A stretch of 64,000 bases of DNA from contig JABMOM010000009.1 of the NCBI GenBank assembly GCA_013204105.1, positions 1 through 64,000 on the forward strand, written 5' to 3'. A program made the translations under genes and the position numbers. Numbering within the stretch: position 1 is the first letter of the stretch; each line of letters starts with the position of its first letter. Under the pieces are notes generated by a model. That model had not been told where the DNA came from. It saw only the letters and a list, made by a program, of their open reading frames with translations, and ran no database searches. Source of the stretch: Flavobacteriales bacterium (GTDB taxonomy: Bacteria > Bacteroidota > Bacteroidia > Flavobacteriales_G > Salibacteraceae). Below are positions 1 through 64,000 of the stretch, in pieces.

Positions 1-590
1 GCCGCTGCTGATGATCCTGCCCCGCCACTCCAAGCGTAGCTATAAGGTGATGTTCCACCTGCCCCTGAGGCTGTGGCTGACCCATCGCTACCGCCGTTGC
101 AACTTACGTTGGTCGGGGTGCCGATGCTAGCGACTACCGCTGTGGGTTCGGTAACTGTTGCTGTGGCCGTTGCTGTGCAACCGTTCGCATCTGTAGCGGT
201 CACCGTATAGGTGCCTGCAGACATGCCGGTAACAATAGAACTTGTGGAACCGTTTGACCATAAATAACTGTAGCCAGAGGTGCCTCCCGTTGCTATTGAG
301 CTAATAGCACCATTGGTACCACCATTGCACGAAACGCCCGTAGCACTTGTGATAACAATGAGTTGTGTTGGCTCATTGATGGTCACGGAGCTCGTTCCTT
401 CACAGCCGTTGTTATCTGTAACCGTTACGGTATACGTGCCGGCAGAAAGATTATTCGCGGTTGCCGCAGATCCACCACCACCGCTCCATGCGTAACTATA
501 GGGTGAGGACCCGCCGGAAGCGGTCGCTGTGGCGGAACCATCGGACCCGCCGTTACAACTGACGTCCGTACTCGAAATTGATATTGTAGG
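1..590 (-). repeat. SprB-type coding repeats, 76-codon (about 228 bp) units
   Basis: Three starts of the unit VSCNGG can be placed near bases 560, 335 and 105, giving a period of about 228 bp. Each unit carries PYSYxWSxG, AGTYTVTxTDxNGC and a closing EPT. The array continues beyond the left edge. Units are similar enough at the DNA level that copy number could change by recombination or be miscounted in assembly. Confidence 0.75.
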
Positions 591-3143
591 GGTTGGGCTT
601 ACCGTGAGAGATTCGGTATCCGTATACGTTCCACAACCGTTGGTGTAAGAGTAGGTGATGGTGAATGTTCCGGTGCTGGATGTAGCCGGGTCGAAAACAT
701 TAGAACTAACACCTGTTCCACTGAATGTACCACCTGTTGGCGTTCCATAGGACGTAAGTCCTAACGTATCATCGTCTTCGCATAGGGTAGGCAGGGTAGC
801 TATCGTTACGGTTGGAACCGTGTCTACATAAATGTATTCAGTATCAATCGCGGTACAGCCGCTCTGAGTGACGGAGTAGGTCACCATGACATTTCCTATT
901 CCAGCCAAGCTGGGATAAAACAACTGAGAACTGATGCTATTCCACAAGAAGGTTCCTCCGCTAGGACTTCCGGTAAGCACAATGGGTGTGGCGGATGACG
1001 CACAAGCCGTGCTGGGAGCAGTCAGGTTCACGCTAGGCGATGCCGTCACCGTCACTGTAATCGAATCTGTTGCAAAGCATCCTGCTGATGAGGAATAGTA
1101 AATGTAATGTGTACCAGGTCCAGCAACCGTTGGATAGAATTGATTACCCGAGACTCCAGTTCCAGAGTGAGACCCCCCTGTTGGAAAACCATAGGAAGCG
1201 CCTGAAAGACTGATGGGTCCATCGCTCTCACAGGCAGTAATTGTGGTAGTGAAAATAGCAGGCGATTGGCCCACGTTGATGGTCTTCGATACGCTATCGG
1301 TACATCCATTTGCGTCGGTATATGAATACCATATTACATTGTTGCCAATGGCTGCAATACCCGGATCAAAGGTGTCTCCGCTGATCACCCCGGATCCGTT
1401 GTAGGAACCTCCAGATGGATTTCCTCCTGTCAGCAAGAATGGATCATCCCCATCGCACACAGCGCTGAAGTTTGAATGAGTGACATTGGGAAGAGCCGCC
1501 ACTGTTATGTTGACGACATCGCTTGTATCTATACATCCTGCACTATCGATTACAACTGAATAGGCTCCATCATTATCAACCGTATAAGAGGTATTGATTT
1601 CACCCGAAATAATGGCTCCATTGTATAGCCATTGATAGTCATACAACGAGTTTGTATCTGCATACACTTCAATTTCTTCTCCGTCGCAAATGATGGTATC
1701 GTTTCCTATGGTGTAGGCGTTGGCGATCAAATAATCACAGTTGGCAATATGGGTCACAAACCCGTCCCATCCAGAACCGCTAAGTGACACGTTCCCAAAT
1801 CCCATTGACCCATAGAGCATACCAGCCCCATAGACATAATCTGGATGGTTGGCCGCAATGCTAGAGGTATAGACTGTGTATGGATTCACTGTAGGCCCAG
1901 TCGCCCATTCCCAGCTGCCATTGAGGTAATCACGCTTCACAAACATGGGCGTGTAGTAGTTGGTTGTTACCACATTGGTATACGATACTCCACTCGCATA
2001 CGAGACTGTAGTGTTGGCAGCATATACCAATTGGCTGAGGTAAAAACTTCCTTGATTATCTACATCAATTGTTGGATAATAGGCATTTCCGGTCGGGCGA
2101 TCACCCCACGTGGCACTTCCTGAACTATTGTAGCGCACGACATAGGTATACCCTGTTGCGGACATTGAAATGGAACCAAATAGCATAGAGCCATAGCCCC
2201 AACCTGTCAAGAATACGTTGCCGCTATTATCTACCGCAACATCGCTACCATAATCGCTGCTCGTTCCCCCTCCATGACGCAACCACTGAGGCGTTCCGCT
2301 TGAATTGAATTTCACCAAATAGGCATCCAGCCCGCCGTAAGAGGTTGCTGTCAAACTTCCTACCTCAAGCGTATCACCACTGACAAAGCTTCCGGTAGCA
2401 TAAATATTTCCGGCAGAATCCATATCCAATCCACCCCACCTATAGTACATGTTATAGGCATAGGAGGTTATTCCAACCGTGTAAATTTCTCCTTCGATCT
2501 GTTGCTTCCATTGAAAAGCACCACTCGAATCAAATTTTATAATGGCCGAATTATAGTATGTAGATGCAGAGTTAGAAAAGCTTGTAGCTCCTGCGAAAAG
2601 AGCATCGTTAAAAAAGATTTGCACTACCACATTTCCCGCGCCATCACTTGCAAGTCCGGCTATCTGCTGTCCACCTGCACCTGGAATGACCTTGACCCAC
2701 AAAAGATCCCCGTCAGGGTCGAATTTCGCGACGTAGGCATCGTAATCGGTCGAACTCGTTCCGGAAATCGTCGTATCACCAATCGAAGCCGTTCCGAAAA
2801 AGAAACCAGCGACGAGGACGTTACCGTCCATATCAGCCTCGACAAGGCTAATTCCATCTTGGCTCGTCCCACCGACCCGCTGTGCCCAAAGAGCATCGCC
2901 GTCACTGTTCAACTTTGCCACTACGCCATCATAGGCAATGCATGTCAGATCTATCGTATCAATGGTCGCATTGGAATAGGACCAACCCCCGACAATGATG
3001 TTTCCATCAGGATCAACATCAACATCTCTTATCCATTGAGAAGAACTTCCAGCCAATGTGGTACCCCAAACAAACGTTTGAGCAAAGGATGAGGAAAAGC
3101 CGACGACGACGAAGAGGGAGAGTAGGAGTAATCTTCTTATCAT
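1..3143 (-). CDS. Giant secreted surface protein with beta-propeller (SBBP-type), Ig-like and SprB repeats; 3' end outside window
   Basis: The reading frame is open from the ATG at 3143 to base 1, about 1047 codons, so the C-terminus (where a T9SS sorting domain would be expected) is missing. A signal peptide (MIRRLLLLSLFVVV then SFAQ) is followed by about 480 residues of propeller-like repeats with units such as WAQRVGG, DGNVLVAG and AKFDPDGDLLW, resembling SBBP repeats. Next come repeats of about 85 residues built on GGxFxGxGVxxNxFDP and ending near a GC pair, then 76-residue SprB repeats beginning VSCNGG. Such proteins are exported by the T9SS and displayed on the cell surface; adhesion or gliding is the usual inference. 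It lies downstream of ftsZ on the same strand but is separated by a hairpin, so it is probably transcribed on its own. Its substrate is unknown. Confidence 0.85.
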   Translation of the reverse strand, partial: MIRRLLLLSLFVVVGFSSSFAQTFVWGTTLAGSSSQWIRDVDVDPDGNIIVGGWSYSNATIDTIDLTCIAYDGVVAKLNSDGDALWAQRVGGTSQDGISLVEADMDGNVLVAGFFFGTASIGDTTISGTSSTDYDAYVAKFDPDGDLLWVKVIPGAGGQQIAGLASDGAGNVVVQIFFNDALFAGATSFSNSASTYYNSAIIKFDSSGAFQWKQQIEGEIYTVGITSYAYNMYYRWGGLDMDSAGNIYATGSFVSGDTLEVGSLTATSYGGLDAYLVKFNSSGTPQWLRHGGGTSSDYGSDVAVDNSGNVFLTGWGYGSMLFGSISMSATGYTYVVRYNSSGSATWGDRPTGNAYYPTIDVDNQGSFYLSQLVYAANTTVSYASGVSYTNVVTTNYYTPMFVKRDYLNGSWEWATGPTVNPYTVYTSSIAANHPDYVYGAGMLYGSMGFGNVSLSGSGWDGFVTHIANCDYLIANAYTIGNDTIICDGEEIEVYADTNSLYDYQWLYNGAIISGEINTSYTVDNDGAYSVVIDSAGCIDTSDVVNITVAALPNVTHSNFSAVCDGDDPFLLTGGNPSGGSYNGSGVISGDTFDPGIAAIGNNVIWYSYTDANGCTDSVSKTINVGQSPAIFTTTITACESDGPISLSGASYGFPTGGSHSGTGVSGNQFYPTVAGPGTHYIYYSSSAGCFATDSITVTVTASPSVNLTAPSTACASSATPIVLTGSPSGGTFLWNSISSQLFYPSLAGIGNVMVTYSVTQSGCTAIDTEYIYVDTVPTVTIATLPTLCEDDDTLGLTSYGTPTGGTFSGTGVSSNVFDPATSSTGTFTITYSYTNGCGTYTDTESLTVSPTPTISISSTDVSCNGGSDGSATATASGGSSPYSYAWSGGGGSAATANNLSAGTYTVTVTDNNGCEGTSSVTINEPTQLIVITSATGVSCNGGTNGAISSIATGGTSGYSYLWSNGSTSSIVTGMSAGTYTVTATDANGCTATATATVTEPTAVVASIGTPTNVSCNGGSDGSATASGAGGTSPYSYAWSGGAGSSAA

Positions 3144-3227
3144 ATACCAATGATTTTGTTTCACAATTGCTGCCCAAAAATGGGGTCAGCAAAGCATACG
3201 AAGTTATCAACAAAAACGTTGGGAATG

Positions 3228-3253
3228 AAATAGGGGGCGATGCCCCCTATTTT
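3228..3253 (-). terminator. Strong hairpin after ftsZ
   Basis: An 11-bp perfect stem (AAATAGGGGGC paired with GCCCCCTATTT) with a three-base loop lies just downstream of the ftsZ stop at 3279. The T run on the minus strand is short, so it may end the dcw transcript only partly; it sits between ftsZ and the surface-protein gene. Confidence 0.7.
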
Positions 3254-3278
3254 CTCTAATCATATCGCCAAAACTGAG

Positions 3279-5072
3279 CTAGTCCACGTTATCGTGGAGG
3301 AAGCCATTGTTCGGCCGCAATTTAGTGCGTTTCTCACCGTCTTCATTTTCGTCTTCACCCAAGGTGAAGCGGCTAGACGAAGATTCAGAAGAATGGGGCA
3401 CGTCATCCAAATTGATCTGCTTTCGCTTGAAGGCAGGCTCATTTTCCAACTCGTTGATCCCAGATGGTGTTCTGAGTCGCATGCTGAGCTCTCTCAATCG
3501 AGAAAGTCGCTGGTTGGCGCGCTCTGCTTGTTCCTCGCGGGAAGGCTTTTCATCTGAACTGTCCGCTGAGGACTCGCTTTCGGGTGTAGTAGTCTTGAAA
3601 CTAGGTTGATCCTGAGTTATCGGCTTCTTTTCCTCTGGTTGCGCCTCATCAGATGTATCTGTGGATCGAATGAACGGCTCCCAAGAGGGACGCTCATCTT
3701 CCTCTTCCTTCTCAGCCTCTTCTCCTTTTAAAAACGGCCCCTCTTCCTCCGTTTCATTCTCTTCGATAGATACCTCTTTCGAGGTTTTATCAGCATTGAT
3801 GTCAAACTCAAAAATGCGCTGAGAAGGTTTTGGGTCCGTGAACATGGTCGGATCATCCGCCTTGGATTCGGAACTCTCCTCTGCATCTTCAATCTCTTCT
3901 GTCAGATCAAAGAAAGTCTTGGAGCCTTCGACATTGGTCTCTGCAGGAGCTGACTTTTCTGAGTCCTCACTCACTTCATTATCAGGCCTTTTCAAGAAAG
4001 GTTCGTCTGAAGTTTGCGCCGTTTCTTCCTGTTTCACTTCTGGCGATGGAGCTTCTTCTTCAAGGTTCATCTTTCGCATTTCGGACTTCTTCTCCAAGTT
4101 CACTCCTGTATTAGGATTTTGGTTAAAGCCTGTTGCGATGATGGTAACAGAAAGTTGATCTCCCAAAGACTCATCCATTCCGTATCCCCAAATCACATCT
4201 GCACTGGAGCCTGCTTCGTCTTGGATGTAATCGGTGATATCACTGATCTCATCCATCAGCACTTCTTGGTTGCCAAATGTGATGTTCAGCAGCACATAAC
4301 GGGCACCTTTGATGTTGTTATCGTTCAACAAAGGAGACGCCAATGCTTTTTCTACTGCTTTGGTAGCTCTGTCCTCACCTTCGGCAGCCGCAGATCCCAT
4401 GATCGCAACGCCGGAATCAGTCATGACCGTGCGTACATCCTCAAAATCTACGTTGATGTATCCGGTACGTGTAATGATCTCTGCGATTCCTTTAGCAGCT
4501 GTAGTCAGCACGTTATCAGCCATCGCAAATGCCTGGGCAATCGGCAGGTTACCGCACATCTCACGAAGCTTTTCGTTGTTGATGATCAAGAGGGTATCCA
4601 CTTGCTCCCTGATCTCTTCAATGCCCGCTTCTGCTTGTTGACGACGCTTACGACCTTCAAAGAAGAATGGCATGGTAACGATACCTACGGTGAGCACACC
4701 CATTTCACGTGCAGTTTTCGCGATTACGGGTGCTGCTCCAGTTCCTGTTCCACCGCCCATTCCGGCAGTGATGAAGACCATCTTAGTATTTGTATTGATG
4801 ATGTCCTTGATGTCATCAATGTTCTCGATTGCAGCGTTTTTTCCAACTTCAGGAAGCGATCCCGCTCCACGTCCTTCGGTCAAAGTTGCGCCGAGTTGGA
4901 CCTTCAATGGAACAGGACTTACGTCTAGTGCTTGCTGATCCGTATTGAAAACTAGGAAGTCAACACCTTTGATGCCTTGCTTGTACATGTGATTAACGGC
5001 ATTGCTGCCACCACCACCAACGCCGAGGACCTTGATGATGCTTGAATTCTCTTTTGGAAGATCGAATTTCAT
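3279..5072 (-). CDS. ftsZ: Cell division protein FtsZ
   Basis: Tubulin-like GTPase that polymerises at midcell into the Z ring and organises septal wall synthesis. The nucleotide-binding part is clear: GGGGSNAV at residues 18-25 and the tubulin signature GGGTGTG at 106-112, with the T7-loop region following. The globular part ends near residue 320. A long, strongly acidic, Ser/Glu-rich linker then runs to about residue 560, before a conserved tail with basic residues ending LHDNVD, the likely FtsA-binding peptide. At 597 residues it is much longer than E. coli FtsZ (383), as is common in Bacteroidota because of the linker. It is the last dcw gene, 33 bp after ftsA and followed by a hairpin. 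Confidence 0.98.
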   Translation of the reverse strand: MKFDLPKENSSIIKVLGVGGGGSNAVNHMYKQGIKGVDFLVFNTDQQALDVSPVPLKVQLGATLTEGRGAGSLPEVGKNAAIENIDDIKDIINTNTKMVFITAGMGGGTGTGAAPVIAKTAREMGVLTVGIVTMPFFFEGRKRRQQAEAGIEEIREQVDTLLIINNEKLREMCGNLPIAQAFAMADNVLTTAAKGIAEIITRTGYINVDFEDVRTVMTDSGVAIMGSAAAEGEDRATKAVEKALASPLLNDNNIKGARYVLLNITFGNQEVLMDEISDITDYIQDEAGSSADVIWGYGMDESLGDQLSVTIIATGFNQNPNTGVNLEKKSEMRKMNLEEEAPSPEVKQEETAQTSDEPFLKRPDNEVSEDSEKSAPAETNVEGSKTFFDLTEEIEDAEESSESKADDPTMFTDPKPSQRIFEFDINADKTSKEVSIEENETEEEGPFLKGEEAEKEEEDERPSWEPFIRSTDTSDEAQPEEKKPITQDQPSFKTTTPESESSADSSDEKPSREEQAERANQRLSRLRELSMRLRTPSGINELENEPAFKRKQINLDDVPHSSESSSSRFTLGEDENEDGEKRTKLRPNNGFLHDNVD

Positions 5073-5105
5073 ATCGCGTTGTATTTCTGTGATTCGTCTT
5101 ATTGA

Positions 5106-6383
5106 TTATAAATTGTCATCCTCTTCAAACCACGCTTTGCCTTGGCTCACGAGTCGATCAAACAGCCCTGTACCTTTCTTGGTCAGTTTGCGCTGCTTGG
5201 TGATATTGGATTCCTTTCTATTGTTTCTTTCGGCGTACTCAAATCCTTTGAGCACTAATCCTACGCCCGTCGCGTACATTGGGCTACCCACTTTATCGTT
5301 TCCAGAAGCAAGGTGCTCTGTAGGGAAACCGATGCGTGTATCCATTCCAGTGAGGTACTCAAAGAGTTGTGGTAAGTGCTTCAACTGAGCTCCTCCACCT
5401 GTAATCACACTGCCCGCAATCAGCTTTCGCTCAAAGCCAGAGTTTCTGATCTCGAAGTACACCTGTTCGATGATTTCTTCCATCCTAGCCTGGATGATAT
5501 TCGCTAAATTCTTGACGCTGATCTCCTTTGGCTCGCGACCGTTAAGTCCAGGGATGACCACGATGTCATTGGCCTGATTCTCGCTCGCCAAAGCCGAACC
5601 AAAGCGCACCTTAAGCAATTCTGCTTGTTTGCGGATAATGGTGCAGCCCTCCTTGATGTCGTCGGTTATGATGTTGCCTCCAAATGGGATAACCGCAGTG
5701 TGGCGGATGATGCCATCCTGAAATATGGCGACATCCGTGGTTCCACCTCCTATATCCACTAAGACGACCCCCGCCTCTCTCTCTTCATCGCTCAGCACAG
5801 CAGAGGCCGACGCCAAAGGCTCAAGGGTGAGGTCCGCAACTTCGAGGTCAGATTTCTGAACGCACTTGAAAATGTTATTTATCGCCGTGACGAGACCTGT
5901 GATGATGTGGAAATTTGCTTCGAGACGGATACCGCTCATTCCGATTGGATCCTTGATCCCTGACTCGTTGTCTACGATAAAGTCTTGGGGTAAGACATGA
6001 ATGATCGACTCTCCTGGGGGCAATACCAGTTTGTGCATGTCTTCGATCAATGCGTCGACATCTTTCGCCGCTATCTCATCTTCCAAATTATCCAAGGTGA
6101 TCACACCTCGATGTTGAAGGCTCTTGATGTGCTGTCCTGCGATGCCAACATTGACCACGCTGATCTCGCATCCAGAACTCAATTCCGCTTTTTCAACCGC
6201 CTTTCTTATCGCCTCCACTGCTGGAGTAATATGCGAGACTACCCCGCGTCGAACACCGACAGATTCTGCCTTGCCCATGCCGAGAAGTTCTAGTTTCCCA
6301 TATTCGTTCTTCCTCCCTACGAGACAGGCGATCTTGGTTGTTCCAATGTCCAACCCAACAATGATCTGATCGTTCGATTCCAT
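5106..6383 (-). CDS. ftsA: Cell division protein FtsA
   Basis: Actin-like ATPase that tethers FtsZ to the membrane and recruits later division proteins. The N-terminus has the phosphate-1 loop VGLDIGTTKIACLVG (about residues 9-23), and the second phosphate motif VLVDIGGGTTDVAIF is near residue 205. A GGGAQL adenosine motif follows around residue 337. The end (KAWFEEDDNL) is acidic; the amphipathic membrane helix expected near the C-terminus may lie in GLFDRLVSQGKAWF. The length (425) is normal. It starts 3 bp downstream of the ftsQ stop, so the two are almost certainly translated from one transcript. Confidence 0.97.
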   Translation of the reverse strand: MESNDQIIVGLDIGTTKIACLVGRKNEYGKLELLGMGKAESVGVRRGVVSHITPAVEAIRKAVEKAELSSGCEISVVNVGIAGQHIKSLQHRGVITLDNLEDEIAAKDVDALIEDMHKLVLPPGESIIHVLPQDFIVDNESGIKDPIGMSGIRLEANFHIITGLVTAINNIFKCVQKSDLEVADLTLEPLASASAVLSDEEREAGVVLVDIGGGTTDVAIFQDGIIRHTAVIPFGGNIITDDIKEGCTIIRKQAELLKVRFGSALASENQANDIVVIPGLNGREPKEISVKNLANIIQARMEEIIEQVYFEIRNSGFERKLIAGSVITGGGAQLKHLPQLFEYLTGMDTRIGFPTEHLASGNDKVGSPMYATGVGLVLKGFEYAERNNRKESNITKQRKLTKKGTGLFDRLVSQGKAWFEEDDNL

Positions 6384-6386
6384 AAA

Positions 6387-7181
6387 TTAGCTTTTGGTGC
6401 AAACCACTTGGTTCGCATACTTCAGGTTGATTGTTTCGTATTCATTCCAGCCCGTCTTACTCAAGCCTTTCTTATAGAAATGCCAGAGTTTATTGAGCTT
6501 CTTGTCTAAGTCTTTTGAGTTCCCGATCATCACCCTGTGATCACCCACGCGAGGAATCAACTCCAATTCGCCTTCTGAGGTTACATAAATCTGGTTGAAT
6601 TGAGCCGACCAGAATTCATCCTGAGCACAAACCGCCGCCACATTGTAGATCTCTTGTATGGTGTAGGCGTCCGAGTGTTCCGTTAGCTTCGGAAGTTCTT
6701 TCACGTTATGACCTATGTATTGATAGAGCATAAGCGTCAGGTCACCATTGGCAATGGGCGTGCGTGCTGTATAAGTAGAGGAAAGTGGCATGATCACACC
6801 ATATTGATCGATGTATACACTCACTCCTAAATCATTGTACACCCGCACAATAGGCTTGCGTACGATCACATCAACGTGCAAATCCCCATTCAATTCTTTG
6901 TAGACCTCTGCATCTTGAATGAAAGAGTTATTGGTGATGAGAAACTCAATGTGACCCGGATCTATCTCTTTCATTCGAGTAGAATCCTTGATGTATCCAA
7001 GGTCATACACGGCCTCTTTGATGTCATCCTGTGAAACGAAGAGGTGCTCTCCGCCTTCGATCCTCACCATTACCTTCTTGAAAAGGACATTATTGGACGT
7101 GGACACTGCCGCTACCAATAGCACGAACATCGAGGCTATGCTCAACGTGATGCCTGATATGCGTAATACTTTAGTCCACAT
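6387..7181 (-). CDS. ftsQ: Cell division protein FtsQ
   Basis: Bitopic divisome protein linking early and late division proteins. A short cytoplasmic N-terminus is followed by one membrane span (SGITLSIASMFVLLVAAVS) and a periplasmic part with a POTRA-like segment (LFVSQDDIKEAVYDLGY) and a FtsQ domain ending in a basic NLKYANQVV stretch. I chose the ATG at 7181 because it overlaps the murC stop by 11 bases, typical of this cluster. An upstream start at 7229 would add 16 residues and overlap murC by 59 bases. Sequence conservation in FtsQ is low, so the call rests on position, topology and length. Confidence 0.9.
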   Translation of the reverse strand: MWTKVLRISGITLSIASMFVLLVAAVSTSNNVLFKKVMVRIEGGEHLFVSQDDIKEAVYDLGYIKDSTRMKEIDPGHIEFLITNNSFIQDAEVYKELNGDLHVDVIVRKPIVRVYNDLGVSVYIDQYGVIMPLSSTYTARTPIANGDLTLMLYQYIGHNVKELPKLTEHSDAYTIQEIYNVAAVCAQDEFWSAQFNQIYVTSEGELELIPRVGDHRVMIGNSKDLDKKLNKLWHFYKKGLSKTGWNEYETINLKYANQVVCTKS

Positions 7182-8514
7182 GGTGCTCTTGTTCAAATGC
7201 TTTAGCAATCGGATCCACAAATCGGTCAATATCTCCCGCCCCGAGGATCAGTACAACTTCTGCTGATAGCGATAATACGGCTAATACGAGGTCGCTTTTT
7301 TCCACCAACTGCTTAGTTTTCAACGTGAGTTTTTTCAAAAGATGCGCACTTGAAACCCCCTCAATTGGACGTTCCCTTGCAGGGTAAATCGGGATCAAAA
7401 TCACCTCATCGGCAAGCGAAAGACTGCTTGCGAAACCGTCCTCTAAGTCACGTGTCCGAGAGAATAAATGCGGCTGGAAAACGACCGCGAGTTTTTTCGT
7501 TGGATAAAGCTGCCTTGCCGCGTCAATAGCGGCTTTGATCTCTTCTGGATGATGCGCATAATCATCGATAACCACCTTGTGATCAGAGGAATACACGCGT
7601 TCAAATCGGCGTTTAACACCTGCGAAACTGGATAATGCTTCGGCGACCTCACCTTCCTCCAGTCGCAATGCAGCGGTGACACTCAATGCAGCGGATGCGT
7701 TTTCCACATTATGCGCTCCGGGAAGGGCTAGATGCAAATTTTGTTGTTGATCAAAGGAGAAGACAAACGACCCATTCTCAACACGAACGTCAAAAAAGCG
7801 GTGGTCCGCGCCTTCTTGCTTTCCGTAGACCACCTTATTCGAATGCTCAAACTCCGTAGCTACTTTTTCATTTACAATCAGCAATTCTGCCCTTGCAGCA
7901 AATGCGCGATAGTCTTTTTTCATCTCCTCGAAGGAGCCATATACGTCAAGGTGATCAGGGTCGAGGCTCGTGATCACCGCAATATTTGGATGCAGTCGAA
8001 GAAAGGATCGGTCGTATTCATCTGCCTCGACCACGATGTGCATTGGGTCGTCTGCCGCGATGAGGTTGGACCCATATCCCGTCATCACCCCTCCTACAAA
8101 TGCCGAACAATTTCCAGCTACGGTATGCAAAAGGTGGGCTGTAATGGCCGTGGTTGTGGTTTTACCATGGGTGCCAGCTATGGCGATGGTCTTTGTATTG
8201 CGGGTGACCTCTTCCAACACTTCCGAGCGTTTGTACCAGGTTCCTCCTTGGTGCTTCACATATTCGAACGCCCTATGATCACTGGGAATGGCCGGTGTAT
8301 AGACGTACAACGCTCCCTTCGGAATATCGTAAATGCTTTCTTCAAAATGCACTGGAATACCTTCCTGTATCAACTCATCGGTCAAGACGCTTGGCGTTTT
8401 ATCGTAGCCGCTCACGTTGACACCCTGGCGATGAAAGAATCGAGCAAGTGCGCTCATGCCGATCCCGCCGATGCCCAGCATGTAGATGGTCTTTATTTCT
8501 TTCAGGTTCATCAT
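7171..8514 (-). CDS. murC: UDP-N-acetylmuramate--L-alanine ligase MurC
   Basis: Cytoplasmic ATP-dependent ligase that adds L-Ala to UDP-MurNAc, the first amino acid of the stem peptide. It shows the Mur N-terminal nucleotide-sugar motif LGIGGIGMSALA (residues 13-24), the ATP loop GTHGKTTTT near 114-122, the EADEYDRSFL motif characteristic of MurC, and the C-domain DDYAHHPEEI motif. The 447-residue length fits the family. Its ATG overlaps the murG stop by four bases (ATGA), indicating translational coupling. Confidence 0.98.
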   Translation of the reverse strand: MMNLKEIKTIYMLGIGGIGMSALARFFHRQGVNVSGYDKTPSVLTDELIQEGIPVHFEESIYDIPKGALYVYTPAIPSDHRAFEYVKHQGGTWYKRSEVLEEVTRNTKTIAIAGTHGKTTTTAITAHLLHTVAGNCSAFVGGVMTGYGSNLIAADDPMHIVVEADEYDRSFLRLHPNIAVITSLDPDHLDVYGSFEEMKKDYRAFAARAELLIVNEKVATEFEHSNKVVYGKQEGADHRFFDVRVENGSFVFSFDQQQNLHLALPGAHNVENASAALSVTAALRLEEGEVAEALSSFAGVKRRFERVYSSDHKVVIDDYAHHPEEIKAAIDAARQLYPTKKLAVVFQPHLFSRTRDLEDGFASSLSLADEVILIPIYPARERPIEGVSSAHLLKKLTLKTKQLVEKSDLVLAVLSLSAEVVLILGAGDIDRFVDPIAKAFEQEHHVD

Positions 8515-9608
8515 ACGATTAGACCTGTTACGTGTGCCGCAATATCACGCGCCGCATTGGGCAAGGCGTGCTTTACGATATTGGCGGATAAGGTTTGTTG
8601 CAATGTTTTGTCTCCGCTCAGGCGGATGACCGCAAGAACTAAGTCTGACATCACCTTGCTATCCGCGATCATAATGGCCGATTCCGTCTCGACCAAGGCT
8701 TGGGCGTTTTTGGTCTGGTGATCTTCAGCCGCGAATGGGAATGGCACTAGGATGGTCGGCTTCCCGACGATGCACAATTCACTTACCGCGATGGCTCCTG
8801 CTCTTGACACGACCATATCCGCCACGGCATACGCTTCATCCATTTCGAAGATGAATTCTGTGATGTGCAGCGCTCTTCCAGCAAAGGTTTTCTTCAACCT
8901 TTCTGTCTGTTCTTTGAATAACTTACCCGTTTGCCAGAGCACCTGAATGTCGGCATCCAGGAGTTTTCCAACCTCGGCCTCCAAGGCCAAATTGATCGAT
9001 CGTGCCCCGAGGCTTCCACCGACAATGAGCACCACCGGAAAGGCATCACTGAACCCATACTTGGCAAGAGCATCCGCGTGTTTTCCCCTTATATCAACCA
9101 CATTATCTCGTACAGGATTGCCCGTTTTGATGATCCGGTCCTTGGGAAAGAACTTTTCCATTCCATCGTAAGCGACGCATACCTTGCTCACAGCCGAAGC
9201 CACCCAACGATTAGTGATTCCAGCAAAGGAATTCTGCTCCTGTATCAACGTTGGCTTTCCCATCCAAGTAGCCATTCGAAGGACTGGGCCACTGGCAAAG
9301 CCTCCTACCCCAACAACCACGTCCGGTTGAAAGCGGTTGATCAGTCCTCGCGCCTTGAGCAAGCTTACGATGAGGCGGAATGGAAAGAGGAGGTTCGACA
9401 AGCTCAAACTGCGTTTGATACCTGTAATGTTCAATCCCTCAATCTTATATCCGGCCGCCGGCACCTTCTCCATCTCCATCTTTCCCAGCGCTCCAACAAA
9501 AAGGAATTCGGTATCAGGATGCATCAGCTTGATCGTATTCGCGATTGCAATGGCAGGGAATATGTGCCCTCCTGAACCCCCTCCGCTGATCAATATTCTA
9601 TACGGCAT
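8511..9608 (-). CDS. murG: UDP-GlcNAc:lipid I transferase MurG
   Basis: Peripheral inner-membrane GT28 glycosyltransferase that converts lipid I to lipid II. The N-terminal glycine-rich loop ISGGGSGGHIFPAIAIA (residues 7-23) and a second loop GGSLGARSIN near residue 197 mark the family, with the donor-binding SRAGAIAVSEL motif near 274. The 365-residue length is typical. The start overlaps ftsW by 11 bases and the end overlaps murC by four, so it sits in a continuous translation chain. Confidence 0.98.
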   Translation of the reverse strand: MPYRILISGGGSGGHIFPAIAIANTIKLMHPDTEFLFVGALGKMEMEKVPAAGYKIEGLNITGIKRSLSLSNLLFPFRLIVSLLKARGLINRFQPDVVVGVGGFASGPVLRMATWMGKPTLIQEQNSFAGITNRWVASAVSKVCVAYDGMEKFFPKDRIIKTGNPVRDNVVDIRGKHADALAKYGFSDAFPVVLIVGGSLGARSINLALEAEVGKLLDADIQVLWQTGKLFKEQTERLKKTFAGRALHITEFIFEMDEAYAVADMVVSRAGAIAVSELCIVGKPTILVPFPFAAEDHQTKNAQALVETESAIMIADSKVMSDLVLAVIRLSGDKTLQQTLSANIVKHALPNAARDIAAHVTGLIV

Positions 9609-10773
9609 GTGCGAGGGGTCTGTTCATTGGACGTGAGGAAGTGCTTTCGGCTCCTGCGCTTACACTCAGAATGATTCCGACGGCAAAGCAGGTGAACCAA
9701 ATCGATGTGCCACCCATGGATACCATGGGAAGTGGTTGCCCCGTGACAGGGACTAAGTTGACGGCCACAGCCATATTGACCATGGCTTGAAATACCAAAC
9801 TAAAGCCGATGCCAACGGCGAGTAGACTTCCAAACGTTCTTGGGCAGTTGAGGCCGATCTTAATCGACCTAAACAAAAGCATCAAGTAGAGCATCAGTGT
9901 CACAAAGCCCCCAATCAGACCATATTCTTCCAATACGATGGAATAGATGAAGTCAGAGTAGGGATGTGGCAAGAAGTTTCGCTGCGTGCTTTTTCCCGGC
10001 ATCTTGCCCATAACGCCGCCAGTAGCGATGGCAATCTTCGATTGATCGCTTTGGTAGCTCTGATTCAGGTCAGCGCCGTCAGGGCTCACAAAAGTTTCTA
10101 CGCGACTCACCCAGGTATCCAATCGTCCAAAGGTGCCTGGCATGGCCTTACCCGTCATATAAACCAAGCTCAGGGCGAAGGCACCCGTCAACACCAATAA
10201 GCCAATGTGCTTCAGTTTCACCCTGCCAATAAACATCAATACGAGACAGTTGACAAAGAGCAAAGCCGCTGTGCTTAGGTCGGCAGGCAGTATCAATCCA
10301 CACACTATAAATATGGGCACCAGCAGTGGTAGAAAGCCCCTTTTGAAATCGTGGATTTCGTCTTGACGAATGGCGAGAAAACGCGCTACAAACATGATGA
10401 GCGCCACCTTCGCAAGGTCAGAAGTTTGGAAGGTCTGATTGATGACAGGAATAGTAAGCCAGCGATTAGCGCTGTTCAAACTCGTCCCCATCAGCAGCGT
10501 GATGAGTAGCAATGGAATGCTCACGTATAAGGCGAGCTGAGCGATCTTAGAATAATACGTGTACTTGATCTTGTGTGCTAGGTACATTAACCCCAACCCG
10601 CACACCAAGATAAACCCGTGACGAAAAAGATAATAGAACGTATTACCATCATGGTGCCGGTATGCCAGCGTCACGATGCTGCTGTATACCAGCAACAAGC
10701 TGAATACCGACAGCAGCAGCATGATGAGCCAAATGGCCCGATCACCCTTGATGTATTTAAGGATAGCTTCCAC
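9598..10773 (-). CDS. ftsW: Lipid II polymerase / division protein FtsW (SEDS family)
   Basis: Multi-span SEDS glycosyltransferase that polymerises lipid II at the septum together with its cognate PBP. About ten hydrophobic segments are visible from residue 15 on, and the family segment GQPLPMVSMGGTSI is near the C-terminus. The protein is 391 residues, a normal length. Its partner is the PASTA-type PBP encoded at 15373-17496. It follows the orphan MurD C-domain gene by only 5 bases. Confidence 0.97.
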   Translation of the reverse strand: MEAILKYIKGDRAIWLIMLLLSVFSLLLVYSSIVTLAYRHHDGNTFYYLFRHGFILVCGLGLMYLAHKIKYTYYSKIAQLALYVSIPLLLITLLMGTSLNSANRWLTIPVINQTFQTSDLAKVALIMFVARFLAIRQDEIHDFKRGFLPLLVPIFIVCGLILPADLSTAALLFVNCLVLMFIGRVKLKHIGLLVLTGAFALSLVYMTGKAMPGTFGRLDTWVSRVETFVSPDGADLNQSYQSDQSKIAIATGGVMGKMPGKSTQRNFLPHPYSDFIYSIVLEEYGLIGGFVTLMLYLMLLFRSIKIGLNCPRTFGSLLAVGIGFSLVFQAMVNMAVAVNLVPVTGQPLPMVSMGGTSIWFTCFAVGIILSVSAGAESTSSRPMNRPLAHAV

Positions 10774-10778
10774 GTTTT

Positions 10779-11294
10779 TTACTTCAAATGCAACTCTCTA
10801 ACGCCCTTTCGAAACCGCTGGCCGCGTTCTTTATAATGTGAGTACTGATCAAAATCTGAGAAGGCCGGCGAATAAAGCACCACATCGCCATTGACCGAAA
10901 ACGACTTAGCGAGACGCAATGCATTCTCCAAATGCTCAGCGCGTGCCATCGTCTTTACCCTACCCTTGAACGCCTCCTCAACAGCCTTTTGATTAGGACC
11001 AAGAACAACCAGTGCTTTCACCTTTGTTGTGTCAATCTCCTTGAAGAGGGAGAAATCCTCTTCGTACGTGCAGGAGCTAACAATCCATATCACTGGCTTT
11101 TCCATGCAATCCACAGAATACCATGAAGAATTGATGTCCGCTGCCTTTGCATCGTTGACGTACTCCACCTCTTCGAACGTATCGACATATTCCAGTCGAT
11201 GTTCGATATCATTCAACCTTCGGATGTTTTCCTTTCGCGCACGGATGAGCTTTTGATCGAGCGCTTTTTCGATATTGCTTGTCTGCGTCTTCAT
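10779..11294 (-). CDS. Stand-alone paralogue of the MurD C-terminal ligase domain
   Basis: A 171-residue protein that aligns along its whole length after residue 20 with the last ~150 residues of the adjacent MurD. Matching blocks are EHRLEYVD/EHRLELVN, NDAKAADINSSWYS/NDSKATNVNSTWYA, VIWIVSS/VVWIVGG, KVKALVVLG/KVKAIVCLG, NGDVVLYSPAFSDFD/KGDAVLLSPACASFD and ERGQRFRKGVREL/DRGRQFKESVRNL. The GGVDKG segment is changed to SSCTYEE, and there is no ATP-binding central domain, so it cannot be a ligase alone. The SPA serine and SDFD phenylalanine, equivalent to D-Glu-binding positions in MurD, are kept. It lies 21 bases after murD and 5 before ftsW, co-transcribed with both. A regulatory or MurD-partner role is inference only. 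Confidence 0.8.
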   Translation of the reverse strand: MKTQTSNIEKALDQKLIRARKENIRRLNDIEHRLEYVDTFEEVEYVNDAKAADINSSWYSVDCMEKPVIWIVSSCTYEEDFSLFKEIDTTKVKALVVLGPNQKAVEEAFKGRVKTMARAEHLENALRLAKSFSVNGDVVLYSPAFSDFDQYSHYKERGQRFRKGVRELHLK

Positions 11295-11315
11295 GAGAAA
11301 GTCTTAAGGTTATAC

Positions 11316-12668
11316 TTATAGGTTTCTAACGGATTCTTTGAACTGACGTCCTCGATCTTCGTAATCCTCAAAGAGGTCAAAACTTGCGCAAGCAGGGCTG
11401 AGCAATACTGCATCACCTTTCAATCCTGACTTGTAAGCAGCCAATACCGCATCGCGCATATTGTCGGTGTCCACAATGTTTTCTACCAGATCTCCGAAGG
11501 CTTCGTGCAACTTCTTATTGTCCTTTCCGAGGCAAACGATGGCCTTGACCTTTTTTGTCACCATTTCTTTCAGCTGCTCGTAATCGTTGCCTTTATCCAC
11601 TCCGCCAACAATCCAAACAACAGGCGCAGACATACTCTCGAGGGCGTACCAAGTAGAGTTGACGTTTGTTGCTTTAGAATCGTTGATGAAGGAGATGCCA
11701 TAGACCTCGTTTACGAGTTCGAGACGGTGCTCAACGTTTTGAAAATCGGTCAGACACTCACGGATGATGTCCTTCCGTACCTCCATGATTCGGGCTGCAA
11801 TGCCTGAAGCCATCGAATTGTAGAGATTGTGCTTCCCTTGAAGCGCTAATTCCTGTATGGTCATAGTTATTGGGTTAATGTCCCGATTCGCATCGGGGGG
11901 GTTAATGATGATTTGGTTATCGTTAATATGGGCAACTGTGCCCTTGGTCTCGTTGAGTGAAAAAGCCGCCTTACGCGCCTCACTGCTGATGGTTTTCATT
12001 ACTTCAGCGGTCACAGGATCATCCATATTGTAGATGAACCAGTCGTCTGCCTTTTGATTTTGCGTGATCCTCATTTTGGATCTCGCGTACTTCATCAGAT
12101 CGTATTCGTAGCGATCGAGATGGTCTTCGGTGATGTTGAGTAAAATGGCGATATCGCACTTAAACTCGAACATGCCGTCGAGTTGAAAGCTGCTGATTTC
12201 CAGCACCATCCATTCGTAAGGGTCACCTTCCGCCACAACTTTCGCGAAGCTGTCTCCGACATTTCCTGCCATGCCCACGTTTAGGCCTGCACGCTTGAGG
12301 ATATGATGGATTAGCATCGTTGTGGTGGTCTTGCCATTGCTTCCGGTAATTCCGATGCACTTGGCCTTGGTATAGCGACCAGCGAATTCCAATTCGCCAA
12401 TGACTGGAATTCCTTTTTCCACGAGCTTCTTTACAAGCGGCACGTGATCGGGAATTCCCGGACTTTTTACCACCTCATCAGCTTGTAGAACGACCTCTTC
12501 TGAGTGTCCTTCTTCTTCCAACGAGATACCATGATGTGAAAGAACATTCTTGTACTCCTCTTTTACCTTTCCTGCGTCGCTCACCCAGACTTCCCAGCCT
12601 TTTTGTTGGGCCAAGAGTGCTGCGCCCACTCCACTTTCTCCTGCACCAAGGACAACCAGCTTTTTCAC
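11316..12668 (-). CDS. murD: UDP-MurNAc-L-alanine--D-glutamate ligase MurD
   Basis: Cytoplasmic ligase adding D-Glu to UDP-MurNAc-L-Ala. Domains in order: Rossmann-like N-domain (VVLGAGESGVGAALLA, residues 4-19), ATP domain with GSNGKTTTT near residue 109, and C-domain with NDSKATN, GGVDKGNDY and SPACASFD. The 450-residue length is normal. It abuts mraY directly (the mraY stop at 12669 is adjacent to the ATG at 12668) and is followed by its own shortened paralogue. Confidence 0.98.
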   Translation of the reverse strand: MKKLVVLGAGESGVGAALLAQQKGWEVWVSDAGKVKEEYKNVLSHHGISLEEEGHSEEVVLQADEVVKSPGIPDHVPLVKKLVEKGIPVIGELEFAGRYTKAKCIGITGSNGKTTTTMLIHHILKRAGLNVGMAGNVGDSFAKVVAEGDPYEWMVLEISSFQLDGMFEFKCDIAILLNITEDHLDRYEYDLMKYARSKMRITQNQKADDWFIYNMDDPVTAEVMKTISSEARKAAFSLNETKGTVAHINDNQIIINPPDANRDINPITMTIQELALQGKHNLYNSMASGIAARIMEVRKDIIRECLTDFQNVEHRLELVNEVYGISFINDSKATNVNSTWYALESMSAPVVWIVGGVDKGNDYEQLKEMVTKKVKAIVCLGKDNKKLHEAFGDLVENIVDTDNMRDAVLAAYKSGLKGDAVLLSPACASFDLFEDYEDRGRQFKESVRNL

Positions 12669-13916
12669 CTACCGCAGTTTTAGCGTGATGATGCTGATGA
12701 CCGCCAACATGATTCCCACGATCCAAAAGCGCGAAACAATCTTGCTCTCGTGTAATCCTTTCTTTTGATAATGATGATGCAGTGGTGCCATGAGAAATAT
12801 GCGTTTCCCTTCACCGTACTTGTTCTTGGTGTACTTGAAATAGCCCACTTGGAGCATAACCGAGAGATTCTCGACCAAGAAGACACCGCAGAAGATGGGG
12901 ATGAGAAGTTCTTTTTTGATGGCAAGCGCGAATACGGCGATGATGCCGCCAATGGCCAAGCTTCCCGTATCGCCCATGAATACTTGTGCTGGGAATGAAT
13001 TGTACCAGAGGAAGCCAACACAGGCTCCCACGAAGGCTCCCATGAAGATCACGAGCTCTTCCGAATTGGGTATGAACATGATGTTCAGGTAATCCGCGAA
13101 AATCAAATTGGACGAGAGGTAGGCAAATATGGCCAGGGTAAGTCCGATGATGCCAGATGTGCCTCCGGCGAGGCCGTCTAAACCGTCGGTCATGTTAGCC
13201 CCATTCGACACCGCGGTGACAATGATGATCACGGCCAAGATGTAGATGATCCAGGTGTAATCCGCCACCTTCTCCCCCATCCAATCCAAGACCCAGCGAT
13301 AATCGAATTCGTTGTTCTTCACAAAAGGGATCGTCGTCTTGGTCATCCCTGTCTCTTCCCATTGGGGTCGATTTACTTTGCTTCCATCTTCGAGCGTTAC
13401 CTGTTCCGTGATTACACTTCCCTGCTCGTCATATACTTTATGCTTAATCGTAACCTCACCATTGAAGTAAAGAATAGCCCCGGCAATGATTCCGATACCG
13501 ACCTGCCCAACGATCTTGAACCGGCCCGCGAGTCCCGCTTTATCTTTCTTGAAAACTTTGATGTAGTCATCCGCAAACCCGATTGCCCCAAGCCCTACGG
13601 TAGAAATGAGCATCAACCAGATATAGGTATTGTGCAGCTTAGCGAAGAGGAGGGTAGGAATAACGATGGCCGCCAAGATGATTAATCCACCCATTGTCGG
13701 GGTGCCTTGCTTTTGGAGTTGTCCTTCCAGTCCTAGGTCGCGCACCGTCTCTCCCACTTGTAGCTTTCTCAGGTAGTCGATGATTCGCTTTCCAAAGAGC
13801 AAGCTGATGATCAAGGAAGTGATCACAGCCATCGCCGTTCGGAAGGTGATGTATTGGAACACCCCCGCTCCAGCGACGTCCATTTTATCCAGGTATTCGA
13901 ATAGGTAGTAAAACAT
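12669..13916 (-). CDS. mraY: Phospho-MurNAc-pentapeptide transferase MraY
   Basis: Inner-membrane enzyme transferring phospho-MurNAc-pentapeptide to undecaprenyl phosphate to make lipid I. The catalytic aspartates are visible in [11 protein letters not shown] and in [15 protein letters not shown], and the HHHYQKKG motif is near the C-terminus. It is 415 residues against about 360 in E. coli. The extra length is a periplasmic-side insert of about 60 residues (after [20 protein letters not shown]), common in Bacteroidota. It shares one base with the murE stop. Confidence 0.98.
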
Positions 13917-15376
13917 TAGCTGACTAGGTTGAGCATTTCGGTTAGGATCTTCAAATCGTCAAAATCGTGCCGCACACCATTGATTTCTTGGTAGTTCTCG
14001 TGGCCTTTTCCAGCGACGAGTATGATGTCACCCGGCTGAGCGGTTGCGGCAGCTGCCTTAATCGCTTCTCTCCTATCGGTGATGGATAGACTTTTCTTCT
14101 GATGTGCCAATTCCAGCCCTACCTCCATTTCTTTGATAATGCTTGCAGGATCTTCTGTGCGCGGATTATCACTGGTCAGGAAAACGCGATCGCTCATATC
14201 GCCAGCGATTCTCGCCATCTCAGGCCGCTTGGCTTTGTCACGATCTCCGCCACATCCCACTACGGTGATTACCTTCTCGTTTCCACCTCGGATTTCCGCG
14301 ATGGTAGACAGTACATTCTTGAGTGCATCCGGAGTGTGTGCGTAATCAATGATGCCGATCACACCCGTCTCAGAGCGGGTATATTGGAATCGTCCATCTG
14401 GCGGATTCAAATTTGAAAGCATGGTGAGCACTTCCATCTTTTCTTCACCCAACAAGACAGCAACTGCATACGTCGCGAGGAGGTTATAGGCATTGAAACG
14501 CCCTATCAGCTTGCTCCACACTTCTCGATCATCGATGATGAGGTTGAGGCCTTGGAAGTGATTCTCTAGGATCTTTGCTTTGAAGTCTGCATCGGTGCGC
14601 AAGCCAAAGTCGTGCATCTTAGAACGCGTGTTTTGCACCATGATCTCCCCATGGATATCATCACCATTGAAGAGGGAAAAGGCGTCGGCACCGAGGCCAT
14701 CGAAGAATTGCTTCTTCGCCTTGATGTAGTTATCGAAGGTCTTGTGGTAATCGAGGTGGTCATGCGTAATGTTCATGAACACTCCCCCCGCGAAGGTCAA
14801 ACCAGCGATGCGCCGTTGATCCACGGCATGGGAACTCACTTCTATGAAGCAATACTTGCAGCCCTCTTCTACCATTTGAGCTAGAAGTGCATTGAGCTGA
14901 ACGGGATCAGGAGTAGTGTGGGTCGCCTTGATCTCTTTGATACCAATGAGGTTGACCACTGTACTGAGCAGGCCAACTTTGTGACCCATGGCCCGAAACA
15001 ATCGATGCAATAGCGTCACAACCGTCGTCTTGCCGTTGGTGCCGGTCACCCCTATAAGCTTCAATTTCGAAGATGGGTCTTCATAAAAATTAGAAGCCAT
15101 TACCCCGAGTGCCTCTGCAGAATTTTTAACCTTCACGTAGGTCACCCCATCGACCGGCTCTTCGGGCATGTCTTCGCATACGATAATCTTGGAGCCTTGC
15201 GCAACGGCTTTATCGATGAATAAGTGACCATCTGTCTGACTGCCACGTACGGCTACGAATGCACTTAGCTTCTCTGCTTTGCGACTATCAAAGCAGATCT
15301 GCTCCACTGCTAGATGGGTATTTCCAACCACATCCTGGATGCCTGCTCTGTACAATATGTCTTTCAGTAGTTTCAC
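13916..15376 (-). CDS. murE: UDP-MurNAc-tripeptide synthetase MurE (meso-DAP type)
   Basis: Cytoplasmic ligase adding the third stem-peptide residue. The ATP loop is [10 protein letters not shown] near residue 112. The substrate motif [10 protein letters not shown] near residue 406 is the DNPR form that in characterised MurE enzymes selects meso-diaminopimelate over lysine, so the cell wall is predicted to be DAP-type. The protein is 486 residues, as expected. It overlaps the PBP gene by four bases and mraY by one. Confidence 0.97.
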
Positions 15377-17496
15377 GATAATTCCAATGTGATCTGTTGT
15401 CCTCGCGTTACAGCTTCACCTGGGGCTACCGACTGCTTCTTGATCATCCCCCTGCCACGCAATTGAACCTTGAGTCCAGCATTTTCAAGCAGGTAGACAG
15501 CGTCCTGTGCTGACATTCCCAGGACGTTGGGGACTATGTTATTTACTATGCTCCTTCGGCCCATCTGCACTTTGTCTTGACCGGTTTGGGTCACGACCCA
15601 CAGGTTATCGAGGTTGTCCGATTCTACCTTCACATCAATCCCTGCAAATACTTTCTGGAGGTCGCGCTGATTGCCACTTTTCGAAACAGGAATCTTCGTC
15701 GTAGATGTGATCGCTTCGGTGGACTTCAGCTCATCGTGGATCTTAATACTGGTTGCATAGATCTTGTCGGCAATCTCTGAGAAGATTGGACCTGCAACGT
15801 GGCTTGCGTAATAAACGCTTCTGTTTGGCGCATTGACCACGACTATGCAGCTGTACTTGGGATCATCCGCTGGGAAGTAACCGGCAAACGAAGCTTGATA
15901 CGTGATCTTGGTTCCGTAACCTGTATAGCCATCACTGGACTGAGCAACCCTAGCCGTACCGGTCTTTCCGGCGATCGAGTAGTTTTTGTTCTTAAGGTTT
16001 TTCGCCGTTCCGTGATCGACCACCGCTTCTAGCAATTGGCGCGCGGCTTTCACCGTCTTATCTGAACACACTTTCTCCTCGATGACGGCAGAGTCAAACT
16101 CTTTGATTGTGGAACTCTTATCGGTGATCTTGCGGACGAACTTCGGCTTCACCATGGTGCCGTCATTGGCGATGGCGTTGTAGAAGGTCAGGATCTGCAT
16201 TGGCGTCATTTTCACTTCGTAGCCGATGCTGGTCCATAAGTATGAGATGAGCGACCAAGATTTGTCGGATGGATCCTTGATCAAGGGGGCGCCTTCTCCT
16301 GCGATCTCCAAGCCAACCATATCACCCAAGCCTAACTTCCGCAAACCCTTGATGAATTTGGCGGGTTCATTTGCGTAGTACTTTTCTATCAAGCGCATCA
16401 CCCCAATGTTTGAGGACAGGGCGAATACGTCTTCTACCGAGATCTTACCGTAGCCGCCTTCTTTGGAATCCCGCATTCTTTCGCCGAAGAACTCAGCCTC
16501 TCCATTGCCGGCATCCACGCTGTCATTTAGGTCGATGTAACCATCTTCCAATGCCACTATCAACGATGGTAGTTTGAACGTGGAACCTGGTTCAGCACTT
16601 TCACCGATTGCATAGTTGTAGTATTCATAATAGTCGCCATCGTCGTCCTTACTCAGATTTGCGATTGCCTTGATCTCTCCGGTCTCGACTTCCATTAGGA
16701 TGACACACCCATGATCTGCATCGTGGCGCTTGAGCTGATCCAACAAGGCATTTTCGGCGACGTCTTGAATGTTCAGATTGATGGTGCTATGGACGTCATA
16801 GCCGTCCTGTGGCTCCACTTCATTTTCATCGTTGATGGGCATCCACAACCCACCTGAAATTTTTTGCATGAGTCGTTTTCCGCTTACTCCGCCGAGCTCA
16901 GCTCGGTAGGCGCCTTCTAAGCCCACCGGTGCGACCCCTTCTCGATCGTAGCCTATGGTCCGAGCTGCGAGCATGCGAAAAGGGCGTTCGCGCTTGTTCT
17001 GTTGCAATACGATCAAACCGCCTTTGTACCGTCCTCTTTCGAAGATGGGGAACTCACGCAAGGCCTTCATTTGATGAAACTTCACGTTGCGCTTGATCAA
17101 GTGGTAACGCTCACCATTCTGCCTTGCGGAGACCAATTTTCGCTTCCACTCTAGTGGCGATTGGTTCTTAAATAGATCGGCAAGATCAATGGACAGGGAA
17201 TCGATTTCCCCGTTGAACACCTCATCGGTCAACCCATCTGCGTTAAGATCCATACGCACTTCGTAGATGGGGATGGAGGTGGCCATCATACTACCGTCGT
17301 CGGAATAGATGTTTCCCCGAACAGCCTCAATGTCTCGGTAAACTGTAGTGAGGTTCTCTGCCTTCTCTCTCCAATAGGCCCCCTCCACTACCTGGATATA
17401 AATCGCCTTTCCGAGTATAGCGCAACCCAAGAGAGCGATGGCTAAATAGACCACATAGGATCTGGTCAACATCTCTTTATTTACTGGATTTGCCAT
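15373..17496 (-). CDS. ftsI: Penicillin-binding protein 3-type transpeptidase with C-terminal PASTA domain (FtsI)
   Basis: Septal class B PBP that cross-links peptidoglycan. One N-terminal membrane span (about residues 13-31) is followed by the PBP dimer domain and the transpeptidase domain. The active-site motifs are all present: STFK at 305-308, SSN at 361-363 and KTG at 511-513. Residues about 650-707 form a single PASTA domain (PNVLGMSAQDAVYLLENAG). The 707-residue length matches Bacteroidota FtsI/SpoVD-type proteins and is longer than E. coli FtsI (588, no PASTA). It shares one base with ftsL and overlaps murE by four. Confidence 0.97.
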   Translation of the reverse strand: MANPVNKEMLTRSYVVYLAIALLGCAILGKAIYIQVVEGAYWREKAENLTTVYRDIEAVRGNIYSDDGSMMATSIPIYEVRMDLNADGLTDEVFNGEIDSLSIDLADLFKNQSPLEWKRKLVSARQNGERYHLIKRNVKFHQMKALREFPIFERGRYKGGLIVLQQNKRERPFRMLAARTIGYDREGVAPVGLEGAYRAELGGVSGKRLMQKISGGLWMPINDENEVEPQDGYDVHSTINLNIQDVAENALLDQLKRHDADHGCVILMEVETGEIKAIANLSKDDDGDYYEYYNYAIGESAEPGSTFKLPSLIVALEDGYIDLNDSVDAGNGEAEFFGERMRDSKEGGYGKISVEDVFALSSNIGVMRLIEKYYANEPAKFIKGLRKLGLGDMVGLEIAGEGAPLIKDPSDKSWSLISYLWTSIGYEVKMTPMQILTFYNAIANDGTMVKPKFVRKITDKSSTIKEFDSAVIEEKVCSDKTVKAARQLLEAVVDHGTAKNLKNKNYSIAGKTGTARVAQSSDGYTGYGTKITYQASFAGYFPADDPKYSCIVVVNAPNRSVYYASHVAGPIFSEIADKIYATSIKIHDELKSTEAITSTTKIPVSKSGNQRDLQKVFAGIDVKVESDNLDNLWVVTQTGQDKVQMGRRSIVNNIVPNVLGMSAQDAVYLLENAGLKVQLRGRGMIKKQSVAPGEAVTRGQQITLELS

Positions 17497-17864
17497 CAGT
17501 TGATTTCTTCAAATTCAGATGACTCGAGCACGATTTTCTTGGGTGGATCAAACGACTCGGTCAATCCGAGTTTGCGCTCTTGAATGATTTTATTCAGCTC
17601 AGATTCAATGATGGTATTGTTGAGCTCACTTTTGATGCTGATCTGCTCAGAGCGGAGCTCTTTGATCTCCTGCTGGGTGAGGTTGATCTTACGAACGGAG
17701 GCTTCTGCCAGATAGCCGTTAGCGATGTAGATAATACCGATGAAGGCCATGAAAAGGAGATAAGGAAGGTGTTTCACCACGGCGTCTTGCGTGAGCAGGC
17801 GGCCGGACAGAAGCATTGCAACTGGGTTGCGCTTCGTTTCCTTATTTGCCGCGTTGTCTTCCAT
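17496..17864 (-). CDS. ftsL: FtsL-like division protein
   Basis: A 122-residue bitopic protein: a ~35-residue cytoplasmic N-terminus, one membrane span (LPYLLFMAFIGIIYIANGYL, about 33-52), then a periplasmic coiled coil (INLTQQEIKELRSEQISIKSELNN). This topology and its place between rsmH and the PBP gene match the FtsL-like proteins of Bacteroidota dcw clusters. FtsL joins FtsQ and FtsB and activates FtsW-FtsI. Similarity to E. coli FtsL is structural only, so the symbol is assigned by position and topology. Confidence 0.85.
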   Translation of the reverse strand: MEDNAANKETKRNPVAMLLSGRLLTQDAVVKHLPYLLFMAFIGIIYIANGYLAEASVRKINLTQQEIKELRSEQISIKSELNNTIIESELNKIIQERKLGLTESFDPPKKIVLESSEFEEIN

Positions 17865-18761
17865 TTATCTTTTTACTCCTATTCTCATTTTAGCGCTGCG
17901 CGCTCTTGGGTTTTCTTCAATCTCCTCATCGGAGGGCACAATCACTTTTCCTTCTTGATCCATGGGGCGAAGCACATTTCCGTAGATGTCCTTCTCTTGC
18001 ACATCGTCAAAATTTCCAGAACGCAGGAAGTGCTTTACCAATCGATCTTCTAAGGAGTGGTAGCTCAGCACCACCAATCGACCATTCGTCTTCAGCAGAT
18101 CCGGCACTTGCAGCAGAAATGCCTGCAATACCTCCAGCTCATCATTGACTTCTATCCTTATCGCCTGGAAGATCTTCGGAAGCTCTCCTTTGACTTTTCG
18201 CTCTGGAACAACCGCTTCCACCAACTTTACCAGGTCCTTTGTCGTTTCAATCCTTTTCTCTGCCCGCTCCTTCACGATTTTCCTCACGATTGGTTTAGCA
18301 AATCCTGACTCGCCGTACCGTTTGAAAATTCTGATCAGATCACCTTCCTCATAGTCATTGACCACTTGAATCGCATCCTTCGACTGGGAAGCATTCATGC
18401 GCATATCCAGCTTCGCATCGAACCGAAAGGAAAATCCCCGCGCTGCTTCATCAAACTGAAATCCCGATACTCCGAGATCCGCGATGATTCCATCCACCTT
18501 CTCCACTCCCTTGGCGAGAAGGAATTGCTTGGTAAACCGAAAATTCCCGAAGCACAGATCGAAGCGCTCATCGTCCGGTTGATTTTGGACGGCATCGGCA
18601 TCTTGATCGAAACCAAAGAGTTTCCCCTTTGAATTGAGTTGTTTCAGAATCTCACGGCTATGCCCTCCAGCACCCAAAGTCACATCCACGTAAACCCCGT
18701 CTGGATTCACCTTCAATGCATCTACCCCCTCATGTAAAAGAACTGTCGTGTGATACGTCAT
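17865..18761 (-). CDS. rsmH: 16S rRNA m4C1402 methyltransferase RsmH (MraW)
   Basis: SAM-dependent enzyme that N4-methylates C1402 in the 16S rRNA decoding centre. It begins MTYHTTVLLHEGVDAL, the conserved family start, followed by the SAM loop YVDVTLGAGGHSREIL and the motif GIIADLGVSGFQFD. The C-terminus has the typical LVVLSYHSLEDRLVKHF and ARSAKMR segments. I chose the ATG at 18761, which immediately follows the mraZ stop (18763-18765). An ATG at 18785 would add eight residues not expected in the family. It abuts ftsL with no gap. Confidence 0.96.
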   Translation of the reverse strand: MTYHTTVLLHEGVDALKVNPDGVYVDVTLGAGGHSREILKQLNSKGKLFGFDQDADAVQNQPDDERFDLCFGNFRFTKQFLLAKGVEKVDGIIADLGVSGFQFDEAARGFSFRFDAKLDMRMNASQSKDAIQVVNDYEEGDLIRIFKRYGESGFAKPIVRKIVKERAEKRIETTKDLVKLVEAVVPERKVKGELPKIFQAIRIEVNDELEVLQAFLLQVPDLLKTNGRLVVLSYHSLEDRLVKHFLRSGNFDDVQEKDIYGNVLRPMDQEGKVIVPSDEEIEENPRARSAKMRIGVKR

Positions 18762-18762
18762 A

Positions 18763-19230
18763 TCAATCGATATCAGGACCTTCATCTAAACTGCCCATGA
18801 CCTCTTCAGCCAAGGAGGCAAACGCTTCAGAATCTTGCTCCATAATCGCATCGTACTTCTCTTTCGCCCACAACTCAATTCGATCTGCGTAAGCAAACAA
18901 GACCGCCTCCTTATCGATATCGGCGAACTTCATTAGCGTTTTAGGAACGAGTACTCTTCCATTATTGTCCAACCCAACGGAGGTTGCGCCATTGTGGAAT
19001 TGGCGATAAAACGTGCGGTTTTTAGCCACAAACAGATTGAGTCCGCGCAGTGTCTTGCTGATCTTTTCCCACTCGTTGACCGGGTAAAGGACCAAACACC
19101 CCTCAAAACCTCTATTCATGACGAATTGCTCCTTCGCCGATGGGTCGATCTGCTTACGCAGACCTGCCGGCAAAAGGAACCTTGACTTGCTGTCAAGCTT
19201 GCATTCGTATTCTCCTAATAAGCTAGTCAT
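18763..19230 (-). CDS. mraZ: Transcriptional regulator / nucleoid protein MraZ
   Basis: First gene of the dcw cluster. MraZ (AbrB-like fold) binds tandem boxes in its own promoter and represses dcw transcription. It contains the two SpoVT/AbrB-like halves: the N-terminal LGEYECKLDSKSRFLLPAGLRKQI and the repeat GATSVGLDNNGRVLVPKTLMKFADI near residue 82. The length (155) is typical. Tandem repeats upstream at 19268-19287 are candidate binding sites. Confidence 0.96.
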   Translation of the reverse strand: MTSLLGEYECKLDSKSRFLLPAGLRKQIDPSAKEQFVMNRGFEGCLVLYPVNEWEKISKTLRGLNLFVAKNRTFYRQFHNGATSVGLDNNGRVLVPKTLMKFADIDKEAVLFAYADRIELWAKEKYDAIMEQDSEAFASLAEEVMGSLDEGPDID

Positions 19231-19267
19231 GAAAGAGTTGCGCTAATTGATGGGTAAAAGTAAATCA

Positions 19268-19287
19268 ATTTTACCACATTTTACCAC
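19268..19287 (-). promoter_or_regulatory. Tandem 10-bp repeats upstream of mraZ (candidate MraZ boxes)
   Basis: Two perfect direct copies of GTGGTAAAAT lie on the minus strand, 38 bases upstream of the mraZ ATG. MraZ boxes in other bacteria are TGGG-like repeats with a 10-bp period. The period and position match; the core here is GTGG instead of TGGG, so the assignment is inference. Confidence 0.55.
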
Positions 19288-19369
19288 CAATCGCCATATT
19301 GTTGATAAATCAAACGCAACATCATCAGAGATATTCTAAAATTTGTTGATTTAATAAGGCCTCAATAAA

Positions 19370-19389
19370 GTGGGAAGAAGTGGAAGTGA
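19370..19389 (+). repeat. Second pair of GTGG repeats at 10-bp spacing
   Basis: GTGGGAAGAA and GTGGAAGTGA stand side by side on the plus strand in the mraZ/hydrolase intergenic region. They repeat the GTGG core and 10-bp period of the site at 19268-19287 but on the other strand. They may be an additional MraZ-binding site or chance. The rest of 19231-19480 shows no recognised element. Confidence 0.3.
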
Positions 19390-19480
19390 AGACAACTCCC
19401 TATCTCCGTCTTAAGAGCGCTGTTAACACTTCGCTGTTCACATGCTAAAAAGCAATTGCGGGCTCATTGGTCAAATTCTC

Positions 19481-19488
19481 TATTTTTG
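19481..19488 (+). promoter_or_regulatory. Bacteroidota -7 box (TATTTTTG) for the hydrolase-engB operon
   Basis: TATTTTTG matches TAnnTTTG; a TTG at 19456-19458 lies 22 bases upstream, close to the usual 19-21 spacing. Transcription would start near 19493-19495, which excludes the in-frame start at 19467 and supports the ATG at 19515. Confidence 0.5.
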
Positions 19489-19514
19489 GCTACCTGCAAA
19501 AGCCAGTGACTATC

Positions 19515-20285
19515 ATGGATGTGAGCATCATTGAAGAAGGAGGATTCAGCTATATTGAAGAAGGCGAAGGCGAGCCGATCGTAGTTCTACACGGACTATT
19601 CGGCGCACTAAGCAACTTCAAAGGCGTATTCGAACATTTCACGAAGAATTTTAAGGTCATCATCCCTATGATGCCCCTGTACACGATGCCGATCATCGAC
19701 ACCAACGTCAAAAACCTGGCGCGGTTCCTTGCCGACTTCATGGATTTCAAGAAGATTGAGAAGGCACATTTGCTGGGCAATTCTCTTGGCGGACACGTGG
19801 CACTTGTATACGCTTCGAAGCATTTGGATCGGGTAAAAAGTCTAATCCTGACAGGCAGCAGTGGACTTTATGAAAACACACTTGGCGGTTCTTTCCCTAA
19901 GCGTGGCAACTATGACTACGTCAAGGAAAAAGTAGCGGTCACCTTTTACGATCCAAAGCATGCCACGAAAGTCTTGGTAGATGAATGTTTCGATATTGTG
20001 AATGACAAAGGCAAAACAGTTCGCATCATCTCCTTGGCGAAATCAGCCATACGACACAACATGGCAAGTGAACTCCCAAAGATGGACGTCCCCGCGTGCC
20101 TGATTTGGGGAAGGAATGACACCATTACCCCGCCCGATGTAGCGGAAGAATTTGCCGAGCTGCTTCCTGACGCAGATCTCTATTGGGTGGATCAATGCGG
20201 CCATGCCCCAATGATGGAGCAACCGATTGAATTCAACACTAGGCTCTCCAAGTGGCTGGAAGAAAGGTTTGAAGTCGCCGCCTGA
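19515..20285 (+). CDS. Alpha/beta hydrolase
   Basis: Cytoplasmic alpha/beta-fold hydrolase of unknown substrate. The oxyanion region is VVLHGLFGALSNF (about residues 24-36), the nucleophile elbow is LLGNSLGGHVAL (GNSLGG, Ser about residue 95), the acidic residue is probably in WGRNDTITPP, and the catalytic His is in DQCGHAPMMEQP near the C-terminus. The start at 19515 gives 256 residues; upstream in-frame codons overlap the predicted promoter. The stop overlaps the engB ATG by one base, so the pair forms an operon. Nothing nearby reveals the substrate. Confidence 0.88.
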   Translation: MDVSIIEEGGFSYIEEGEGEPIVVLHGLFGALSNFKGVFEHFTKNFKVIIPMMPLYTMPIIDTNVKNLARFLADFMDFKKIEKAHLLGNSLGGHVALVYASKHLDRVKSLILTGSSGLYENTLGGSFPKRGNYDYVKEKVAVTFYDPKHATKVLVDECFDIVNDKGKTVRIISLAKSAIRHNMASELPKMDVPACLIWGRNDTITPPDVAEEFAELLPDADLYWVDQCGHAPMMEQPIEFNTRLSKWLEERFEVAA

Positions 20286-20902
20286 TGGTGATCAAACTTT
20301 CCGCCTTCGAAAAAAGCTCCTCTAAACCTTCTGAATGCCCGGAGACCAAACTCCCTGAGTTTGCATTTATCGGTAGGTCCAACGTCGGAAAGTCCAGCTT
20401 GATCAATATGCTTCTAGCGCGAAAAGACCTAGCAAAGACTTCGGGGGCTCCTGGAAAAACAAGATTGATTAACCACTTTTTGATCAATCAAGCGTGGTAC
20501 TTGGTTGACCTCCCGGGATACGGTTATGCCAAGGTCTCCAAGACTGACCGGAAGACGTTCATGAAGATGATCTACAACTATTTCGAGAAGCGAGAAAACA
20601 TGATCAATGCCTTCGTCTTGATAGACTCGAGGCACGAACCTCAGCCTTCAGACCTGGAATTCATGAATTGGTTAGGGCAAAATGGCATTCCATTTTCCAT
20701 CATCATGACCAAACTGGACAAACTTTCGAGTTCCGAACTCAAGAAGAACAAAGACGTTTACCACAAACGCATGCTCGAAGACTGGGAAACCCTCCCTCCT
20801 TTCTTCTACACCTCAGCCAGCTCAAAATCAGGCCGAGAAGAGGTCCTGAATTACATTGACTATTGCATTAAGGTATCCGCAGATGCCAAAGAATCGAAGT
20901 AG
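20285..20902 (+). CDS. engB: Ribosome biogenesis GTPase EngB (YihA/YsxC)
   Basis: TrmE-Era-EngA-like GTPase needed for 50S subunit assembly. The G motifs are all visible: G1 GRSNVGKSSL (about 30-39), G2 threonine in GKTRLINHF, G3 DLPGYG (about 76-81), G4 TKLDK and G5 TSASSKSG. The 205-residue length is typical. It starts inside the hydrolase stop codon (TGATG). It is followed by a 161-base gap in which nothing was recognised. Confidence 0.97.
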   Translation: MVIKLSAFEKSSSKPSECPETKLPEFAFIGRSNVGKSSLINMLLARKDLAKTSGAPGKTRLINHFLINQAWYLVDLPGYGYAKVSKTDRKTFMKMIYNYFEKRENMINAFVLIDSRHEPQPSDLEFMNWLGQNGIPFSIIMTKLDKLSSSELKKNKDVYHKRMLEDWETLPPFFYTSASSKSGREEVLNYIDYCIKVSADAKESK

Positions 20903-21063
20903 GCACCCAGGTGCATTTCGCAGCCACATCGGGCGAAATTCCTGAACCCATCCTTAAGCTCGGAGAAACTGCTGCATTCCAAGTTCACCTCCAAATCCTT
21001 AATTAAAACAAGCACTTTCGTGCGGATGACAAAACCGTTCATATTCCACATTTCAATCCTTTC

Positions 21064-23211
21064 ATGACACTCAGAGCTACATACAAGCGCCATTCTTTGC
21101 GCGTGACCGCTCTTCTTTTCACCTTTGCAATTGTCAGCGTCACTTGCACCAATCGACACACAACAGCAATGCCTGAAGCATATACCAACACACTGATCCA
21201 CGAAACGAGTCCCTACCTGCTTCAGCATGCGCACAATCCCGTAGATTGGATGCCATGGGGAGAAGAGGCCTTGGCAAAGGCAAAGGCTGAAGACAAACCC
21301 CTCCTGATCAGTATCGGCTACAGCGCATGCCACTGGTGCCACGTCATGGAACACGAGAGTTTCGAAGACACGAGCGTTGCACATTACATGAATGAGCATT
21401 TCGTATGCATCAAAGTAGACCGCGAAGAACGCCCAGACATCGATCAGGTTTACATGGATGCGGTTCAACTGATGACTGGTCGCGGTGGCTGGCCCTTGAA
21501 TTGTTTCGCTTTGCCCGACGGGCGCCCGTTCCATGGAGGAACCTACTTCCCGAAAGATCAATGGCTCAAACTCCTGGAACAGGTGCAAAGCATCTACAAA
21601 AAAGACCGGGGCAAAGTAGAGGAGTACGCAAATAAGCTGACCGAGGGCATCCACACGATGGACGAAATGCCGCTGCAGTCTATCCCTGACAAGTTCATGG
21701 ACGATACAGTAAAAGCCGCTGTCGGACGCTGGCAAAAGCATTTCGACCTCAAGGAGGGAGGCCGCCAGGGCGCTCCAAAATTCCCTATGCCCAACAATTT
21801 ACTCTTCTTACATCATTTCGGAATAGAGAACAGCGATGCGGAAGCACTGGCGTTCGTCCATACCTCCCTTACCAAAATGGCCCATGGCGGCATCTACGAT
21901 CAAGTAGGCGGCGGATTCGCGCGTTACTCCACCGATGAAATATGGAAGGTGCCGCATTTTGAAAAAATGCTGTACGACAATGGCCAATTGCTTTCTCTCT
22001 ACGCAGCTGCTTACAAGACCAGCGGAGACCCGCTCTACAGGGATGTGCTTCTGGAGACCGTAGGCTTTTTGGAGCGAGAAATGCTGGACGCCACCGGAGC
22101 CTTCTATTCCGCCTTGGATGCGGATAGCGAAGGGGAAGAAGGAAAGTTCTATGTCTGGAATGAGGAGGAGATAAAAACAATGGCGGGCGAAGACTTTGCC
22201 CTTATTCAAGCATACTATCATATCGATAGGCGCGGGTTGTGGGAACACGGTCAGTACATCCTAATGCGACAAGGCAGCGACGAAGCCATCGCCAAGCAAG
22301 AAGGAATCGAGGTAGAAGACTTGCGTAAGCGCATCTCGGCTTTCAAAAGCAAGGCACTTTCAGCACGCGAACAGCGCATCCGCCCAGGACTGGATGACAA
22401 GTCATTAACGAGCTGGAATGCTTTGACTGCTACCGGCCTGTTGGATGCTTATACGGCCACCGATGAAGCTCAATTCCTCCTCCTCGCAAAAGCAAACATC
22501 GCATTCCTGTTGAAACAACAGGTCAAAGAGGATGGAAGCCTATGGCACTCCTACAAGAATGAACGTTCTACCATCAATGGCTATCTCGAAGACTACGCCT
22601 TTCTGTGCGAAGCATTGATCAAGTTGCATGAGATCACAATGGATCAACGATACCTATCAGAAGCGCACCGCATCGCAGCCTTTGTGGTTGCTCATTTTGA
22701 GCGAAACGAAGCGGGGTTCTTCTACTTTAAGTCTTCCGACGATCCCGAACTCGTAGCGAAAAAAGCTGAAATCCACGACAATGTGATCCCGGCTTCAAAC
22801 GCTGTAATGGCAACATGTCTCTTCAAGCTTGGACTGCTTTATTCCAATCCTGATTGGGCTCGCATCTCAGAACAAATGTTGGCCAATGTAGAACCCAACT
22901 TCAACCGACATCCCACTGGTCACAGCCAATGGATGCAGCTGCACCTTATGCATTCCACCCCTTTCTACGAAGTGGCAATTGTTGGCAAGGATTGTGAAGA
23001 AAAAAGCATGGCCCTAACAAAACACTACCTACCTGGTGCCGTGCTTTGCGGTGGCAAGGATGAAGGAGCAATACCCATACTCGAACAACGAAAAGTGGAA
23101 GGCAAGACGCTCATCTACGTATGCCTCAAAGGAGCCTGTCAGCTGCCTGTTGAATCCTTCACTGAGGCGCTTGAGCAAATGGCTGATCGCGGCAGCCCTG
23201 GTCAGCATTAG
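21064..23211 (+). CDS. Thioredoxin-domain protein of the YyaL / SSP411 family (DUF255)
   Basis: A 715-residue protein with an N-terminal hydrophobic segment (residues about 15-30, ending VTCTN), then the DUF255 thioredoxin-like domain opening [21 protein letters not shown] and carrying the CHWC redox pair ([15 protein letters not shown]). The remainder is an (alpha/alpha)6 barrel-like region with [27 protein letters not shown] and [16 protein letters not shown]. The family occurs from bacteria to man; its reaction is not established. An alternative start at the MPEAYTN methionine (about residue 36) would remove the hydrophobic segment and give a cytosolic protein. The 3' end overlaps the next gene. 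Confidence 0.9.
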
Positions 23212-24025
23212 CACGCTATCCATAGCTCAAACCATCATTCCTGGGGTCTTGCTTGAAGCGCGCTATCCCACTTTTTCTGCAGATGTAGTTAGAACAAAGC
23301 AAATAGAATCGGCAACGATCCGTTTGATGCGCAAACCCTCTTCGCGCACCATCTATGACGATGGACGAAGGGTCATCTACCATTTTAATACAGAAGGTGA
23401 TCTCTCCTCTCTGCAAAAGGTAAATCCTGGACCTTACGGAAGCACAGATACGGTGAGCACTACTTGGATCCGCATGAACGGTGAACTGCAGGCGAAGGCC
23501 GAGCGCGTCGGAAATTACCGCAGAAGAATCGGCTATGCCCACGTGAATGATTCTACGGTCATCGAGACCATCAAAGTAAAACGGGGAGCGATGGAGTGGC
23601 AGGAGATCGCCCAGGAGCAAGTCAGCACCCTGCGAAAGCTTATCAATGGAGACGTGATCCTAATCGAAATGCGAGGTGGAATCGATGCGAAACCTTACCA
23701 ACGCATCATCACAACCATCGGCCCTCAAGGCATAGAAGGAAGAGAATCTTGGCTTGGGGCTCGGGTTCAATACATTGAAGAATGGCATTACCGCCAACGC
23801 ATGGTTTCAGAATACACCTACCGCAACCTCGAGCAAAACACTGTATTCACCCTCACCTATTCCACTGATCAGCCATTGCAGGACGAAGGGCAATGGTGTG
23901 AGAACGGATCGTGTCGCAACTGGAGCGTTGTGTATTACGACGACGGACTGCCGAAGGGCTGGATCATCATCGACCCGGAAACACAGGACCTCGAAATTTG
24001 GGAATTCAGGTACAGATTTCGTTAA
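23150..24025 (+). CDS. Secreted protein of unknown function
   Basis: About 290 residues with a clear signal peptide ([22 protein letters not shown], cleavage before QTII), no further membrane segment and a mature part rich in beta-strand-like sequence. No family recognised. The start is uncertain: no ATG lies near the signal peptide, and the usable codons are TTG at 23150 (chosen), TTG at 23171, or GTG at 23036, which would place 38 extra polar residues before it. Any of these overlaps the preceding gene. The stop overlaps the stop of convergent tsaB (TTAA at 24022-24025). Confidence 0.7.
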
Positions 24026-24717
24026 AATCGCTTCTTGGGTGTGGTTCCTTGGAAAGCTTTCAGGTAGAAAGGTTCGAAATAGGCTACGTCTTCGAATTCA
24101 TCTAGCTGATATGCGGCTTCAGACAAAGTAGCCATGTGCAGTGCGGAAGGACCAACTTCCGATACAAAGTACGCATTGACATGATCTACCAACTCCCTGA
24201 ATTTATCGCTACCGTTCCCAAAGAAGACAAGCCCTCCCTCTTTTAGTTCTTCCTGAAAAGAGTCTGCCTCCAAGATAACCGGCGCCACTTCGCGTTGAAT
24301 CTGCAACGAAGGATCGTATACCGCTGCGTAGACTTCCATTCTGCGCGCATCCAACATGGGACACAACATCACCTTTTCGTCATCGGCAATCTGCTTCTGA
24401 ACCAAAGGGTGCATACACATCAACTGGAGCGTATCTATCGACAATAGTGGGACTCCCGCTCCGTAACACAGTCCTTTTGCCAAGCTAACGCCGATGCGCA
24501 GGCCTGTAAAACTGCCTGGACCCCGGCTCACGGATACTGCGTCGAGCTGCGCTGTTGAAACGCCCTTTTCCTTGAGCACTTCATCTACAAAAACCGCGAG
24601 GTTTTCCGCATGAGAATAGCCCTCGTCGACCTCTCGAGACAGCAAAACCATTCCGTCTTGCGCCAGAGATACCGAACAAACGGTGGTAGATGATTCTATG
24701 TTAAGGATCAGCGCCAT
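24022..24717 (-). CDS. tsaB: tRNA t6A37 biosynthesis protein TsaB
   Basis: TsaB partners TsaD and TsaE in transferring threonylcarbamoyl to A37 of ANN-decoding tRNAs. The N-terminus ILNIESSTTVCSVSLAQDG and the segment SVSRGPGSFTGLRIGVSLAKGLCYG (about residues 62-86) are the family hallmarks; PMLDARRMEVYAAVYD follows near residue 114. The 231-residue length is normal. It lies 42 bases after the TolC-like gene on the same strand and is convergent with the secreted unknown. Confidence 0.95.
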   Translation of the reverse strand: MALILNIESSTTVCSVSLAQDGMVLLSREVDEGYSHAENLAVFVDEVLKEKGVSTAQLDAVSVSRGPGSFTGLRIGVSLAKGLCYGAGVPLLSIDTLQLMCMHPLVQKQIADDEKVMLCPMLDARRMEVYAAVYDPSLQIQREVAPVILEADSFQEELKEGGLVFFGNGSDKFRELVDHVNAYFVSEVGPSALHMATLSEAAYQLDEFEDVAYFEPFYLKAFQGTTPKKRF

Positions 24718-24759
24718 AAGCGTCGCGAAGTACCGAAAAAAGGAAGAGGGAACGAAGGA

Positions 24760-26175
24760 TCAGCCTTCAAATCCAAGAGGCTTGCCCATGAAGAAATCCA
24801 GGACCTTCGTCTTGAATACGTAATCATACATGGTACGTGCGACCTCGGCCTCGGCTTGTCTAAGGTTATTCTTTGAGTTATTGAACTCGAGCACGTTGCT
24901 CGCTCCAGCCTCGAAACGCTTCTCGGCAAATTCGAACGCCTTCTGCGCAGATTTCAATGCTCCACGATTGGCCTTGTAGAGTTCTCGGGCTGCAATTGCA
25001 TCCGTTCTCGCGGATTCAATCCGCTGTCGCAAACCTTGCTTTTCTTGTTCGAGCTGGAGCTCAGCAATCGTTCGATTCACCTCCGCTTGCTTCACTTGAT
25101 TCTTCACCGAATAGCGATTGAAAATCGGTACGCTCAAACTCAAGCCTACAAACTGATTGAAGTTATCGTTGAGCTGAGTACCAAAAGGAACCTTTACGAG
25201 GTTCGCGTCAAAGATGGGAGTGACCACGCTCTCGCCACTTGTCGTATAGCCTATTTCTTGTGTACCCGTTTGAGTAACACTTTCTACGGTCGTCCTCAAA
25301 CCTGAGTATCCCGAGCCGATCGAGCCACTCAATGTCAAGGAAGGATAGTATCCACTCTTCGTAGCTTGCAGTTGTTTCTCCCAACTCAACAGTGAAAACT
25401 CTGCGCTCTTGATCTCAGGCATCGCGCCTTCTGCATAGCCATATACCGTCGCGGCTTTTTCAAGTCGAATCGTACTATCCGCTTCGATGTTTGGCTTCAC
25501 CAGCGATAGTGCTTCATCTGCAGGCATCATCATGATCTGCTTCAATTGGAGTTGCGCCAATTGATAATCGTTGCGTCGCTGGGTCAGCGTGGATTGATCC
25601 CGGCTCAATTGTGCCTCCAATTCATACTGCACTCCAATGTTTGACGCTCCAGCTTCAACAAGCCTTTTCACCCGGCCCAACTGGTTCTTGGAAATAGTCA
25701 CCTGCTCTTCTGCTGAGATGATCAGCTCTTCTACCAATAATACTTGGAGAAAGGCTGCCGATACGCTCAAGGCAATGTTGTTTTTCTGGGTTTCGAGATC
25801 GTACTTCACAGACTCCAACCCTGCTTCTTGCGACTTAATGTTTTGATAGTTCTGTAGCCCATTGAACAAGGTTACGCTGGACGAGAGACCGAATGAATTG
25901 CTCTGAACGCGCGTTGTTGCAAAAAGGTTGGTAAAAGGATCAATGCGCTGTCCCCAGTTATAATTGTGCGTAGCAAACCCATTCACATTGGGAAGCACAT
26001 TCGCTTTCGAGCTCTGAAGCTGAGATGCATTGGCCTCGATGGAGAGTTCGTTTTGCTTAATCTGTAAATTATTCGCCCAGGCTTGTTCAACGCATTGTTG
26101 CAACGTAAGGGTCTGCTGCGCTTGCAGGTTAGATGTGACGCTCAGGATGGCGACCGCTAAAAGGAAATTCCTCAT
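24760..26175 (-). CDS. TolC-family outer-membrane efflux protein
   Basis: A 471-residue outer-membrane channel subunit. The signal peptide MRNFLLAVAILSVTSNLQAQ is followed by the typical TLTLQQCVEQAWANNLQIKQ opening and two long coiled-coil halves, ending with RFEAGASNVLEFNNSKNNLRQAEAEVARTMYDYVFKTKVLDFF. These are the repeat features of OEP/TolC proteins. No adaptor or inner-membrane pump is encoded next to it, so its partners must be elsewhere; its substrate cannot be told. Confidence 0.93.
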   Translation of the reverse strand: MRNFLLAVAILSVTSNLQAQQTLTLQQCVEQAWANNLQIKQNELSIEANASQLQSSKANVLPNVNGFATHNYNWGQRIDPFTNLFATTRVQSNSFGLSSSVTLFNGLQNYQNIKSQEAGLESVKYDLETQKNNIALSVSAAFLQVLLVEELIISAEEQVTISKNQLGRVKRLVEAGASNIGVQYELEAQLSRDQSTLTQRRNDYQLAQLQLKQIMMMPADEALSLVKPNIEADSTIRLEKAATVYGYAEGAMPEIKSAEFSLLSWEKQLQATKSGYYPSLTLSGSIGSGYSGLRTTVESVTQTGTQEIGYTTSGESVVTPIFDANLVKVPFGTQLNDNFNQFVGLSLSVPIFNRYSVKNQVKQAEVNRTIAELQLEQEKQGLRQRIESARTDAIAARELYKANRGALKSAQKAFEFAEKRFEAGASNVLEFNNSKNNLRQAEAEVARTMYDYVFKTKVLDFFMGKPLGFEG

Positions 26176-26261
26176 GGTACAAATGTATGCACGGATAAAA
26201 GTCGAGCGGTCGAAATGATATGAGCGGTACTAAATGGTGATGAACGCTTCAAAGCAGGCGT

Positions 26262-26498
26262 TCATGCTTCTGTCTCGGCGTTGTCGCGGTTCAATTTCCT
26301 AAAAAGGAGAATGCCCATAAAGACGAGCAAAGCATAGGGAATACCCATCAAGTATAAAATACCGCCGTTCAGACCTTCTGCAAACTCGCTTCCCGTCTTT
26401 TGACTGGATTCCACCACCGCACTGCACATGCTGCACTGTGCATCTGCTGCAAATGCCACGACGAAAATCAAAAACAAAAAAATCAGAAGCTGCTTCAT
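26262..26498 (-). CDS. Small membrane protein with an exported CxxC motif
   Basis: A 78-residue protein: signal peptide MKQLLIFLFLIFVVAFAADA, a short exported part opening QCSMCSAVVESSQ with a CxxC pair, then one membrane span (GILYLMGIPYALLVFMGILLF) and a charged tail (RKLNRDNAETEA). It is the last gene of the Sco-DUF420 group, 35 bases downstream. The CxxC and the place suggest a redox or copper role in oxidase assembly, but this is inference. The ATG at 26498 is chosen over a TTG six bases upstream. Confidence 0.75.
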   Translation of the reverse strand: MKQLLIFLFLIFVVAFAADAQCSMCSAVVESSQKTGSEFAEGLNGGILYLMGIPYALLVFMGILLFRKLNRDNAETEA

Positions 26499-26532
26499 AA
26501 CCAAGTAAAAACAAAGGTACTACGCATCCGGT

Positions 26533-27066
26533 TCAATAAAAAGGGGAGATCATCAAGTAGACGACTACTCCTGTGATGGAAACATACAGCCACAGTGGAA
26601 AGGTGATTCTTGCAATCTTCTTGTGTTTATCGAAGCGTGCAGATAGGGCTCGACTAAAAGAAATCAAAACGAGCGGAACAATGACCACTGCTAGGACGAT
26701 GTGTGTAAGCAAGATGAAGAAGTACACATACCGGATCACGCCTTCACCCCCATATGAGGTACTCTCGTGGGTAGTATGATAAAGGACATAGCTGACTAAA
26801 AACAACCCGCTGAGCACAATGGCTGAGGTCATCGTGATTTGATGCGCACGTCGCTCGCCGCGCTTTATGAAAATTACTCCAAGGATCAGCAGCAGACCCA
26901 CCACCGCGTTGATGGAAGCATTGAGCGCTGGTAAAAAATCAAGCGCCCCATCCTCCACCACAAATTTTGGTGTCACATAGATCATTCCAACAGCTCCAGC
27001 CAATACCGCTGCGAGGATGTAGATGAATCGATTGGACGTCACTATTTTTTGTCCTTCTCCCTCCAT
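26533..27066 (-). CDS. DUF420 membrane protein
   Basis: A 177-residue inner-membrane protein with about five hydrophobic spans (starting near residues 11, 45, 80, 115 and 155). Conserved histidines occur at RAHQITMT and LTHIVLAV. DUF420 (YozB/CtaM-like) proteins are encoded beside cytochrome oxidase and Sco genes; a role in oxidase assembly is reported for Gram-positive CtaM and is inferred here. The ATG overlaps the sco gene by 25 bases, so the two are co-translated. Confidence 0.88.
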   Translation of the reverse strand: MEGEGQKIVTSNRFIYILAAVLAGAVGMIYVTPKFVVEDGALDFLPALNASINAVVGLLLILGVIFIKRGERRAHQITMTSAIVLSGLFLVSYVLYHTTHESTSYGGEGVIRYVYFFILLTHIVLAVVIVPLVLISFSRALSARFDKHKKIARITFPLWLYVSITGVVVYLMISPFY

Positions 27067-27695
27067 GTCAGAAATGGTTCTTGTAAAAGCAATTTAACGG
27101 CATCCTCCAGTTTACGATTCTCCTTATGGATCCTAGAATCAAAGTAAGCGCGGATTACTCCTTGCTGGTCGATCAAAGCGAAGTCCTTTCCTGGTAAATC
27201 ATCCACCTTCCCTATCCTTCCCGTTTCCACAAAGACATAATCAAGGAAACGCGAAAGCTCCTCTTCGTCTTCAGCTGCCGCGAAATACCAATTGGTCATC
27301 TCCGGCAAGTGCGCTTGCTGAAGCTCATGTAGATCAGCAGGATCAACCTCGGTTTTCATGGAAAGACTTAACACAATCCATTTTTCACGCTCTGGCAATT
27401 CATTCAAGTAATTGACAAGTGTCACACCCTTTTTCCTGCAAGGATCATCGCAAGGAAAAGGGAACAGATCAAGCACTATTGGCTTCCCTCGCAGGTCATC
27501 CAAATGCACTACCGAACCGCTGTGGTCCATAAAGATCAAATCTGGTACAGGGGCATAAGTGGTATCCCCTTCCTGGTTCACGGTATATGAACCAAAGGAT
27601 CGGATTTTCTCCACGTGATGCTTCCCCAACGAGAACAGCAAATAGATGATCGAGGGGAACAATAGAATCAGAAGAAGAAAGAATCCCTTGCGCAT
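27042..27695 (-). CDS. Sco1/SenC-family copper chaperone
   Basis: Membrane-anchored thioredoxin-fold protein that delivers copper to the CuA site of cytochrome oxidase. One N-terminal span (FFLLLILLFPSIIYLLFSLG) is followed by the Sco core: DHSGSVVHLDDLRGKPIVLDLF, the copper-binding CDDPC (CxxxC) and the downstream FALIDQQGVIRAYFDSR. The expected histidine ligand is not obvious and may be replaced. It is 217 residues, normal for the family. A terminator-like hairpin separates it from the upstream oxidase genes. Confidence 0.9.
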   Translation of the reverse strand: MRKGFFLLLILLFPSIIYLLFSLGKHHVEKIRSFGSYTVNQEGDTTYAPVPDLIFMDHSGSVVHLDDLRGKPIVLDLFPFPCDDPCRKKGVTLVNYLNELPEREKWIVLSLSMKTEVDPADLHELQQAHLPEMTNWYFAAAEDEEELSRFLDYVFVETGRIGKVDDLPGKDFALIDQQGVIRAYFDSRIHKENRKLEDAVKLLLQEPFLTWREKDKK

Positions 27696-27704
27696 ATTCG
27701 GTCA

Positions 27705-27737
27705 TAAAAAAGGCCCTTGAATAACACTCAAAGGCCT
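27705..27737 (-). terminator. Intrinsic terminator between cox subunit IV and sco genes
   Basis: On the minus strand, AGGCC(T/A mismatch)TTGA-type arms pair across a seven-base loop (27711-27720 with 27728-27737) and are followed directly by six T residues. It would end or attenuate the ctaB-to-subunit IV transcript before sco, so sco-DUF420-CxxC may have its own promoter. Confidence 0.7.
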
Positions 27738-27760
27738 GTTTTGTTAAATCGTTCTTGGAA

Positions 27761-28144
27761 TTACACCCACCCTAAGAGATCCTTTACCGTATAGATAAAG
27801 GTGGACTCCGTCAAAAGGATGAAGAGCAAGTACAGGATAAAAATCGCATAAGGCATTAGGATGGCATTGCGCAATGATTTGCGTTCATCACCCAAGTGCA
27901 TGAAGATCATCACGATGTATCCACCCTTGACGATGGTAAGGATGATGTACGCGTACTTAATAAATTCCCAAGCAGTTGCATTGCTATTGAACCAATCTTT
28001 CCAGTAAACACCTACCAATACTTCAACGGTAGTGATCACACTGAGGATCAGCGTAACCATCATGATGTTCTTTCTGATCTTTTTGCCTTCCTCCTCGCTG
28101 TGGTGCGTGTGGAGTGAATATTCTATGATGTCGTCTCTTTCCAT
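27761..28144 (-). CDS. Cytochrome c oxidase subunit IV
   Basis: A 127-residue protein with a hydrophilic, histidine-containing N-terminus (YSLHTHHSEEEGKK) and three membrane spans beginning near residues 27, 63 and 95. This layout and the MIFMHLGDERKSLRNAI loop fit prokaryotic subunit IV (COX4/CtaF-like) proteins. It follows the two subunit III genes and probably stabilises the oxidase complex in the inner membrane. Confidence 0.9.
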   Translation of the reverse strand: MERDDIIEYSLHTHHSEEEGKKIRKNIMMVTLILSVITTVEVLVGVYWKDWFNSNATAWEFIKYAYIILTIVKGGYIVMIFMHLGDERKSLRNAILMPYAIFILYLLFILLTESTFIYTVKDLLGWV

Positions 28145-28166
28145 GTCGTGAATAGATTGATAAGGA

Positions 28167-28859
28167 TTAGATCAGGTAAAAGAAGGTGAAAACGAAGACC
28201 CAAACGAGGTCAACGAAGTGCCAGTAAAGGCCAACCTTCTCGACCATTTCATAGTGACCACGCTTGTCATACCACCCCTGAATGGAGCGGACCAAAACAA
28301 TCAAGTTTAAAATCACTCCCGAGAGTACGTGTGAACCGTGGAATCCAGTGATAAAGAAGAAGAAATCAGCATAGAGCTGAGGACCATATGGGTTCGAACT
28401 CAGGGATGCATTGTCTGCAGCCGTTGAGAACAATCCATCAGGACCAGAAATGAATGTATACCATTCCCAAGCTTGAGAACCCAAGAAAATGGCTCCACCT
28501 ACCACAGTAAATGCCAGCCACTTCACCACGCCACGCTTGTCCATGCGGTGTCCCGCTTCTACTGCGAGGACCATGGTCACGGAACTAATGATGAGAATAA
28601 ACGTCATCAAAGCCACATATAACAATGGCAAGTGAGCGTGTGTTAAAGGAAAGTGAAAGAAAATGTCTTCCGTGACGGGCCATGCGTCAGCCAAGTGGTG
28701 ACGCTGAAATGCCAATGCGGAGAGGAATCCTCCGAATGTGAGCGCATCTGAGATGAGGAAGAACCACATCATCATTTTACCATAACTCACGCTGAATGGC
28801 GAGCGACCTCCTCCCCAGAGTTCCGCCTTGTCAATAGCTTGTGTTGCTTCTCCTGCCAT
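28167..28859 (-). CDS. Cytochrome c oxidase subunit III, first copy
   Basis: A 230-residue haem-copper oxidase subunit III with five to six membrane helices. Family features are the N-terminal GKMMMWFFLISDALTFGGFL, the AWEWYTF segment and the C-terminal FFFITGFHGSHVLSGVILN and GLYWHFVDLVWVFVF. It is 41 bases downstream of a second, more divergent subunit III gene. Paired subunit III genes are common in Bacteroidota oxidase clusters. Confidence 0.93.
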   Translation of the reverse strand: MAGEATQAIDKAELWGGGRSPFSVSYGKMMMWFFLISDALTFGGFLSALAFQRHHLADAWPVTEDIFFHFPLTHAHLPLLYVALMTFILIISSVTMVLAVEAGHRMDKRGVVKWLAFTVVGGAIFLGSQAWEWYTFISGPDGLFSTAADNASLSSNPYGPQLYADFFFFITGFHGSHVLSGVILNLIVLVRSIQGWYDKRGHYEMVEKVGLYWHFVDLVWVFVFTFFYLI

Positions 28860-28900
28860 GATTGGGTTTAAAAAATGTTAGTAGGATTTCGGATGCAATG

Positions 28901-29485
28901 TTAACGAATAAAGACTAAAAATAGCAGTAAGTAAATCCAAAGGATATCAAGAAAATGCCAGTAGGTGGCAGCTACCCCGATGCCTGTATGATCCTCTGCT
29001 GAATATTTTTTCAAAATCGACTTCACCGACGTGAAGACCAATGCGATCAAACCGCCCCCTAAGTGCGCCAAGTGTAAGCCAGACAGTGCATACAGAAAAG
29101 ACCCCGATGGATTGCTTTCTCTTCCTGCGAAGTAAACGCCAGCTTCTACCAATTCGCCCCACGCTTTAAATTGAAGCCAGGCAAATGCCAAGCCCAAGAC
29201 AAGAGTGGCAAATAACATGATCGTCGATAGGCTCAATTGATCCCTCTTGATCGCAAATTGCGCCGCTGCCATGGTCAAACTGCTGGCTACGATTACGGCC
29301 GTGCTGATGTAAAAAGTGTCTGGCAGGTCAAAATAGAGCCAGTTTCCCTCGGCTTGGCGCACGATGTACGCACTGGTCAATCCTGCAAAGAGCATCACGA
29401 TCCCTACGATCCCAACCCACAGCATTGGTTTTGCTGTTTTTGCCTTGACGGCTCTTGCTTCTTCTGGTGTCATGTATGTTTCCAT
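28901..29485 (-). CDS. Cytochrome c oxidase subunit III family protein, second copy
   Basis: A 194-residue membrane protein with five spans, the shorter type of subunit III. It shows KPMLWVGIVGIVMLFAGLTSAYIVRQ, LYALSGLHLAHLGGGLIALVF and the C-terminal VAATYWHFLDILWIYLLLF, which match the equivalent motifs of the neighbouring larger copy. It starts six bases after ctaB, so the two are translated together. Confidence 0.92.
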   Translation of the reverse strand: METYMTPEEARAVKAKTAKPMLWVGIVGIVMLFAGLTSAYIVRQAEGNWLYFDLPDTFYISTAVIVASSLTMAAAQFAIKRDQLSLSTIMLFATLVLGLAFAWLQFKAWGELVEAGVYFAGRESNPSGSFLYALSGLHLAHLGGGLIALVFTSVKSILKKYSAEDHTGIGVAATYWHFLDILWIYLLLFLVFIR

Positions 29486-29491
29486 CTTCGT

Positions 29492-30376
29492 TTAAATCAA
29501 GTATAACAACTGTACAATGGGTAAGTAAACAAAGGATGCAAACATGAGTTTAAGCGCTGCAGAATCCGATTTGCTGTAAAACAAGAGGATGGCATACCAT
29601 GTGAAGCCAAGTCCTGCCAATGCAACCAAGGTCATAACCAACGCAGATCCCGTGGTAAAGATGATCGGGAAGAGGCTGATCGGTATCAGGAAGATGGTGT
29701 AGATTAAAATGTAAAATGCAGAGGTCGTGCTTTTTCCAGATGCAGACGGCATCAATCGGAAACCCGCCTTGGTATAGTCATCATCCGCCTTCCAAGCAAT
29801 GGCCCAGAAATGCGGAAATTGCCAAATGAATTGTGTAGCGAACAACACCCCTGGGATCAAACCAAAGTCATTGGTTGCCGCTACATATCCTAACATAGGG
29901 GGAATCGCTCCCGGGAAAGCGCCTACAAAAACAGCAATCGGCCCTTTCCGCTTAAGTGGGGTGTACACCGCTACATATAATATCAGCGCAAGCGTACCGA
30001 GCAATCCCGAAAGTGGATTGAGTCCAAACCAGAGAATGATCACGCCCGTTATCCCTAGCAGACCAGCCAGCATGAATGCTTCCGTTGCTTCCATGCGCCC
30101 ATCGGGAATGGGTCGGTCAGCCGTGCGCTTCATAAGCTTGTCAAAATCCCGTTCAATGATCTGATTGAAGGCATTCGAAGAACCGGTAACCATGAATCCA
30201 CCGACGACGAGGAACAGAATTTCTAGCCATACCGCATCGACAATGTCAACGGCAAAGAAGTAGCCCGTAAGGGCGCTGAACACCACCAATGACGCCAGTC
30301 TCATCTTGGTGAGCTGAGCATAGTCCGTGATCTTCGACTTCAGGCTTATGGCTATGGAGGCGGAACGCGCTTTCAT
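29492..30376 (-). CDS. ctaB: Protohaem IX farnesyltransferase CtaB (haem O synthase)
   Basis: UbiA-superfamily inner-membrane enzyme that attaches the farnesyl group to haem B to give haem O, the precursor of haem A for the oxidase. The first aspartate motif is in SSNAFNQIIERDFDKLMKRTADRPIP (about residues 66-91), and the second in AWKADDDYTKAGFRLMP. Eight or nine spans are visible. The ATG at 30376 gives 294 residues; a start at 30418 would add 14 residues unlike the family. It is the first gene of the oxidase block and diverges from the GldL/GldM-like gene. Confidence 0.95.
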   Translation of the reverse strand: MKARSASIAISLKSKITDYAQLTKMRLASLVVFSALTGYFFAVDIVDAVWLEILFLVVGGFMVTGSSNAFNQIIERDFDKLMKRTADRPIPDGRMEATEAFMLAGLLGITGVIILWFGLNPLSGLLGTLALILYVAVYTPLKRKGPIAVFVGAFPGAIPPMLGYVAATNDFGLIPGVLFATQFIWQFPHFWAIAWKADDDYTKAGFRLMPSASGKSTTSAFYILIYTIFLIPISLFPIIFTTGSALVMTLVALAGLGFTWYAILLFYSKSDSAALKLMFASFVYLPIVQLLYLI

Positions 30377-30472
30377 TCGAGAGTTGCAAATGTATTCAGC
30401 AGGCCCAAAATGCCGCATAGATTGTTTCTAAATTTCGGGCATCTTCGTGCTGAACCTAAAATACCAAAGCGC

Positions 30473-31507
30473 ATGGACAAAGCCACAAGGATCATTGGAT
30501 ACATTGGCTTGATTCCCCTCTTAATCGGGAGCCTCTTCAAAATTCAACATTGGCCGGGCGCTGGATTGCTGATTGTATTATCCGTGAGTCTATTGGTCGT
30601 GGCTTTCATGCCGATGTACATCGTTCATCGCATTATCAAGCGTACATCCACCCTTGGGATGATTGAGGGGATAATGCTCGGAGTCACGGGCATGTTTGTG
30701 CTGCTCGGAATGCTATTCAAGATCCAACATTGGCCTGGGGGTGGTGTGATGATGATCGTTGGAAACACGATGCTCGCATTCACCCTAGGTATCATGATCG
30801 TACGCGCGATTGAAGCGAAGGAGTACAAACAGAGTTGGAGCATGCTCGGATTCATGTTTGCCGTGGCCTTGGTTTTTTTCGGTTGGTCGCTGAATTGGAG
30901 CAGGGATTTTCTTGTCTCTATCCAGCACAACGATGCACTGATCCAGCGAAATGAGGATGCGATGATGCAATCCAATGCAGCACTTCGATCACTGCTTGAT
31001 CGCAATGATTCACTCCAGGCGGAATGGAAGGAAGTCTCACAGCACTCTGAAGCGATGCAGGATTACATACAAGACATTCAAAACCTGATCATAACGGGTT
31101 GTCTTGGACAATCACCGAGCATAGAATCTTATGCTTCAGCAAGCGATGTTTGGGCACAAGACAATTACGACATCCCTACCCAAATTCTGATTGGATACGA
31201 CCCCGCTAGTCCCATCGAAGATGAATATTCGGCCTACTCACTGCGAGTAAAACTGACTGAGTATGCTTCGACGATGAAAGGCTTGACAACAGATCTTGAG
31301 ACACAAACCATGATCGATTCCTTATACAGCTTCCAGGATCACACTTCGAATGGAATGGTGTACTCGTGGGAAGTCATGCATTTCTATCACGCTTCATTCG
31401 CCAGCGTGATGCAGACGCTTAACACGCTTCAGCTCGGCGTTGCAATGACCGAAAATCGCTTGCTCCATCAAACCTTGGAAACCCACTTGAAGACAACTGT
31501 GGATTGA
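30473..31507 (+). CDS. Membrane protein joining a GldL-like membrane part to a GldM-like periplasmic domain
   Basis: A 344-residue protein. The first ~140 residues hold four membrane spans and two copies of the motif (L/F)FKIQHWPGAG/GG, the signature of GldL-type proteins. A fifth span (MLGFMFAVALVFFGWSLNW) follows, then a coiled coil (about 150-205) and a C-terminal domain with QDNYDIPTQILIG, WEVMHFYHASFASVMQTLNTLQLG and TENRLL. The same layout occurs in the protein at 49670-50935. In GldM the N-terminal periplasmic domain has a comparable NYDIPT/W-x-F-x-x-x-P/LxxLQxDV arrangement (from memory of the family). GldL and GldM form the proton-driven T9SS/gliding motor. The start at 30473 is chosen; TGA overlaps the hemW ATG. 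Confidence 0.75.
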   Translation: MDKATRIIGYIGLIPLLIGSLFKIQHWPGAGLLIVLSVSLLVVAFMPMYIVHRIIKRTSTLGMIEGIMLGVTGMFVLLGMLFKIQHWPGGGVMMIVGNTMLAFTLGIMIVRAIEAKEYKQSWSMLGFMFAVALVFFGWSLNWSRDFLVSIQHNDALIQRNEDAMMQSNAALRSLLDRNDSLQAEWKEVSQHSEAMQDYIQDIQNLIITGCLGQSPSIESYASASDVWAQDNYDIPTQILIGYDPASPIEDEYSAYSLRVKLTEYASTMKGLTTDLETQTMIDSLYSFQDHTSNGMVYSWEVMHFYHASFASVMQTLNTLQLGVAMTENRLLHQTLETHLKTTVD

Positions 31508-32628
31508 TGTCCAGCATTTACGTCCATATTCCTTTCTGCAAACAGGCCTGCACCTATTGCGACTTTCACTTTTCTACGAATCAAACGCTTCGTGGTAAGC
31601 TCGTGGATGCCTTGTGCAGGGAGATCCACATGCGGAGCGCTGAAGTAGATGGGCCCATTCAGACCTTGTATTTTGGTGGGGGCTCTCCTTCGATATTGAA
31701 CGCGGAGGAACTCTCGAAGATTTTTGATGCATTGACTCAAGCTTTCAACCTCACGCAGCTTCAGGAAACCACCTTAGAATCCAACCCAGACGACCATTCA
31801 GGAGAAAACTTGAAACTGTGGCGTTCGCTCGGTATCGACCGCCTGAGCATTGGCATTCAAAGTTTCATCGAGCGAGATCTGCGTTTGATGAATCGAGCGC
31901 ACGACGTCTCTCAAGCGGAGACCTGTGTCCGTTCCGCAAGAGAAGCAGGATTCAATAGCCTGACCATCGACCTGATCTATGGTATTCCAGGTCAGTCCAT
32001 GTTGGAATGGCAAGGCAACGTGCAAAAAGCGTTGGCACTCCAACCTGATCACATCAGCGCGTATTGTTTGACCGTGGAAGAGCGCACGGCGTTGCATCAC
32101 CTCGTGGAAAACGGCAAGGTCATAGAGAAGGAGGATACCGTCATTGAAGACGAGTACCTCTATCTCCACCAAGCGCTAGAAACTGCGGGATGGCGGCATT
32201 ACGAAATTTCCAATTTTGGTGTAGCGGGAAAGGAAGCTGTACACAACAGCAATTACTGGTCAGGGCAATCTTACCTCGGCTTTGGACCGGCTGCCCATTC
32301 TTTTGATGGTCAAAGTAAGCGCCGGTGGAATGTCTCGAACAACGCCGTCTACATCCGATCGATCGAGCAGGGCGTAGCATACTGGGAAAGCGAAGTGCTC
32401 TCTGAACGCGATCGGAGCAACGAATTACTAATGACAGGATTGAGGCGTGCAGACGGTGTAGATTTGAATCTCCTTCCTCCTGCACATCGCAAAGCCATCC
32501 TAAGCTCCGTCGAATCTCTGACAGGTGGACTGCTAGAATCCTTACAGGTAGAAGGCGCTGTGATTACAATGGATGCCACGAAGTGGCTTATGGCCGATGC
32601 TGTTATTCGAGCATTGATGATCGCATGA
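31507..32628 (+). CDS. hemW: Radical SAM haem chaperone HemW (HemN-like)
   Basis: Opens YVHIPFCKQACTYCDFHF with the radical-SAM CxxxCxxC cluster motif (about residues 11-18). LYFGGGSPSIL and RLSIGIQSFIERDLRLMNRAHD follow, and the C-terminal HemN domain is present. The short N-terminus, lacking the residues before the CxxxCxxC that HemN uses for catalysis, favours HemW, a haem-binding chaperone for respiratory enzymes, over a true coproporphyrinogen oxidase. 373 residues fits HemW. The ATG overlaps the preceding stop (TGATG). Confidence 0.93.
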   Translation: MSSIYVHIPFCKQACTYCDFHFSTNQTLRGKLVDALCREIHMRSAEVDGPIQTLYFGGGSPSILNAEELSKIFDALTQAFNLTQLQETTLESNPDDHSGENLKLWRSLGIDRLSIGIQSFIERDLRLMNRAHDVSQAETCVRSAREAGFNSLTIDLIYGIPGQSMLEWQGNVQKALALQPDHISAYCLTVEERTALHHLVENGKVIEKEDTVIEDEYLYLHQALETAGWRHYEISNFGVAGKEAVHNSNYWSGQSYLGFGPAAHSFDGQSKRRWNVSNNAVYIRSIEQGVAYWESEVLSERDRSNELLMTGLRRADGVDLNLLPPAHRKAILSSVESLTGGLLESLQVEGAVITMDATKWLMADAVIRALMIA

Positions 32629-32658
32629 GGAATCTTACTTTTCGCCAAACTTGACAGT

Positions 32659-33357
32659 ATGGACTGGAGCAAAGGCATCGATATTTCTATTCCGTTCCGG
32701 ACGGATCCAACGGCAACCTCGGCATGGTACGTCGGACCCATTGAGATCGATCCGGTGCGCATAGGAGACTGGGTTGGATCCATAAAAGAAGGCGGATCGG
32801 TGAACTTCCGCAACGTCAAATTGAATCCACACGGCAACGGAACACATACAGAATGTGTGGGCCATATTGCCCCGGAATGCTATAGCGTGAATCAATACTT
32901 AAAGCGCTGGATGTTCAAGGCCTTGCTGATCACCATCACACCTGAACAGCGAGGTGATGACCTGGTCGTTACCAAAGAGCAAATGGTCTCTGCCATAGGA
33001 AATGAAAGGCCGGAAGCTGTAATCTTGCGCACCCTTCCAAACAGCGACTGTAAACTTGCCCTACATTACTCCAATACAAATCCTGCCTACATCGAAGCTA
33101 GCGGGGCGGCATATTTAGCAGAGATTGGTGTTGAACACTTCTTATTGGATCTTCCATCCGTGGATCGGGAAGAGGATGGAGGCGCGTTGGCAGCCCACAA
33201 GGCATTTTGGAATTATCCCACCAACCCGAGAATGGAAGCTACCATCACCGAATTGATCTACGTGCCGGATCATGTGAAAGACGGAAGCTATTTACTGAAC
33301 CTGCAGGTAGCGCCGATTGAGAACGACGCTTCCCCGAGCAGGCCGGTGCTTTTTTAG
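32659..33357 (+). CDS. Cyclase / kynurenine formamidase-like metal hydrolase
   Basis: A 232-residue member of the cyclase (PF04199) superfamily. The metal-binding signature HGNGTHTECVGH (about residues 55-66) corresponds to the HxxTHxD-type motif, with Glu or Cys at the last positions. IDISIPF at the N-terminus, EAVILRTLPN and HFLLDLPSVDREEDGGALAAHKAFW complete the fold. Family members hydrolyse formylkynurenine or related amides; the substrate here is not shown. It begins 30 bases after hemW. The stop lies in a perfect 8-bp hairpin (33355-33373) with no T run. Confidence 0.88.
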   Translation: MDWSKGIDISIPFRTDPTATSAWYVGPIEIDPVRIGDWVGSIKEGGSVNFRNVKLNPHGNGTHTECVGHIAPECYSVNQYLKRWMFKALLITITPEQRGDDLVVTKEQMVSAIGNERPEAVILRTLPNSDCKLALHYSNTNPAYIEASGAAYLAEIGVEHFLLDLPSVDREEDGGALAAHKAFWNYPTNPRMEATITELIYVPDHVKDGSYLLNLQVAPIENDASPSRPVLF

Positions 33358-33776
33358 TCGCCTCCGGCGACTAGCTGTTGGCTTTTGGCTACAGGCTGCT
33401 TCGCAGCGGGGAGTAGTTGAGTAGGGAATAGGGAGTGGGAAGTAGTTTATTAGAGGATCAGATCATTAGCACATTAGTACATGAGCTCATTGAAGTTGCG
33501 GTTGCAGTTGTTGTTGCAGTTGTTGTTGCAGTTGAGATTGAAAAATGGTTTCTGGCAGTGAAAAGCCCGAACTTATCTTTGCTCTTCAATCTTTCTGTAC
33601 TCAAGATGTTCCGCCTACTCCCCATCCACCTTTCACTTTTAGTTTTTCACTCTTCACTACTCCCTACTCCCCAACTAACAACGAATCAAATTCCGTGTTC
33701 GTAAGTTTTTGTTTGGTATTACGCCTCTGAGTCTTAATTTTATTCGCCATAAGACAAACCCGCAAAAGAAAATACC
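33358..33776. other. 419-base non-coding low-complexity element
   Basis: No credible gene. The left part is GA-rich (GGGAGTAG, GAGTAGGG, TAGGGAGTGG), followed by CATTAGCACATTAGTACATGAG, a 12-bp tandem repeat, and, near 33625-33675, a CT-rich part (TTTCACTCTTCACTACTCCC, TACTCCCCAAC) that is roughly the reverse complement of the left part. The arms could pair into a long imperfect hairpin. Promoter signals for the Lrp gene are not clear. Confidence 0.6.
33495..33534 (+). repeat. 12-bp tandem repeat GTTGCAGTTGTT
   Basis: A partial unit (GTTGCG), two full units at 33501-33524 and a 10-base partial third unit. The period is a multiple of three, which keeps a spurious frame open (VAVVVAVV). Copy number may vary by slippage. 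Confidence 0.8.
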
Positions 33777-34265
33777 ATGCCCCGCCCATTAGACGACATC
33801 GACCGAAAAATCCTAAAGATCCTCCAGGAAAGAGGCCGCATTTCCAACATCGACCTCAGTAAAGAGATCAATCTCTCGCCTGCACCGACGCTTGAGCGCG
33901 TGCGCAAACTCGAAAATCAACGCATCATTGAAGGTTACCATGCCCAGGTGAACCTGGCGATGATGGGAATTACCATCAAAGCCTTTATTCAGGTCACTTT
34001 GATCCACCAACAAGAAAACAACATCCACCGCTTTATTGAGGCTGTGATGCACATACCAGAGGTAGTCGAGTGCAACCAGGTAACAGGAGATTATGATTAC
34101 CAGCTCAAGGTGTACACCACGGACATTGGCGCTTTAGACCGATTGATCACGGAGCGGGTCAGTAAATTACCCGAGGTCGGGCAGATCAAATCACACATTA
34201 TCCTCAGCGAGGTGAAGCATTCACGGGTAGTTCCTATGTTGCATTCGGACTTTGCTGAGGCGTGA
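33777..34265 (+). CDS. Lrp/AsnC-family transcriptional regulator
   Basis: A 162-residue regulator. The N-terminal winged helix (LDDIDRKILKILQERGRISNIDLSKEINLSPAPTLERVRKLENQRIIEGYHA, quoted by its ends) spans about residues 5-56; the rest is the RAM ligand/oligomerisation domain with EVVECNQVTGDYDYQLKV. It is close in layout to Lrp-type proteins that respond to amino acids. The ligand is unknown. The stop overlaps the next gene by four bases (GTGA), linking it to the YjbR-like protein. Confidence 0.93.
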   Translation: MPRPLDDIDRKILKILQERGRISNIDLSKEINLSPAPTLERVRKLENQRIIEGYHAQVNLAMMGITIKAFIQVTLIHQQENNIHRFIEAVMHIPEVVECNQVTGDYDYQLKVYTTDIGALDRLITERVSKLPEVGQIKSHIILSEVKHSRVVPMLHSDFAEA

Positions 34266-34618
34266 ACATCGAGGCGTACAGATCTTACTGCATGGCCAAG
34301 CCCGGGGTAAGCGAGGGTTTGCCTTTTGGACCTGACACCCTTGTATTTAAGGTCATGAACAAGATGTTCGCCCTGACCGACATCGAGACATTCGACTTCG
34401 TTAACCTCAAATGCGATCCTGAGCGCGCCATTCTCCTTCGGGAGGAGTACGAGGGCATTCAACCCGGATACCACATGAACAAGCAACAATGGAACTCGGT
34501 GTACACCCAGTCGGATGTTTCCGATGAACTGATCTTCGAGCTGATCGACGACAGTTATAACCTCATCGCAGAAGGACTCCCTAAGAAAGATCGTGAAGCG
34601 TTAAAAAATATGACCTAA
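34262..34618 (+). CDS. MmcQ/YjbR family protein
   Basis: A 118-residue protein with the family pattern: N-terminal CMAKPGVSEGLPFGPDTLVFKVMNKMFAL, then FVNLKCDPERAILLREEYEGIQPGYHMNKQQWNSV and a C-terminal helix. YjbR has a CyaY-like double-wing fold thought to bind DNA; the role is not established. GTG start overlapping the Lrp stop by four bases. Confidence 0.9.
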   Translation: MNIEAYRSYCMAKPGVSEGLPFGPDTLVFKVMNKMFALTDIETFDFVNLKCDPERAILLREEYEGIQPGYHMNKQQWNSVYTQSDVSDELIFELIDDSYNLIAEGLPKKDREALKNMT

Positions 34619-34671
34619 GCTTCACCGTCAAGCGATAGATTGACCCTTTCTTTGCTCCCAAATCTCGAAGC

Positions 34672-35259
34672 ATGAAAGCCTTCTTCAACCAACTGGTCCG
34701 CTACTTCATTCGTGGACTAATCTTCCTAGTCCCCACCGCAGCTACTGTCTACGTCCTCGTGCAGATCTTCGTCATCATCGACGGCATCATTCCGTATGAA
34801 ATTCCAGGGCGCATTCCAGGTTTGGGAATCCTTACCCTGCTCATTACCGTTACCGTTTTCGGCTTATTAACCAGTACGATTTTAGCGACGCCATTCATCG
34901 CGTGGGGAGACCAGCTTTTAAATCGCGCTCCTCTTGTAAAAACGATCTACTCATCGATCAAAGACTTGGTTACCGCATTTGTGGGCCAACAAAAGAAATT
35001 TGAACACCCTGTTTTGGTGAAGATGTATGAGAATGCCGAGGTGCAAAAACTCGGCTTCCTCACCAGCGATGATCTGCATGATCTGGGCTTGGGCAAAGAC
35101 AAGGTTGCGGTCTACCTCCCCCACAGTTATGCCTTCTCAGGTAACCTCTTCGTCGTGCCTGCCGCGAATGTCACGCCCATAGACGCCAAGTCTTCTGCCG
35201 TGATGAAATTCATCGTTTCAGGGGGCGTTACGAGCCTTAGCGACCTGAAGGAAGAATGA
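34672..35259 (+). CDS. DUF502 membrane protein
   Basis: A 195-residue inner-membrane protein. Two spans occur early (FIRGLIFLVPTAATVYVLVQIFVIID and LGILTLLITVTVFGLLTSTI), followed by NRAPLVKTIYSSIKDLVTAF, which is typical of DUF502, and a soluble part with VAVYLPHSYAFSGNLFVVP and SSAVMKFIVSGGV. Function unknown. Its stop overlaps the EamA gene by four bases. Confidence 0.9.
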   Translation: MKAFFNQLVRYFIRGLIFLVPTAATVYVLVQIFVIIDGIIPYEIPGRIPGLGILTLLITVTVFGLLTSTILATPFIAWGDQLLNRAPLVKTIYSSIKDLVTAFVGQQKKFEHPVLVKMYENAEVQKLGFLTSDDLHDLGLGKDKVAVYLPHSYAFSGNLFVVPAANVTPIDAKSSAVMKFIVSGGVTSLSDLKEE

Positions 35260-36158
35260 ATTTTCTGACCAAGTACAAGTACTACCTATCGCTCCACGCA
35301 GTCATCTTTCTGTGGGGATTTACGGGTATTCTTGGTCGACTCATCACCATCCCTTCTTCCAATATTGTTTGGCTTCGCATGCTGATTGCATTGCTCGGCT
35401 TGGTCGTTTTCATGGTGCTCACGCGTCGTAGTTTTTATACTGGGAACCTCAACAAGGTAAAGTACCTGATCACAGGCGTTATCACGGCTGGCCATTGGAT
35501 CCTATTCTTTGAGGCGCTTAAAGTCTCTAATGTCTCCATCACCCTTACCACACTTGCTTCCACCTCTTTGTTTGTCGCTTTCCTTGAACCTTTTTTCTTC
35601 AAGCGAAAGATCATCCCTTATGAGATTCTATTAGGCGCTGGAACGCTGGTAGGACTCGCCGTCATTTTTCAAGCAGAGACAGACTATTCTTGGGGAATCT
35701 TCTTGGCGCTGGGCTCGGCCGTCTTGGCTGCAGTTTTCGGAACGGTCAATGGGATTTTTGTGAAAAACGATCGCCCGACGCTCATCACAGCCTATGAAAT
35801 GCTAGGTGGGGTGCTCGGAATTTCCGTCTACTATTTGGTGACCGGCGGCTTTCAAGGTTTTGAAATGCCTACCAATATGGATTGGATCTGGCTGCTGATC
35901 CTTGGATTGGTCTGCACGAGCTTGGCCTTTGTAGTGAGCATCGAGGTCATGAAAGAACTCAGTCCTTTCACGGTGAGCATGTCGATCAACATGGAGCCGA
36001 TCTACGCCATCCTTTTCGCCCTGCTTATCTTCAAGCAGGATGAATTCATGAGCCCGCTCTTCTATGTAGGAGCCGTCATCGTAATGGGTATGATTTTTTT
36101 GAACGGTTATTTCAAACGAAAAGCCCGTTTAAAGGGCGAAAAGGTTCCGCTTCATTGA
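35256..36158 (+). CDS. EamA/RhaT-type drug-metabolite transporter
   Basis: A 300-residue permease with ten hydrophobic helices arranged as two EamA repeats: LHAVIFLWGFTGILGRLI at the start and GSAVLAAVFGTVNGIFVKN at the start of the second half, with LSPFTVSMSINMEPIYAILFALLIF near the end. Members export amino acids, nucleotide sugars or other metabolites; the substrate is unknown. It ends four bases from the convergent PKD-domain gene. Confidence 0.9.
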   Translation: MNFLTKYKYYLSLHAVIFLWGFTGILGRLITIPSSNIVWLRMLIALLGLVVFMVLTRRSFYTGNLNKVKYLITGVITAGHWILFFEALKVSNVSITLTTLASTSLFVAFLEPFFFKRKIIPYEILLGAGTLVGLAVIFQAETDYSWGIFLALGSAVLAAVFGTVNGIFVKNDRPTLITAYEMLGGVLGISVYYLVTGGFQGFEMPTNMDWIWLLILGLVCTSLAFVVSIEVMKELSPFTVSMSINMEPIYAILFALLIFKQDEFMSPLFYVGAVIVMGMIFLNGYFKRKARLKGEKVPLH

Positions 36159-36162
36159 GGAC

Positions 36163-37710
36163 TTACTGAACGACCACTCTCTTCACCACCTCTATTCCCG
36201 CTTCATCCGTCAGTTGAAGTAAATATGTACCCGCAGGCACATCGTACTGCAGCGAAATGAAGCGCTTGTTGCTCAGCTGACGTGCCAACTCCCTGCCTTT
36301 AAGATCCCGCAGGATGATTTGAATGGTTCCAAGAGCATTCCCTCGCTCCAACAAAAAGTTTCCATCCGAAGGGTTTGGGAAGAGTTTGATGTCCATGTCG
36401 GCAGTCTCATGAACAACCAAGGGATACACATTGATCTCACGGCAAGCAATGCCACACAGGTTCCCCTCTTCATAGGTGTTTAGACAAACCTCATAGTTGC
36501 CCGGCACATTATAAGTGTAACTCGGATTGGCAAAAGTGCTGCTGTTGCCATCTCCGAACTCCCAAAGGATGCTCGTCACATTCGAACTGGTGGTTGTGTT
36601 CTGGAATGAAAAAACATTTGTGTTCGGATCGAAGCTGAAATTGAAACTTGGCTCACAATTGAAATCGTAAACCGTGACACTTTCACACTTCTGATCCAGG
36701 CAGAAAGGAAAGATGTTCCCCACGGTGAGGCAGACGTCGTACGTTCCAGGACCATCGAAGGTGTGGGATTCATCTACCGTTGGCGTGCTTCCATCACCAT
36801 AGTCCCAGATGCTGGTAAGGATATTTCCCGTGGATGTGTTCGTGCATTCGATCGTCAACTCGCTGGTCTCATAATAATAACTGGCTTCACAACCTCCGCC
36901 TCCACCGCCTGTGACGGTTATGTCTATACACACTTCATCATAGCATGTCCAGGTAAGTGTATCAAATATGGTTAGACACACTTGATAAGAGCCAGCGACG
37001 AAATAGGTATAAGAAGGATTTGCTTGATCGCTCGTTCCAAATCCATCGCCGAAATCCCAGAATATGCTGTTATAACTTCCTGAAGACTGATCTGTAAAGC
37101 TTACCGCTAGACCATTCGCTGAATAAGAGAAGTCAGCTTCGCATGAACTTGAATCTACGTACACCTGAAAGCAGGCGCTATCGCACATCGAGCCTGCTGA
37201 ATCAAAAAGAGAAAGACATGTGGTGTACGTGCCAGGACTGCTGAATGAATGAATGGGCATGGTGTCGTTCGAATAATTTCCGTCGCCAAAATCCCAGCTC
37301 AGGGAATCATAAGTACCCAAAGAGGCATTGTAGTATTCTACATCCAATCCATCGGGAAACCACCAAAAATTGGCCATGCACGTGGCATTCCCAAAAATGA
37401 AAGTGTCACATTGAAAATCGAAACATATAAAGGAGGTGGTATCATAGACGATCTGGCATACTTCATAAAATCCTTCTTGTGTGTAGGTGTGCACCGGATT
37501 CGGAACACCCGACACATAACTCCCATCTCCAAAATCATATTCGATGACGTCATAGGCACCGGTGGCTTGATTGGTGATGTAGATCGTCAAGCTATCTATG
37601 CTATCTGTATATCCTCCGCTGCATTGGCCGAAAGAAAGTGTGGGCAGCGCAAAACTAATTGCGATCAAAAGGGTTATGGAGGTAAGGAGCGGTCGCATGG
37701 TGGCGTTCAT
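36163..37710 (-). CDS. T9SS cargo protein with five PKD domains and type A sorting domain
   Basis: About 515 residues. After the signal peptide (MRPLLTSITLLIAISFALPTLSFG) come five PKD-type repeats, each with a core like YDFGDGSYVSGVPNPVHTYTQEGFYEVC (here quoted by the first copy): WDFGDG or WEFGDG, then PxHTY or PSYTY and GxYxVCL. The C-terminal 75 residues, opening IKLFPNPSDGNF and closing PAGTYLLQLTDEAG..RVVVQ, are a T9SS type A sorting domain. It is therefore secreted and anchored or released at the surface; a binding or adhesive role is inferred from the PKD domains. I chose the ATG at 37710; a start at 37797 would put 29 polar residues before the signal peptide. Confidence 0.88.
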   Translation of the reverse strand: MNATMRPLLTSITLLIAISFALPTLSFGQCSGGYTDSIDSLTIYITNQATGAYDVIEYDFGDGSYVSGVPNPVHTYTQEGFYEVCQIVYDTTSFICFDFQCDTFIFGNATCMANFWWFPDGLDVEYYNASLGTYDSLSWDFGDGNYSNDTMPIHSFSSPGTYTTCLSLFDSAGSMCDSACFQVYVDSSSCEADFSYSANGLAVSFTDQSSGSYNSIFWDFGDGFGTSDQANPSYTYFVAGSYQVCLTIFDTLTWTCYDEVCIDITVTGGGGGGCEASYYYETSELTIECTNTSTGNILTSIWDYGDGSTPTVDESHTFDGPGTYDVCLTVGNIFPFCLDQKCESVTVYDFNCEPSFNFSFDPNTNVFSFQNTTTSSNVTSILWEFGDGNSSTFANPSYTYNVPGNYEVCLNTYEEGNLCGIACREINVYPLVVHETADMDIKLFPNPSDGNFLLERGNALGTIQIILRDLKGRELARQLSNKRFISLQYDVPAGTYLLQLTDEAGIEVVKRVVVQ

Positions 37711-37818
37711 TTTTTCTTTAAAACGATTCTCCTCGACTACTGGTTGGTATTCAGAAGAAATCATTTCAAAGATGCTGAACAACTCAATGCACCGCACACG
37801 CTAACTATCGCAATCACA

Positions 37819-37826
37819 TACTTTTG
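37819..37826 (+). promoter_or_regulatory. -7 box (TACTTTTG) immediately upstream of ispG
   Basis: TACTTTTG matches TAnnTTTG and ends four bases before the ispG ATG, so the transcript would be leaderless or nearly so. No good -33 element was found, which lowers confidence. Confidence 0.4.
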
Positions 37827-37830
37827 CGCC

Positions 37831-39777
37831 ATGCACCACGACGCACCATCTTCAGCTGATAAACGATACTGCATCAGCCTGACATCTTACCAACGTTTTG
37901 AGACACGGGAAGTCTCCATCGGCGCTCTGAAATTGGGCGGCGAAAATCCACTTCGCATCCAATCGATGACCACCACCGACACGATGAATACGGAAGGAAC
38001 AGTGTCCCAAAGCATTCGCATGATCGATGCGGGTTGTGAGCTGGTACGCATTACTGCCCCGAGTAAAAAAGACGCGGAAAACTTAAAGCCAATCAAGGAG
38101 GCTTTGGCCAAACTCGGTTACGCTACACCCTTGGTGGCTGACATTCACTTCACCCCAAATGCAGCGGAGATTGCAGCCAGAATCGTAGAGAAGGTGCGCG
38201 TAAATCCGGGCAATTATGCCGACAAGAAAAAATTCGAGCACATCGAATACAACGACGAAACCTACCAAGCTGAGCTCGACCGCATCCGTGCGCGTTTTAT
38301 TCCGCTGGTAGAGATTTGCAAGGAGCATGGAACGGCGATGCGCATCGGAACCAACCACGGCTCCTTGAGTGACCGCATCCTCAGCCGATATGGAGATACG
38401 CCCCTCGGCATGGTTGAAAGCGCCATGGAATTCGTGCTCATCTGTCGCGACATGGACTTTCACGAGATTGTTCTTTCCATGAAAGCGAGCAACACGCAAG
38501 TCATGGTTCAGGCCTATCGGCTGCTGGTCAATCGCATGATGCAAGAAGGGATGAACTATCCTCTCCACCTTGGTGTGACAGAGGCAGGTGAGGGTGAAGA
38601 TGGTCGCATCAAATCAGCTGTGGGCATCGGAACTTTACTCGAAGATGGACTGGGCGACACGATCCGCGTTTCGCTCACGGAAGAACCAGAATATGAAATC
38701 CCGGTAGCCCAAGCCTTGGCCAATCGATACACAGGACGTTCTGGACACGCGCCGATCCCAGCGCTTAGCAACTATCCGATCGACCCCTTTTCCTACACCA
38801 GGAGAGCGAGTGCAGCCGTGGTGAACATTGGAGATCACGAAGTACCGCGCATCATCCATGACTACTCGCATCAAGATGAAATCAAGCCTGCGAATTTGCA
38901 CGCTGTCGGGTACAATTATTCCGTCCCGCTCGACAAGTGGAACCTGAGCGATCAAGCATGCGACTATATTTTCATCGGTGATAAAACATTGAATTTTGAG
39001 ATTCCCGGTACGTTGGGCGTCATTCAAAATGCTTCCGCTTGGAAAAATGAAGACCGCCATTACCCGCTCTTCGAAAGCATCAGCTACGTTGTGGCCGAGC
39101 AAAAAAGTGAGGCACTGAATTTTGTCAAGACAGATCTCGCTGGTTTGGACATTCCATTGATGGCGGCGTTGAAAGCAGATCCGACCGCAGTGCTTGTATT
39201 AACCACCAATAACGCCCATGGCGTTGCCGAGCAGCGTTCCGCATTCTTTCGATTGATCGAAGAGGACTGCCAGACTCCAGTGATTATCCAACGGACTTAT
39301 ACGGCCTTAGACGAGAACACCTTACAGCTACACGCAAGCACAGACCTCGGCGCTTTGCTGATCGATGGACTTGGCGATGGGATCTGGATCGACGCCGTCT
39401 CTTCGGGCAGCAAGCAAATGATCAACTCCCTGTCCTTTGGGATTCTTCAAGCTACGCGCACCCGCATCTCCAAGACGGAATACATTTCTTGCCCTTCTTG
39501 CGGAAGAACCCTTTTCGATCTGCAGGAGACTACCGCAAAAATCCGCTCGCGCACCAGTCATCTCAAGGGCGTGAAAATCGGCATCATGGGATGCATCGTA
39601 AACGGTCCTGGAGAAATGGCGGATGCCGATTATGGCTACGTAGGAACAGGCGTCGGAAAAATCACCTTGTACAAGGAAAAAGAAGTCGTCAAGCGCAATG
39701 TACCTGAGGCAGAGGCCGTGGATGAATTGATAGCCCTGATCAATACGCATGGCGATTGGATCGAGCCGGAGGGGTAA
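37831..39777 (+). CDS. ispG: (E)-4-hydroxy-3-methylbut-2-enyl-diphosphate synthase IspG (long form)
   Basis: 4Fe-4S enzyme of the MEP isoprenoid pathway converting MEcPP to HMBPP. The TIM-barrel part has REVSIGALKLGGENPLRIQSM and PLVADIHFTPNAAEIAA. The C-terminal Fe-S domain has SCPSCGRTLFDLQ and IGIMGCIVNGPGEMADADYGYVG, with three cysteine ligands. At 648 residues it is the long form with an extra internal domain, as in other Bacteroidota, chlamydiae and plants. The frame is open much further upstream, but that part is antisense to the PKD gene and unlike the family; the ATG at 37831 fits. Confidence 0.96.
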   Translation: MHHDAPSSADKRYCISLTSYQRFETREVSIGALKLGGENPLRIQSMTTTDTMNTEGTVSQSIRMIDAGCELVRITAPSKKDAENLKPIKEALAKLGYATPLVADIHFTPNAAEIAARIVEKVRVNPGNYADKKKFEHIEYNDETYQAELDRIRARFIPLVEICKEHGTAMRIGTNHGSLSDRILSRYGDTPLGMVESAMEFVLICRDMDFHEIVLSMKASNTQVMVQAYRLLVNRMMQEGMNYPLHLGVTEAGEGEDGRIKSAVGIGTLLEDGLGDTIRVSLTEEPEYEIPVAQALANRYTGRSGHAPIPALSNYPIDPFSYTRRASAAVVNIGDHEVPRIIHDYSHQDEIKPANLHAVGYNYSVPLDKWNLSDQACDYIFIGDKTLNFEIPGTLGVIQNASAWKNEDRHYPLFESISYVVAEQKSEALNFVKTDLAGLDIPLMAALKADPTAVLVLTTNNAHGVAEQRSAFFRLIEEDCQTPVIIQRTYTALDENTLQLHASTDLGALLIDGLGDGIWIDAVSSGSKQMINSLSFGILQATRTRISKTEYISCPSCGRTLFDLQETTAKIRSRTSHLKGVKIGIMGCIVNGPGEMADADYGYVGTGVGKITLYKEKEVVKRNVPEAEAVDELIALINTHGDWIEPEG

Positions 39778-39885
39778 GTTAGGGAAAAGGGGAAATTACT
39801 TTTTTTTGACCTCTTGCACGTTTTAAATTAATTCGCCATTTGAGCTGGAGGCTTCCAGCTATTGGCTGATACTTACCTTTACCCC

Positions 39886-40545
39886 GTGATTGGAAATAAG
39901 AAACACTACCTCATTGCCGGCGCCACTGGATTGGTGGGAAAGCAATTGCTCCAGCTTTTATTGAACGACCCGGATACGGGCAAGGTGACTTCGCTGGTTC
40001 GACGAAAAAGCGATGTTGAGCACCCCAAACTTTCTGAGAAAATCATCGATTGGGAGGGTCTCACCGAACGAGACATTCCTATCAGCGTGGATGCTACCTT
40101 CTGCTGCCTCGGAACTACGATGCGCAAAGCACGAAGCAAGGTAGCCTTCAAGCTCGTTGACTTCGACTATGTGCTAAAACTTGCCGTCTTTACGCAGCGT
40201 GCCAAGATTCCACAATTTCATGTGGTCAGCGCTGCGGGTGCCAATTCAAAGGCAATGGTTTTCTACAGCCGAGTAAAGGGCAACATGGAGTCGGAATTAC
40301 ACAAGCTTACGAAGATCCGCAGCATCTATATCTATCGTCCGAGCATGCTTCTCGGCGATCGGGAGGAATTTCGTTTTGGAGAAACCGTGGGTAAAATTGC
40401 GATGCGCGCACTTAGCTTTCTGACTCCCAAAAGCAGCAAAGCAATCTACGACGTGCAGGTAGCTATGAGCATGCTTCATTTCTCGAAGCAGCCTGAAAAA
40501 GGGGTGCACACGATCAGTAACGAACAGATGCACGAGCTCACCTGA
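39886..40545 (+). CDS. NAD(P)-binding short-chain oxidoreductase of the HTATIP2/NmrA-like type
   Basis: About 220 residues. The N-terminal YLIAGATGLVGKQLLQLL carries the Rossmann glycine motif GATGLVG. FCCLGTTMRKARSK, FHVVSAAGANSKAMVFYSRVKGNMESEL (with the YxxxK pair, Tyr and Lys) and YIYRPSMLLGDREEFR match atypical SDRs related to human HTATIP2. The substrate is unknown. Start is uncertain: GTG at 39886 (used here) or TTG at 39862; no ATG precedes the Rossmann motif. The last 72 bases are repeated at 42506-42577. Confidence 0.82.
   Translation: MIGNKKHYLIAGATGLVGKQLLQLLLNDPDTGKVTSLVRRKSDVEHPKLSEKIIDWEGLTERDIPISVDATFCCLGTTMRKARSKVAFKLVDFDYVLKLAVFTQRAKIPQFHVVSAAGANSKAMVFYSRVKGNMESELHKLTKIRSIYIYRPSMLLGDREEFRFGETVGKIAMRALSFLTPKSSKAIYDVQVAMSMLHFSKQPEKGVHTISNEQMHELT
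40474..40545 (+). repeat. Left copy of a 72-bp direct repeat (3' end of the oxidoreductase gene)
   Basis: Identical in 67 of 72 positions, without gaps, to 42506-42577. This copy is the authentic gene end including the stop codon. The copies bracket 1960 bases that contain the AT-rich T9SS cargo gene. Confidence 0.9.
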
Positions 40546-40737
40546 CTACACATCCATTTTCCGGCTCCGTTGGATTGGCTCTTAGCCAAGACCTGTACCC
40601 CTTTTTCGACTTAAGAGTGATCTTCTTATTACTTTATAAAATGAGAGAACCTGGCGCAGAACAGAGCAATCGTTTATAATAAAAGTGCGTTATTCCTTCG
40701 GCAATGTGGCCGGCCTTATGCGCGAATGGATTCATCC

Positions 40738-42261
40738 TTACAATTTTATAACTCTCGTCGCATGAACATCACCCAAATCATCCTTGATGAAAAACAGATA
40801 AGTACCGGGTGAAAATTGACCCAAATCGACCGCCAAGTGCTTCTGCGAAAAGATTGGTCTACGTTCTACAAGCCGCCCAAATAGATCATAAATTTCAAGC
40901 TCTAGAGGTCCAGGTAGCAGTGATAAGTTTAGATCGAGCGTTATAATATTGGAAGTCGGATTCGGATAAGCACTATTGATTCCTTTTGTTCGAATAGCAG
41001 ACTTCTCGAATATTTCGAGTGTGCCATTGACATCAAGTTTCATTAAAAATATTCTTGCCGAATCTGTCGTACTGTCGTATTCAGATCCTGAAATAATGAT
41101 ATACTTCTGATCTTTGGAAGACGTCAATGCTTCTGCACGTTGATACAGTTGATCTTTTTTCAGATATTGACGAGACCAAACTGTATCTAAATCTGAATTT
41201 AGAGCACTTATTACGACATAAGAATCGCTCTCTTCGGTTAGGCCTGCTTGGAAGCTAGTGGCTCTGGTCTCCACAATTATTAGCAACCCTTCGAATAACA
41301 TCGCATTCGACCCAAGTACATGAGCATTTATGGATGTGTTGGCTTGAATGGTATAGTCGAGCATTGTGTCAATTCCCAACTGCCCAATGCCTACGAAGAT
41401 ATCTGCATCGAAAAATGAGCCTCCATTACTCAGTTCATACAGATTTCTCGCTGTACAGACAAAATAAAATGAGGTCAAATCTATTGGCACAATATCCCCA
41501 GACTCCCAAAGTCCTTGCGAACTTGAGATAATAGTAGTGTCGACAGAATAGTCTAGGGAGTGATAAGCAAATTGATTGAGAACCATCAACTCAGAAGAAA
41601 GATGAAACATCTCGCATTTGGCATTTCCAAATTGACCGGTATCAGATATTTCGGCCCATAGAAGGTAGTCTTCGCCAATTTTAGAGAATCCGTACAAGTA
41701 GGTGGAACCTGGATAATTAAAAATTGACAATGTGTCAGCAAGAGCACCATTCACTCCTCTTCTTGTAAATGCAACCTTATTGCTAAATGCAGAATCGGCC
41801 ATCACAACAGACATCGATACCCAATCAAATTGTGCATCATATCTTGTGACAGTCTTCAGTCCTTGAAATATTGTCGTATCCGTTCTTAGTAGGTTGAAAT
41901 CTAAGTCCAATACGCTTTGAACTAAGATGGCATTGTCTGGAATTTGAGACTCTACGTTTGCAACAATAAAAATGGAATCACCTTGGTGTCCGACCCAAAG
42001 AATTTGATCTCCAAAAGGAATGTCTTTTATAACATTTCCCTTATTAGAAATATGTGTCAAATAATAATTTCCATTGGAGGGATATTGCAGTGTTCCGAGG
42101 TAAATGTTTCCAACACAATCTGATACAGGCTTTGTTACTGGCCCCAGTCTGCTGGACAGTTCGGGGAATTTATGAATGTAAAAGTTCTGTCCAAACACAG
42201 GAGTTAGGACCAATAATAGAAGGGCTACTGCGAAGGTTGACCTTAGAGAATTAAGTCTCAT
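40738..42261 (-). CDS. T9SS cargo protein with type A sorting domain, AT-rich and probably acquired
   Basis: About 507 residues with signal peptide (MRLNSLRSTFAVALLLLVLTPVFGQ), a central region of probable beta-propeller type with loose repeats (for example FYFVCTARNLYELSNGG and SDQK-type strands), and a C-terminal sorting domain opening SAYPNPTSNIITLDL and closing FSPGTYLFFIKDDLGDVHATRVIKL. The function of the middle part is unknown. Hand counts give 20/60 G+C at 41161-41220 and 24/60 at 41941-42000, against 29/60 in the oxidoreductase at 40021-40080, and the gene lies between direct repeats, so recent acquisition is likely. ATG at 42261 chosen; an ATG at 42282 would add seven residues. Confidence 0.85.
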   Translation of the reverse strand: MRLNSLRSTFAVALLLLVLTPVFGQNFYIHKFPELSSRLGPVTKPVSDCVGNIYLGTLQYPSNGNYYLTHISNKGNVIKDIPFGDQILWVGHQGDSIFIVANVESQIPDNAILVQSVLDLDFNLLRTDTTIFQGLKTVTRYDAQFDWVSMSVVMADSAFSNKVAFTRRGVNGALADTLSIFNYPGSTYLYGFSKIGEDYLLWAEISDTGQFGNAKCEMFHLSSELMVLNQFAYHSLDYSVDTTIISSSQGLWESGDIVPIDLTSFYFVCTARNLYELSNGGSFFDADIFVGIGQLGIDTMLDYTIQANTSINAHVLGSNAMLFEGLLIIVETRATSFQAGLTEESDSYVVISALNSDLDTVWSRQYLKKDQLYQRAEALTSSKDQKYIIISGSEYDSTTDSARIFLMKLDVNGTLEIFEKSAIRTKGINSAYPNPTSNIITLDLNLSLLPGPLELEIYDLFGRLVERRPIFSQKHLAVDLGQFSPGTYLFFIKDDLGDVHATRVIKL

Positions 42262-42282
42262 TTCTAAGAGTGCATTTTCCAT

Positions 42283-42655
42283 AGATAACGGTAAATCGCA
42301 TCACGTTGGTCTGATTTGAGTACTGCATTGCAAGTCTCCAAACCTTAGTAAATAGGGTGAGGTAGAAACAAAATTTTTGGCAGAAATTCCAGTTTGATTA
42401 AGCATTCATAATTACAGACCTTCTTCAAAGTCTGAGCTAAAATATAACGCATTGGATATGAGTACTTTGCGGAATATCATAGAAGCACTGCAAAGACTAG
42501 CATTTCTTCATTTCTCGAAGCGAGCTGAAAAAGGGGTGCACACGATCAGTAACGAACGGATGCACGAGCTGACCTGATCCGTTTTCAGTATCTAAAACGC
42601 TTTTTGAATTGCTTTTAACAGAGCGCAAAACACTCTAAGCCCTACCTCCCTCCTT
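42283..42655. other. 373-base non-coding stretch, mostly AT-rich
   Basis: Apart from the repeated oxidoreductase end at 42506-42577, nothing was recognised. The left part should hold the promoter of the T9SS gene on the minus strand, but no convincing -33/-7 pair was seen. Confidence 0.5.
42506..42577 (+). pseudogene. Remnant: duplicated 3' end of the oxidoreductase gene
   Basis: Encodes LHFSKRAEKGVHTISNER then MHELT and a stop, against LHFSKQPEKGVHTISNEQ/MHELT in the intact gene: 67 of 72 bases identical, three residue changes. No upstream part of the gene is present, so it cannot be expressed as that protein. It marks the right border of the insert. Confidence 0.85.
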
Positions 42656-43531
42656 TCACTCCTCCTTGCTGTGGCTTTCAAAAAACTCCCACATCAAGGC
42701 ATTGGCATCCAGTGCCTGAGACGGATCATCGGCTTTTTTTCTAGGCTTCGTTCCCATCGGCCAACTGTGTCCTCCGTCGTGCGACAGGTATAAAATGATT
42801 TCCGTTGCTGCGTCACAGCCGAGCCATTCGATCATATCGTATTCATCTGTTTGTTCCGATGAAAGCTCAATGCAATTATTGAATCCCACCCAAGCGTTCA
42901 GCATCGAATCAAGGGGCGGATTGTAATGATCACTGATCCCATCCCCTACGCCTCCATCCCAAGGTACGTTGCTGTCTTCATACGAATGAAAGTGAATGAT
43001 GCTCACCGGTTCTGTCGGAGCACAATCAAAGACCATGGTGCCAGCAACTGGGGCAATGGCCGCAATGCGGTCGCCCAATTCACACGCGAGACGATAGGAC
43101 ATCATGGCACCATTGGACATTCCCGTGACGTAGATGCGTCTTGGGTCAATTGCATAGTTTGCCTCAAGCTCTTCGATCAGTGCGTTGATGAAGCCAACAT
43201 CGTCAACATTCTGCTCTTCTGCCTTGCCACAGCAGTTTCCAGCATTCCAAGTATTCTTCACTCCGTTGGGGGAACATAATATGAAGCCCTTTTCATCGCT
43301 CAGTGCTGGCAGCCCACTTTGTTCTTCTATGTTCTTTGCGCTTCCTGTCCCGCCGTGCAGGGCAATGACCAAGGCAACGGATTCAGCTCCATCATAGCTC
43401 GATGGAACGTGCAAGAGATAGGTCCGTCGCTCGCCATCGTGGCGGAGTCGCTCAAAGTCAGATTCAAATTTGCTGCGCTTGCAGGCAGCAAGGCTGGTCA
43501 GCATCAGGAGAGAGAACATGAGCTTATGCAT
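42656..43531 (-). CDS. LpqC/poly(3-hydroxybutyrate) depolymerase-like esterase lipoprotein
   Basis: A 291-residue exported hydrolase. The lipobox LTSLAAC (after MHKLMFSLLM) predicts a lipoprotein. The alpha/beta fold shows VALVIALHGGTGSA, the nucleophile elbow VTGMSNGAMMSYRLACE (GMSNG), and HDGGHSWPMG with the catalytic His near the C-terminus. These features match the PHB depolymerase/feruloyl esterase group (LpqC); the substrate could be a polyester or an acetylated or feruloylated polysaccharide. ATG at 43531 is chosen; 43564 would add 11 residues before the signal. It is convergent with the remnant at 42506. Confidence 0.88.
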   Translation of the reverse strand: MHKLMFSLLMLTSLAACKRSKFESDFERLRHDGERRTYLLHVPSSYDGAESVALVIALHGGTGSAKNIEEQSGLPALSDEKGFILCSPNGVKNTWNAGNCCGKAEEQNVDDVGFINALIEELEANYAIDPRRIYVTGMSNGAMMSYRLACELGDRIAAIAPVAGTMVFDCAPTEPVSIIHFHSYEDSNVPWDGGVGDGISDHYNPPLDSMLNAWVGFNNCIELSSEQTDEYDMIEWLGCDAATEIILYLSHDGGHSWPMGTKPRKKADDPSQALDANALMWEFFESHSKEE

Positions 43532-43671
43532 GGCATAAAGGTAGTCAGGGATTCGCTTATGCATCTTGCAAACGCATTGGTCGGATTCAAGATAATACTC
43601 CTACAACACCAATTGTTCCGTGTTCCGTCATGGGTTTCTCGTGCAAAAATGAATTTGCATTATCAGATACA

Positions 43672-43701
43672 TGTACAGGATCATGTACTTTTTTACCTTT
43701 G
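43672..43701 (+). promoter_or_regulatory. yefM-yoeB operator (two TGTACA-type hexamers) and -7 box
   Basis: TGTACA at 43672-43677 and TGTACT at 43684-43689 are exactly 12 bp apart centre to centre, followed by the -7 box TACCTTTG at 43694-43701, 16 bases before the yefM ATG. The E. coli YefM-YoeB operator also uses two TGTACA cores 12 bp apart. The operator overlaps the expected polymerase site, so autorepression is predicted. Confidence 0.75.
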
Positions 43702-43717
43702 TGGAAATTGCTTTGAA

Positions 43718-43969
43718 ATGGTAGTCACAACCTTTACCGACTTTAGACAGAACATGAAGGCATACTTCGAGAAAGTATTCAACCTGGGAGTTCCATTGTT
43801 TATTTCTCGTCCAAACGGCCACGACGTGGTCATTCTCAGTAAAAGTGAATACAACAGCATGCAGGAAACCTTTCATTTGCTGAAAAGCCCGAAGAATGCG
43901 GAACGGATCTTAAAGGCGATGGAGCAAGACAATGCCGGAGGAGGAACGGTACAGGAACTTCTTGACTAA
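43718..43969 (+). CDS. yefM: Antitoxin of the YefM/Phd family
   Basis: An 83-residue antitoxin. The N-terminal TTFTDFRQNMKAYFEKVFNLGVPLFISRPNGHDVVILSKSEYNSM (about residues 4-48) is the Phd/YefM DNA-binding fold; the acidic C-terminus (MEQDNAGGGTVQELLD) would bind and mask YoeB. The ATG at 43718 follows the promoter; the frame is open upstream but that part is antisense to the esterase gene. The stop abuts the yoeB ATG. YefM probably represses the operon through the TGTACA sites, more strongly with YoeB bound. Confidence 0.93.
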   Translation: MVVTTFTDFRQNMKAYFEKVFNLGVPLFISRPNGHDVVILSKSEYNSMQETFHLLKSPKNAERILKAMEQDNAGGGTVQELLD

Positions 43970-44224
43970 ATGAAGGTAAAGTTCATGGACCAAGCGTGGG
44001 AAGACTACCTCTACTGGCAAACCCATGATAAGAAGACACTTATAAAAATCAACCATTTACTGAAAGACATCCATCGAGACCCATTCAAAGGAATGGGCTC
44101 ACCTGAGCCCTTAAAACACGGCCTGTCAGGATACTGGTCAAGAAGAATCACCTTAGAACATCGACTTGTTTATCGGGTTGAGCAAGGTGAGATCAAAGTC
44201 CTTCAATGTCGTTACCACTATTAG
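43970..44224 (+). CDS. yoeB: Toxin YoeB (ribosome-dependent mRNA endonuclease)
   Basis: An 84-residue RelE-superfamily toxin, the same length as E. coli YoeB. The active-site residues known from E. coli fall at the same numbers: Glu46, Arg65, His83 and the terminal Tyr84 (ending CRYHY). The central LLKDIHRDPFKGMGSPEPLKHGLSGYWSRRI is the family core. It cleaves mRNA in the ribosomal A site when free of YefM. All key residues are present, so the toxin is predicted to be active. Confidence 0.95.
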   Translation: MKVKFMDQAWEDYLYWQTHDKKTLIKINHLLKDIHRDPFKGMGSPEPLKHGLSGYWSRRITLEHRLVYRVEQGEIKVLQCRYHY

Positions 44225-44604
44225 CCAACCCTTCCGGGGATCCGTTCAAGATGGTGCCGCCTCGTTACGTCAAGAAAGGGAACGGATAAGAGGCCGCGCG
44301 CCATACCGCTGTCACTTCACCACCGTGACAGAACCAGTCGTTATTCGCGGCTTGGGATAGTTTTGGCTGGTGTACTCCATCTTCCACACGTAGAGTCCGT
44401 GCTCAACGCGACTTTCTGTCTGCATCAGCTCCAGATGCAGCCCACGCTTACTAATGGTCAAGTAAGGCAAGCGCTGAATAATACCCATGCCATCCATCTG
44501 CAATGGCCCTTTCTCATCTTCTTATCTTCTAATGGACTTATGCTCCTTCCCGGCATTTTTCGAAATTCACCACCTTGCTTCAAGTTCTATTTTCGTCCCA
44601 CAGG
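44225..44604. other. 380-base stretch without an intact gene
   Basis: Contains the sorting-domain remnant at 44312-44503 on the minus strand. Otherwise no repeat, terminator or clear promoter for recG was recognised. Confidence 0.5.
44312..44503 (-). pseudogene. Remnant of a gliding/T9SS type B C-terminal domain
   Basis: The last ~40 codons read ESRVEHGLYVWKMEYTSQNY and KPRITTGSVTVVK before a stop. This resembles the end of CHU_C-type gliding-associated domains (G-x-Y-x-W-x-x-x-Y ... G-x-V-x-x-x-R/K). Upstream there is no signal peptide, no PNGDG motif and no body of a cargo protein, so it is read as the tail of a deleted gene. The assignment rests on a short match. Confidence 0.5.
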
Positions 44605-46713
44605 ATGAACCAAAACACCCGCGATACCCCCATAGAATTCCTCAAAGGCGTCGGTCCTCAGCGGGCTGAATTGCTGCGCTCAGAGCTGGGAGTCCGAACA
44701 GTAGGTGATCTTGTCCGGCACTACCCTTTTCGCCACATCGATCGGAGCAAGTTTTACCCCATCTCAGAGGTAGATCCCAATGCGGCCATGGTGCAAATCA
44801 AAGGCAAGTTCATCCGTTTGGACAGCATCGGCGCGAAACGTGCCACGCGCATGGTGGGGGCGTTTCAGGACGGACAAGGAAACATCATGGAAGTGGTCTG
44901 GTTCCGCAGCATCACGTGGATCAAGCAGACGATCAAGCCCGATGTGGAATATGTGTTATTTGGGAAGCCCAGTCTCTTCAATGGGAAGCTGCAAATGACC
45001 CACCCTGAGATCGAACCCGCTTCTGAATTTGACAAGCCTTTGAAAGGTGGGCTAGAGGGGGTTTATCCCACCACCGAAAAACTCAAAGCGCGCAAACTAG
45101 ACAGTCGCGCCATTCGAAAGCTGATGCAAGCGGCCTTACCCATGGTGATGTCCAGCGTGCAAGAAACGCTACCTGCGTACATTGTCAAGCGCCAAAGCCT
45201 ACTCTCCAACGCAGAAGCCTTGCAGGGCATTCACTTTCCAGAAAACACGGAACAATTGAAAAGCGCCGAGCGCACGTTGAAATTTGAGGAGCTCTTCTAT
45301 GTGCAGATGCGCCTGCTTCGGGTCCGTTCCTTGCGTGAGCAAAACATCAAGGGATTGGTCTTTGAGGCCGTGGGCGAACACTTCAACACCTTTTATAAGG
45401 AGCACCTTCCCTTTCCGCTGACCGGTGCCCAAAAAAGGGTCATCAAAGAAATTCGAAAAGACATCGGAAGCGGGCATCAAATGAATCGTCTGCTGCAAGG
45501 AGATGTGGGCAGCGGAAAGACGATTGTGGCATTGTTATGCGCATTGATTGCCATCGACAATGGGTATCAGGCGACCATCATGGCGCCTACGGAGATCCTG
45601 GCACAGCAGCATTACGAATCGCTCTTCGAGCTGTTGATCAACATGAACATCAACGTAGCCTTGCTCACAGGAAGTTCCAAAGCGGCCTACCGAAAGAAAT
45701 TGCATGCCAGTCTGGAGAGCGGCGAGATCAACCTACTGATCGGCACACACGCATTGCTGGAAGATAAAGTCAAGTTTCACAACCTCGGATTGGTCGTCAT
45801 TGATGAGCAGCATCGTTTCGGAGTGGCGCAGCGTTCCAAGCTTTGGAAAAAGAACACCCGCCCGCCCCATATCCTGGTCATGACCGCCACTCCTATCCCA
45901 CGCACGTTGGCGATGACGGTGTATGGTGACCTGGACGTCAGCGTAATCGATGAAATGCCTCCAGGACGAAAACCCATTAAAACGGTTCATCGTTTTGACA
46001 GTGCACGTCTTCAGGTCTTTGGCTTCATGAAGGAGGAGATCAAGAAAGGTCGACAGATCTATGTGGTCTATCCGCTTATCGAGGAATCCGAAAAAATGGA
46101 TTACAAGGACTTGATGGATGGTTATGAAAGCATTTGTCGAGCTTTTCCTCAGCCCGGTTACCAAGTGGCCATTGTCCATGGAAAGATGAAATCCGAAGAC
46201 AAGGAGTTTGAAATGAAGCGTTTCGCCGACGGGCAATGCCAGCTCATGGTGGCTACGACCGTTATCGAAGTCGGAGTGAACGTGCCAAACGCGTCGATCA
46301 TGGTCATCGAAAGCGCCGAGCGTTTTGGCCTTTCGCAATTGCACCAGTTACGGGGACGTGTGGGCCGCGGGGCCGAACAGAGCTTCTGTATTTTGATGAC
46401 AGGAAACAAGTTGAGCAACGAAGCCCGAACGCGGATGAGCACCATGGTAGAGACCAACGACGGGTTTCGCATCTCTGAGGTAGACCTCAAGTTGCGCGGT
46501 CCGGGGGATATCATGGGCACCCAACAAAGCGGAGCGCTCGATTTCCACATCGCGGACCTGATCAAAGACGGCGAGTTATTGGAGGTCGCTAGGAATGAAG
46601 CGGAGTACATCTATGACAATGACCCAAAGCTCGAGCATCCGACTTTGGATATCATCCGACAACATCTGATTTTGATCATGAAGCGCATGCCGAATTGGGC
46701 ACGGATTTCCTAG
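44605..46713 (+). CDS. recG: ATP-dependent DNA helicase RecG
   Basis: Monomeric helicase that regresses stalled forks and processes branched DNA. The N-terminal wedge/OB domain is followed by superfamily 2 motifs: GDVGSGKT (Walker A, about residue 300), MAPTEILAQQHY, DEQH (DEXH box), TATPIPRTLA, and in the second domain VATTVIEVGVNVPNAS and LHQLRGRVGRG. The C-terminal RecG motif KLRGPGDIMGTQQSG is present. The ATG at 44605 gives 702 residues, a normal length; a start at 44575 adds ten unconserved residues. Confidence 0.97.
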   Translation: MNQNTRDTPIEFLKGVGPQRAELLRSELGVRTVGDLVRHYPFRHIDRSKFYPISEVDPNAAMVQIKGKFIRLDSIGAKRATRMVGAFQDGQGNIMEVVWFRSITWIKQTIKPDVEYVLFGKPSLFNGKLQMTHPEIEPASEFDKPLKGGLEGVYPTTEKLKARKLDSRAIRKLMQAALPMVMSSVQETLPAYIVKRQSLLSNAEALQGIHFPENTEQLKSAERTLKFEELFYVQMRLLRVRSLREQNIKGLVFEAVGEHFNTFYKEHLPFPLTGAQKRVIKEIRKDIGSGHQMNRLLQGDVGSGKTIVALLCALIAIDNGYQATIMAPTEILAQQHYESLFELLINMNINVALLTGSSKAAYRKKLHASLESGEINLLIGTHALLEDKVKFHNLGLVVIDEQHRFGVAQRSKLWKKNTRPPHILVMTATPIPRTLAMTVYGDLDVSVIDEMPPGRKPIKTVHRFDSARLQVFGFMKEEIKKGRQIYVVYPLIEESEKMDYKDLMDGYESICRAFPQPGYQVAIVHGKMKSEDKEFEMKRFADGQCQLMVATTVIEVGVNVPNASIMVIESAERFGLSQLHQLRGRVGRGAEQSFCILMTGNKLSNEARTRMSTMVETNDGFRISEVDLKLRGPGDIMGTQQSGALDFHIADLIKDGELLEVARNEAEYIYDNDPKLEHPTLDIIRQHLILIMKRMPNWARIS

Positions 46714-46716
46714 GAT

Positions 46717-47523
46717 GTGTACCTTTCAGGTGTGAAGAAATTCTACGCGCTTCTGAATACCGTCATGATCCTGCTTGTGGTAATCGTGAATTACGTTGTC
46801 GGCGTAAGAGGCTTGAATGGAAATACCGTTGGGTCACTCAGCGACAAGTACGACACGCTCTTCACTCCTGCGGGTTATGCCTTCTCCATTTGGGGAGTAA
46901 TCTTTCTCCTTCTGTTGGTGCACGCTTACTATCAGATCAAGGTTGTCTTTTTCAAAAAACAACACGATGCATTTGTGCTGACACTTGGTCCTTGGTTAGT
47001 CTTCGCTAATGCAGCGAATATCGCATGGCTCTATGCCTGGTTGATGGAGTACACGGGTTTGAGCGTACTCTTCATGCTCATCCTATTGCTTTCACTTATC
47101 GTCGCGGTCGTGCGCCTGAATCTCCAGCGTTGGGACGCGCCGTTTACGCTCATCAGAAATGTTTGGTGGCCCATCACCATCTATTTTGGGTGGATTACCG
47201 TCGCTACAATAGCCAATGTTTCAGCCTATCTGGTAAAAATAGGATGGAATGAAAACGTAGATGAAGTACGTTGGACCGTCATCATGTTGATCGTGGCTAC
47301 TGGGGTCAACTTGGCCATCTTATACCTGCGTAGTATGCGAGAATATGCAGCCGTAGGCCTCTGGGCGATCTTGGCGATTGGAATAAGACATTGGGGTGAG
47401 ATTCCGACGATCCAATGGACGGCGATGGCTATGGTCATCATACTTGGCTTGGCAATCGGTGGACACTTGATATTTCATTGGGGTACACACCCAATACACA
47501 AGTGGCTACACAGAAATAAATAA
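46717..47523 (+). CDS. TspO/MBR-like membrane protein (tryptophan-rich sensory protein)
   Basis: A 268-residue protein with seven or eight membrane spans. FTPAGYAFSIWGVIFLLLL (about residues 49-67) matches the opening of TspO-type proteins found in Bacteroidota, which are longer than classic five-helix TspO (about 160). Several Trp residues lie at helix ends (NVWWPITIYFGW, AIGIRHWGEIPTIQW). Tetrapyrrole or cholesterol binding is known for TspO proper and is not shown here. GTG start three bases after the recG stop; another GTG at 46732 is possible. Confidence 0.8.
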   Translation: MYLSGVKKFYALLNTVMILLVVIVNYVVGVRGLNGNTVGSLSDKYDTLFTPAGYAFSIWGVIFLLLLVHAYYQIKVVFFKKQHDAFVLTLGPWLVFANAANIAWLYAWLMEYTGLSVLFMLILLLSLIVAVVRLNLQRWDAPFTLIRNVWWPITIYFGWITVATIANVSAYLVKIGWNENVDEVRWTVIMLIVATGVNLAILYLRSMREYAAVGLWAILAIGIRHWGEIPTIQWTAMAMVIILGLAIGGHLIFHWGTHPIHKWLHRNK

Positions 47524-47610
47524 TCTCCTTACAAAACATCCTCCTCCCTTTTCTCGCCTCAACCATTCACAACACTCTGATAACCACTCATCACAAAGCT
47601 TAGTACTTTG

Positions 47611-47654
47611 TATTGCATAGTAATGTCTTTAACCTATATATTTGTAATGCAATA
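47611..47654 (+). promoter_or_regulatory. Promoter with flanking dyad, copy 1
   Basis: TTG at 47613-47615, 21 bases, then TATATTTG (TAnnTTTG) at 47637-47644. An 8-bp inverted repeat, TATTGCAT at 47611-47618 and ATGCAATA at 47647-47654, places one half-site on the -33 element and the other just after the -7 box. Repeated exactly in copy 2. Confidence 0.75.
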
Positions 47655-47672
47655 AAAATGAAACGCACTTGT

Positions 47673-47695
47673 AACTTTTTAGAAACATGGGCGTC
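47673..47695 (+). promoter_or_regulatory. ECF-sigma-like promoter, copy 1
   Basis: GTAACTTTTT carrying AAC at 47673-47675, a 17-base gap, and CGTC ending at 47695 match the general ECF pattern (AAC ... CGTC). It lies 27 bases before the ATG of the small exported protein and is preserved, with identical spacing, in copy 2 although the spacer bases differ. Confidence 0.55.
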
Positions 47696-47721
47696 ATAAG
47701 ACCAAAGAAAACGTAGAAAGC

Positions 47722-48030
47722 ATGAAAAACTTAGCCATTATTCTAACACTCGTCTCCGGACTCTACCTGAATGGCAAAGCCAAAGCAGAAGGTGTCGGAA
47801 CAGACAGTACGAAGCCAGACTCCAACGGCATGATCTCATGTCCATTGACCCTTCTTGAAAACGTTTCACTTGAAGCTGGAGCAGCGGCAGAAGCGCTCCT
47901 TTCGAATCCGAGCTATTCGGCTCCGGAGAAACGACAAGAGGATGACACCAGTAAAGAATTCTTGATGAAGCTCACTTCTATGAATGCTGCAAAGGCAGCA
48001 GAGGATATTAGAGTTAATCTGGAAGATTAA
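47722..48030 (+). CDS. Small exported protein of unknown function, tandem copy 1
   Basis: A 102-residue protein with signal peptide (MKNLAIILTLVSGLYLNGKAKA, cleavage near AEG), no membrane anchor, and a helical, alanine-rich mature part (about 78 residues). It is about 75% identical to the protein at 48678-48986; the longest shared blocks are LLSNPSYSAPEK and FLMKLTSMNAAKAAE. It has one cysteine (ISC), which the second copy lacks. No family recognised. Two promoters upstream and a terminator downstream make it a single-gene unit. Confidence 0.8.
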   Translation: MKNLAIILTLVSGLYLNGKAKAEGVGTDSTKPDSNGMISCPLTLLENVSLEAGAAAEALLSNPSYSAPEKRQEDDTSKEFLMKLTSMNAAKAAEDIRVNLED

Positions 48031-48096
48031 GACTTCTCCTTTATTATAAGGACGCTCGCAGCGCAATTCACCTTCGCATAGGTTCTATATATAATG

Positions 48097-48124
48097 AGTC
48101 CCACATTTTGTGGGACTTTTTTTT
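48097..48124 (+). terminator. Intrinsic terminator, copy 1
   Basis: Perfect 9-bp stem AGTCCCACA/TGTGGGACT (48097-48105 and 48109-48117), three-base loop, then seven more T residues. Same hairpin as at 49055-49083. Confidence 0.92.
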
Positions 48125-48566
48125 GTCCCAAAGGAGGGGTCGCTAAGATGGATAAGGACTGTTTCATTGCACTGCACTGCTCTTTTCATTTAATGTATAT
48201 ACCAGGGTGAACAGGCACACATGCAATTCATACAATGCATCGAGAGCGTCGTTTGAGAAGAGCACGAGACGGATCATTCTTTACCTGCACGCGGATGGTG
48301 GATCAGCCTGCCCAAAAGCGAATAAGTATATCGGAATCGATATGTCCTAGAGATGAGATCTGAGTCCTACATTGGAGCTCATTGACCGTGATCGCAACCT
48401 GGAGCCAAGCAAGCAACTGGAACCTACTTTTTACTAGGGAATAATCTTCCTTTTCAATAGGGTGAGCCGAACATTTGAACTCATTCAAACACCTCCCCCC
48501 TCCCATTACCAGAATATCCCACTCATAACACACTGATAACCAGTCATCACAAAATATAGTACTTTG

Positions 48567-48610
48567 TATTGCATAGTATTGTCTTTAACCTATATATTTG
48601 TAATGCAATA
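48567..48610 (+). promoter_or_regulatory. Promoter with flanking dyad, copy 2
   Basis: TTG at 48569-48571, 21 bases, TATATTTG at 48593-48600, with TATTGCAT at 48567-48574 and ATGCAATA at 48603-48610. Geometry is identical to copy 1. Confidence 0.75.
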
Positions 48611-48628
48611 AAACTAAAGCGCACTTGT

Positions 48629-48651
48629 AACTTTTTAAAACCAAGGGCGTC
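48629..48651 (+). promoter_or_regulatory. ECF-sigma-like promoter, copy 2
   Basis: AAC at 48629-48631, 17 bases, GTC at 48649-48651 (in CGTC). The spacer differs from copy 1 at several bases, while the two boxes and the downstream ATAAGACCAAAG are unchanged. Confidence 0.55.
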
Positions 48652-48677
48652 ATAAGACCAAAGAAAACGTAGAAATT

Positions 48678-48986
48678 ATGAAAACCTTAGCCATTATTCT
48701 GACACTCGTTTCTGGACTCTACTTCAATGGCCAAGCCAACGCAGAAGGAGTCAAAACAGACACCACCCATCCTGACTCTAGCGGCATGACCGCGGGTCAA
48801 CTTAACATTCTCGAGAACGTTTCAATAGAAGCGGGGGAAGCAGCAGACGCGCTCCTATCCAATCCAAGCTATTCGGCTCCGGAGAAACTACAAGAGGAAA
48901 AGACCAGCACAGAATTCTTGATGAAGCTCACCTCCATGAACGCCGCAAAGGCAGCCGAGGAAATCCGGGTGGACATTGAAGAATAA
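48678..48986 (+). CDS. Small exported protein of unknown function, tandem copy 2
   Basis: A 102-residue paralogue of the protein at 47722-48030, same length and no gaps. Signal peptide MKTLAIILTLVSGLYFNGQANA; mature part rich in Ala, Glu and Ser. The conserved core (NVSIEAGEAADALLSNPSYS and KLTSMNAAKAAEEIRV) suggests a helical protein under purifying selection, with most changes in the region after the signal peptide. Own promoters and terminator. Confidence 0.8.
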   Translation: MKTLAIILTLVSGLYFNGQANAEGVKTDTTHPDSSGMTAGQLNILENVSIEAGEAADALLSNPSYSAPEKLQEEKTSTEFLMKLTSMNAAKAAEEIRVDIEE

Positions 48987-49054
48987 ACTTCCTACGCCAT
49001 TGAAAGGCAAAGGTTCTAGATACAATTCACCTTAGCTAAGGTTCTATATATATG

Positions 49055-49083
49055 AGTCCCACATTTTGTGGGACTTTTTTTTT
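49055..49083 (+). terminator. Intrinsic terminator, copy 2
   Basis: AGTCCCACA (49055-49063), loop TTT, TGTGGGACT (49067-49075), followed by eight T residues. Confidence 0.92.
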
Positions 49084-49105
49084 AGCAGCTTGTACATTCG
49101 CGGAT

Positions 49106-49594
49106 ATGAAAAAGGCATTACTCATAGGACTGATTTTACTCCCCTTCATCGCGTGCGCCCAGGTGGATGAACACGAGCATGAAATACACGACGAGCACGA
49201 ACACAATCACCACTATCATGTGGGAATTGCAATGGGACCTGTGTACGTGATAGGAGAGAACGAATTCGCTCCTGGGTTACACCTGCACATGGTTCGCTTG
49301 ATCGATCTATCCAAGGGAGAGCTGGGTTTGGGTGTAGGCCTAGAAGGCATATTTGATGAGCATCGTCATTATGCCGCATCCTTTAATATATCCTATTTGC
49401 CCATCCATAACCTGACGTTTACGGTTGCGCCCGGTGTTCAATACGGTGAAAACAACTACGCATTCACTACTCATTTCGAATGCTCGTATGAGTTCATCTT
49501 CGATCGTATCCACATCGGCCCCGTGATAGAATACGCATGGGCCACCACAGACGCCCACTTCATGGCGGGTGTTCATATTGGATTCGGCTTCTAA
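49106..49594 (+). CDS. Histidine-rich exported beta-strand protein
   Basis: A 162-residue protein. The signal peptide MKKALLIGLILLPFIACAQ may be cut after ACA or, less likely, lipidated at the Cys. The mature N-terminus VDEHEHEIHDEHEHNHHYH is a dense His/Glu/Asp cluster that should bind divalent metals. The rest alternates in beta-strand fashion (GELGLGVGLEGIFDEHRHYAAS, LTFTVAPGVQYG) and ends HIGFGF, the aromatic end of an outer-membrane beta-barrel. A metal-linked outer-membrane protein is inferred; no family recognised. The frame is open to 49052 but that part lies in the terminator. Confidence 0.75.
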   Translation: MKKALLIGLILLPFIACAQVDEHEHEIHDEHEHNHHYHVGIAMGPVYVIGENEFAPGLHLHMVRLIDLSKGELGLGVGLEGIFDEHRHYAASFNISYLPIHNLTFTVAPGVQYGENNYAFTTHFECSYEFIFDRIHIGPVIEYAWATTDAHFMAGVHIGFGF

Positions 49595-49601
49595 TCATTG
49601 C

Positions 49602-49642
49602 ATAAAAAAAGTCCCGTTGACCGAATGAACGGAACGGGACTT
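49602..49642 (-). terminator. Terminator of the PadR-GldL/M-like operon
   Basis: AAGTCCCGTT (49609-49618) pairs with AACGGGACTT (49633-49642) across 14 bases; on the minus strand the stem is followed by seven T residues (49604-49610). A second hairpin, AACAAGGC/GCCTTGTT with loop TGC, is at 49647-49665. Confidence 0.8.
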
Positions 49643-49669
49643 CAGGAACAAGGCTGCGCCTTGTTTGCC

Positions 49670-50935
49670 TCAGCTTCCGCTTGGCGGGCCAGAAGCCGTG
49701 GGCTGACTTAAGAGGTAAAGCAATACTTGGGTCTCTGCATTGCGAATGTCTAATTGCATCTTTGAGAGCTGAGAAATCACCGAACTCAACGGAATGTGGT
49801 AAAAATGGTAAGTAACCCAATCCATTTCATTCCCTCTGAATTCATACATCATGTTGAAATCAAAAGGTAAAATAGCCTCCATCTCATCTCTGATCACTGG
49901 GTCATAAGCTTGAAGCATTTCTCCTTGAAATTCCTCGAGCACGCCTAACAATGCATTCGCACTCCGTTCTTCTTGGTCTCCGAATAGGATGTGCGTGGGT
50001 ATGTCGTAGTTATCTTGCTTCGTCAAGGAATAGGTTTCGACTGCTCTGGCTTCGTCCAGAGAGATACCTTCTGTTTCAGCAATAAGGTGTAGTCTAAGAC
50101 CCTCAACCCTATTGATAGCCGTGCTAACGGCACTTTTAACTGCTTCACTTTCTGGTGATTTTTGAAGTTTTGCATAAAGCGCTGCATTGTTCGCAGCTCG
50201 AGTAGCGGAAGCATCCAATTCAGCGCCAACTAAGGAAAGTCCTCTGTTAAAATTTTCACTTCTATTGAAGCTCATCATTCCAAACACTAGGATCAGACAG
50301 GTCATTGCTACCAGTCCGCTTGAAAGCGTAATTGATTTGTTTGCAGAAGTCTTGTACTTTTTAAAGAAGTAAACGGGGACATAGGCTACGGCAAGGGCAG
50401 AGATTCCACCGAGAAGCATGACTGCCGCGCCAGGCCAATGCATAATCTTAAAAAGCACCCCAACGGTGGTAAGGGTCAGTCCGACAAAGCCAGAGATGTG
50501 CAACAAGTACTCATCGCTTGGTGATTCTTTCAGCTTATGCCAAAGCAACAACGGTAGATAGATGAGCGCCAGCACGCCGGCGCCAAGCACGAGCATCACC
50601 GCTGCACCGGGTAAATGAAGAAGTTTAAAAATCGTCCCCGCCAAGAGAAGAAAAGTAGAAGTCAGCCCGAAAGAAAATGCTGTTTTTTTCATGGTTACAT
50701 TCATTTCGGTTAATAATTCAAAGGTTTGTTGTTGGACCTGCTTTAAGCCCCCAGGTCCGAAGAGCTTGATTGTTTTGGCGAAGGCCTCTTCAAAAGAGCT
50801 GCCTCCGTCTATTAAATTTTCTATCGAGGTACACACGTGATCCAAGAGGTCGTCGTGCAAATCGTCAGATGCGACTCCGTGTTGCCTTATATAGGCGCTG
50901 ACGAGTTCGATCTGGGGTTCGTTCAATTCAGCCAT
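49670..50935 (-). CDS. PadR-linked membrane protein with GldL-like and GldM-like parts
   Basis: A 421-residue protein. Residues 1-75 form an acidic helical prefix (DDLHDDLLDHVCTSIENLIDGGSSFEEAFAKTIKLFG) of the kind that accompanies PadR regulators. Four membrane spans follow, with GTIFKLLHLPGAAVM and GVLFKIMHWPGAAVML, the GldL-type motif twice, then a fifth span and a coiled coil. The C-terminal domain has QDNYDIPTHILFG, WVTYHFYHIPLSSVISQLSKMQLDIRNAE and matches the protein at 30473-31507. In this copy the last segment resembles the end of the GldM N-terminal periplasmic domain. It overlaps padR by eight bases, so PadR controls it. A sensor or motor-like function is inference. Confidence 0.75.
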   Translation of the reverse strand: MAELNEPQIELVSAYIRQHGVASDDLHDDLLDHVCTSIENLIDGGSSFEEAFAKTIKLFGPGGLKQVQQQTFELLTEMNVTMKKTAFSFGLTSTFLLLAGTIFKLLHLPGAAVMLVLGAGVLALIYLPLLLWHKLKESPSDEYLLHISGFVGLTLTTVGVLFKIMHWPGAAVMLLGGISALAVAYVPVYFFKKYKTSANKSITLSSGLVAMTCLILVFGMMSFNRSENFNRGLSLVGAELDASATRAANNAALYAKLQKSPESEAVKSAVSTAINRVEGLRLHLIAETEGISLDEARAVETYSLTKQDNYDIPTHILFGDQEERSANALLGVLEEFQGEMLQAYDPVIRDEMEAILPFDFNMMYEFRGNEMDWVTYHFYHIPLSSVISQLSKMQLDIRNAETQVLLYLLSQPTASGPPSGS

Positions 50936-51278
50936 GGTAACTTGGATTTAGTGTGAATTTGTCTAGTAATCGGTTCATCGTGCTCGAGAACTCCCGAAAC
51001 TCTTGCACCAAATTGCCCGACGTCTCCGACCCGTTCTTGGTCAGCCTATAGTACTTGCGCACGCGCTTGCCGATGTTCACCTTCTCGGTGGTGAGTAAAC
51101 CATCCGCCTCTAAGCGGTGCAAGAGTGGATACAATGCTCCTTCGGTCAACTGGATTTTTCCATCCGTCGCCTCCTTCACGTGTTGTGTGATCTCGTAACC
51201 GTACATCCTCTCCTCTTTTGAGAGAAGGTTCAGCACGATCGTTTTGAGCGTTCCTTTGATGAGTTCATTCGAATACAT
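50928..51278 (-). CDS. PadR-family transcriptional regulator
   Basis: A 116-residue winged-helix repressor: LIKGTLKTIVLNLLSKEERMYGYEITQHVKEATDGKIQLTEGALYPLLHRLEADGLL (quoted by its extent, residues about 5-62) is the PadR core, followed by RVRKYYRLTKNG and a C-terminal dimer helix. The ATG at 51278 is chosen because the -7 box at 51283-51290 excludes the ATGs at 51293 and 51311. It probably represses itself and the downstream membrane protein through the dyad at 51273-51308. The ligand is unknown. Confidence 0.93.
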   Translation of the reverse strand: MYSNELIKGTLKTIVLNLLSKEERMYGYEITQHVKEATDGKIQLTEGALYPLLHRLEADGLLTTEKVNIGKRVRKYYRLTKNGSETSGNLVQEFREFSSTMNRLLDKFTLNPSYHG

Positions 51279-51308
51279 AAGGCAAATATACATCGGATCC
51301 TTATGTAT
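51273..51308 (-). promoter_or_regulatory. padR promoter within a dyad operator
   Basis: A perfect 9-bp inverted repeat, ATACATAAG (51273-51281) and CTTATGTAT (51300-51308), encloses the minus-strand -7 box TATATTTG (51290-51283). An additional half-site ATACAT is at 51288-51293. The right arm includes the padR ATG. The -7 box ends four bases before the ATG, so the mRNA would be leaderless or nearly so. Confidence 0.65.
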
Positions 51309-51418
51309 CAAAGAAATATTACCTAAGAATGTTAGGTATGCAAACTAACCACTTGATTATCAATGATAAAAAATTACATCCCATTCATGGCCGCCCCATC
51401 ACAGATACGTTGAACGCG

Positions 51419-51426
51419 TATATTTG
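51419..51426 (+). promoter_or_regulatory. -7 box TATATTTG upstream of the CHU_C lipoprotein gene
   Basis: Matches TAnnTTTG 21 bases before the ATG at 51448. It overlaps a possible upstream start at 51424, which it rules out. No clear -33 element. Confidence 0.5.
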
Positions 51427-51447
51427 AGCCTCTTATTTAAACGCCTG

Positions 51448-52008
51448 ATGAAAAGATCCATCCAACGCATGCTCATCCTAAGCCTCGTCACGGCTATGGC
51501 ATTCACGACCGCTTGTACCAAGTACAACATCAACAACCGTTGCTGCGAAAACGATGTAGATACGATCAACACCAAGTTCGTACTGCCTGACTCTTTTTCC
51601 TTTTGGGTACCCCAGGCATTTACACCCAATGGCGATGGATTGAATGACATCTTCCTTCCCCTAGGCCGGAAGTACACCGTTGAGCACTTCGAGATTACCA
51701 AGGCCAACAAGATTCTCTATCGCTCAGATAAGCACCTCGAAGCTTTTTGGGATGGCGTAGACACAAGGGACGGCACCGAAGCCAAAGACGGTCGGTATAA
51801 GTATTACATGAAACTGAGGTTATCCAACCGTGACCTGCTTGAAGTGGAAGGGGATGTGTGCATCTTCCGATTCGGAGCCGCCGGCGATAACCTGAATGAA
51901 GATGAACGTTCCAAGGTCTGTGATTGCGTCATGGGTGACATGCTCGACGTGCGAGATGGGATCGTCTCCGAAACGCCCGAGTGCCCCGAAAACGGTTACA
52001 CCGATTGA
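51448..52008 (+). CDS. Lipoprotein with a free-standing gliding-associated (CHU_C) domain
   Basis: A 186-residue protein. The N-terminal MLILSLVTAMAFTTAC gives a probable lipobox with Cys near residue 23. The body is almost entirely a CHU_C-type domain: VPQAFTPNGDGLNDIFLPLG (about residues 51-70), then FEITKANKILYRSDKHLEAFWDGVDTRDG and GRYKYYMKLRLSNRD. The domain normally sits at the end of large T9SS type B cargo; here it follows the lipid anchor directly, and a Cys/Asp-rich tail (SKVCDCVMGD, SETPECPENG) is added. Function unknown. Confidence 0.8.
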   Translation: MKRSIQRMLILSLVTAMAFTTACTKYNINNRCCENDVDTINTKFVLPDSFSFWVPQAFTPNGDGLNDIFLPLGRKYTVEHFEITKANKILYRSDKHLEAFWDGVDTRDGTEAKDGRYKYYMKLRLSNRDLLEVEGDVCIFRFGAAGDNLNEDERSKVCDCVMGDMLDVRDGIVSETPECPENGYTD

Positions 52009-52448
52009 TCGCAGAACTGCATACGATATTCTTACGCGACCTCGGCCGACTTAAAGACGAATTGCTGGCCTTTGAGACGGAGGAAGATCTTTGGCTGGCC
52101 AGGCCGGGCACGAACAATACAGCCGGCCACCTGTGCCTTCACCTCTGTGGTAATTTACGCCACTTCGTCGGGGCTGTCATCGGCAATACTAATTACCAAC
52201 GCCAGCGGGACAACGAATTCAGCGGTAATCAGCTCTCTCGGGAACACCTTCTCTTGGAAATAGCACACACCGAAGTCGATGTCACACAGGGATTTGAAAA
52301 AATGGATCCAAACCTTTTGCAAAGGTCCTACCCTTTGGAAGTATTCGGCCGACCCATGACCTATGGATACTTTCTTATGCACTTATCCGGTCACCTCAAT
52401 TATCATCTCGGGCAAATCAACTACTTCCGGCGAATAGAACGCGGATAG
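52005..52448 (+). CDS. DinB/DUF1572-family protein
   Basis: About 147 residues of the DinB four-helix type. Three conserved histidines that bind a metal in this superfamily are visible: one in NTAGHLCLHLCGNLRHF and the others in LMHLSGHLNYHLGQINY near the C-terminus. Members include thiol transferases; the reaction here is unknown. The TTG at 52005 overlaps the previous stop by four bases (TTGA); a GTG at 51981 is the alternative and would add eight residues. Confidence 0.85.
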   Translation: MIAELHTIFLRDLGRLKDELLAFETEEDLWLARPGTNNTAGHLCLHLCGNLRHFVGAVIGNTNYQRQRDNEFSGNQLSREHLLLEIAHTEVDVTQGFEKMDPNLLQRSYPLEVFGRPMTYGYFLMHLSGHLNYHLGQINYFRRIERG

Positions 52449-52477
52449 ATTTGAACCTTTTCCCGCGTTGAGCATTC

Positions 52478-52485
52478 TATATTTG
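52478..52485 (+). promoter_or_regulatory. -7 box TATATTTG upstream of hemL
   Basis: Exact TAnnTTTG match, 23 bases before the hemL ATG. The nearest TTG (52451-52453) is 24 bases upstream, slightly too far for a standard -33 element. Confidence 0.5.
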
Positions 52486-52508
52486 GCCCTTCAAAAGCAC
52501 AGGTATAG

Positions 52509-53804
52509 ATGATCGAACGAAAGCAATCCAACGCACTCTACGAAAAAGCAAAGCAGTACCTCCCCGGAGGTGTGAACTCTCCCGTACGCGCATTCCGCTC
52601 TGTGAACGGATCTCCCATATTCATGGAAAAAGGGGCCGGAAGCCATATCTGGGATGCAGATGGCAACGAATACATCGACTTCTGCTGCTCGTGGGGACCA
52701 TTGATCTTGGGCCATGCTGAACCTAGCGTGCTCAACAAAGTGAGTGGGGTGATGGCCAACGGAACCTCATTCGGTGCTCCTAGCAAATATGAAAGTCAGC
52801 TGGCCCAGATGATCGTTGACAACCACCGCTACCTCGAGAAAATACGTTTTGTGAATTCTGGAACGGAAGCTACGATGAGCGCCATTCGCTTGGCCAGAGG
52901 CTATACGGGGAAGAACAAAGTGATCAAATTCGAAGGCTGCTATCACGGCCACGTAGACAGCTTGATGGTGAAAGCCGGATCAGGATTGGCTACCCTTGGA
53001 ACAAGCACCTCAGCGGGTATACCGGAGTCCTACATCAAGGAAACGATTGTGCTGCCGCTCAATGACATGGGGGCAATTGATCAGGCCATCGAAAAATACG
53101 GTGATGACATCGCCTGCATCATTATAGAGCCGGTCCCAGCAAATAATGGCCTACTCCTGCAAGACAAAGCATTCCTCCAATTTTTGCGTAAACGCTGTTC
53201 AGATTCTGGCATTCTTCTCTTCTTCGACGAGGTCATTTCGGGCTTCCGTGTCTCCTTCGAAGGAGCTAGCGGGTACTATGGCATCAAACCAGACCTGCTC
53301 GCCTTTGGTAAAATCATTGGCGGCGGCTTCCCCGTTGGAGCCTACGGCGCGTCGGTTGAAATCATGGATCACGTGGCACCCGATGGGCCTGTATATCAAG
53401 CAGGTACGCTCAGCGGAAACCCTGTAGCCATGGCGGCAGGAATTGCGCAGCTCGAACAATGTTTGAAGCCCGGATTCTACGAAGCCTTGGAAGCAAAGAC
53501 CAGCGCGCTCGTCAAACAAGTGCAAGCGCACACGGATGCAAAAGGCTATCCTTTTCACATGTTCCACATAGGATCGATCTTTTGGATGTCGTTCAGCAAT
53601 AAGAACAGGGTTCAAACGGCGGACGCGATCGATCCAAACAGCGGCGAACGATTCAAGGTCTTTTTTGACCACTTGTTGGAAAATGGCGTATACGTTGGCC
53701 CTTCAAGCTATGAAGTCGGTTTTGTCTCCGCTGCGCATACCCAGGATGATCTCAATAAAGCCGCCAAGGTCATGATGGCAGCGCTCGACCGTGCCTATGC
53801 CTGA
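52509..53804 (+). CDS. hemL: Glutamate-1-semialdehyde 2,1-aminomutase HemL
   Basis: PLP enzyme making 5-aminolevulinate from glutamate-1-semialdehyde, the C5 route to haem. It has the family opening YLPGGVNSPVRAF, NSGTEATMSAIRLARGYTG, IIEPVPANNGL, LFFDEVISGFR and the PLP lysine in LLAFGKIIGGGFPVGAYGA (Lys268). The 431-residue length is standard. The stop overlaps the next gene by eight bases from its ATG. Confidence 0.97.
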   Translation: MIERKQSNALYEKAKQYLPGGVNSPVRAFRSVNGSPIFMEKGAGSHIWDADGNEYIDFCCSWGPLILGHAEPSVLNKVSGVMANGTSFGAPSKYESQLAQMIVDNHRYLEKIRFVNSGTEATMSAIRLARGYTGKNKVIKFEGCYHGHVDSLMVKAGSGLATLGTSTSAGIPESYIKETIVLPLNDMGAIDQAIEKYGDDIACIIIEPVPANNGLLLQDKAFLQFLRKRCSDSGILLFFDEVISGFRVSFEGASGYYGIKPDLLAFGKIIGGGFPVGAYGASVEIMDHVAPDGPVYQAGTLSGNPVAMAAGIAQLEQCLKPGFYEALEAKTSALVKQVQAHTDAKGYPFHMFHIGSIFWMSFSNKNRVQTADAIDPNSGERFKVFFDHLLENGVYVGPSSYEVGFVSAAHTQDDLNKAAKVMMAALDRAYA

Positions 53805-54468
53805 GACAATAGGAGCATCGAAAACAGGTAGAGGATTCAACCGAATCGCTCCCATCTACGATGCTTCTGTTCGATTCGTATTTGGTTCCGCCATCGATCA
53901 ACTGCAAAACGATGTGATTGGCTCTTTGAAGCCCTCTCTAAACACCCTGATTGTTGGCGGGGGAACGGGTAAAATCCTTCGAACTTGCATGGACCGCGCA
54001 CTGGCCAAGCATTATACCTACGCAGAGCTTTCCTCCGCTATGATCGTTCGTGCAAAAAGAAGGTTGAGTGCTACGGAGCTTGAACAAGTCACGTTCACAG
54101 ACAATGGATTCAAGAAAGAAGCAGCATTCTATGACCTCATCATCCTGCCCTTTGTGCTCGACTGCTTTGGCACGGCGCAACTCAAGCAATTCTTAGCAGA
54201 AATGAAGCCGTATCTATCCAAAGGTGGGAAAGTCCTGCTGATCGATTTCAACCAAGAAGAAGGAACGCCTTACTTACGCTCTATTTGGAAGGAGTTGTTC
54301 ATCCGATTTCTCTATCAATTCTTCCGCCGATTCACGCACATCAAAGCATCGCGGCTCGCGCCTTTTCACGCAATGATGAGCAATGCCGGATTTGAGAAGG
54401 TACAAGAAACCTATCGTTATAACGGCTGGATCCAAGCGATTATCTGGTCGGAAGCACCCATCGAGTAG
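53797..54468 (+). CDS. Class I SAM-dependent methyltransferase
   Basis: About 223 residues. FNRIAPIYDASVRFVFG near the start resembles the UbiE-type opening; NTLIVGGGTGKILRTCM is motif I of the SAM-binding fold and LSKGGKVLLIDFNQEE the post-motif region. The substrate is unknown; a quinone, lipid or small molecule is possible given the UbiE-like start and the convergent UbiA-like gene. ATG at 53797 chosen over the GTG at 53791. The 3' end overlaps the convergent gene by 52 bases. Confidence 0.85.
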   Translation: MPETIGASKTGRGFNRIAPIYDASVRFVFGSAIDQLQNDVIGSLKPSLNTLIVGGGTGKILRTCMDRALAKHYTYAELSSAMIVRAKRRLSATELEQVTFTDNGFKKEAAFYDLIILPFVLDCFGTAQLKQFLAEMKPYLSKGGKVLLIDFNQEEGTPYLRSIWKELFIRFLYQFFRRFTHIKASRLAPFHAMMSNAGFEKVQETYRYNGWIQAIIWSEAPIE

Positions 54469-55310
54469 AGCACTGCGTACACCAGAACAGCTCCCTCAAA
54501 GACCAAGATGAACTTTATTTCATCCCATGCAGGTTTCATGCTTGCATAGGCAGCGGTCACGAATCCCAGTATCAATCCAGACGCCAGCTGTGAGCCAATT
54601 CCGGATGCTGTGAAGAAATACAACATCAGCATCGATATCAACCAAGCTGCGATGATGACATAGCCGACTAACCTCGAACGTTTAAAGCCAAACTCAGTGC
54701 CCAGGGTATGGATGCCAGCATCTCTGTCATTAAGAATATCTCGCAAATCAAAGGGAATCGTGACCACGATCAAGAAGAGAAAGCGCTCCGTAAATCGTTG
54801 AATAAACCCAGGTTCAAAAAGTGCTTGAATCCCCATTTGCTCGAAAACCGGAAACCCAAGCGTAATATAGGATACGACCAAGGCAATGATCAATGGCTTT
54901 GTAAGGGGTATGTCTCGAAATCTCCTCCAGCCATTTTGAGAAGGGAGGATAGGAATAGTATAGCCGACAGAGATAAGTCCAGCTGGAACCAGCCAAACCA
55001 CGGTATCTGCATTGAAATTGGGTAAAAGCAGCATGAGTCCGAATACTGCAAAACTCATGGCGTATTTCATGGGCTGGGCATGCTTCAGCACCCATTGATG
55101 CCGCTCCGCCAATTGCTGAGCCGGGATGAAGTCAATTTTGTACAATCGATGAAAAGTGTACAAGACAAAGCTTCCGAGGAAGACGCTGACCGGGACGTAC
55201 CACCGGAAGTACAAATAATCGATTAAAAAGAAGGAGGATAATGTCAGCGAGGCAAGGACCGTCGCAACCAAGAGGTTAGCATAAACGAAGCTTTTCAGCA
55301 TCGGCCGCAC
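54417..55310 (-). CDS. UbiA-like prenyltransferase family membrane protein
   Basis: A 297-residue protein with eight or nine membrane spans. VLYTFHRLYKIDF takes the place of the first aspartate motif, which is degenerate, while VVTIPFDLRDILNDRDAGIHTLGTEFG is a good second motif (DxxDxxxD-like) of the UbiA superfamily. The degenerate first motif makes the activity doubtful. The substrate is unknown. Shares one base with the upstream secreted unknown and overlaps the convergent methyltransferase by 52 bases. Confidence 0.8.
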   Translation of the reverse strand: MRPMLKSFVYANLLVATVLASLTLSSFFLIDYLYFRWYVPVSVFLGSFVLYTFHRLYKIDFIPAQQLAERHQWVLKHAQPMKYAMSFAVFGLMLLLPNFNADTVVWLVPAGLISVGYTIPILPSQNGWRRFRDIPLTKPLIIALVVSYITLGFPVFEQMGIQALFEPGFIQRFTERFLFLIVVTIPFDLRDILNDRDAGIHTLGTEFGFKRSRLVGYVIIAAWLISMLMLYFFTASGIGSQLASGLILGFVTAAYASMKPAWDEIKFILVFEGAVLVYAVLYSMGASDQIIAWIQPL

Positions 55311-55936
55311 TATTTATCAGCTTCTAGATAAACCTTGAGCGCAAAGCCTGCGGCCGTGCCTACCAATCCAGCCGCGAGTGATTTGAATAATCGCTTATTC
55401 CGAGCGACTCGTTCAAAACCCAAAACGTAGGCTGGCTCTGTAATAAGATCAGAAGATTCAATGCGTTCTTTTGGGATCTTGTACTTAGGAATGCCTGTCG
55501 CTACCAAGTAGGCAAAAGGAACCGCAAAGGGCAAGGGCGTTGGCACCAATACATAGCTGAGTCCAGCCGTTAAAGGCAAACCCACCAATAGACTCCAATT
55601 GCCCCGGTAATGGCTCATTGCATCCTGCTCTCCCTTGATATAGAAGCGCATTTCATCCACGCTGAAGTAATTCCCCACGGCCGTATCCATGTAGTAGATC
55701 ACTTTCTCCTCGCCACTTGGACCATTGATTGAAAAGATGCGTTCCAGGTCCAATTTCTTCGCCTTGGTTTGGCCGCTTCGTTTGAAATGATCGTAATAAA
55801 GGTAAAGGCTGTCTTGCCCCGTAACCTTCCCCTCGATGACACTTCCAGACATCATCATAATCTCTTGATCTGCTTGGGCTTTCACGCCAAAGGAGATAAA
55901 GATCAATAGGATTAGGGTTATTCCATACCGGATCAT
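55310..55936 (-). CDS. Exported protein of unknown function
   Basis: A 208-residue protein with signal peptide (MIRYGITLILLIFISFGVKA, then QADQEI). The first ~75 mature residues are beta-rich (MMMSGSVIEGKVTGQDSLYLYYDHFKR, with KKLDLERIFSI), followed by two hydrophobic stretches around residues 115-150 and one near 190. No family recognised. It forms an operon with the UbiA-like gene, whose ATG shares the base at 55310. Confidence 0.7.
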   Translation of the reverse strand: MIRYGITLILLIFISFGVKAQADQEIMMMSGSVIEGKVTGQDSLYLYYDHFKRSGQTKAKKLDLERIFSINGPSGEEKVIYYMDTAVGNYFSVDEMRFYIKGEQDAMSHYRGNWSLLVGLPLTAGLSYVLVPTPLPFAVPFAYLVATGIPKYKIPKERIESSDLITEPAYVLGFERVARNKRLFKSLAAGLVGTAAGFALKVYLEADK

Positions 55937-56026
55937 AATGCAAACATGACAAAATTAAACCTATACCCGTCGAAACTTAGCGATCGATATCGTGTTTATG
56001 CATGCTAGAATGAGCAGCCCACAAAG

Positions 56027-56034
56027 TATATTTG
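56027..56034 (+). promoter_or_regulatory. -7 box TATATTTG upstream of gcvP
   Basis: Exact TAnnTTTG match, 21 bases before the ATG at 56056. It overlaps an in-frame TTG at 56032, which argues against that start. Confidence 0.55.
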
Positions 56035-56055
56035 CAGCCCTTTTACAGCATTGAT

Positions 56056-58950
56056 ATGACCAGACACGATTCTTTCCAATTGCGCCACATCGGCCCACGT
56101 CGCGAGGAGATCCAGAGCATGCTCGAAGCGATCGGTGTATCTTCCATCGATCAACTCATCGACGAGACCGTCCCAAAATCCATCCGACTCAAAGGACCAC
56201 TTCAATTGGAAGAAGGCATCTCTGAGTATGAATTTTTGGAGCACGCCAAGCAACTCGGCAACTTGAATACCTTGAACCGCAACTTCATCGGCCAAGGATA
56301 CTATGGCACGATTACGCCATCGGTGATCAAGCGCAATATTTTGGAGAATCCCGGATGGTACACCGCTTACACCCCTTATCAAGCCGAAATTTCGCAAGGG
56401 CGTCTTGAAGGCTTGCTGAATTTTCAAACCGTGGTGTCCGACCTCACGGGATTGGAGATCGCCAATGCAAGTTTGTTAGACGAGGGCACTGCGGCAGCTG
56501 AAGCCGTTATGATGCTCTACCATTCACGAACCCGTGAACAGCAGAAAGGCAACATCCACAAGTTTTTCGTTGACGACATGTGTTTTGGTCAGACCATCGA
56601 AGTGGTGAAGGCCAAAGCCAAAGCAATCGGAGTGGACGTCGTCATCGGCAGCGTAGACGACCTTCAGTTGGATAATTCTTTCTTCGGTATTTTACTCCAA
56701 TCACCGAACAAGGAAGGAGTCATCAGCGATTACTCACCGGTAATGAGCCAAGTCGAAGAATTGAACATTAAAACCGTTGTTGCTTCTGACCTATTGGCGC
56801 TTTGCCTGATGAAACCTCCCGGAGAATGGGGTGCAGACGTGGTGGTAGGAAACACACAACGCTTCGGCGTTCCTATGGGATTTGGTGGTCCTCACGCAGG
56901 ATTCTTCGCTACAAAAGATGAATACAAGCGCAACATCCCAGGACGAATCATCGGCGTTTCGATCGACCGTGACAACAAGCCTGCGCTTCGGATGGCATTG
57001 CAAACGCGTGAACAACACATCCGTCGTGACAAGGCGACCAGCAACATCTGCACAGCCCAAGCCCTATTGGCAATCATGGCCTCTATGTATGCCGTCTATC
57101 ATGGACCGGCACGATTGAAATCCATTGCTGAGGAAACCGCACAGAAAGCGAAACAATTGGCTACTTCGCTGCAAAAATTAGGAGTAAAACTCACACACGA
57201 CGCGTACTTCGACACGATCTGCCTGAGCGGTTGCGATGTGAATGCTGTGGAGAAGGCTGCACTGGCAAACGACACAAATTTCTTCTACCACGACAACGGA
57301 AACATCAGCATTACAGTAGACGAGACCACCCACGCCGATGACCTCCAAGCCGTGGTTGACATCTTCGCAGAAGCGAACTCTAAGGAAGGGGCAGCAATCA
57401 TCGCCGGCCGCGGCGAAGTCGCGATTCCAGTTCACTTGCAACGCACGACGCCTTTTCTAGAGCATCCAATCTTCAGCGCTTTCCAAAGCGAGACGGACAT
57501 GATGCGCTACATCAAGCAACTCGAAAACAAAGACATCTCGCTCACCCGAAGCATGATCTCACTGGGAAGCTGCACCATGAAACTCAACGCAGCCTCAGAA
57601 CTCTATCCTATCTCTGACCCGCATTTTGCCAACCTGCATCCTTTCGTTCCTGCTGATCAGGCCAAAGGTTACGTCCAAGTGGTGGACGAATTAAACCGAG
57701 ACCTGAGTGCCATCACTGGATTCGACGCCGTGTCTTTTCAACCCAATTCAGGAGCGCAAGGAGAATACGCAGGCTTGATGGTGATCCGGGCCTACCACGA
57801 AGCGAATGGCGAGCCCAACAGAAACAAAGTATTGATTCCTTCATCGGCACACGGAACCAACCCTGCTTCTGCCGTGGTAGCGGGTCTTGAAGTGGTTGTG
57901 GTAAAGTGTGATGAAGATGGCAACATCGACATTGAAGATCTGAAAGCCAAAGCGGAAAAGTTCTCGAAGGACCTCTGCGCTTTGATGGTTACTTACCCAT
58001 CCACCCACGGCGTCTTTGAAGAAGGCATTATGGAGATCACACAGATTGTGCACGACCACGGTGGTCAAGTCTACATGGATGGAGCGAATATGAATGCTCA
58101 GGTAGGGCTCACAAACCCCGGCATCATCGGTGCAGATGTGTGTCATTTGAATTTACACAAGACCTTTGCGATCCCACATGGTGGTGGTGGTCCCGGAGTT
58201 GGTCCTATTGGAGTTGCGAAGCATCTCACCCCCTTCTTGCCAAGCCACCCTTACCATAAAACGGGCGGAGAGCGCGGTATTGGACCCGTGTCAAGCGCAC
58301 CCTTTGGAAGTGCCTTGATCTTGCTCATTTCTTATGGTTATATCAAAATGCTCGGAGCAGAGGGGTTGACCAACGCAACCAAATTTGCGATACTTAACGC
58401 CAACTATTTGAAGGCACGATTAGAAGGCGACTACCCCGTCCTTTATAAAGGGTCAAACGATAGGGTCGCTCACGAAATGATTTTAGACTGCCGTCCATTC
58501 AAGCGTTCAGCACAAATAGAGGTTACAGATATAGCGAAACGCTTGATCGACTATGGCTATCACGCTCCTACGGTTTCCTTTCCGGTAGCAGGAACGATCA
58601 TGGTAGAGCCTACAGAAAGTGAATCCAAGAAGGAACTGGATCGATTTGCAGATGCGCTGATCGAGATCCGACGTGAGATAGCTTCGATCGAACAAGGCGA
58701 TTCACTTGCTGAGACTAGTGTGCTGAGGAATGCACCACACACGGCTGAAGTTCTGACTGCAGATGAATGGCCTTATACCTATACCAGGAAAATGGCCGCT
58801 TGGCCCTTGCCTTGGATCGTGGAGAACAAATACTGGGCTCCTGTTTCGAGAATCTATGATGCCCACGGCGATCGCAACTTGATTTGTACTTGTCCGCCGA
58901 TGGAAGATTACGACCAGCACCCCGCGAGGGCCGTCGAGGAAGAAGAGTAG
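56056..58950 (+). CDS. gcvP: Glycine dehydrogenase (decarboxylating), P-protein of the glycine cleavage system
   Basis: PLP enzyme that decarboxylates glycine and passes the aminomethyl group to the H-protein lipoamide. It is the single-chain form of 964 residues made of two related halves. Family motifs: FQLRHIGPRREEIQSML at the start, YTPYQAEISQGRLEGLLNFQT, SLLDEGTAAAEA, and in the second half NPASAVVAGLEVVVVKCDEDGNID and the PLP lysine region CHLNLHKTFAIPHGGGGPGVGPIGV. gcvT and gcvH are not in the window. Confidence 0.97.
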   Translation: MTRHDSFQLRHIGPRREEIQSMLEAIGVSSIDQLIDETVPKSIRLKGPLQLEEGISEYEFLEHAKQLGNLNTLNRNFIGQGYYGTITPSVIKRNILENPGWYTAYTPYQAEISQGRLEGLLNFQTVVSDLTGLEIANASLLDEGTAAAEAVMMLYHSRTREQQKGNIHKFFVDDMCFGQTIEVVKAKAKAIGVDVVIGSVDDLQLDNSFFGILLQSPNKEGVISDYSPVMSQVEELNIKTVVASDLLALCLMKPPGEWGADVVVGNTQRFGVPMGFGGPHAGFFATKDEYKRNIPGRIIGVSIDRDNKPALRMALQTREQHIRRDKATSNICTAQALLAIMASMYAVYHGPARLKSIAEETAQKAKQLATSLQKLGVKLTHDAYFDTICLSGCDVNAVEKAALANDTNFFYHDNGNISITVDETTHADDLQAVVDIFAEANSKEGAAIIAGRGEVAIPVHLQRTTPFLEHPIFSAFQSETDMMRYIKQLENKDISLTRSMISLGSCTMKLNAASELYPISDPHFANLHPFVPADQAKGYVQVVDELNRDLSAITGFDAVSFQPNSGAQGEYAGLMVIRAYHEANGEPNRNKVLIPSSAHGTNPASAVVAGLEVVVVKCDEDGNIDIEDLKAKAEKFSKDLCALMVTYPSTHGVFEEGIMEITQIVHDHGGQVYMDGANMNAQVGLTNPGIIGADVCHLNLHKTFAIPHGGGGPGVGPIGVAKHLTPFLPSHPYHKTGGERGIGPVSSAPFGSALILLISYGYIKMLGAEGLTNATKFAILNANYLKARLEGDYPVLYKGSNDRVAHEMILDCRPFKRSAQIEVTDIAKRLIDYGYHAPTVSFPVAGTIMVEPTESESKKELDRFADALIEIRREIASIEQGDSLAETSVLRNAPHTAEVLTADEWPYTYTRKMAAWPLPWIVENKYWAPVSRIYDAHGDRNLICTCPPMEDYDQHPARAVEEEE

Positions 58951-58974
58951 ATAATTTTAACTGCTCATCTTCGT

Positions 58975-58982
58975 TACATTTG
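58975..58982 (+). promoter_or_regulatory. -7 box TACATTTG upstream of the T9SS gene at 58997
   Basis: Matches TAnnTTTG, 14 bases before the ATG, so the leader would be only about 8-10 bases. No clear -33 element. Confidence 0.5.
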
Positions 58983-58996
58983 GTCACTGACCGCGT

Positions 58997-61900
58997 ATGA
59001 AGCACTTCCTATTTTTCATCTTTAGCGTCCTCGCCTCGGCATCCGTTGCCCAGCGCATCGAGCTCAACAACGATGCCCGCGCAGCTGGGGCGCGTTACGA
59101 TGAAAATCTCCCTGACGGCGTTTTGTTCTACGAAGGGTTTGAAAATTCATCACTCCCCGCCCTGCCTTCTGGATGGAGTGCTTTTGGAGTAAGCGCTGAA
59201 CCTTTCATAACGGGCACAGCAGGCAACGCTCCTGGGCAGGCCAATGCCAATGGCTTTTGGAATGTTCCCTTGCATGGAATATTCGCTGTGACCAACGATG
59301 ATGTTTGCAATTGCGACAAATCCCAAGAAAGGCTTCGATCGCGCGCGTTCGACCTCGTGGGACTGCAAAACATTCAATTGCAGTTCAGTGCGTACCAAGA
59401 TGGCAGCGCGGGTCAGTCTGCAACGTTAGATATCAGCACGTCCGATCTTCCTTGGACGAGTTTGTATTCCATTCCTTCTTCATCCAATTGGAAAACACAC
59501 CGCATTGAAATTCCAAATGCATTTCTGAAGGAAGGCTTCAAGTTTCGGTTTCGCTATGACGACAACGGCAACTATGCATCTGGATTAGCCGTGGATGATA
59601 TCTATATGTACCGCGATGATGCAGCCCGTTTTGCTTTAGAGTCCTTCTTTTCTATTGAGGGCGATGTCTTGGGCTCAGGACAGTTCTACGATCAGATTCC
59701 CGTGAGCCAAGCGCGCGAAGCACAACTGATATTTGGAGGAAGCATCGCAAACGATGCAGATCAGCGTAAGAATGCTCAACTCGCTGTTGATGTGCAAGGT
59801 CCCGTTGTCTTTGGCGACACTTCCGCGAGTTGGCATCTGGTTGCGAACGAAACGCGTTTGATCGGCTTCGATGAAAACGAGCGTTTCACGCCACACCTCT
59901 CTGGAACGTATAACCTCGTTGCTGCCGTCTTGACCGATTCAGGAGACAGCGACTTGAGTGACAACGACTACGCGGCTTCTTTCACTGTTGGAGATACCTT
60001 GTATCAAAGGACAGCCATCCCGCTCGGCAATACTGCTGGAGTATGGTTGGAACAACAAGGCGATCGATATGGAAGTGTCTACCATATGTTCAAGGGCGAC
60101 ACCGTCGATGCTGTCTATGTTCGCATTCATCCTTCTACGCAGGCAGGAGCGCGCTTCAGGCTAAAGATTTTCAGCTTTGACACATTGACCTCATCCAGCT
60201 TTAGCTCTTCCCCTATCACGGTAGCATCCAACGATATCGGTACTTCTATGAGGATTCCTTTAAACACGCACATAAGCAGAGGAAAAAAGGTGCTAACCAT
60301 TGAAAAAGAATCGGGCAGCGAGCGTTTAGTGATCGGAGCTGACCCAAGTAAGGAGGCATTAGAAGGAAACGCACTTACACGCAAAGCGGGCCAAGACTGG
60401 AAAGCATTTTCATTCTTTCCACTGACGGCATTAGTACTTCCGGCGATCGACACTGCTTGTCCCGGATACATCACATCTTCTGTCACTGACGAAACCTGTC
60501 AGGACGAAGACGACGGAATAATCAGTACAGAGGTATTCGGCGCCAACATTCCATTTACGTACAATTGGTCAAACGGAGCAGGCAATGTAAGCTCCGTCGA
60601 GGACCTGGCGCCCGGGTTTTACGACCTGTTCGTCATCGACGCACAAAACTGCATCTACGAAAAGAACTTTGAAATCCACGCCGCAGAAGCAGTCGTTTTC
60701 AATCCGATCCTTACCATTGACTCTTGTGCGCGTTCTACTGGAGTCATCGACTTGAATATTTCTGGCGGAGATGAACCATTCTCTCTGACCTGGAATGGAA
60801 AAGAGCGATCCGCTTTCGAGTCTGGATTATCGATGGGCAACTACGCCGTTCAGCTCACCGATGAGAACGGGTGTCAGGCTTCGACCTCGGTTTCACTTGG
60901 GGGTACAGAAGATATCGGATTCGTTTTTCTCGTCGACAACTCAGATTGTTTGGATTCGAATGGCTCGATTGAAGTCACCCCGTTCGGAACTCCTCCCTTC
61001 AGTTATGCATGGTCAAACGGTGATTCTACCGCTCTCGTTTCAAGCCTCTTTGCTGGCATCTATCATGTCACCCTCACAGACTCCGTAGGCTGCACCACCA
61101 GCTCAACCACTTGGGTGAACGATGTCAACGGTCCTTCTACTTCCGTTTCAAGCATTAGCGATGTAAGGTGTTTCGGTCAAGCAGATGGATCTGTATCGCT
61201 TACCACAGGCGGAGGACTTCCACCCTACCTCTATAGTTGGAGCAATGGCACGACGACAGAAGACCTCACGGGCCTCGAACCAGGAATGTACGCACTGACT
61301 GTGTCCGACACGGCAGGCTGCCGTTCCTTTCGCGCTGTCGAAATTCAAAACGACGCCCTTCCTTTCATTGTTGATCTAAATGCAAAAGGCAATTATTGCT
61401 TTTCTGACAGTTCCGGCATCTTAGAGGCCATCATCAATGGTGGCGCTGCCCCTTATACTATGAATTGGTCAACAGGTGCTTCCTCAACCGAGATCACAGA
61501 TTTAGCCGCAGGAACCTATCATTATATTATCACAGATAACAATGGCTGCGACTATGCAGACAGCATTGAGGTAAGTGACGGTATGTTCTTCGCAGCACAG
61601 ATCGATTCAATTTATTGGGATACGGTCGCTAATTTCTTAGATGAAAACAAAATCTACGTACACTCCTTAGGTGGAGTAGAACCCATTTCTTATGTATGGA
61701 ATGACAGCATTCAGGGAAAGGACCTCATCAATGTTCCTACAGGCTCTTATACATTGATAGCCACCGACCAATTGGGCTGTAGCATCCTATTGAATTACCT
61801 TTTGCAAAATGGACCCAGTGGCCTTCAAACCTCTCTGCAAACGCCATTCATCAAACTCTATCCAAATCCTGTCCAACTAGGACAAAGTGTTCAATTTCAA

Positions 61901-62083
61901 TCTTCGACCCCTGTGCAACGAATAGTGATTAGAGACCTTGCTGGGCAAGTCTTTAGTGCTCTACCTCGAGTAATGGCAACATCCGGCGTTCTTAGTTTAG
62001 GCGGCCTTCCTTCCGGTATTTATCTTGTTGAATTTTCGACACAGAATGCACTGTTGACGGAAAGAATCTGCGTTTTCAGGTAA
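58997..62083 (+). CDS. T9SS cargo protein: choice-of-anchor J domain, SprB repeats, type A sorting domain
   Basis: A 1028-residue secreted protein. Signal peptide MKHFLFFIFSVLASASVAQ; then a choice-of-anchor J (jelly-roll, MAM-like) domain at about 35-215 (LFYEGFENSSLP, FRYDDNGNYASGLAVDDIYMYRD); a middle part with strand-rich, CARDB-like spacing (about 215-490); five or six SprB-type repeats of about 75-80 residues (PFTYNWSNGA, PFSYAWSNGD, PYLYSWSNGT, PYTMNWSTGA); and a type A sorting domain (KLYPNPVQLGQSVQF ... SGIYLVEFS). It is the first of two tandem related genes. Confidence 0.9.
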   Translation: MKHFLFFIFSVLASASVAQRIELNNDARAAGARYDENLPDGVLFYEGFENSSLPALPSGWSAFGVSAEPFITGTAGNAPGQANANGFWNVPLHGIFAVTNDDVCNCDKSQERLRSRAFDLVGLQNIQLQFSAYQDGSAGQSATLDISTSDLPWTSLYSIPSSSNWKTHRIEIPNAFLKEGFKFRFRYDDNGNYASGLAVDDIYMYRDDAARFALESFFSIEGDVLGSGQFYDQIPVSQAREAQLIFGGSIANDADQRKNAQLAVDVQGPVVFGDTSASWHLVANETRLIGFDENERFTPHLSGTYNLVAAVLTDSGDSDLSDNDYAASFTVGDTLYQRTAIPLGNTAGVWLEQQGDRYGSVYHMFKGDTVDAVYVRIHPSTQAGARFRLKIFSFDTLTSSSFSSSPITVASNDIGTSMRIPLNTHISRGKKVLTIEKESGSERLVIGADPSKEALEGNALTRKAGQDWKAFSFFPLTALVLPAIDTACPGYITSSVTDETCQDEDDGIISTEVFGANIPFTYNWSNGAGNVSSVEDLAPGFYDLFVIDAQNCIYEKNFEIHAAEAVVFNPILTIDSCARSTGVIDLNISGGDEPFSLTWNGKERSAFESGLSMGNYAVQLTDENGCQASTSVSLGGTEDIGFVFLVDNSDCLDSNGSIEVTPFGTPPFSYAWSNGDSTALVSSLFAGIYHVTLTDSVGCTTSSTTWVNDVNGPSTSVSSISDVRCFGQADGSVSLTTGGGLPPYLYSWSNGTTTEDLTGLEPGMYALTVSDTAGCRSFRAVEIQNDALPFIVDLNAKGNYCFSDSSGILEAIINGGAAPYTMNWSTGASSTEITDLAAGTYHYIITDNNGCDYADSIEVSDGMFFAAQIDSIYWDTVANFLDENKIYVHSLGGVEPISYVWNDSIQGKDLINVPTGSYTLIATDQLGCSILLNYLLQNGPSGLQTSLQTPFIKLYPNPVQLGQSVQFQSSTPVQRIVIRDLAGQVFSALPRVMATSGVLSLGGLPSGIYLVEFSTQNALLTERICVFR

Positions 62084-62102
62084 AAGTCCCAAACGCTTGT
62101 AT

Positions 62103-62110
62103 TAATTTTG
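62103..62110 (+). promoter_or_regulatory. -7 box TAATTTTG upstream of the right-edge T9SS gene
   Basis: Matches TAnnTTTG, giving a leader of about 68 bases, longer than for neighbouring genes. No clear -33 element. Confidence 0.4.
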
Positions 62111-62182
62111 GAGTCTTATGGGTGTCTCAAATCCTTAGACTTGGGGTTTGATCAATCAATTTCGAACATTAAATCATTAACA

Positions 62183-64000
62183 ATGAAGTACAGATTTTTA
62201 CTCTTTAGCTCTCTGTTGGCTTCAGCGACCGTCTTCGCGCAGGTACCTGCAAAGCAATTGACGATTACGCCGGAGACTGACATGCAACTCAAGCCTGCGT
62301 CAACGCCGGTTCTTGAAAACGAAGGACTGGATCTTCGTCTCACAGAAGACGAAGGACCGATTCTATTCTCAGAAGATTTTTCAAATGGTGCGGGTCAATG
62401 GACCAATGCATCGCAAAACTCGAGTGCTGCTATTTGGGAGTACAGAGGCACGAGCACGTCTCCAACCAACGCAACAGGCTCTCAAGGAGCGTATGCAGGA
62501 ACGTCAACTCCGATTGCTTCTCCAACGACCGCTAATGGTTTCATGATTTTTGATTCGGATTATTACGACAACGGAGGAACAGCTGGAAACTTTGGTGGCG
62601 GCCCAATGCCAGCACCACACGACGCAGCGCTTACTTCTCCTGAGATCGATTGTTCAGGTGAATCAGGTGTGTTGGTTACTTTCTACTCTTATTTCCGTCA
62701 CTACGACGCAAATGGATTTGTCATTGTTACCAACGACAACTTCACAACGTCTGATACTGTCTGGAACGGATCAGACTTGTATGATGTAAACAGCGCAAGT
62801 GCAGCAGACGATTTTGTAAAGTTGAACATCTCAGATGTTGCTGCTGGTTCTTCTACTGTTAAGATTCGATTCGTATTTAACGGTCAAGGAAATCAAACAC
62901 CAACTGGCTACTACTTCTGGCAAATCGACGACATCTCTGTTGTGGGTGCCGCTGACTTTGACCTGAGTTTGGATGAGACATTCTTCCGTGGTGCTGGTAG
63001 CTCAAACAAGAGCTTCATGTATTCCAATTATTACAGTCAGCTTCCTATGAAGCAAGCAGCCGCTACTTCCTTCAAGTACGGTGCCGCAATCACAAACTCT
63101 TCTGATGCAACTATGACGAATGTTGCAGTGGAGGCGAATGTTTCAGGAAGTGGCACATTTTCGGGAACTACAACTGGCGCTACTTATTCCACATTTGGTG
63201 AGGTAGATACAGTAACCGTAACTTCAACTTACACTCCTTCTGCAGAAGGAAATTATGTGGTTGATTTCAGCGTTGCAGCTGATTCAGCAGATGATTATCC
63301 AGCAGACAACAACATTGAAAAAGACTTCAATGTGACGGAGCGTGTCTTCGCTTGGGACAATGGCGCAGCAGACAATGCTTGGTCTTGGTCTAACGGAACA
63401 CAATCTATTTTCCAAATTTTCGATTTTGAAACGGCTGATACGATCTCTGCGATTGAATTTGGCATCTGGTCTACAGCGACTTTTGATTCTGAAGATGGAT
63501 CGGTAGTTGAAGTTGGAATTTGGGCAGTTGCTTGGGAAGATGATTCTGCTAATGTTCAACTTGGAACACCTCTAGTTTCTCCTATCTTCCGAATTATGAC
63601 GGCTGATGAGTACATCACGGCGAGCACGGCAACTCCAAACTTGATCCGCGCTGCTTTTGATTCACCAGTAGCAGTCCCAGCTGGACAGTACATAGTTGGA
63701 TACAAGTACGCAAGTGGTAAGATCAGAACTGCATCTAGTGATATCCCATCGGTTATTGCAACATGGGTTGATGCTGACAGTGATGGTGTAATTGATGGCT
63801 GGACCGACATTTGTCCACTTATCGAGATTGAGACTTGGTCTCAAGACATTTGTGCCAGCTCAAACCTTATCGTTGATGCAGACATCATTTGCAACAACGC
63901 CGAGTGGACCGCTGACATCGATGCTTCTGTATTCAACGGAACCGAGCCTTACTCTTACGAGTGGAGCACAGGTTCAACAGATGAAGACATCACTGTAGAC
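62183..64000 (+). CDS. T9SS cargo protein related to its upstream neighbour; 3' end outside window
   Basis: 606 codons are present and the frame is open at the right edge. Signal peptide MKYRFLLFSSLLASATVFAQ; a jelly-roll domain (ILFSEDFSNGAGQW at about 65, FYFWQIDDISVVG near 250); a strand-rich domain with a second lectin-like segment (RVFAWDNGAADNAWSW); and, at the edge, the start of a SprB-type repeat (PYSYEWSTGSTDEDI). The segment around residues 255-320 (DLSLDETFFRG, YYSQLPMKQA, ANVSGSGTFSG) parallels the same region of the preceding gene (ALESFFSIEG, FYDQIPVSQA, VDVQGPVVFGD), so the two are paralogues. A sorting domain is expected beyond the window. Confidence 0.88.
   Translation, partial: MKYRFLLFSSLLASATVFAQVPAKQLTITPETDMQLKPASTPVLENEGLDLRLTEDEGPILFSEDFSNGAGQWTNASQNSSAAIWEYRGTSTSPTNATGSQGAYAGTSTPIASPTTANGFMIFDSDYYDNGGTAGNFGGGPMPAPHDAALTSPEIDCSGESGVLVTFYSYFRHYDANGFVIVTNDNFTTSDTVWNGSDLYDVNSASAADDFVKLNISDVAAGSSTVKIRFVFNGQGNQTPTGYYFWQIDDISVVGAADFDLSLDETFFRGAGSSNKSFMYSNYYSQLPMKQAAATSFKYGAAITNSSDATMTNVAVEANVSGSGTFSGTTTGATYSTFGEVDTVTVTSTYTPSAEGNYVVDFSVAADSADDYPADNNIEKDFNVTERVFAWDNGAADNAWSWSNGTQSIFQIFDFETADTISAIEFGIWSTATFDSEDGSVVEVGIWAVAWEDDSANVQLGTPLVSPIFRIMTADEYITASTATPNLIRAAFDSPVAVPAGQYIVGYKYASGKIRTASSDIPSVIATWVDADSDGVIDGWTDICPLIEIETWSQDICASSNLIVDADIICNNAEWTADIDASVFNGTEPYSYEWSTGSTDEDITVD

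Follow-up and report, generated by a model that had tools for sequence, protein, structure and literature searches.

How a dcw cluster comes to hold, between the genes for MurD and FtsW, a protein made up of a MurD C-terminal domain alone, and what such a protein could do there, is the question raised by the window studied here, a 64,000-nucleotide stretch of DNA from a Flavobacteriales bacterium. The gene, whose standalone C-domain product is referred to together with its homologues as X, is an intact open reading frame of 171 codons with an ATG start (10779..11294, (-)), and was assigned from its sequence, profile matches and a structural model. Upstream lies a complete murD of the parent family (11316..12668, (-); 450 aa; TIGR01087 score of 403 bits, cut-off 212), whose C-domain has its D-Glu and nucleotide residues, and downstream, 5 nt after X, lies ftsW (9598..10773, (-); 391 aa). 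The spacer between murD and X comprises 21 nt (11295..11315, (-)). An initial annotation of this DNA had described a 171-residue frame between murD and ftsW, intact and spaced like its neighbours, and the gaps of 21 and 5 nt bear out that description; on the basis of the same gaps, co-transcription of the three genes is plausible, and no convincing terminator or promoter was seen between them in the window sequence. Three in-frame TAA codons, formed by the murD stop and the spacer, indicate that X is not made by read-through, and thus rule out its expression as a read-through product of, or fusion with, MurD. An open frame of 839 aa in another genome (G021, L039), considered as a candidate fusion, was resolved into separate murD and ftsW ORFs.

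The relationship of X to MurD was assessed by sequence, profile and structure comparisons. BLASTP aligned X to the neighbouring MurD with 35% identity over 167 residues (E 3e-38), and the MurD equivalog model TIGR01087 matched it with 108 bits, over profile positions 294-440 only and below the whole-protein cut-off of 212 bits; the score against Pfam PF02875 (Mur_ligase_C) also lay below the gathering score (22.1 vs 28.4 bits), and profile searches returned no match to Mur_ligase_M or to the N-terminal domains of MurD in the 171 aa of X. An AlphaFold model built from 68 standalone homologues reached a pLDDT of 87 and matched MurD crystal structures with Z values of 18-23 and an rmsd of about 2 over about 140 residues, and according to this model X has the Mur ligase C-domain fold. 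BLASTP, TIGR01087 and the model agree with the earlier description of X as a MurD C-domain devoid of the sugar- and ATP-binding domains. Lacking both the UDP-MurNAc-Ala-binding and the ATP-binding domain, X cannot act as a ligase by itself. In summary, X resembles MurD in sequence, in fold and in sharing its operon, but differs from it in the absence of the N-terminal and central domains, in the loss of a glycine pair described below, and in forming a lineage of its own apart from MurD.

Residues of X were numbered through the aligned E. coli MurD chain, in which the C-domain contacts D-Glu through K348, T321, S415 and F422 (PMC3527612). In the window X these four positions are occupied by Y, A, D and Y, respectively; the Ala equivalent to Thr321 is codon 52 (11139..11141, (-)) and the Asp equivalent to Ser415 is codon 147 (10854..10856, (-)), Asp being found at the latter position in 12/12 X proteins of the window lineage, while position 422 is also Y in the neighbouring MurD itself. 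The motif SSCTYEE (codons 73-79; 11058..11078, (-)) replaces the MurD loop GGVDKGN, which contains G344-G345 and K348 in E. coli; the glycine pair is SS in the window X and is lost in the window lineage. The alignment therefore supports the part of the initial annotation according to which GGVDKG turned into SSCTYEE, and the open reading frame, the MurD C-domain match and the missing domains stand as well. Conversely, the claim that D-Glu-contacting residues persist, namely SPA and the Phe of SDFD, has to be abandoned: besides the replacement of K348, T321 and S415, the S of SPA corresponds to S410, which is outside the set of D-Glu contacts, and L416 is the counterpart of the Phe of SDFD. Judging from the alignment, the D-Glu half-site is absent from the window copy of X.

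A comparison of 73 standalone proteins with 78 MurDs showed a consistent picture at K348, which is retained in 12% of the former vs 97% of the latter. R302 (58% kept), K319 (65%) and T321 (60%) are eroded among the standalone proteins, and H301 (90%), E304 (98%), N316 (95%) and D317 (90%) are conserved, together with G370, V407-L408, S410-P411, G426 and F429. By clade, D317 is invariant in 6 of the 7 X groups, R302 in 4 of 7 and K348 in f13 only; K348 is replaced in nearly all X clades, the exceptions being f13 and part of f73, and R302 is mostly lost in the clade formed by families f22, f38 and f42. The window X retains the fold core along with H301, R302, E304 and D317.

The distribution of X was then considered, since absence of the gene from close relatives had been put forward as a mark of a decaying duplicate. 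X was found in 12 of the 13 genomes of the window's genus, the thirteenth having no MurD match of any kind, which does not fit a decaying duplicate. Second, short MurD-C frames, mostly of 155-230 aa, occurred in many families when 396 evenly sampled genomes of the class were examined, and the addition of the set of relatives placed standalone MurD-C genes in 22 or more families of the Bacteroidia; carriers recovered in a scan of named genomes include, among others, the Flavobacteriales MAGs SI074_bin77, UBA6057 and UBA1993, and Salibacteraceae M30B54. The other classes of the phylum yielded no identified standalone MurD-C and, with rare exceptions, gave a single full-length MurD match. Compared with what the initial annotation assumed, X has a much greater age and a much wider distribution. 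Its presence is patchy even inside genera, which implies that loss is common, and most genomes of the class lack it, so that its role would be dispensable in many lineages. Among carriers the order murD-X-ftsW is nearly constant, ftsW following X at nearly every cluster locus; the median spacings of 14 nt (murD-X) and 9 nt (X-ftsW) were examined as a sign of coupling and are not distinctive. In one genome of family f43 (G081) the cluster is split, murD staying with mraY and X with ftsW.

Several loci depart from the common arrangement. A second X-like gene is located outside the dcw cluster in genomes G044 (L033:2283-2822), G125 (L116:3117-3656) and G085 (L115:2695-3333), in each case adjoining an aldehyde dehydrogenase gene. 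A tandem pair of X genes lies between murD and ftsW in G336 (L086:2063-3141), and two short ORFs, the first of about 115 aa, are found between X and ftsW in G015 (L040, about 2.7-3.4 kb, reverse strand). In G004 (L007:1330-1992) the X frame, of 221 aa, lacks the usual C-terminus after FRKS and overruns the ftsW start, an odd end which is possibly due to a frameshift or an assembly error.

Selection on X was estimated from dN/dS, which between the two closest genomes was 0.074 for X, 0.050 for murD and 0.008 for ftsW; a value near 1 had been named as the sign of decay, and the one obtained gives no indication of it. In family f73, X displayed values of 0.03-0.10, below those of ftsW in 7 of 9 pairs, selection on X there being roughly as strong as on FtsW. 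X is under strong purifying selection, and this, along with its presence in 12/13 genomes of the genus, sustains the earlier view that the gene is retained because it has its own role and is not decaying.

Family f73, represented by 61 genomes of 13 genera, carries X in a cluster in which no canonical murD was seen. Its full-length MurD-like frames have low scores and are encoded elsewhere, often within frames of 850-1140 aa; the G307 frame (L119:2764-5394), for instance, joins an N-terminal MurL-like domain to a MurD-like ligase, with 288 bits for TIGR01087 (MurD-like) and 258 bits for NF041275 (MurL-like), the latter being a Xanthomonadales model whose cut-off of 700 is above this score. The MurL-like domain is present in 59/61 genomes of the family and in 49/49 of the good ones; murI was found in none of the good f73 genomes, and is present in 13/13 X carriers from other families. 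By inference from these gene contents, f73 appears to use the L-Glu/MurL route, whose published taxon list does not include Bacteroidota (PMC8788868). The family resembles the MurD2-MurL route of Xanthomonas in having a MurL-like domain that is often fused to a MurD-like ligase, but X itself is not MurD2, since two of the three domains are missing from it, and its carriers include lineages that have this route and others that lack it. Of the 61 genomes, about 59 contain X, four of these being weak matches, and the two genomes without it are 61% and 71% complete; it follows mraY at 29/29 f73 loci inspected, with ftsW next in all 28 that are long enough. As f73 keeps X under selection in the absence of dcw murD and murI, X is functional even where no canonical MurD adjoins it and no D-Glu racemase is present, and its survival where dcw murD is gone points to a second role, in building the wall or in cell division. 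The f73 gene could be the in-place C-terminal remainder of the family's own murD; the placement of f73 X outside the MurD clade in the tree (support 80) favours orthology with the other X genes, without being proof of it. With either origin, it is the C-domain alone that is being preserved.

Integrating these findings, we tentatively propose that X, an old MurD C-domain paralogue of single origin, has no catalytic activity and serves lipid II assembly as an accessory protein, probably on the side of FtsW. As a pseudo-ligase, X would act at the lipid II assembly/FtsW step by protein contact: its docking face would be the one that closes over the nucleotide in MurD, where H301, R302, E304 and D317 are mostly kept; its partner would be another product of this gene cluster, with the FtsW/MurG/MraY side as the likeliest source; and the docked protein might serve as a scaffold or as an activity switch. 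A link between X and FtsW is mildly favoured, and the linkage of the two genes could also simply reflect an inherited gene order. FtsW columns were associated with the presence of X no more strongly than MurD columns, a phylogeny-confounded comparison which gave no clear signal, and an AlphaFold model of a MurD+X pseudo-fusion (pTM 0.59) had an unstructured joint, with linker pLDDT < 50, and is uninformative on docking.

Other Mur ligase relatives illustrate uses of this kind, and both MurT-GatD and the plastid PAP11 were among the structural matches of the X model. MurT, a Mur ligase relative working on lipid II in a hetero-complex, resembles X in that a Mur ligase C-domain fold is used beside lipid II (structural match with Z 13.6), but its Mur central domain is catalytic and it is partnered by GatD, whereas X is a C-domain alone with no known partner. 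PAP11, the MurE-like subunit of the plastid RNA polymerase, is a Mur ligase relative that serves as a subunit of an unrelated complex; it was matched to X by Foldseek, but as a plant MurE relative of about 770 residues it is a precedent for structural reuse only.

A different possibility is that X is a regulatory subunit of MurD, binding in trans to MurD or MurD2, perhaps where the mobile C-domain would otherwise sit against the central domain, and thereby tuning the ligase. X does adjoin murD in most carriers, and the residues it keeps, H301, E304, D317 and, in most clades, R302, belong to the side that faces ATP and the central domain, R302 and D317 being ribose contacts in MurD. This reading is nevertheless unlikely, given that f73 selects X without an adjoining murD and with only a divergent MurD-like ligase elsewhere, often linked to MurL, that X is parted from murD in G081, and that R302 is mostly lost in the f22/f38/f42 clade. 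X may have switched partner to MurD2 in f73; the partnership with MurD suggested by the initial annotation is strongly disfavoured by this family as far as an obligatory partner of the neighbouring MurD is concerned.

We are similarly doubtful that X is a ligand sensor which would use the half-site that is left to hold a nucleotide or UDP-MurNAc-peptide and would signal precursor supply to the division machinery. The retention of the nucleotide-side residues and of the SP motif (S410-P411) in nearly all clades could be read in this way, and the position in the operon would suit a supply signal; however, the MurD C-domain forms only part of the nucleotide site, ATP being bound by central domain residues 94-298 (PMC3527612), and the window lineage no longer has the G344-G345 pair.

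The single origin assumed for X has to be weighed against repeated, unrelated partial duplications of murD whose products would be alike through losing the same residues. A tree of the 73 standalone and 78 MurD C-domains required just 2-3 label changes, compared with about 50 when labels were shuffled, so that X and MurD separate almost cleanly. A tree holding all X proteins together had a likelihood above that of the free search result (p-AU 0.80 in this set and 0.56 in a smaller one). In the latter, a duplication restricted to the window lineage was rejected (p-AU 0.013), the larger set giving p-AU 0.119, and a duplication specific to f6/f11/f43/f47 was also rejected (p-AU 0.020); the position of the gene is, moreover, the same nearly everywhere. 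On the other side, lineage-specific duplication is still acceptable for f13 (p-AU 0.345) and f29 (p-AU 0.134), long branches can attract, the placement of f13 and f73 is weakly supported, and a genome of family f44 (G313, L087) has a young, independent duplicate of the murD C-domain that groups with its own MurD, which indicates that such copies can arise anew. Repeated duplication as the general explanation is, in our judgement, rather improbable; the trees, with weak backbone support, favour one old duplication followed by many later losses, and X was most likely born once, by a partial tandem duplication in the dcw cluster of early Bacteroidia.

The suggestion that X is a decoy or buffer competing with MurD for D-Glu, which would agree with its descent from a D-Glu-binding domain, is highly improbable, as nearly every clade has replaced K348, the window copy has other residues at T321 and S415, and f73 has X while lacking murI and appearing to use L-Glu. 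From the earlier reading, then, the role of its own remains, and the decoy, the retained D-Glu contacts and the obligatory partnership with the neighbouring MurD do not. Absence from many lineages and a few odd C-termini such as that of G004 might suggest a decaying duplicate or a gene-calling artefact, but intact frames in dozens of species, dN/dS values of 0.03-0.14 and the presence of X in nearly all f73 genomes rule this out for practical purposes.

The dcw cluster is among the best-studied bacterial gene clusters, and no component described in the searchable papers matches X; likewise, the open-licence literature yielded no paper dealing with paralogues of the MurD C-domain or with Mur pseudoenzymes. 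The C-domain fold is known, and what is new relative to that literature is a paralogue that stands alone, has no catalytic capacity, recurs across the class and occupies a fixed place in the dcw cluster. Our proposal, put forward with some reserve, is that a class-wide pseudo-ligase derived from the MurD C-domain has become a dedicated component of the lipid II/FtsW step, independent of MurD and still needed in a family that appears to follow the MurL route. X constitutes a natural experiment in which a domain copied from an essential enzyme outlives the gene of that enzyme at the locus. If X indeed serves FtsW and the hand-over of lipid II, it would represent a new, Bacteroidota-specific division or wall factor, as well as a worked example of a ligase domain turned structural subunit.

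Follow-up and report, generated by a model that had tools for sequence, protein, structure and literature searches.

The open reading frame P0001 (30473–31507, plus strand, 344 aa) encodes, as judged from sequence profiles and a predicted fold, a true fusion of a GldL-type membrane part and a GldM-type D1 domain. It probably belongs, as a member without an output, to a Bacteroidota family that uses joined GldL hairpins together with the GldM TM helix and D1 as a membrane receptor module, and not as a proton motor. The gene lies in a window of 64,000 nt, which is the whole stretch of DNA analysed (Flavobacteriales bacterium, Salibacteraceae; GCA_013204105.1, contig JABMOM010000009.1, positions 1 to 64,000). 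The GldL/GldM fusion family of Bacteroidota is apparently undescribed. No description of such fusions was found in the accessible parts of the literature searched, and no single paper combining GldL with PadR, or GldM with SpoIIE, was found in a search largely without subscription papers and without bioRxiv preprints.

A GldL/GldM-type fusion between ctaB and hemW

P0001 starts with two GldL-type hairpins, at residues 2–56 (30476–30640) and 60–114 (30650–30814), each with an FKIQHWPG motif as in GldL (residues 22–29, 30536–30559, and residues 82–89, 30716–30739). These are followed by a GldM-type TM helix without charged residues in its core (residues 121–139, 30833–30889) and by a GldM D1-like periplasmic domain (residues 144–343, 30902–31501), which is supported by profile and predicted fold; all these features are on the plus strand. 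The initial annotation of this DNA had pointed out the two motifs, a fifth membrane span and NYDIPT and HFYH blocks, and all of them are present, the span at about residues 121–139 and the blocks at 232–237 and 303–306. An alternative in-frame ATG at 30410 overlaps the divergent neighbour ctaB (protoheme IX farnesyltransferase, 29492–30418, minus strand), and the relatives of P0001 start at the equivalent of 30473, not of 30410. Downstream, the start codon of hemW (31507–32628, plus strand) overlaps the stop codon of P0001 (TGATG), and hemW is a neighbour rather than a functional part of the module. The gene is thus upstream of hemW and outside any gld cluster, as had been noted before: there is no gldKLMN context around it, and the canonical gldL and gldM of the same genome are found on a different contig (locus L042).

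Comparison with the GldL and GldM profiles, which had been proposed as a check of the fusion, gave Pfam matches above cut-off for both parts. GldL_N (PF22827) matches P0001 in two stretches (E = 1.9e-10, 41.2 bits, cut-off 24), and GldM_1st (PF12081) matches residues 153–335 with profile positions 17–192 of 194 (E = 2.6e-9, 37.8 bits, cut-off 25). The scores against the NCBIfam equivalogs for GldL (TIGR03513, 25.9 bits, cut-off 68.3) and GldM (TIGR03517, 23.1 bits, cut-off 180) are far under the cut-offs, so P0001 is a relative of both proteins and an ortholog of neither.

An AlphaFold2 model of P0001, built on an alignment of 56 family members (mean pLDDT 90.4, pTM 0.81), contains five TM helices followed by a helical domain with one small β-hairpin. 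All of the top 17 PDB chains found by Foldseek with this model are GldM or PorM (best E = 5e-6, probability 1.00). VIA-align gave Z scores of 22.6 to GldM (7sau_A) and 22.1 to PorM (7sat_A, 185 residues, 1.9 Å), compared with 9.3 for the next unrelated chain. Given these matches, the C-terminal part has both a GldM profile match and a predicted fold like that of GldM D1, which agrees with the resemblance to the N-terminal periplasmic domain of GldM proposed in the initial annotation. The coiled coil proposed between the fifth span and this domain corresponds in the model to two long helices (residues 144–176 and 179–210) at the start of the D1 part. No GldL chains appeared in the Foldseek and VIA-align lists for the whole model, which were filled by GldM, and the assignment of the GldL half therefore rests on the sequence profiles. 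By PDB sequence search, the nearest chains to P0001 are GldL (7sau, E = 0.007).

The proton glutamate and the missing GldM domains

GldL and GldM form an ion-driven motor with a 5:2 ratio, GldL5M2 (PMC8986121, PMC9389320), in which the glutamate E49 in TMH2 of F. johnsoniae GldL is strictly conserved and essential (PMC8986121). Anchored on the FK..HW motif, this residue corresponds to position +19. It is a Glu in 8/8 canonical GldL proteins taken from the fetched loci, the GldL of the window's genome included, compared with 0/253 family hairpins from N-domain, SpoIIE, stand-alone and second-gene members. Both hairpins of P0001 have a Leu at this position, and no acidic residue was found within the membrane core of the protein. 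A conserved charge in TM5 was considered as a substitute for the GldL Glu, but none is seen across the TM5 helices of the family.

The middle hairpin of three-hairpin genes has an acidic residue at +16 in 4/26 cases (e.g., L072, L078, L082, and L116). Being one helical turn from the position of the lost Glu, this residue is possibly a remnant of protonation or a return to it.

GldM contacts the GldK/N ring through its domains D2–D4. No match to these domains was found in P0001, which stops after D1, whereas the genome's own canonical GldM (L042) carries all four GldM domains. The missing equivalent of E49 and the missing D2–D4 together make it very unlikely, at the level of sequence, that P0001 is a proton motor. 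The initial annotation had read the single chain as a possibly proton-driven transmembrane device and had proposed to look for the membrane Glu. Having both motor parts, with motor folds, within one chain speaks for this reading, which nevertheless seems highly improbable given that the proton residue is lacking in P0001 and in all relatives examined, that neither the membrane core nor TM5 offers a replacement, that the parts for force transmission are missing, and that a 1:1 chain as a homodimer would give a 4:2 and not a 5:2 ratio.

Relatives with output domains and tandem pairs

The window also contains a paralog of P0001 (49670–50935, minus strand, 421 aa), in which a PadR-linked N-domain (residues 1–80) precedes two GldL hairpins, a TM helix and GldM D1 (GldM_1st, E = 2e-17; GldL_N, E = 6e-9). 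Its start is overlapped by a padR regulator gene (50928–51278, minus strand, start probably the ATG at 51278; PadR match, E = 7.4e-22). Two operator-like palindromes lie upstream of padR, palindrome 1 (TACCTAACATTCTTAGGTA) at 51320–51338 and palindrome 2 (TACATAAGGATCCGATGTA) at 51289–51307, the latter overlapping a Bacteroidota-type promoter (TATATTTG), and the whole padR-fusion operon with its palindromes spans 49670–51338. The palindrome pair (TACMTAA-N5-TTAKGTA-like) is conserved in the genus of the window and in relatives, and genome-wide the pattern TACMTAAN7AKGTA occurs at the two palindrome sites and at one other place. As the pair lies over the padR promoter, PadR is predicted from the sequence to autoregulate the padR-receptor operon. 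P0001 was also considered as a member of the PadR regulon, which was dropped because the pattern search revealed no operator-like palindrome at its promoter. P0001 has no N-domain and no adjacent PadR gene.

The link between PadR and the N-domain was scored in the fetched loci, with duplicates removed, as a PadR gene ≤300 bp upstream on the same strand. Such a gene is found for 69/77 N-domain proteins versus 1/57 hairpin or fusion proteins without an N-domain. The N-domain is ∼80 aa long with invariant D-H-x-C-x3-E and Thr positions. It was initially a candidate for a plain HAAS domain, which was not supported: Pfam HAAS (PF22564) gave no match, and an hhalign comparison with four HAAS-PspC sequences from Bacteroidota yielded a probability of 0.4%. 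The NCBIfam model 'permease prefix domain 1' (perm_prefix_1) matches 24/51 members (best E = 1.2e-8). Because this is the sole link to HAAS, we call the domain the PadR-linked N-domain and speak of a resemblance to HAAS. The N-domain also occurs on a different C-terminal part without a hairpin or D1 match (L071, 2242–3117).

Other relatives (L041, L036, L052, L058, L063, and L125) carry the module of two GldL hairpins and GldM D1 followed by a TM helix, a coiled coil and a SpoIIE domain. L041 is such a module-SpoIIE fusion on contig 7 of the window's genome (6388–8457; SpoIIE phosphatase domain, E = 5.2e-21, 75.9 bits, cut-off 25), which thus has one PadR-type and one phosphatase-type relative of P0001. 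The best NCBIfam match of a SpoIIE-type relative is SiaA (E = 1.6e-56, under the equivalog cut-off). With N-in hairpins, the N-domain would be cytoplasmic, D1 periplasmic, and SpoIIE again cytoplasmic after the sixth TM helix. All outputs would then be on the cytoplasmic side, which would fit what a receptor requires.

Some variants of these architectures were also seen. L059 (1708–3093) and L094 (1895–3271) combine GldL-type hairpins with a SpoIIE/SiaA-type phosphatase and have no D1 domain, and L045, L046, L105, and L112 encode proteins of ∼155 aa that consist of two GldL-type hairpins only. A 95% complete genome (G239) has a fusion of SpoIIE-type length (718-aa frame) and no GldM D4 match. 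Two stand-alone fusions (L024, 6087–7139, and L051, 3898–4983) face a neighbouring gene whose start, judged by eye, is PorP/SprF-like.

In 23 loci (L054, L055, L057, and 20 others) an N-domain gene is followed by a partner without an N-domain. By a hairpin HMM applied to the fetched loci, the first gene has three hairpins and the second has two in 23/23 of these tandem pairs; because the loci came from a P0001-led query and are related by phylogeny, they do not represent independent events. Each gene of a pair also encodes one GldM-type TM helix and a periplasmic part, which in most cases, though not in every one, can be recognized as D1. Of the single N-domain genes, 50/53 encode two hairpins, the exceptions (L087, L091, and L093) lacking an N-domain-less partner downstream; in L038, both genes of the pair have an N-domain and two hairpins. 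A 3+2 heterodimer would match the ratio of GldL5M2, with five hairpins from GldL and two parts from GldM. We therefore tentatively suggest, with somewhat less than even confidence, that the tandem pairs are a covalently tethered copy of GldL5M2 without the proton Glu, a pseudo-motor acting as a receptor, in which the 5:2 architecture transduces a signal, and that P0001 comes from, or imitates, the two-hairpin subunit. P0001 shares the architecture of the second gene of the pairs and is itself stand-alone. The 5:2 logic cannot be carried over as such to the window, as its single PadR-linked paralog with two hairpins would form a 4:2 homodimer; P0001 together with this paralog would likewise total 4:2, not 5:2.

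Full-length fusions are common in the genus and family of the window among 100 relatives, and patchy beyond. An even draw of 148 genomes of the phylum, apart from the window's own, gave one strong full-length match (G103) and one weak match (G059). The named loci of the family are from Flavobacteriales, Bacteroidales, Sphingobacteriaceae, and Chitinophagaceae metagenome assemblies. An N-domain match is present in 6/6 genomes with a stand-alone copy (G000, G009, G014, G023, G045, and G220) compared with 35/100 overall (about 0.001 for sampling without replacement, the genomes not being independent). G059, with the divergent stand-alone copy L047, has no N-domain match; it passed the cut-off less clearly and is outside this count.

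In the unrooted tree of TM5 and D1, a branch with SH-aLRT 98 separates canonical GldM from the rest, and the stand-alone copies are scattered over the tree, with a long branch for P0001. P0001 was found in only 2/13 members of the genus (G000 and G009). In 10 congeners without it, ctaB and hemW lie next to each other in divergent orientation, which means that P0001 was either gained once or lost repeatedly. Between the G000 and G009 copies, dN is 0.094 and dS is 1.105 (dN/dS about 0.09), indicating purifying selection. P0001 is thus a lineage-specific gene under purifying selection.

Role of P0001 and comparison with known systems

The absence of the proton Glu, together with relatives that have PadR or phosphatase outputs, suggests that in P0001 a motor part has probably been turned into a membrane sensor, and the cytoplasmic signaling outputs on these relatives point to a receptor rather than a motor. 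In such a receptor, a periplasmic D1 dimer and the hairpin bundle might detect the state of the envelope, the PMF or the T9SS motor. A conformational change could then pass inward to the N-domain and PadR, thereby derepressing the self-regulated padR-receptor operon, or alternatively to the SpoIIE/SiaA-type phosphatase. P0001 might serve an output-bearing paralog as partner subunit or decoy, in the way that the second gene of a tandem pair probably does. Because P0001 has no output domain and no operator and lies ∼18 kb from the PadR operon of the window, this partner role is drawn by analogy. The sensing, the signal, the oligomers, the direction of PadR control and the partner of P0001 are the parts of the model that we infer.

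The homology of P0001 to both motor subunits could also mean that it belongs to the T9SS motor as an accessory or inhibitory subunit, whose hairpins enter the GldL ring and whose D1 pairs with GldM D1, thus tuning or braking the motor. A chain with two hairpins and one axle could complete a five-hairpin ring with GldL subunits, and canonical GldM with D4 is present in 28/30 fusion- or N-domain-bearing genomes tested. This co-occurrence is weak evidence, however, as GldM is common in the class (GldM or fusion match in 85/100 genomes). Moreover, paralogs have PadR or phosphatase outputs, P0001 is outside the gld cluster, and 10/12 congeners have the canonical GldM neighbourhood genes but no P0001, all of which makes an accessory motor subunit rather unlikely.

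It is less likely still that P0001 senses through a partner outside the family, e.g., an unlinked kinase or sigma-factor regulator, so that the PadR link of the paralogs would be irrelevant. The lack of an operator at its promoter and the scattering of the stand-alone copies over the tree, in unrelated neighbourhoods, would fit such a partner, but the stand-alone copies co-occur with N-domain proteins in all six genomes, and genes with the architecture of P0001 form operons with N-domain genes in the 23 tandem loci. Highly improbable, like the proton-driven device, is a recent, decaying duplicate without a role: the lineage-specific occurrence, with ctaB and hemW adjacent in the 10 congeners that lack the gene, and the long branch would be expected from it, but the frame is intact, dN is low relative to dS compared with the ortholog, and the site and motifs are conserved.

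GldLM reportedly shows no clear relationship by sequence to other ion-driven motors (PMC9389320), and the family may bear on the origin of GldLM and on the reason for its 5:2 ratio. A widespread family with motor folds and, in the tandem pairs, a 5:2 ratio but no proton residue would be a natural control that separates the role of the architecture from that of the proton. If its members are receptors, as we consider probable for P0001, an ion-motor module has been reused for signaling, and T9SS- or envelope-linked PadR and phosphatase pathways would be added to a phylum with poorly known regulation.

The N-domain genes resemble, by analogy of their linkage, the HAAS-PadR dyads. PMC11237479 describes these dyads as an alternative to two-component systems in which HAAS is joined to multi-TM sensors of various kinds, FtsX/MacB-type permeases among them. 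As in these dyads and in perm_prefix_1 proteins, the N-domain relatives carry a small helical domain ahead of a multi-TM sensor, the sensor gene comes directly after a stand-alone PadR gene, and the perm_prefix_1 match is weak but repeated. They differ in the GldL/GldM-derived sensor part, which is not named in the accessible part of PMC11237479, and in an N-domain without a Pfam HAAS match but with invariant D-H-x-C-x3-E and Thr positions of its own; P0001 has no N-domain. The SiaA-type SpoIIE/PP2C membrane phosphatases share with L041, L036, L052, L058, L063, and L125 the order of sensor half, TM helix, coiled coil and SpoIIE. Here, the sensor half of the relatives is the GldL/GldM module, and P0001 has no phosphatase.

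Compared with the GldL/GldM (PorL/PorM) motor, the family joins both parts in one chain with duplicated or triplicated hairpins, lacks the proton Glu, the long cytoplasmic tail of GldL and GldM D2–D4, and is found outside gldKLMN, many relatives carrying output domains. What it shares with the motor is the FKxxHWPG hairpin, the single TM helix followed by a D1 fold (Z 22 for P0001) and, in its tandem pairs, five hairpins to two GldM-type parts as in GldL5M2.

Follow-up and report, generated by a model that had tools for sequence, protein, structure and literature searches.

The open reading frame (ORF) at positions 49670-50935 on the minus strand of the 64,000-nt stretch of DNA analyzed here (the window) encodes a 421-aa membrane protein, P0001, and overlaps the gene for a PadR regulator. 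The features of this locus, together with a paralogous gene elsewhere in the window, were as follows.

51319-51339, minus strand: distal putative PadR operator ATACCTAACATTCTTAGGTAA, an exact consensus match
51288-51308, minus strand: proximal putative PadR operator ATACATAAGGATCCGATGTAT, with two mismatches to the stricter pattern, overlapping the promoter
51283-51312, minus strand: presumed Bacteroidota-type promoter, TTTG-N18-TATATTTG, read from the sequence
50928-51278, minus strand: padR, 116 aa (MYSNELIKG...), PF03551 at E = 7.4e-22, ATG conserved in relatives
50928-50935, minus strand: eight-base overlap of the padR stop with the start of the fusion gene, the same in many relatives
49670-50935, minus strand: prefix-GldL-GldL-GldM(D1) membrane protein P0001, 421 aa (Pfam, AlphaFold, Foldseek)
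50702-50935, minus strand: N-terminal PadR-linked prefix, aa 1-78
50525-50680, minus strand: first GldL-type transmembrane (TM) hairpin, FKLLHLPGA, with Lys104/His107 kept and Leu122 at the Glu49 position
50348-50518, minus strand: second GldL-type TM hairpin, FKIMHWPGA, with Lys163/His166 kept and Leu181 at the Glu49 position
50273-50338, minus strand: fifth TM helix, equivalent to the GldM helix (AlphaFold helix 200-221)
49706-50257, minus strand: periplasmic helical domain of GldM D1 type, aa 227-410 (PF12081 at 2e-17; Foldseek)
49603-49641, minus strand: likely intrinsic terminator AGTCCCGTT...AACGGGACTTTTTTT, read off the letters and not reported by the scan (loop limit 8)
30473-31507, plus strand: prefixless paralogue P0002 (Pfam and alignment), within the listed ORF 30410-31507

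The PadR open frame (50928-51311, minus strand) and the fusion ORF shared exactly eight bases, as the preliminary description had reported, and the overlap is likely to bring about translational coupling of the two genes. The frame extends to 51311 via an upstream TTG; the start is probably the ATG at 51278, which gives the shorter PadR agreed on by relatives. A scan for promoters and terminators of the E. coli type returned nothing above chance, as expected of that consensus in Bacteroidota. Upstream of the gene lies the element TTTG-N18-TATATTTG, which we take to be a Bacteroidota promoter. Its box TATATTTG (noted at 51276-51290) ends four bases before the ATG at 51278, likewise in many relatives, and the padR mRNA may therefore be leaderless; a TATNTTTG box also recurs in many relatives.

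P0001 proved to be the GldL/GldM-like fusion that it had been taken for, as evidenced by Pfam matches above the gathering scores to both GldM_1st (2e-17) and GldL_N (6e-9, in two stretches, the TM hairpins at about aa 86-137 and 140-196). The AlphaFold model (mean pLDDT 90) was compared with the PDB by Foldseek, and its 17 best matches were all GldM/PorM chains, including 7sau, 7sax and 6ys8, the best with a TM-score of 0.69 by target; a GldL chain stood lower in the list (probability 0.80). The NCBI equivalog cut-offs of TIGR03513 and TIGR03517 lay far off (28.7 versus 68.3 bits and 38.2 versus 180 bits, respectively), and P0001 should therefore be named neither GldL nor GldM. The family had been called unnamed, which holds for the architecture but not for its domains, which are already in Pfam. 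Among the prefix-bearing members, GldL_N was matched in 84/84 and GldM_1st in 49/84, the C-terminal domain of some being too diverged for a GldM_1st match.

The resemblance to a protein 18 kb away reflected a real paralogue: P0001 and P0002 aligned over 356 aa with 28% identity (E = 3e-24), and P0002 likewise scored above the Pfam gathering thresholds for GldL_N, in two stretches (2.2e-10), and for GldM_1st, in a single domain (2.9e-9). P0002 probably starts at Met22 of its listed ORF. Only the 49.7-kb copy belongs to a PadR operon, as proposed earlier; the 30.4-kb copy has neither the prefix nor an adjacent padR. P0002 stands head-to-head with a cytochrome-oxidase/heme-synthesis cluster (ctaB-like and coxC-like genes on the other strand), and a link to respiration is possible. 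The blocks by which the two proteins had been paired are signature blocks of GldM D1, and the genome's own GldM (547 aa) has DNYDIPT...NFYHLPLAAV. When these blocks were masked, the similarity of the two C-terminal domains was about chance (Z = 2.7, inside the shuffle range), so that direct pairwise proof of homology outside the blocks failed; each domain nevertheless matched D1 of the genome's own GldM, with Z = 32 and 22. Thus, because each is independently homologous to true GldM D1, the common ancestry of the two runs through the family and its GldM profile rather than through the pair. Genome-wide, we counted three such fusions in addition to a true gldL/gldM pair, which sits on another contig. 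In a tree of D1 domains, true GldM formed one clade (97/96); the deep branches of the fusion proteins were weak.

In Flavobacterium johnsoniae GldL, Glu49 in the second TM helix is strictly conserved and essential for proton harvesting (PMC8986121). In true GldLs from the sampled genomes the corresponding Lys and Glu were present in 33/33 and the His in 30/33. At the Glu49 position, an acidic residue was found in none of the 91 prefix-bearing members and in none of the 23 prefixless members covering that region, at both repeats, while the equivalents of Lys27 and His30 (K104/H107 and K163/H166 in P0001) were conserved to ~90-98% in both. The chain of P0001 ends after D1, at residue 421, and thus lacks the D2-D4 shaft of GldM that leads to the outer-membrane ring; a P0001 dimer would place four hairpins around two helices, a 4:2 rather than a 5:2 arrangement. 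The GldM helix opens with a PRQKM motif, whose Arg was absent from the five paired prefixless members alignable through the NVSK motif; the GldM-type helix of P0001 offered no alignable motif for this comparison. P0001 is like the GldL/GldM (PorL/PorM) motor of the type IX secretion system (T9SS) in its FKxxH-bearing TM hairpins, its GldM-type helix, its D1 domain and its predicted fold, but unlike it in being a single chain with two hairpins, in having lost Glu49 and D2-D4, in lying outside any gldKLMN cluster and in bearing a regulator-linked prefix. That P0001 is a GldLM-type proton motor working as a single chain is accordingly very improbable: in its favour are the equivalents of Lys27 and His30, kept in each repeat, and the GldM D1 domain, but no member has an acid at the position required for GldLM function (PMC8986121), the shaft is missing and the predicted stoichiometry differs. 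We therefore rejected a motor function for the fusion, and with it the motor-like half of the earlier suggestion of a motor- or sensor-like protein.

The association with PadR was assessed across relatives. GTDB genomes were scanned with P0001, a query containing no PadR sequence, and 80 loci were kept from the 544 relatives returned; the sample for the linkage counts consisted of these loci plus family members of related genomes and was chosen without regard to PadR. A padR gene lay directly upstream of, and mostly overlapped, 78 of the 85 prefix-bearing genes with room upstream. It stood one or two genes further up in the operon in five loci (L062, L112, L094 via the overlapping L112, L040 and L029) and was hidden by a wrong start call in L028, such that 84/85 prefix-bearing members had padR in the same operon. 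Among the prefixless members, by comparison, padR was directly adjacent in 0/33, a count that includes true GldMs; many Bacteroidales nevertheless carry a prefixless copy as the following membrane gene in the operon. The proposed association with PadR was thereby borne out, and no neighbour other than padR was broadly conserved; the recurrent neighbours included no gld or por gene. Among the papers on bacteria that were searched, none joined PadR with GldM. In some operons a conserved exported protein of ~430 aa is encoded between padR and the prefix-bearing gene (L040:3672-4988 and L029:3701-4990), and a relative of it also adjoins the gene in L039.

Upstream of padR, the palindrome WTAYMTAANNNNNTTAKRTAW was perfect in 36 of 79 loci and had at most one mismatch in 58 of 79, whereas dinucleotide shuffles gave expectations of 0 and 0.55, respectively, although this excess is somewhat inflated because the consensus was chosen after the sequences had been inspected. 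No site in the genome other than the distal one (51319-51339) matched the consensus exactly, and the two putative operators at padR were the only clear pair. A wider regulon was considered and dropped on this ground; of the other hits, the one inspected individually, a one-mismatch site on another contig (C30), falls inside a 401-aa open frame. The natural reading of this arrangement is that PadR represses its own operon, through a binding to the palindrome that we infer.

The prefix itself is predicted to form helices at residues 6-18, 24-43 and 48-59. Its residues D32, H33, C35 and E39, in the motif DHxC(C)xxxE, were invariant in 81/81 prefixes, and D32, C35 and E39 would lie on one face of helix 24-43. 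NCBIfam perm_prefix_1 (NF038403) matched P0001 at E = 1.3e-4 with 21.7 bits, below its 30-bit cut-off, and was the sole family with consistent matches among the relatives (33/81 prefixes at E <= 1, best 1.2e-8). Pfam HAAS (PF22564) did not match the prefix in the window and was not among the families listed for the 81 prefixes; the GxP kink motif of the third helix was not conserved (column 60 was Gly in 52%, and Pro61 was not conserved); and a search by sequence or fold for solved relatives gave none that was convincing, helical Z-scores up to 7 being common. This prefix and a PadR of the same kind were also found ahead of MacB/ADOP-like permeases (L144, L145) and of a 142-aa one-hairpin protein (L148). 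Because the pair also serves these proteins, PadR and the prefix form a constant couple of which the membrane part is exchangeable.

The arrangement corresponds to the published dyad of HAAS and a PadR-like winged helix-turn-helix (wHTH) protein, which has been proposed as an alternative to two-component systems (Ravi et al. 2024, PMC11237479), in a paper that makes no mention of Gld. Like that dyad, the P0001 system has an adjoining stand-alone PadR-like wHTH protein, and its short alpha-helical domain stands at the N-terminus of several kinds of multi-TM protein, the membrane parts of which are exchangeable, FtsX/MacB among them. It is unlike the dyad in its GldL2-GldM(D1) membrane part and in a DHxC(C)xxxE prefix with neither a conserved GxP nor a Pfam HAAS match; because the latter are two defining features, we do not claim formal HAAS membership for the prefix. 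With the ADOP permeases (NF038403) it shares a PadR next door and a prefix that may be related to perm_prefix_1, the motif being identical in the Bacteroidota ADOP-like permeases of L144 and L145, but the GldLM part replaces the MacB/FtsX permease. The only other PadR gene of the genome (L162:113-2133, contig C25) overlaps a PspC-LiaI/LiaF-Toastrack gene, whose product had a sub-threshold HAAS match, and the two form a classical envelope-stress PadR pair.

The membrane module of P0001 also recurred with another output. The genome's third fusion, L146:6388-8457 on contig C7, reads GldL2-GldM(D1)-TM-coiled coil-SpoIIE phosphatase, with PF07228 at 5e-21 and PF12081 at 3e-17, and L113 and L071 hold fusions like it. 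A GldL-type hairpin region runs straight into SpoIIE, without GldM, in genes of L020, L025, L036 and L055, and these genes are divergent beside the PadR operon; in L020 both GldL_N and SpoIIE were confirmed by profile. SpoIIE/PP2C phosphatases of the SiaA kind are other outputs of the GldL(2)(-GldM) module (L146, L113, L071, L020), unlike P0001 in that the phosphatase is fused C-terminally whereas PadR would be coupled N-terminally. The use of one membrane module with two unrelated outputs argues for sensing, so that the sensor-like half of the earlier suggestion is upheld by the SpoIIE fusions together with the pairing of PadR and prefix. None of the papers on bacteria that were searched joined GldL with SpoIIE.

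An alternative is that PadR senses a small molecule or a stress ligand on its own and that the GldLM-like protein is a repressed effector made only under stress, its prefix serving feedback or mere anchoring. A permease cargo would naturally be an effector, and there is a precedent in Listeria, where the PadR protein LltR represses lmo0600, a DUF1700 membrane protein that, as the effector, gives rise to the phenotype (PMC6624303). The prefix, however, persists on unrelated membrane parts and is missing where padR is not adjacent, and in the SpoIIE fusions this module serves as an input, which better fits a sensor. We consider this alternative rather unlikely.

The reading we judge probable, though well short of assured, is that the two genes form a self-regulated, PadR/HAAS-like envelope-signalling unit whose sensor is a decommissioned GldLM. 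It is supported by the architecture, the loss of Glu49, the linkage of PadR and prefix, the conserved palindrome and the exchange of membrane parts; the dedicated envelope system proposed in the preliminary description is likewise supported. PadR would sit on the two palindromes that overlie its own promoter, keeping the operon low, and the cytoplasmic prefix of the membrane protein encoded by the second gene would couple to PadR. The membrane and periplasmic part, GldL2-GldM(D1), related to the T9SS/gliding motor but without the proton-carrying glutamate, would respond to an envelope change, which might concern how the T9SS/GldLM machinery stands, what D1 contacts in the periplasm or whether the retained Lys/His pairs are protonated. 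Such a change would alter the helix bundle, and the prefix would relay this to PadR, with repression either relieved or tightened.

A more specific version of this reading, with which its probability overlaps, is a T9SS/gliding-motor checkpoint, in which the fusion joins or mimics GldLM and reports assembly or load to PadR. The ectodomain is indeed that of GldM D1, and GldM exceeded its curated cut-off in 42 of the 44 genomes bearing the sensor. Co-occurrence is weak evidence, however, as T9SS is common in the class, and the recurrent neighbours, with padR alone broadly conserved and gld/por genes missing, speak against it; we regard the checkpoint as possible but doubtful. More speculatively, and with perhaps one chance in a few, a proton-driven rotary motor was dismantled in evolution into a family of TM sensors with interchangeable PadR or SpoIIE outputs. 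The Lys/His relay retained from the motor would then sense either the proton motive force or the condition of the T9SS motor, with the DHxC(C)xxxE helix of the prefix acting as a PadR-docking site or a metal/redox switch. The GldLM/MotAB/ExbBD class of rotary motors is known for generating force; if the signalling interpretation is true, a widespread Bacteroidota family with a motor fold, minus the power residue and plus signalling outputs, would exemplify the conversion of a motor into a sensor and offer a point of entry into envelope control in Bacteroidota. Naming the architecture keeps such genes from being annotated as GldL/GldM motility genes, and each component, from PadR and its operator to the prefix and the module, is small and can be tested.

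Next to the operon, positions 49052-49594 encode a small protein that is convergent with it and has a His/Glu-rich N-terminus (HEHEIHDEHEHNHHYH), for which metal binding is possible. A tandem pair of closely similar, 102-aa exported small proteins is encoded nearby, at 47722-48030 and 48678-48986.
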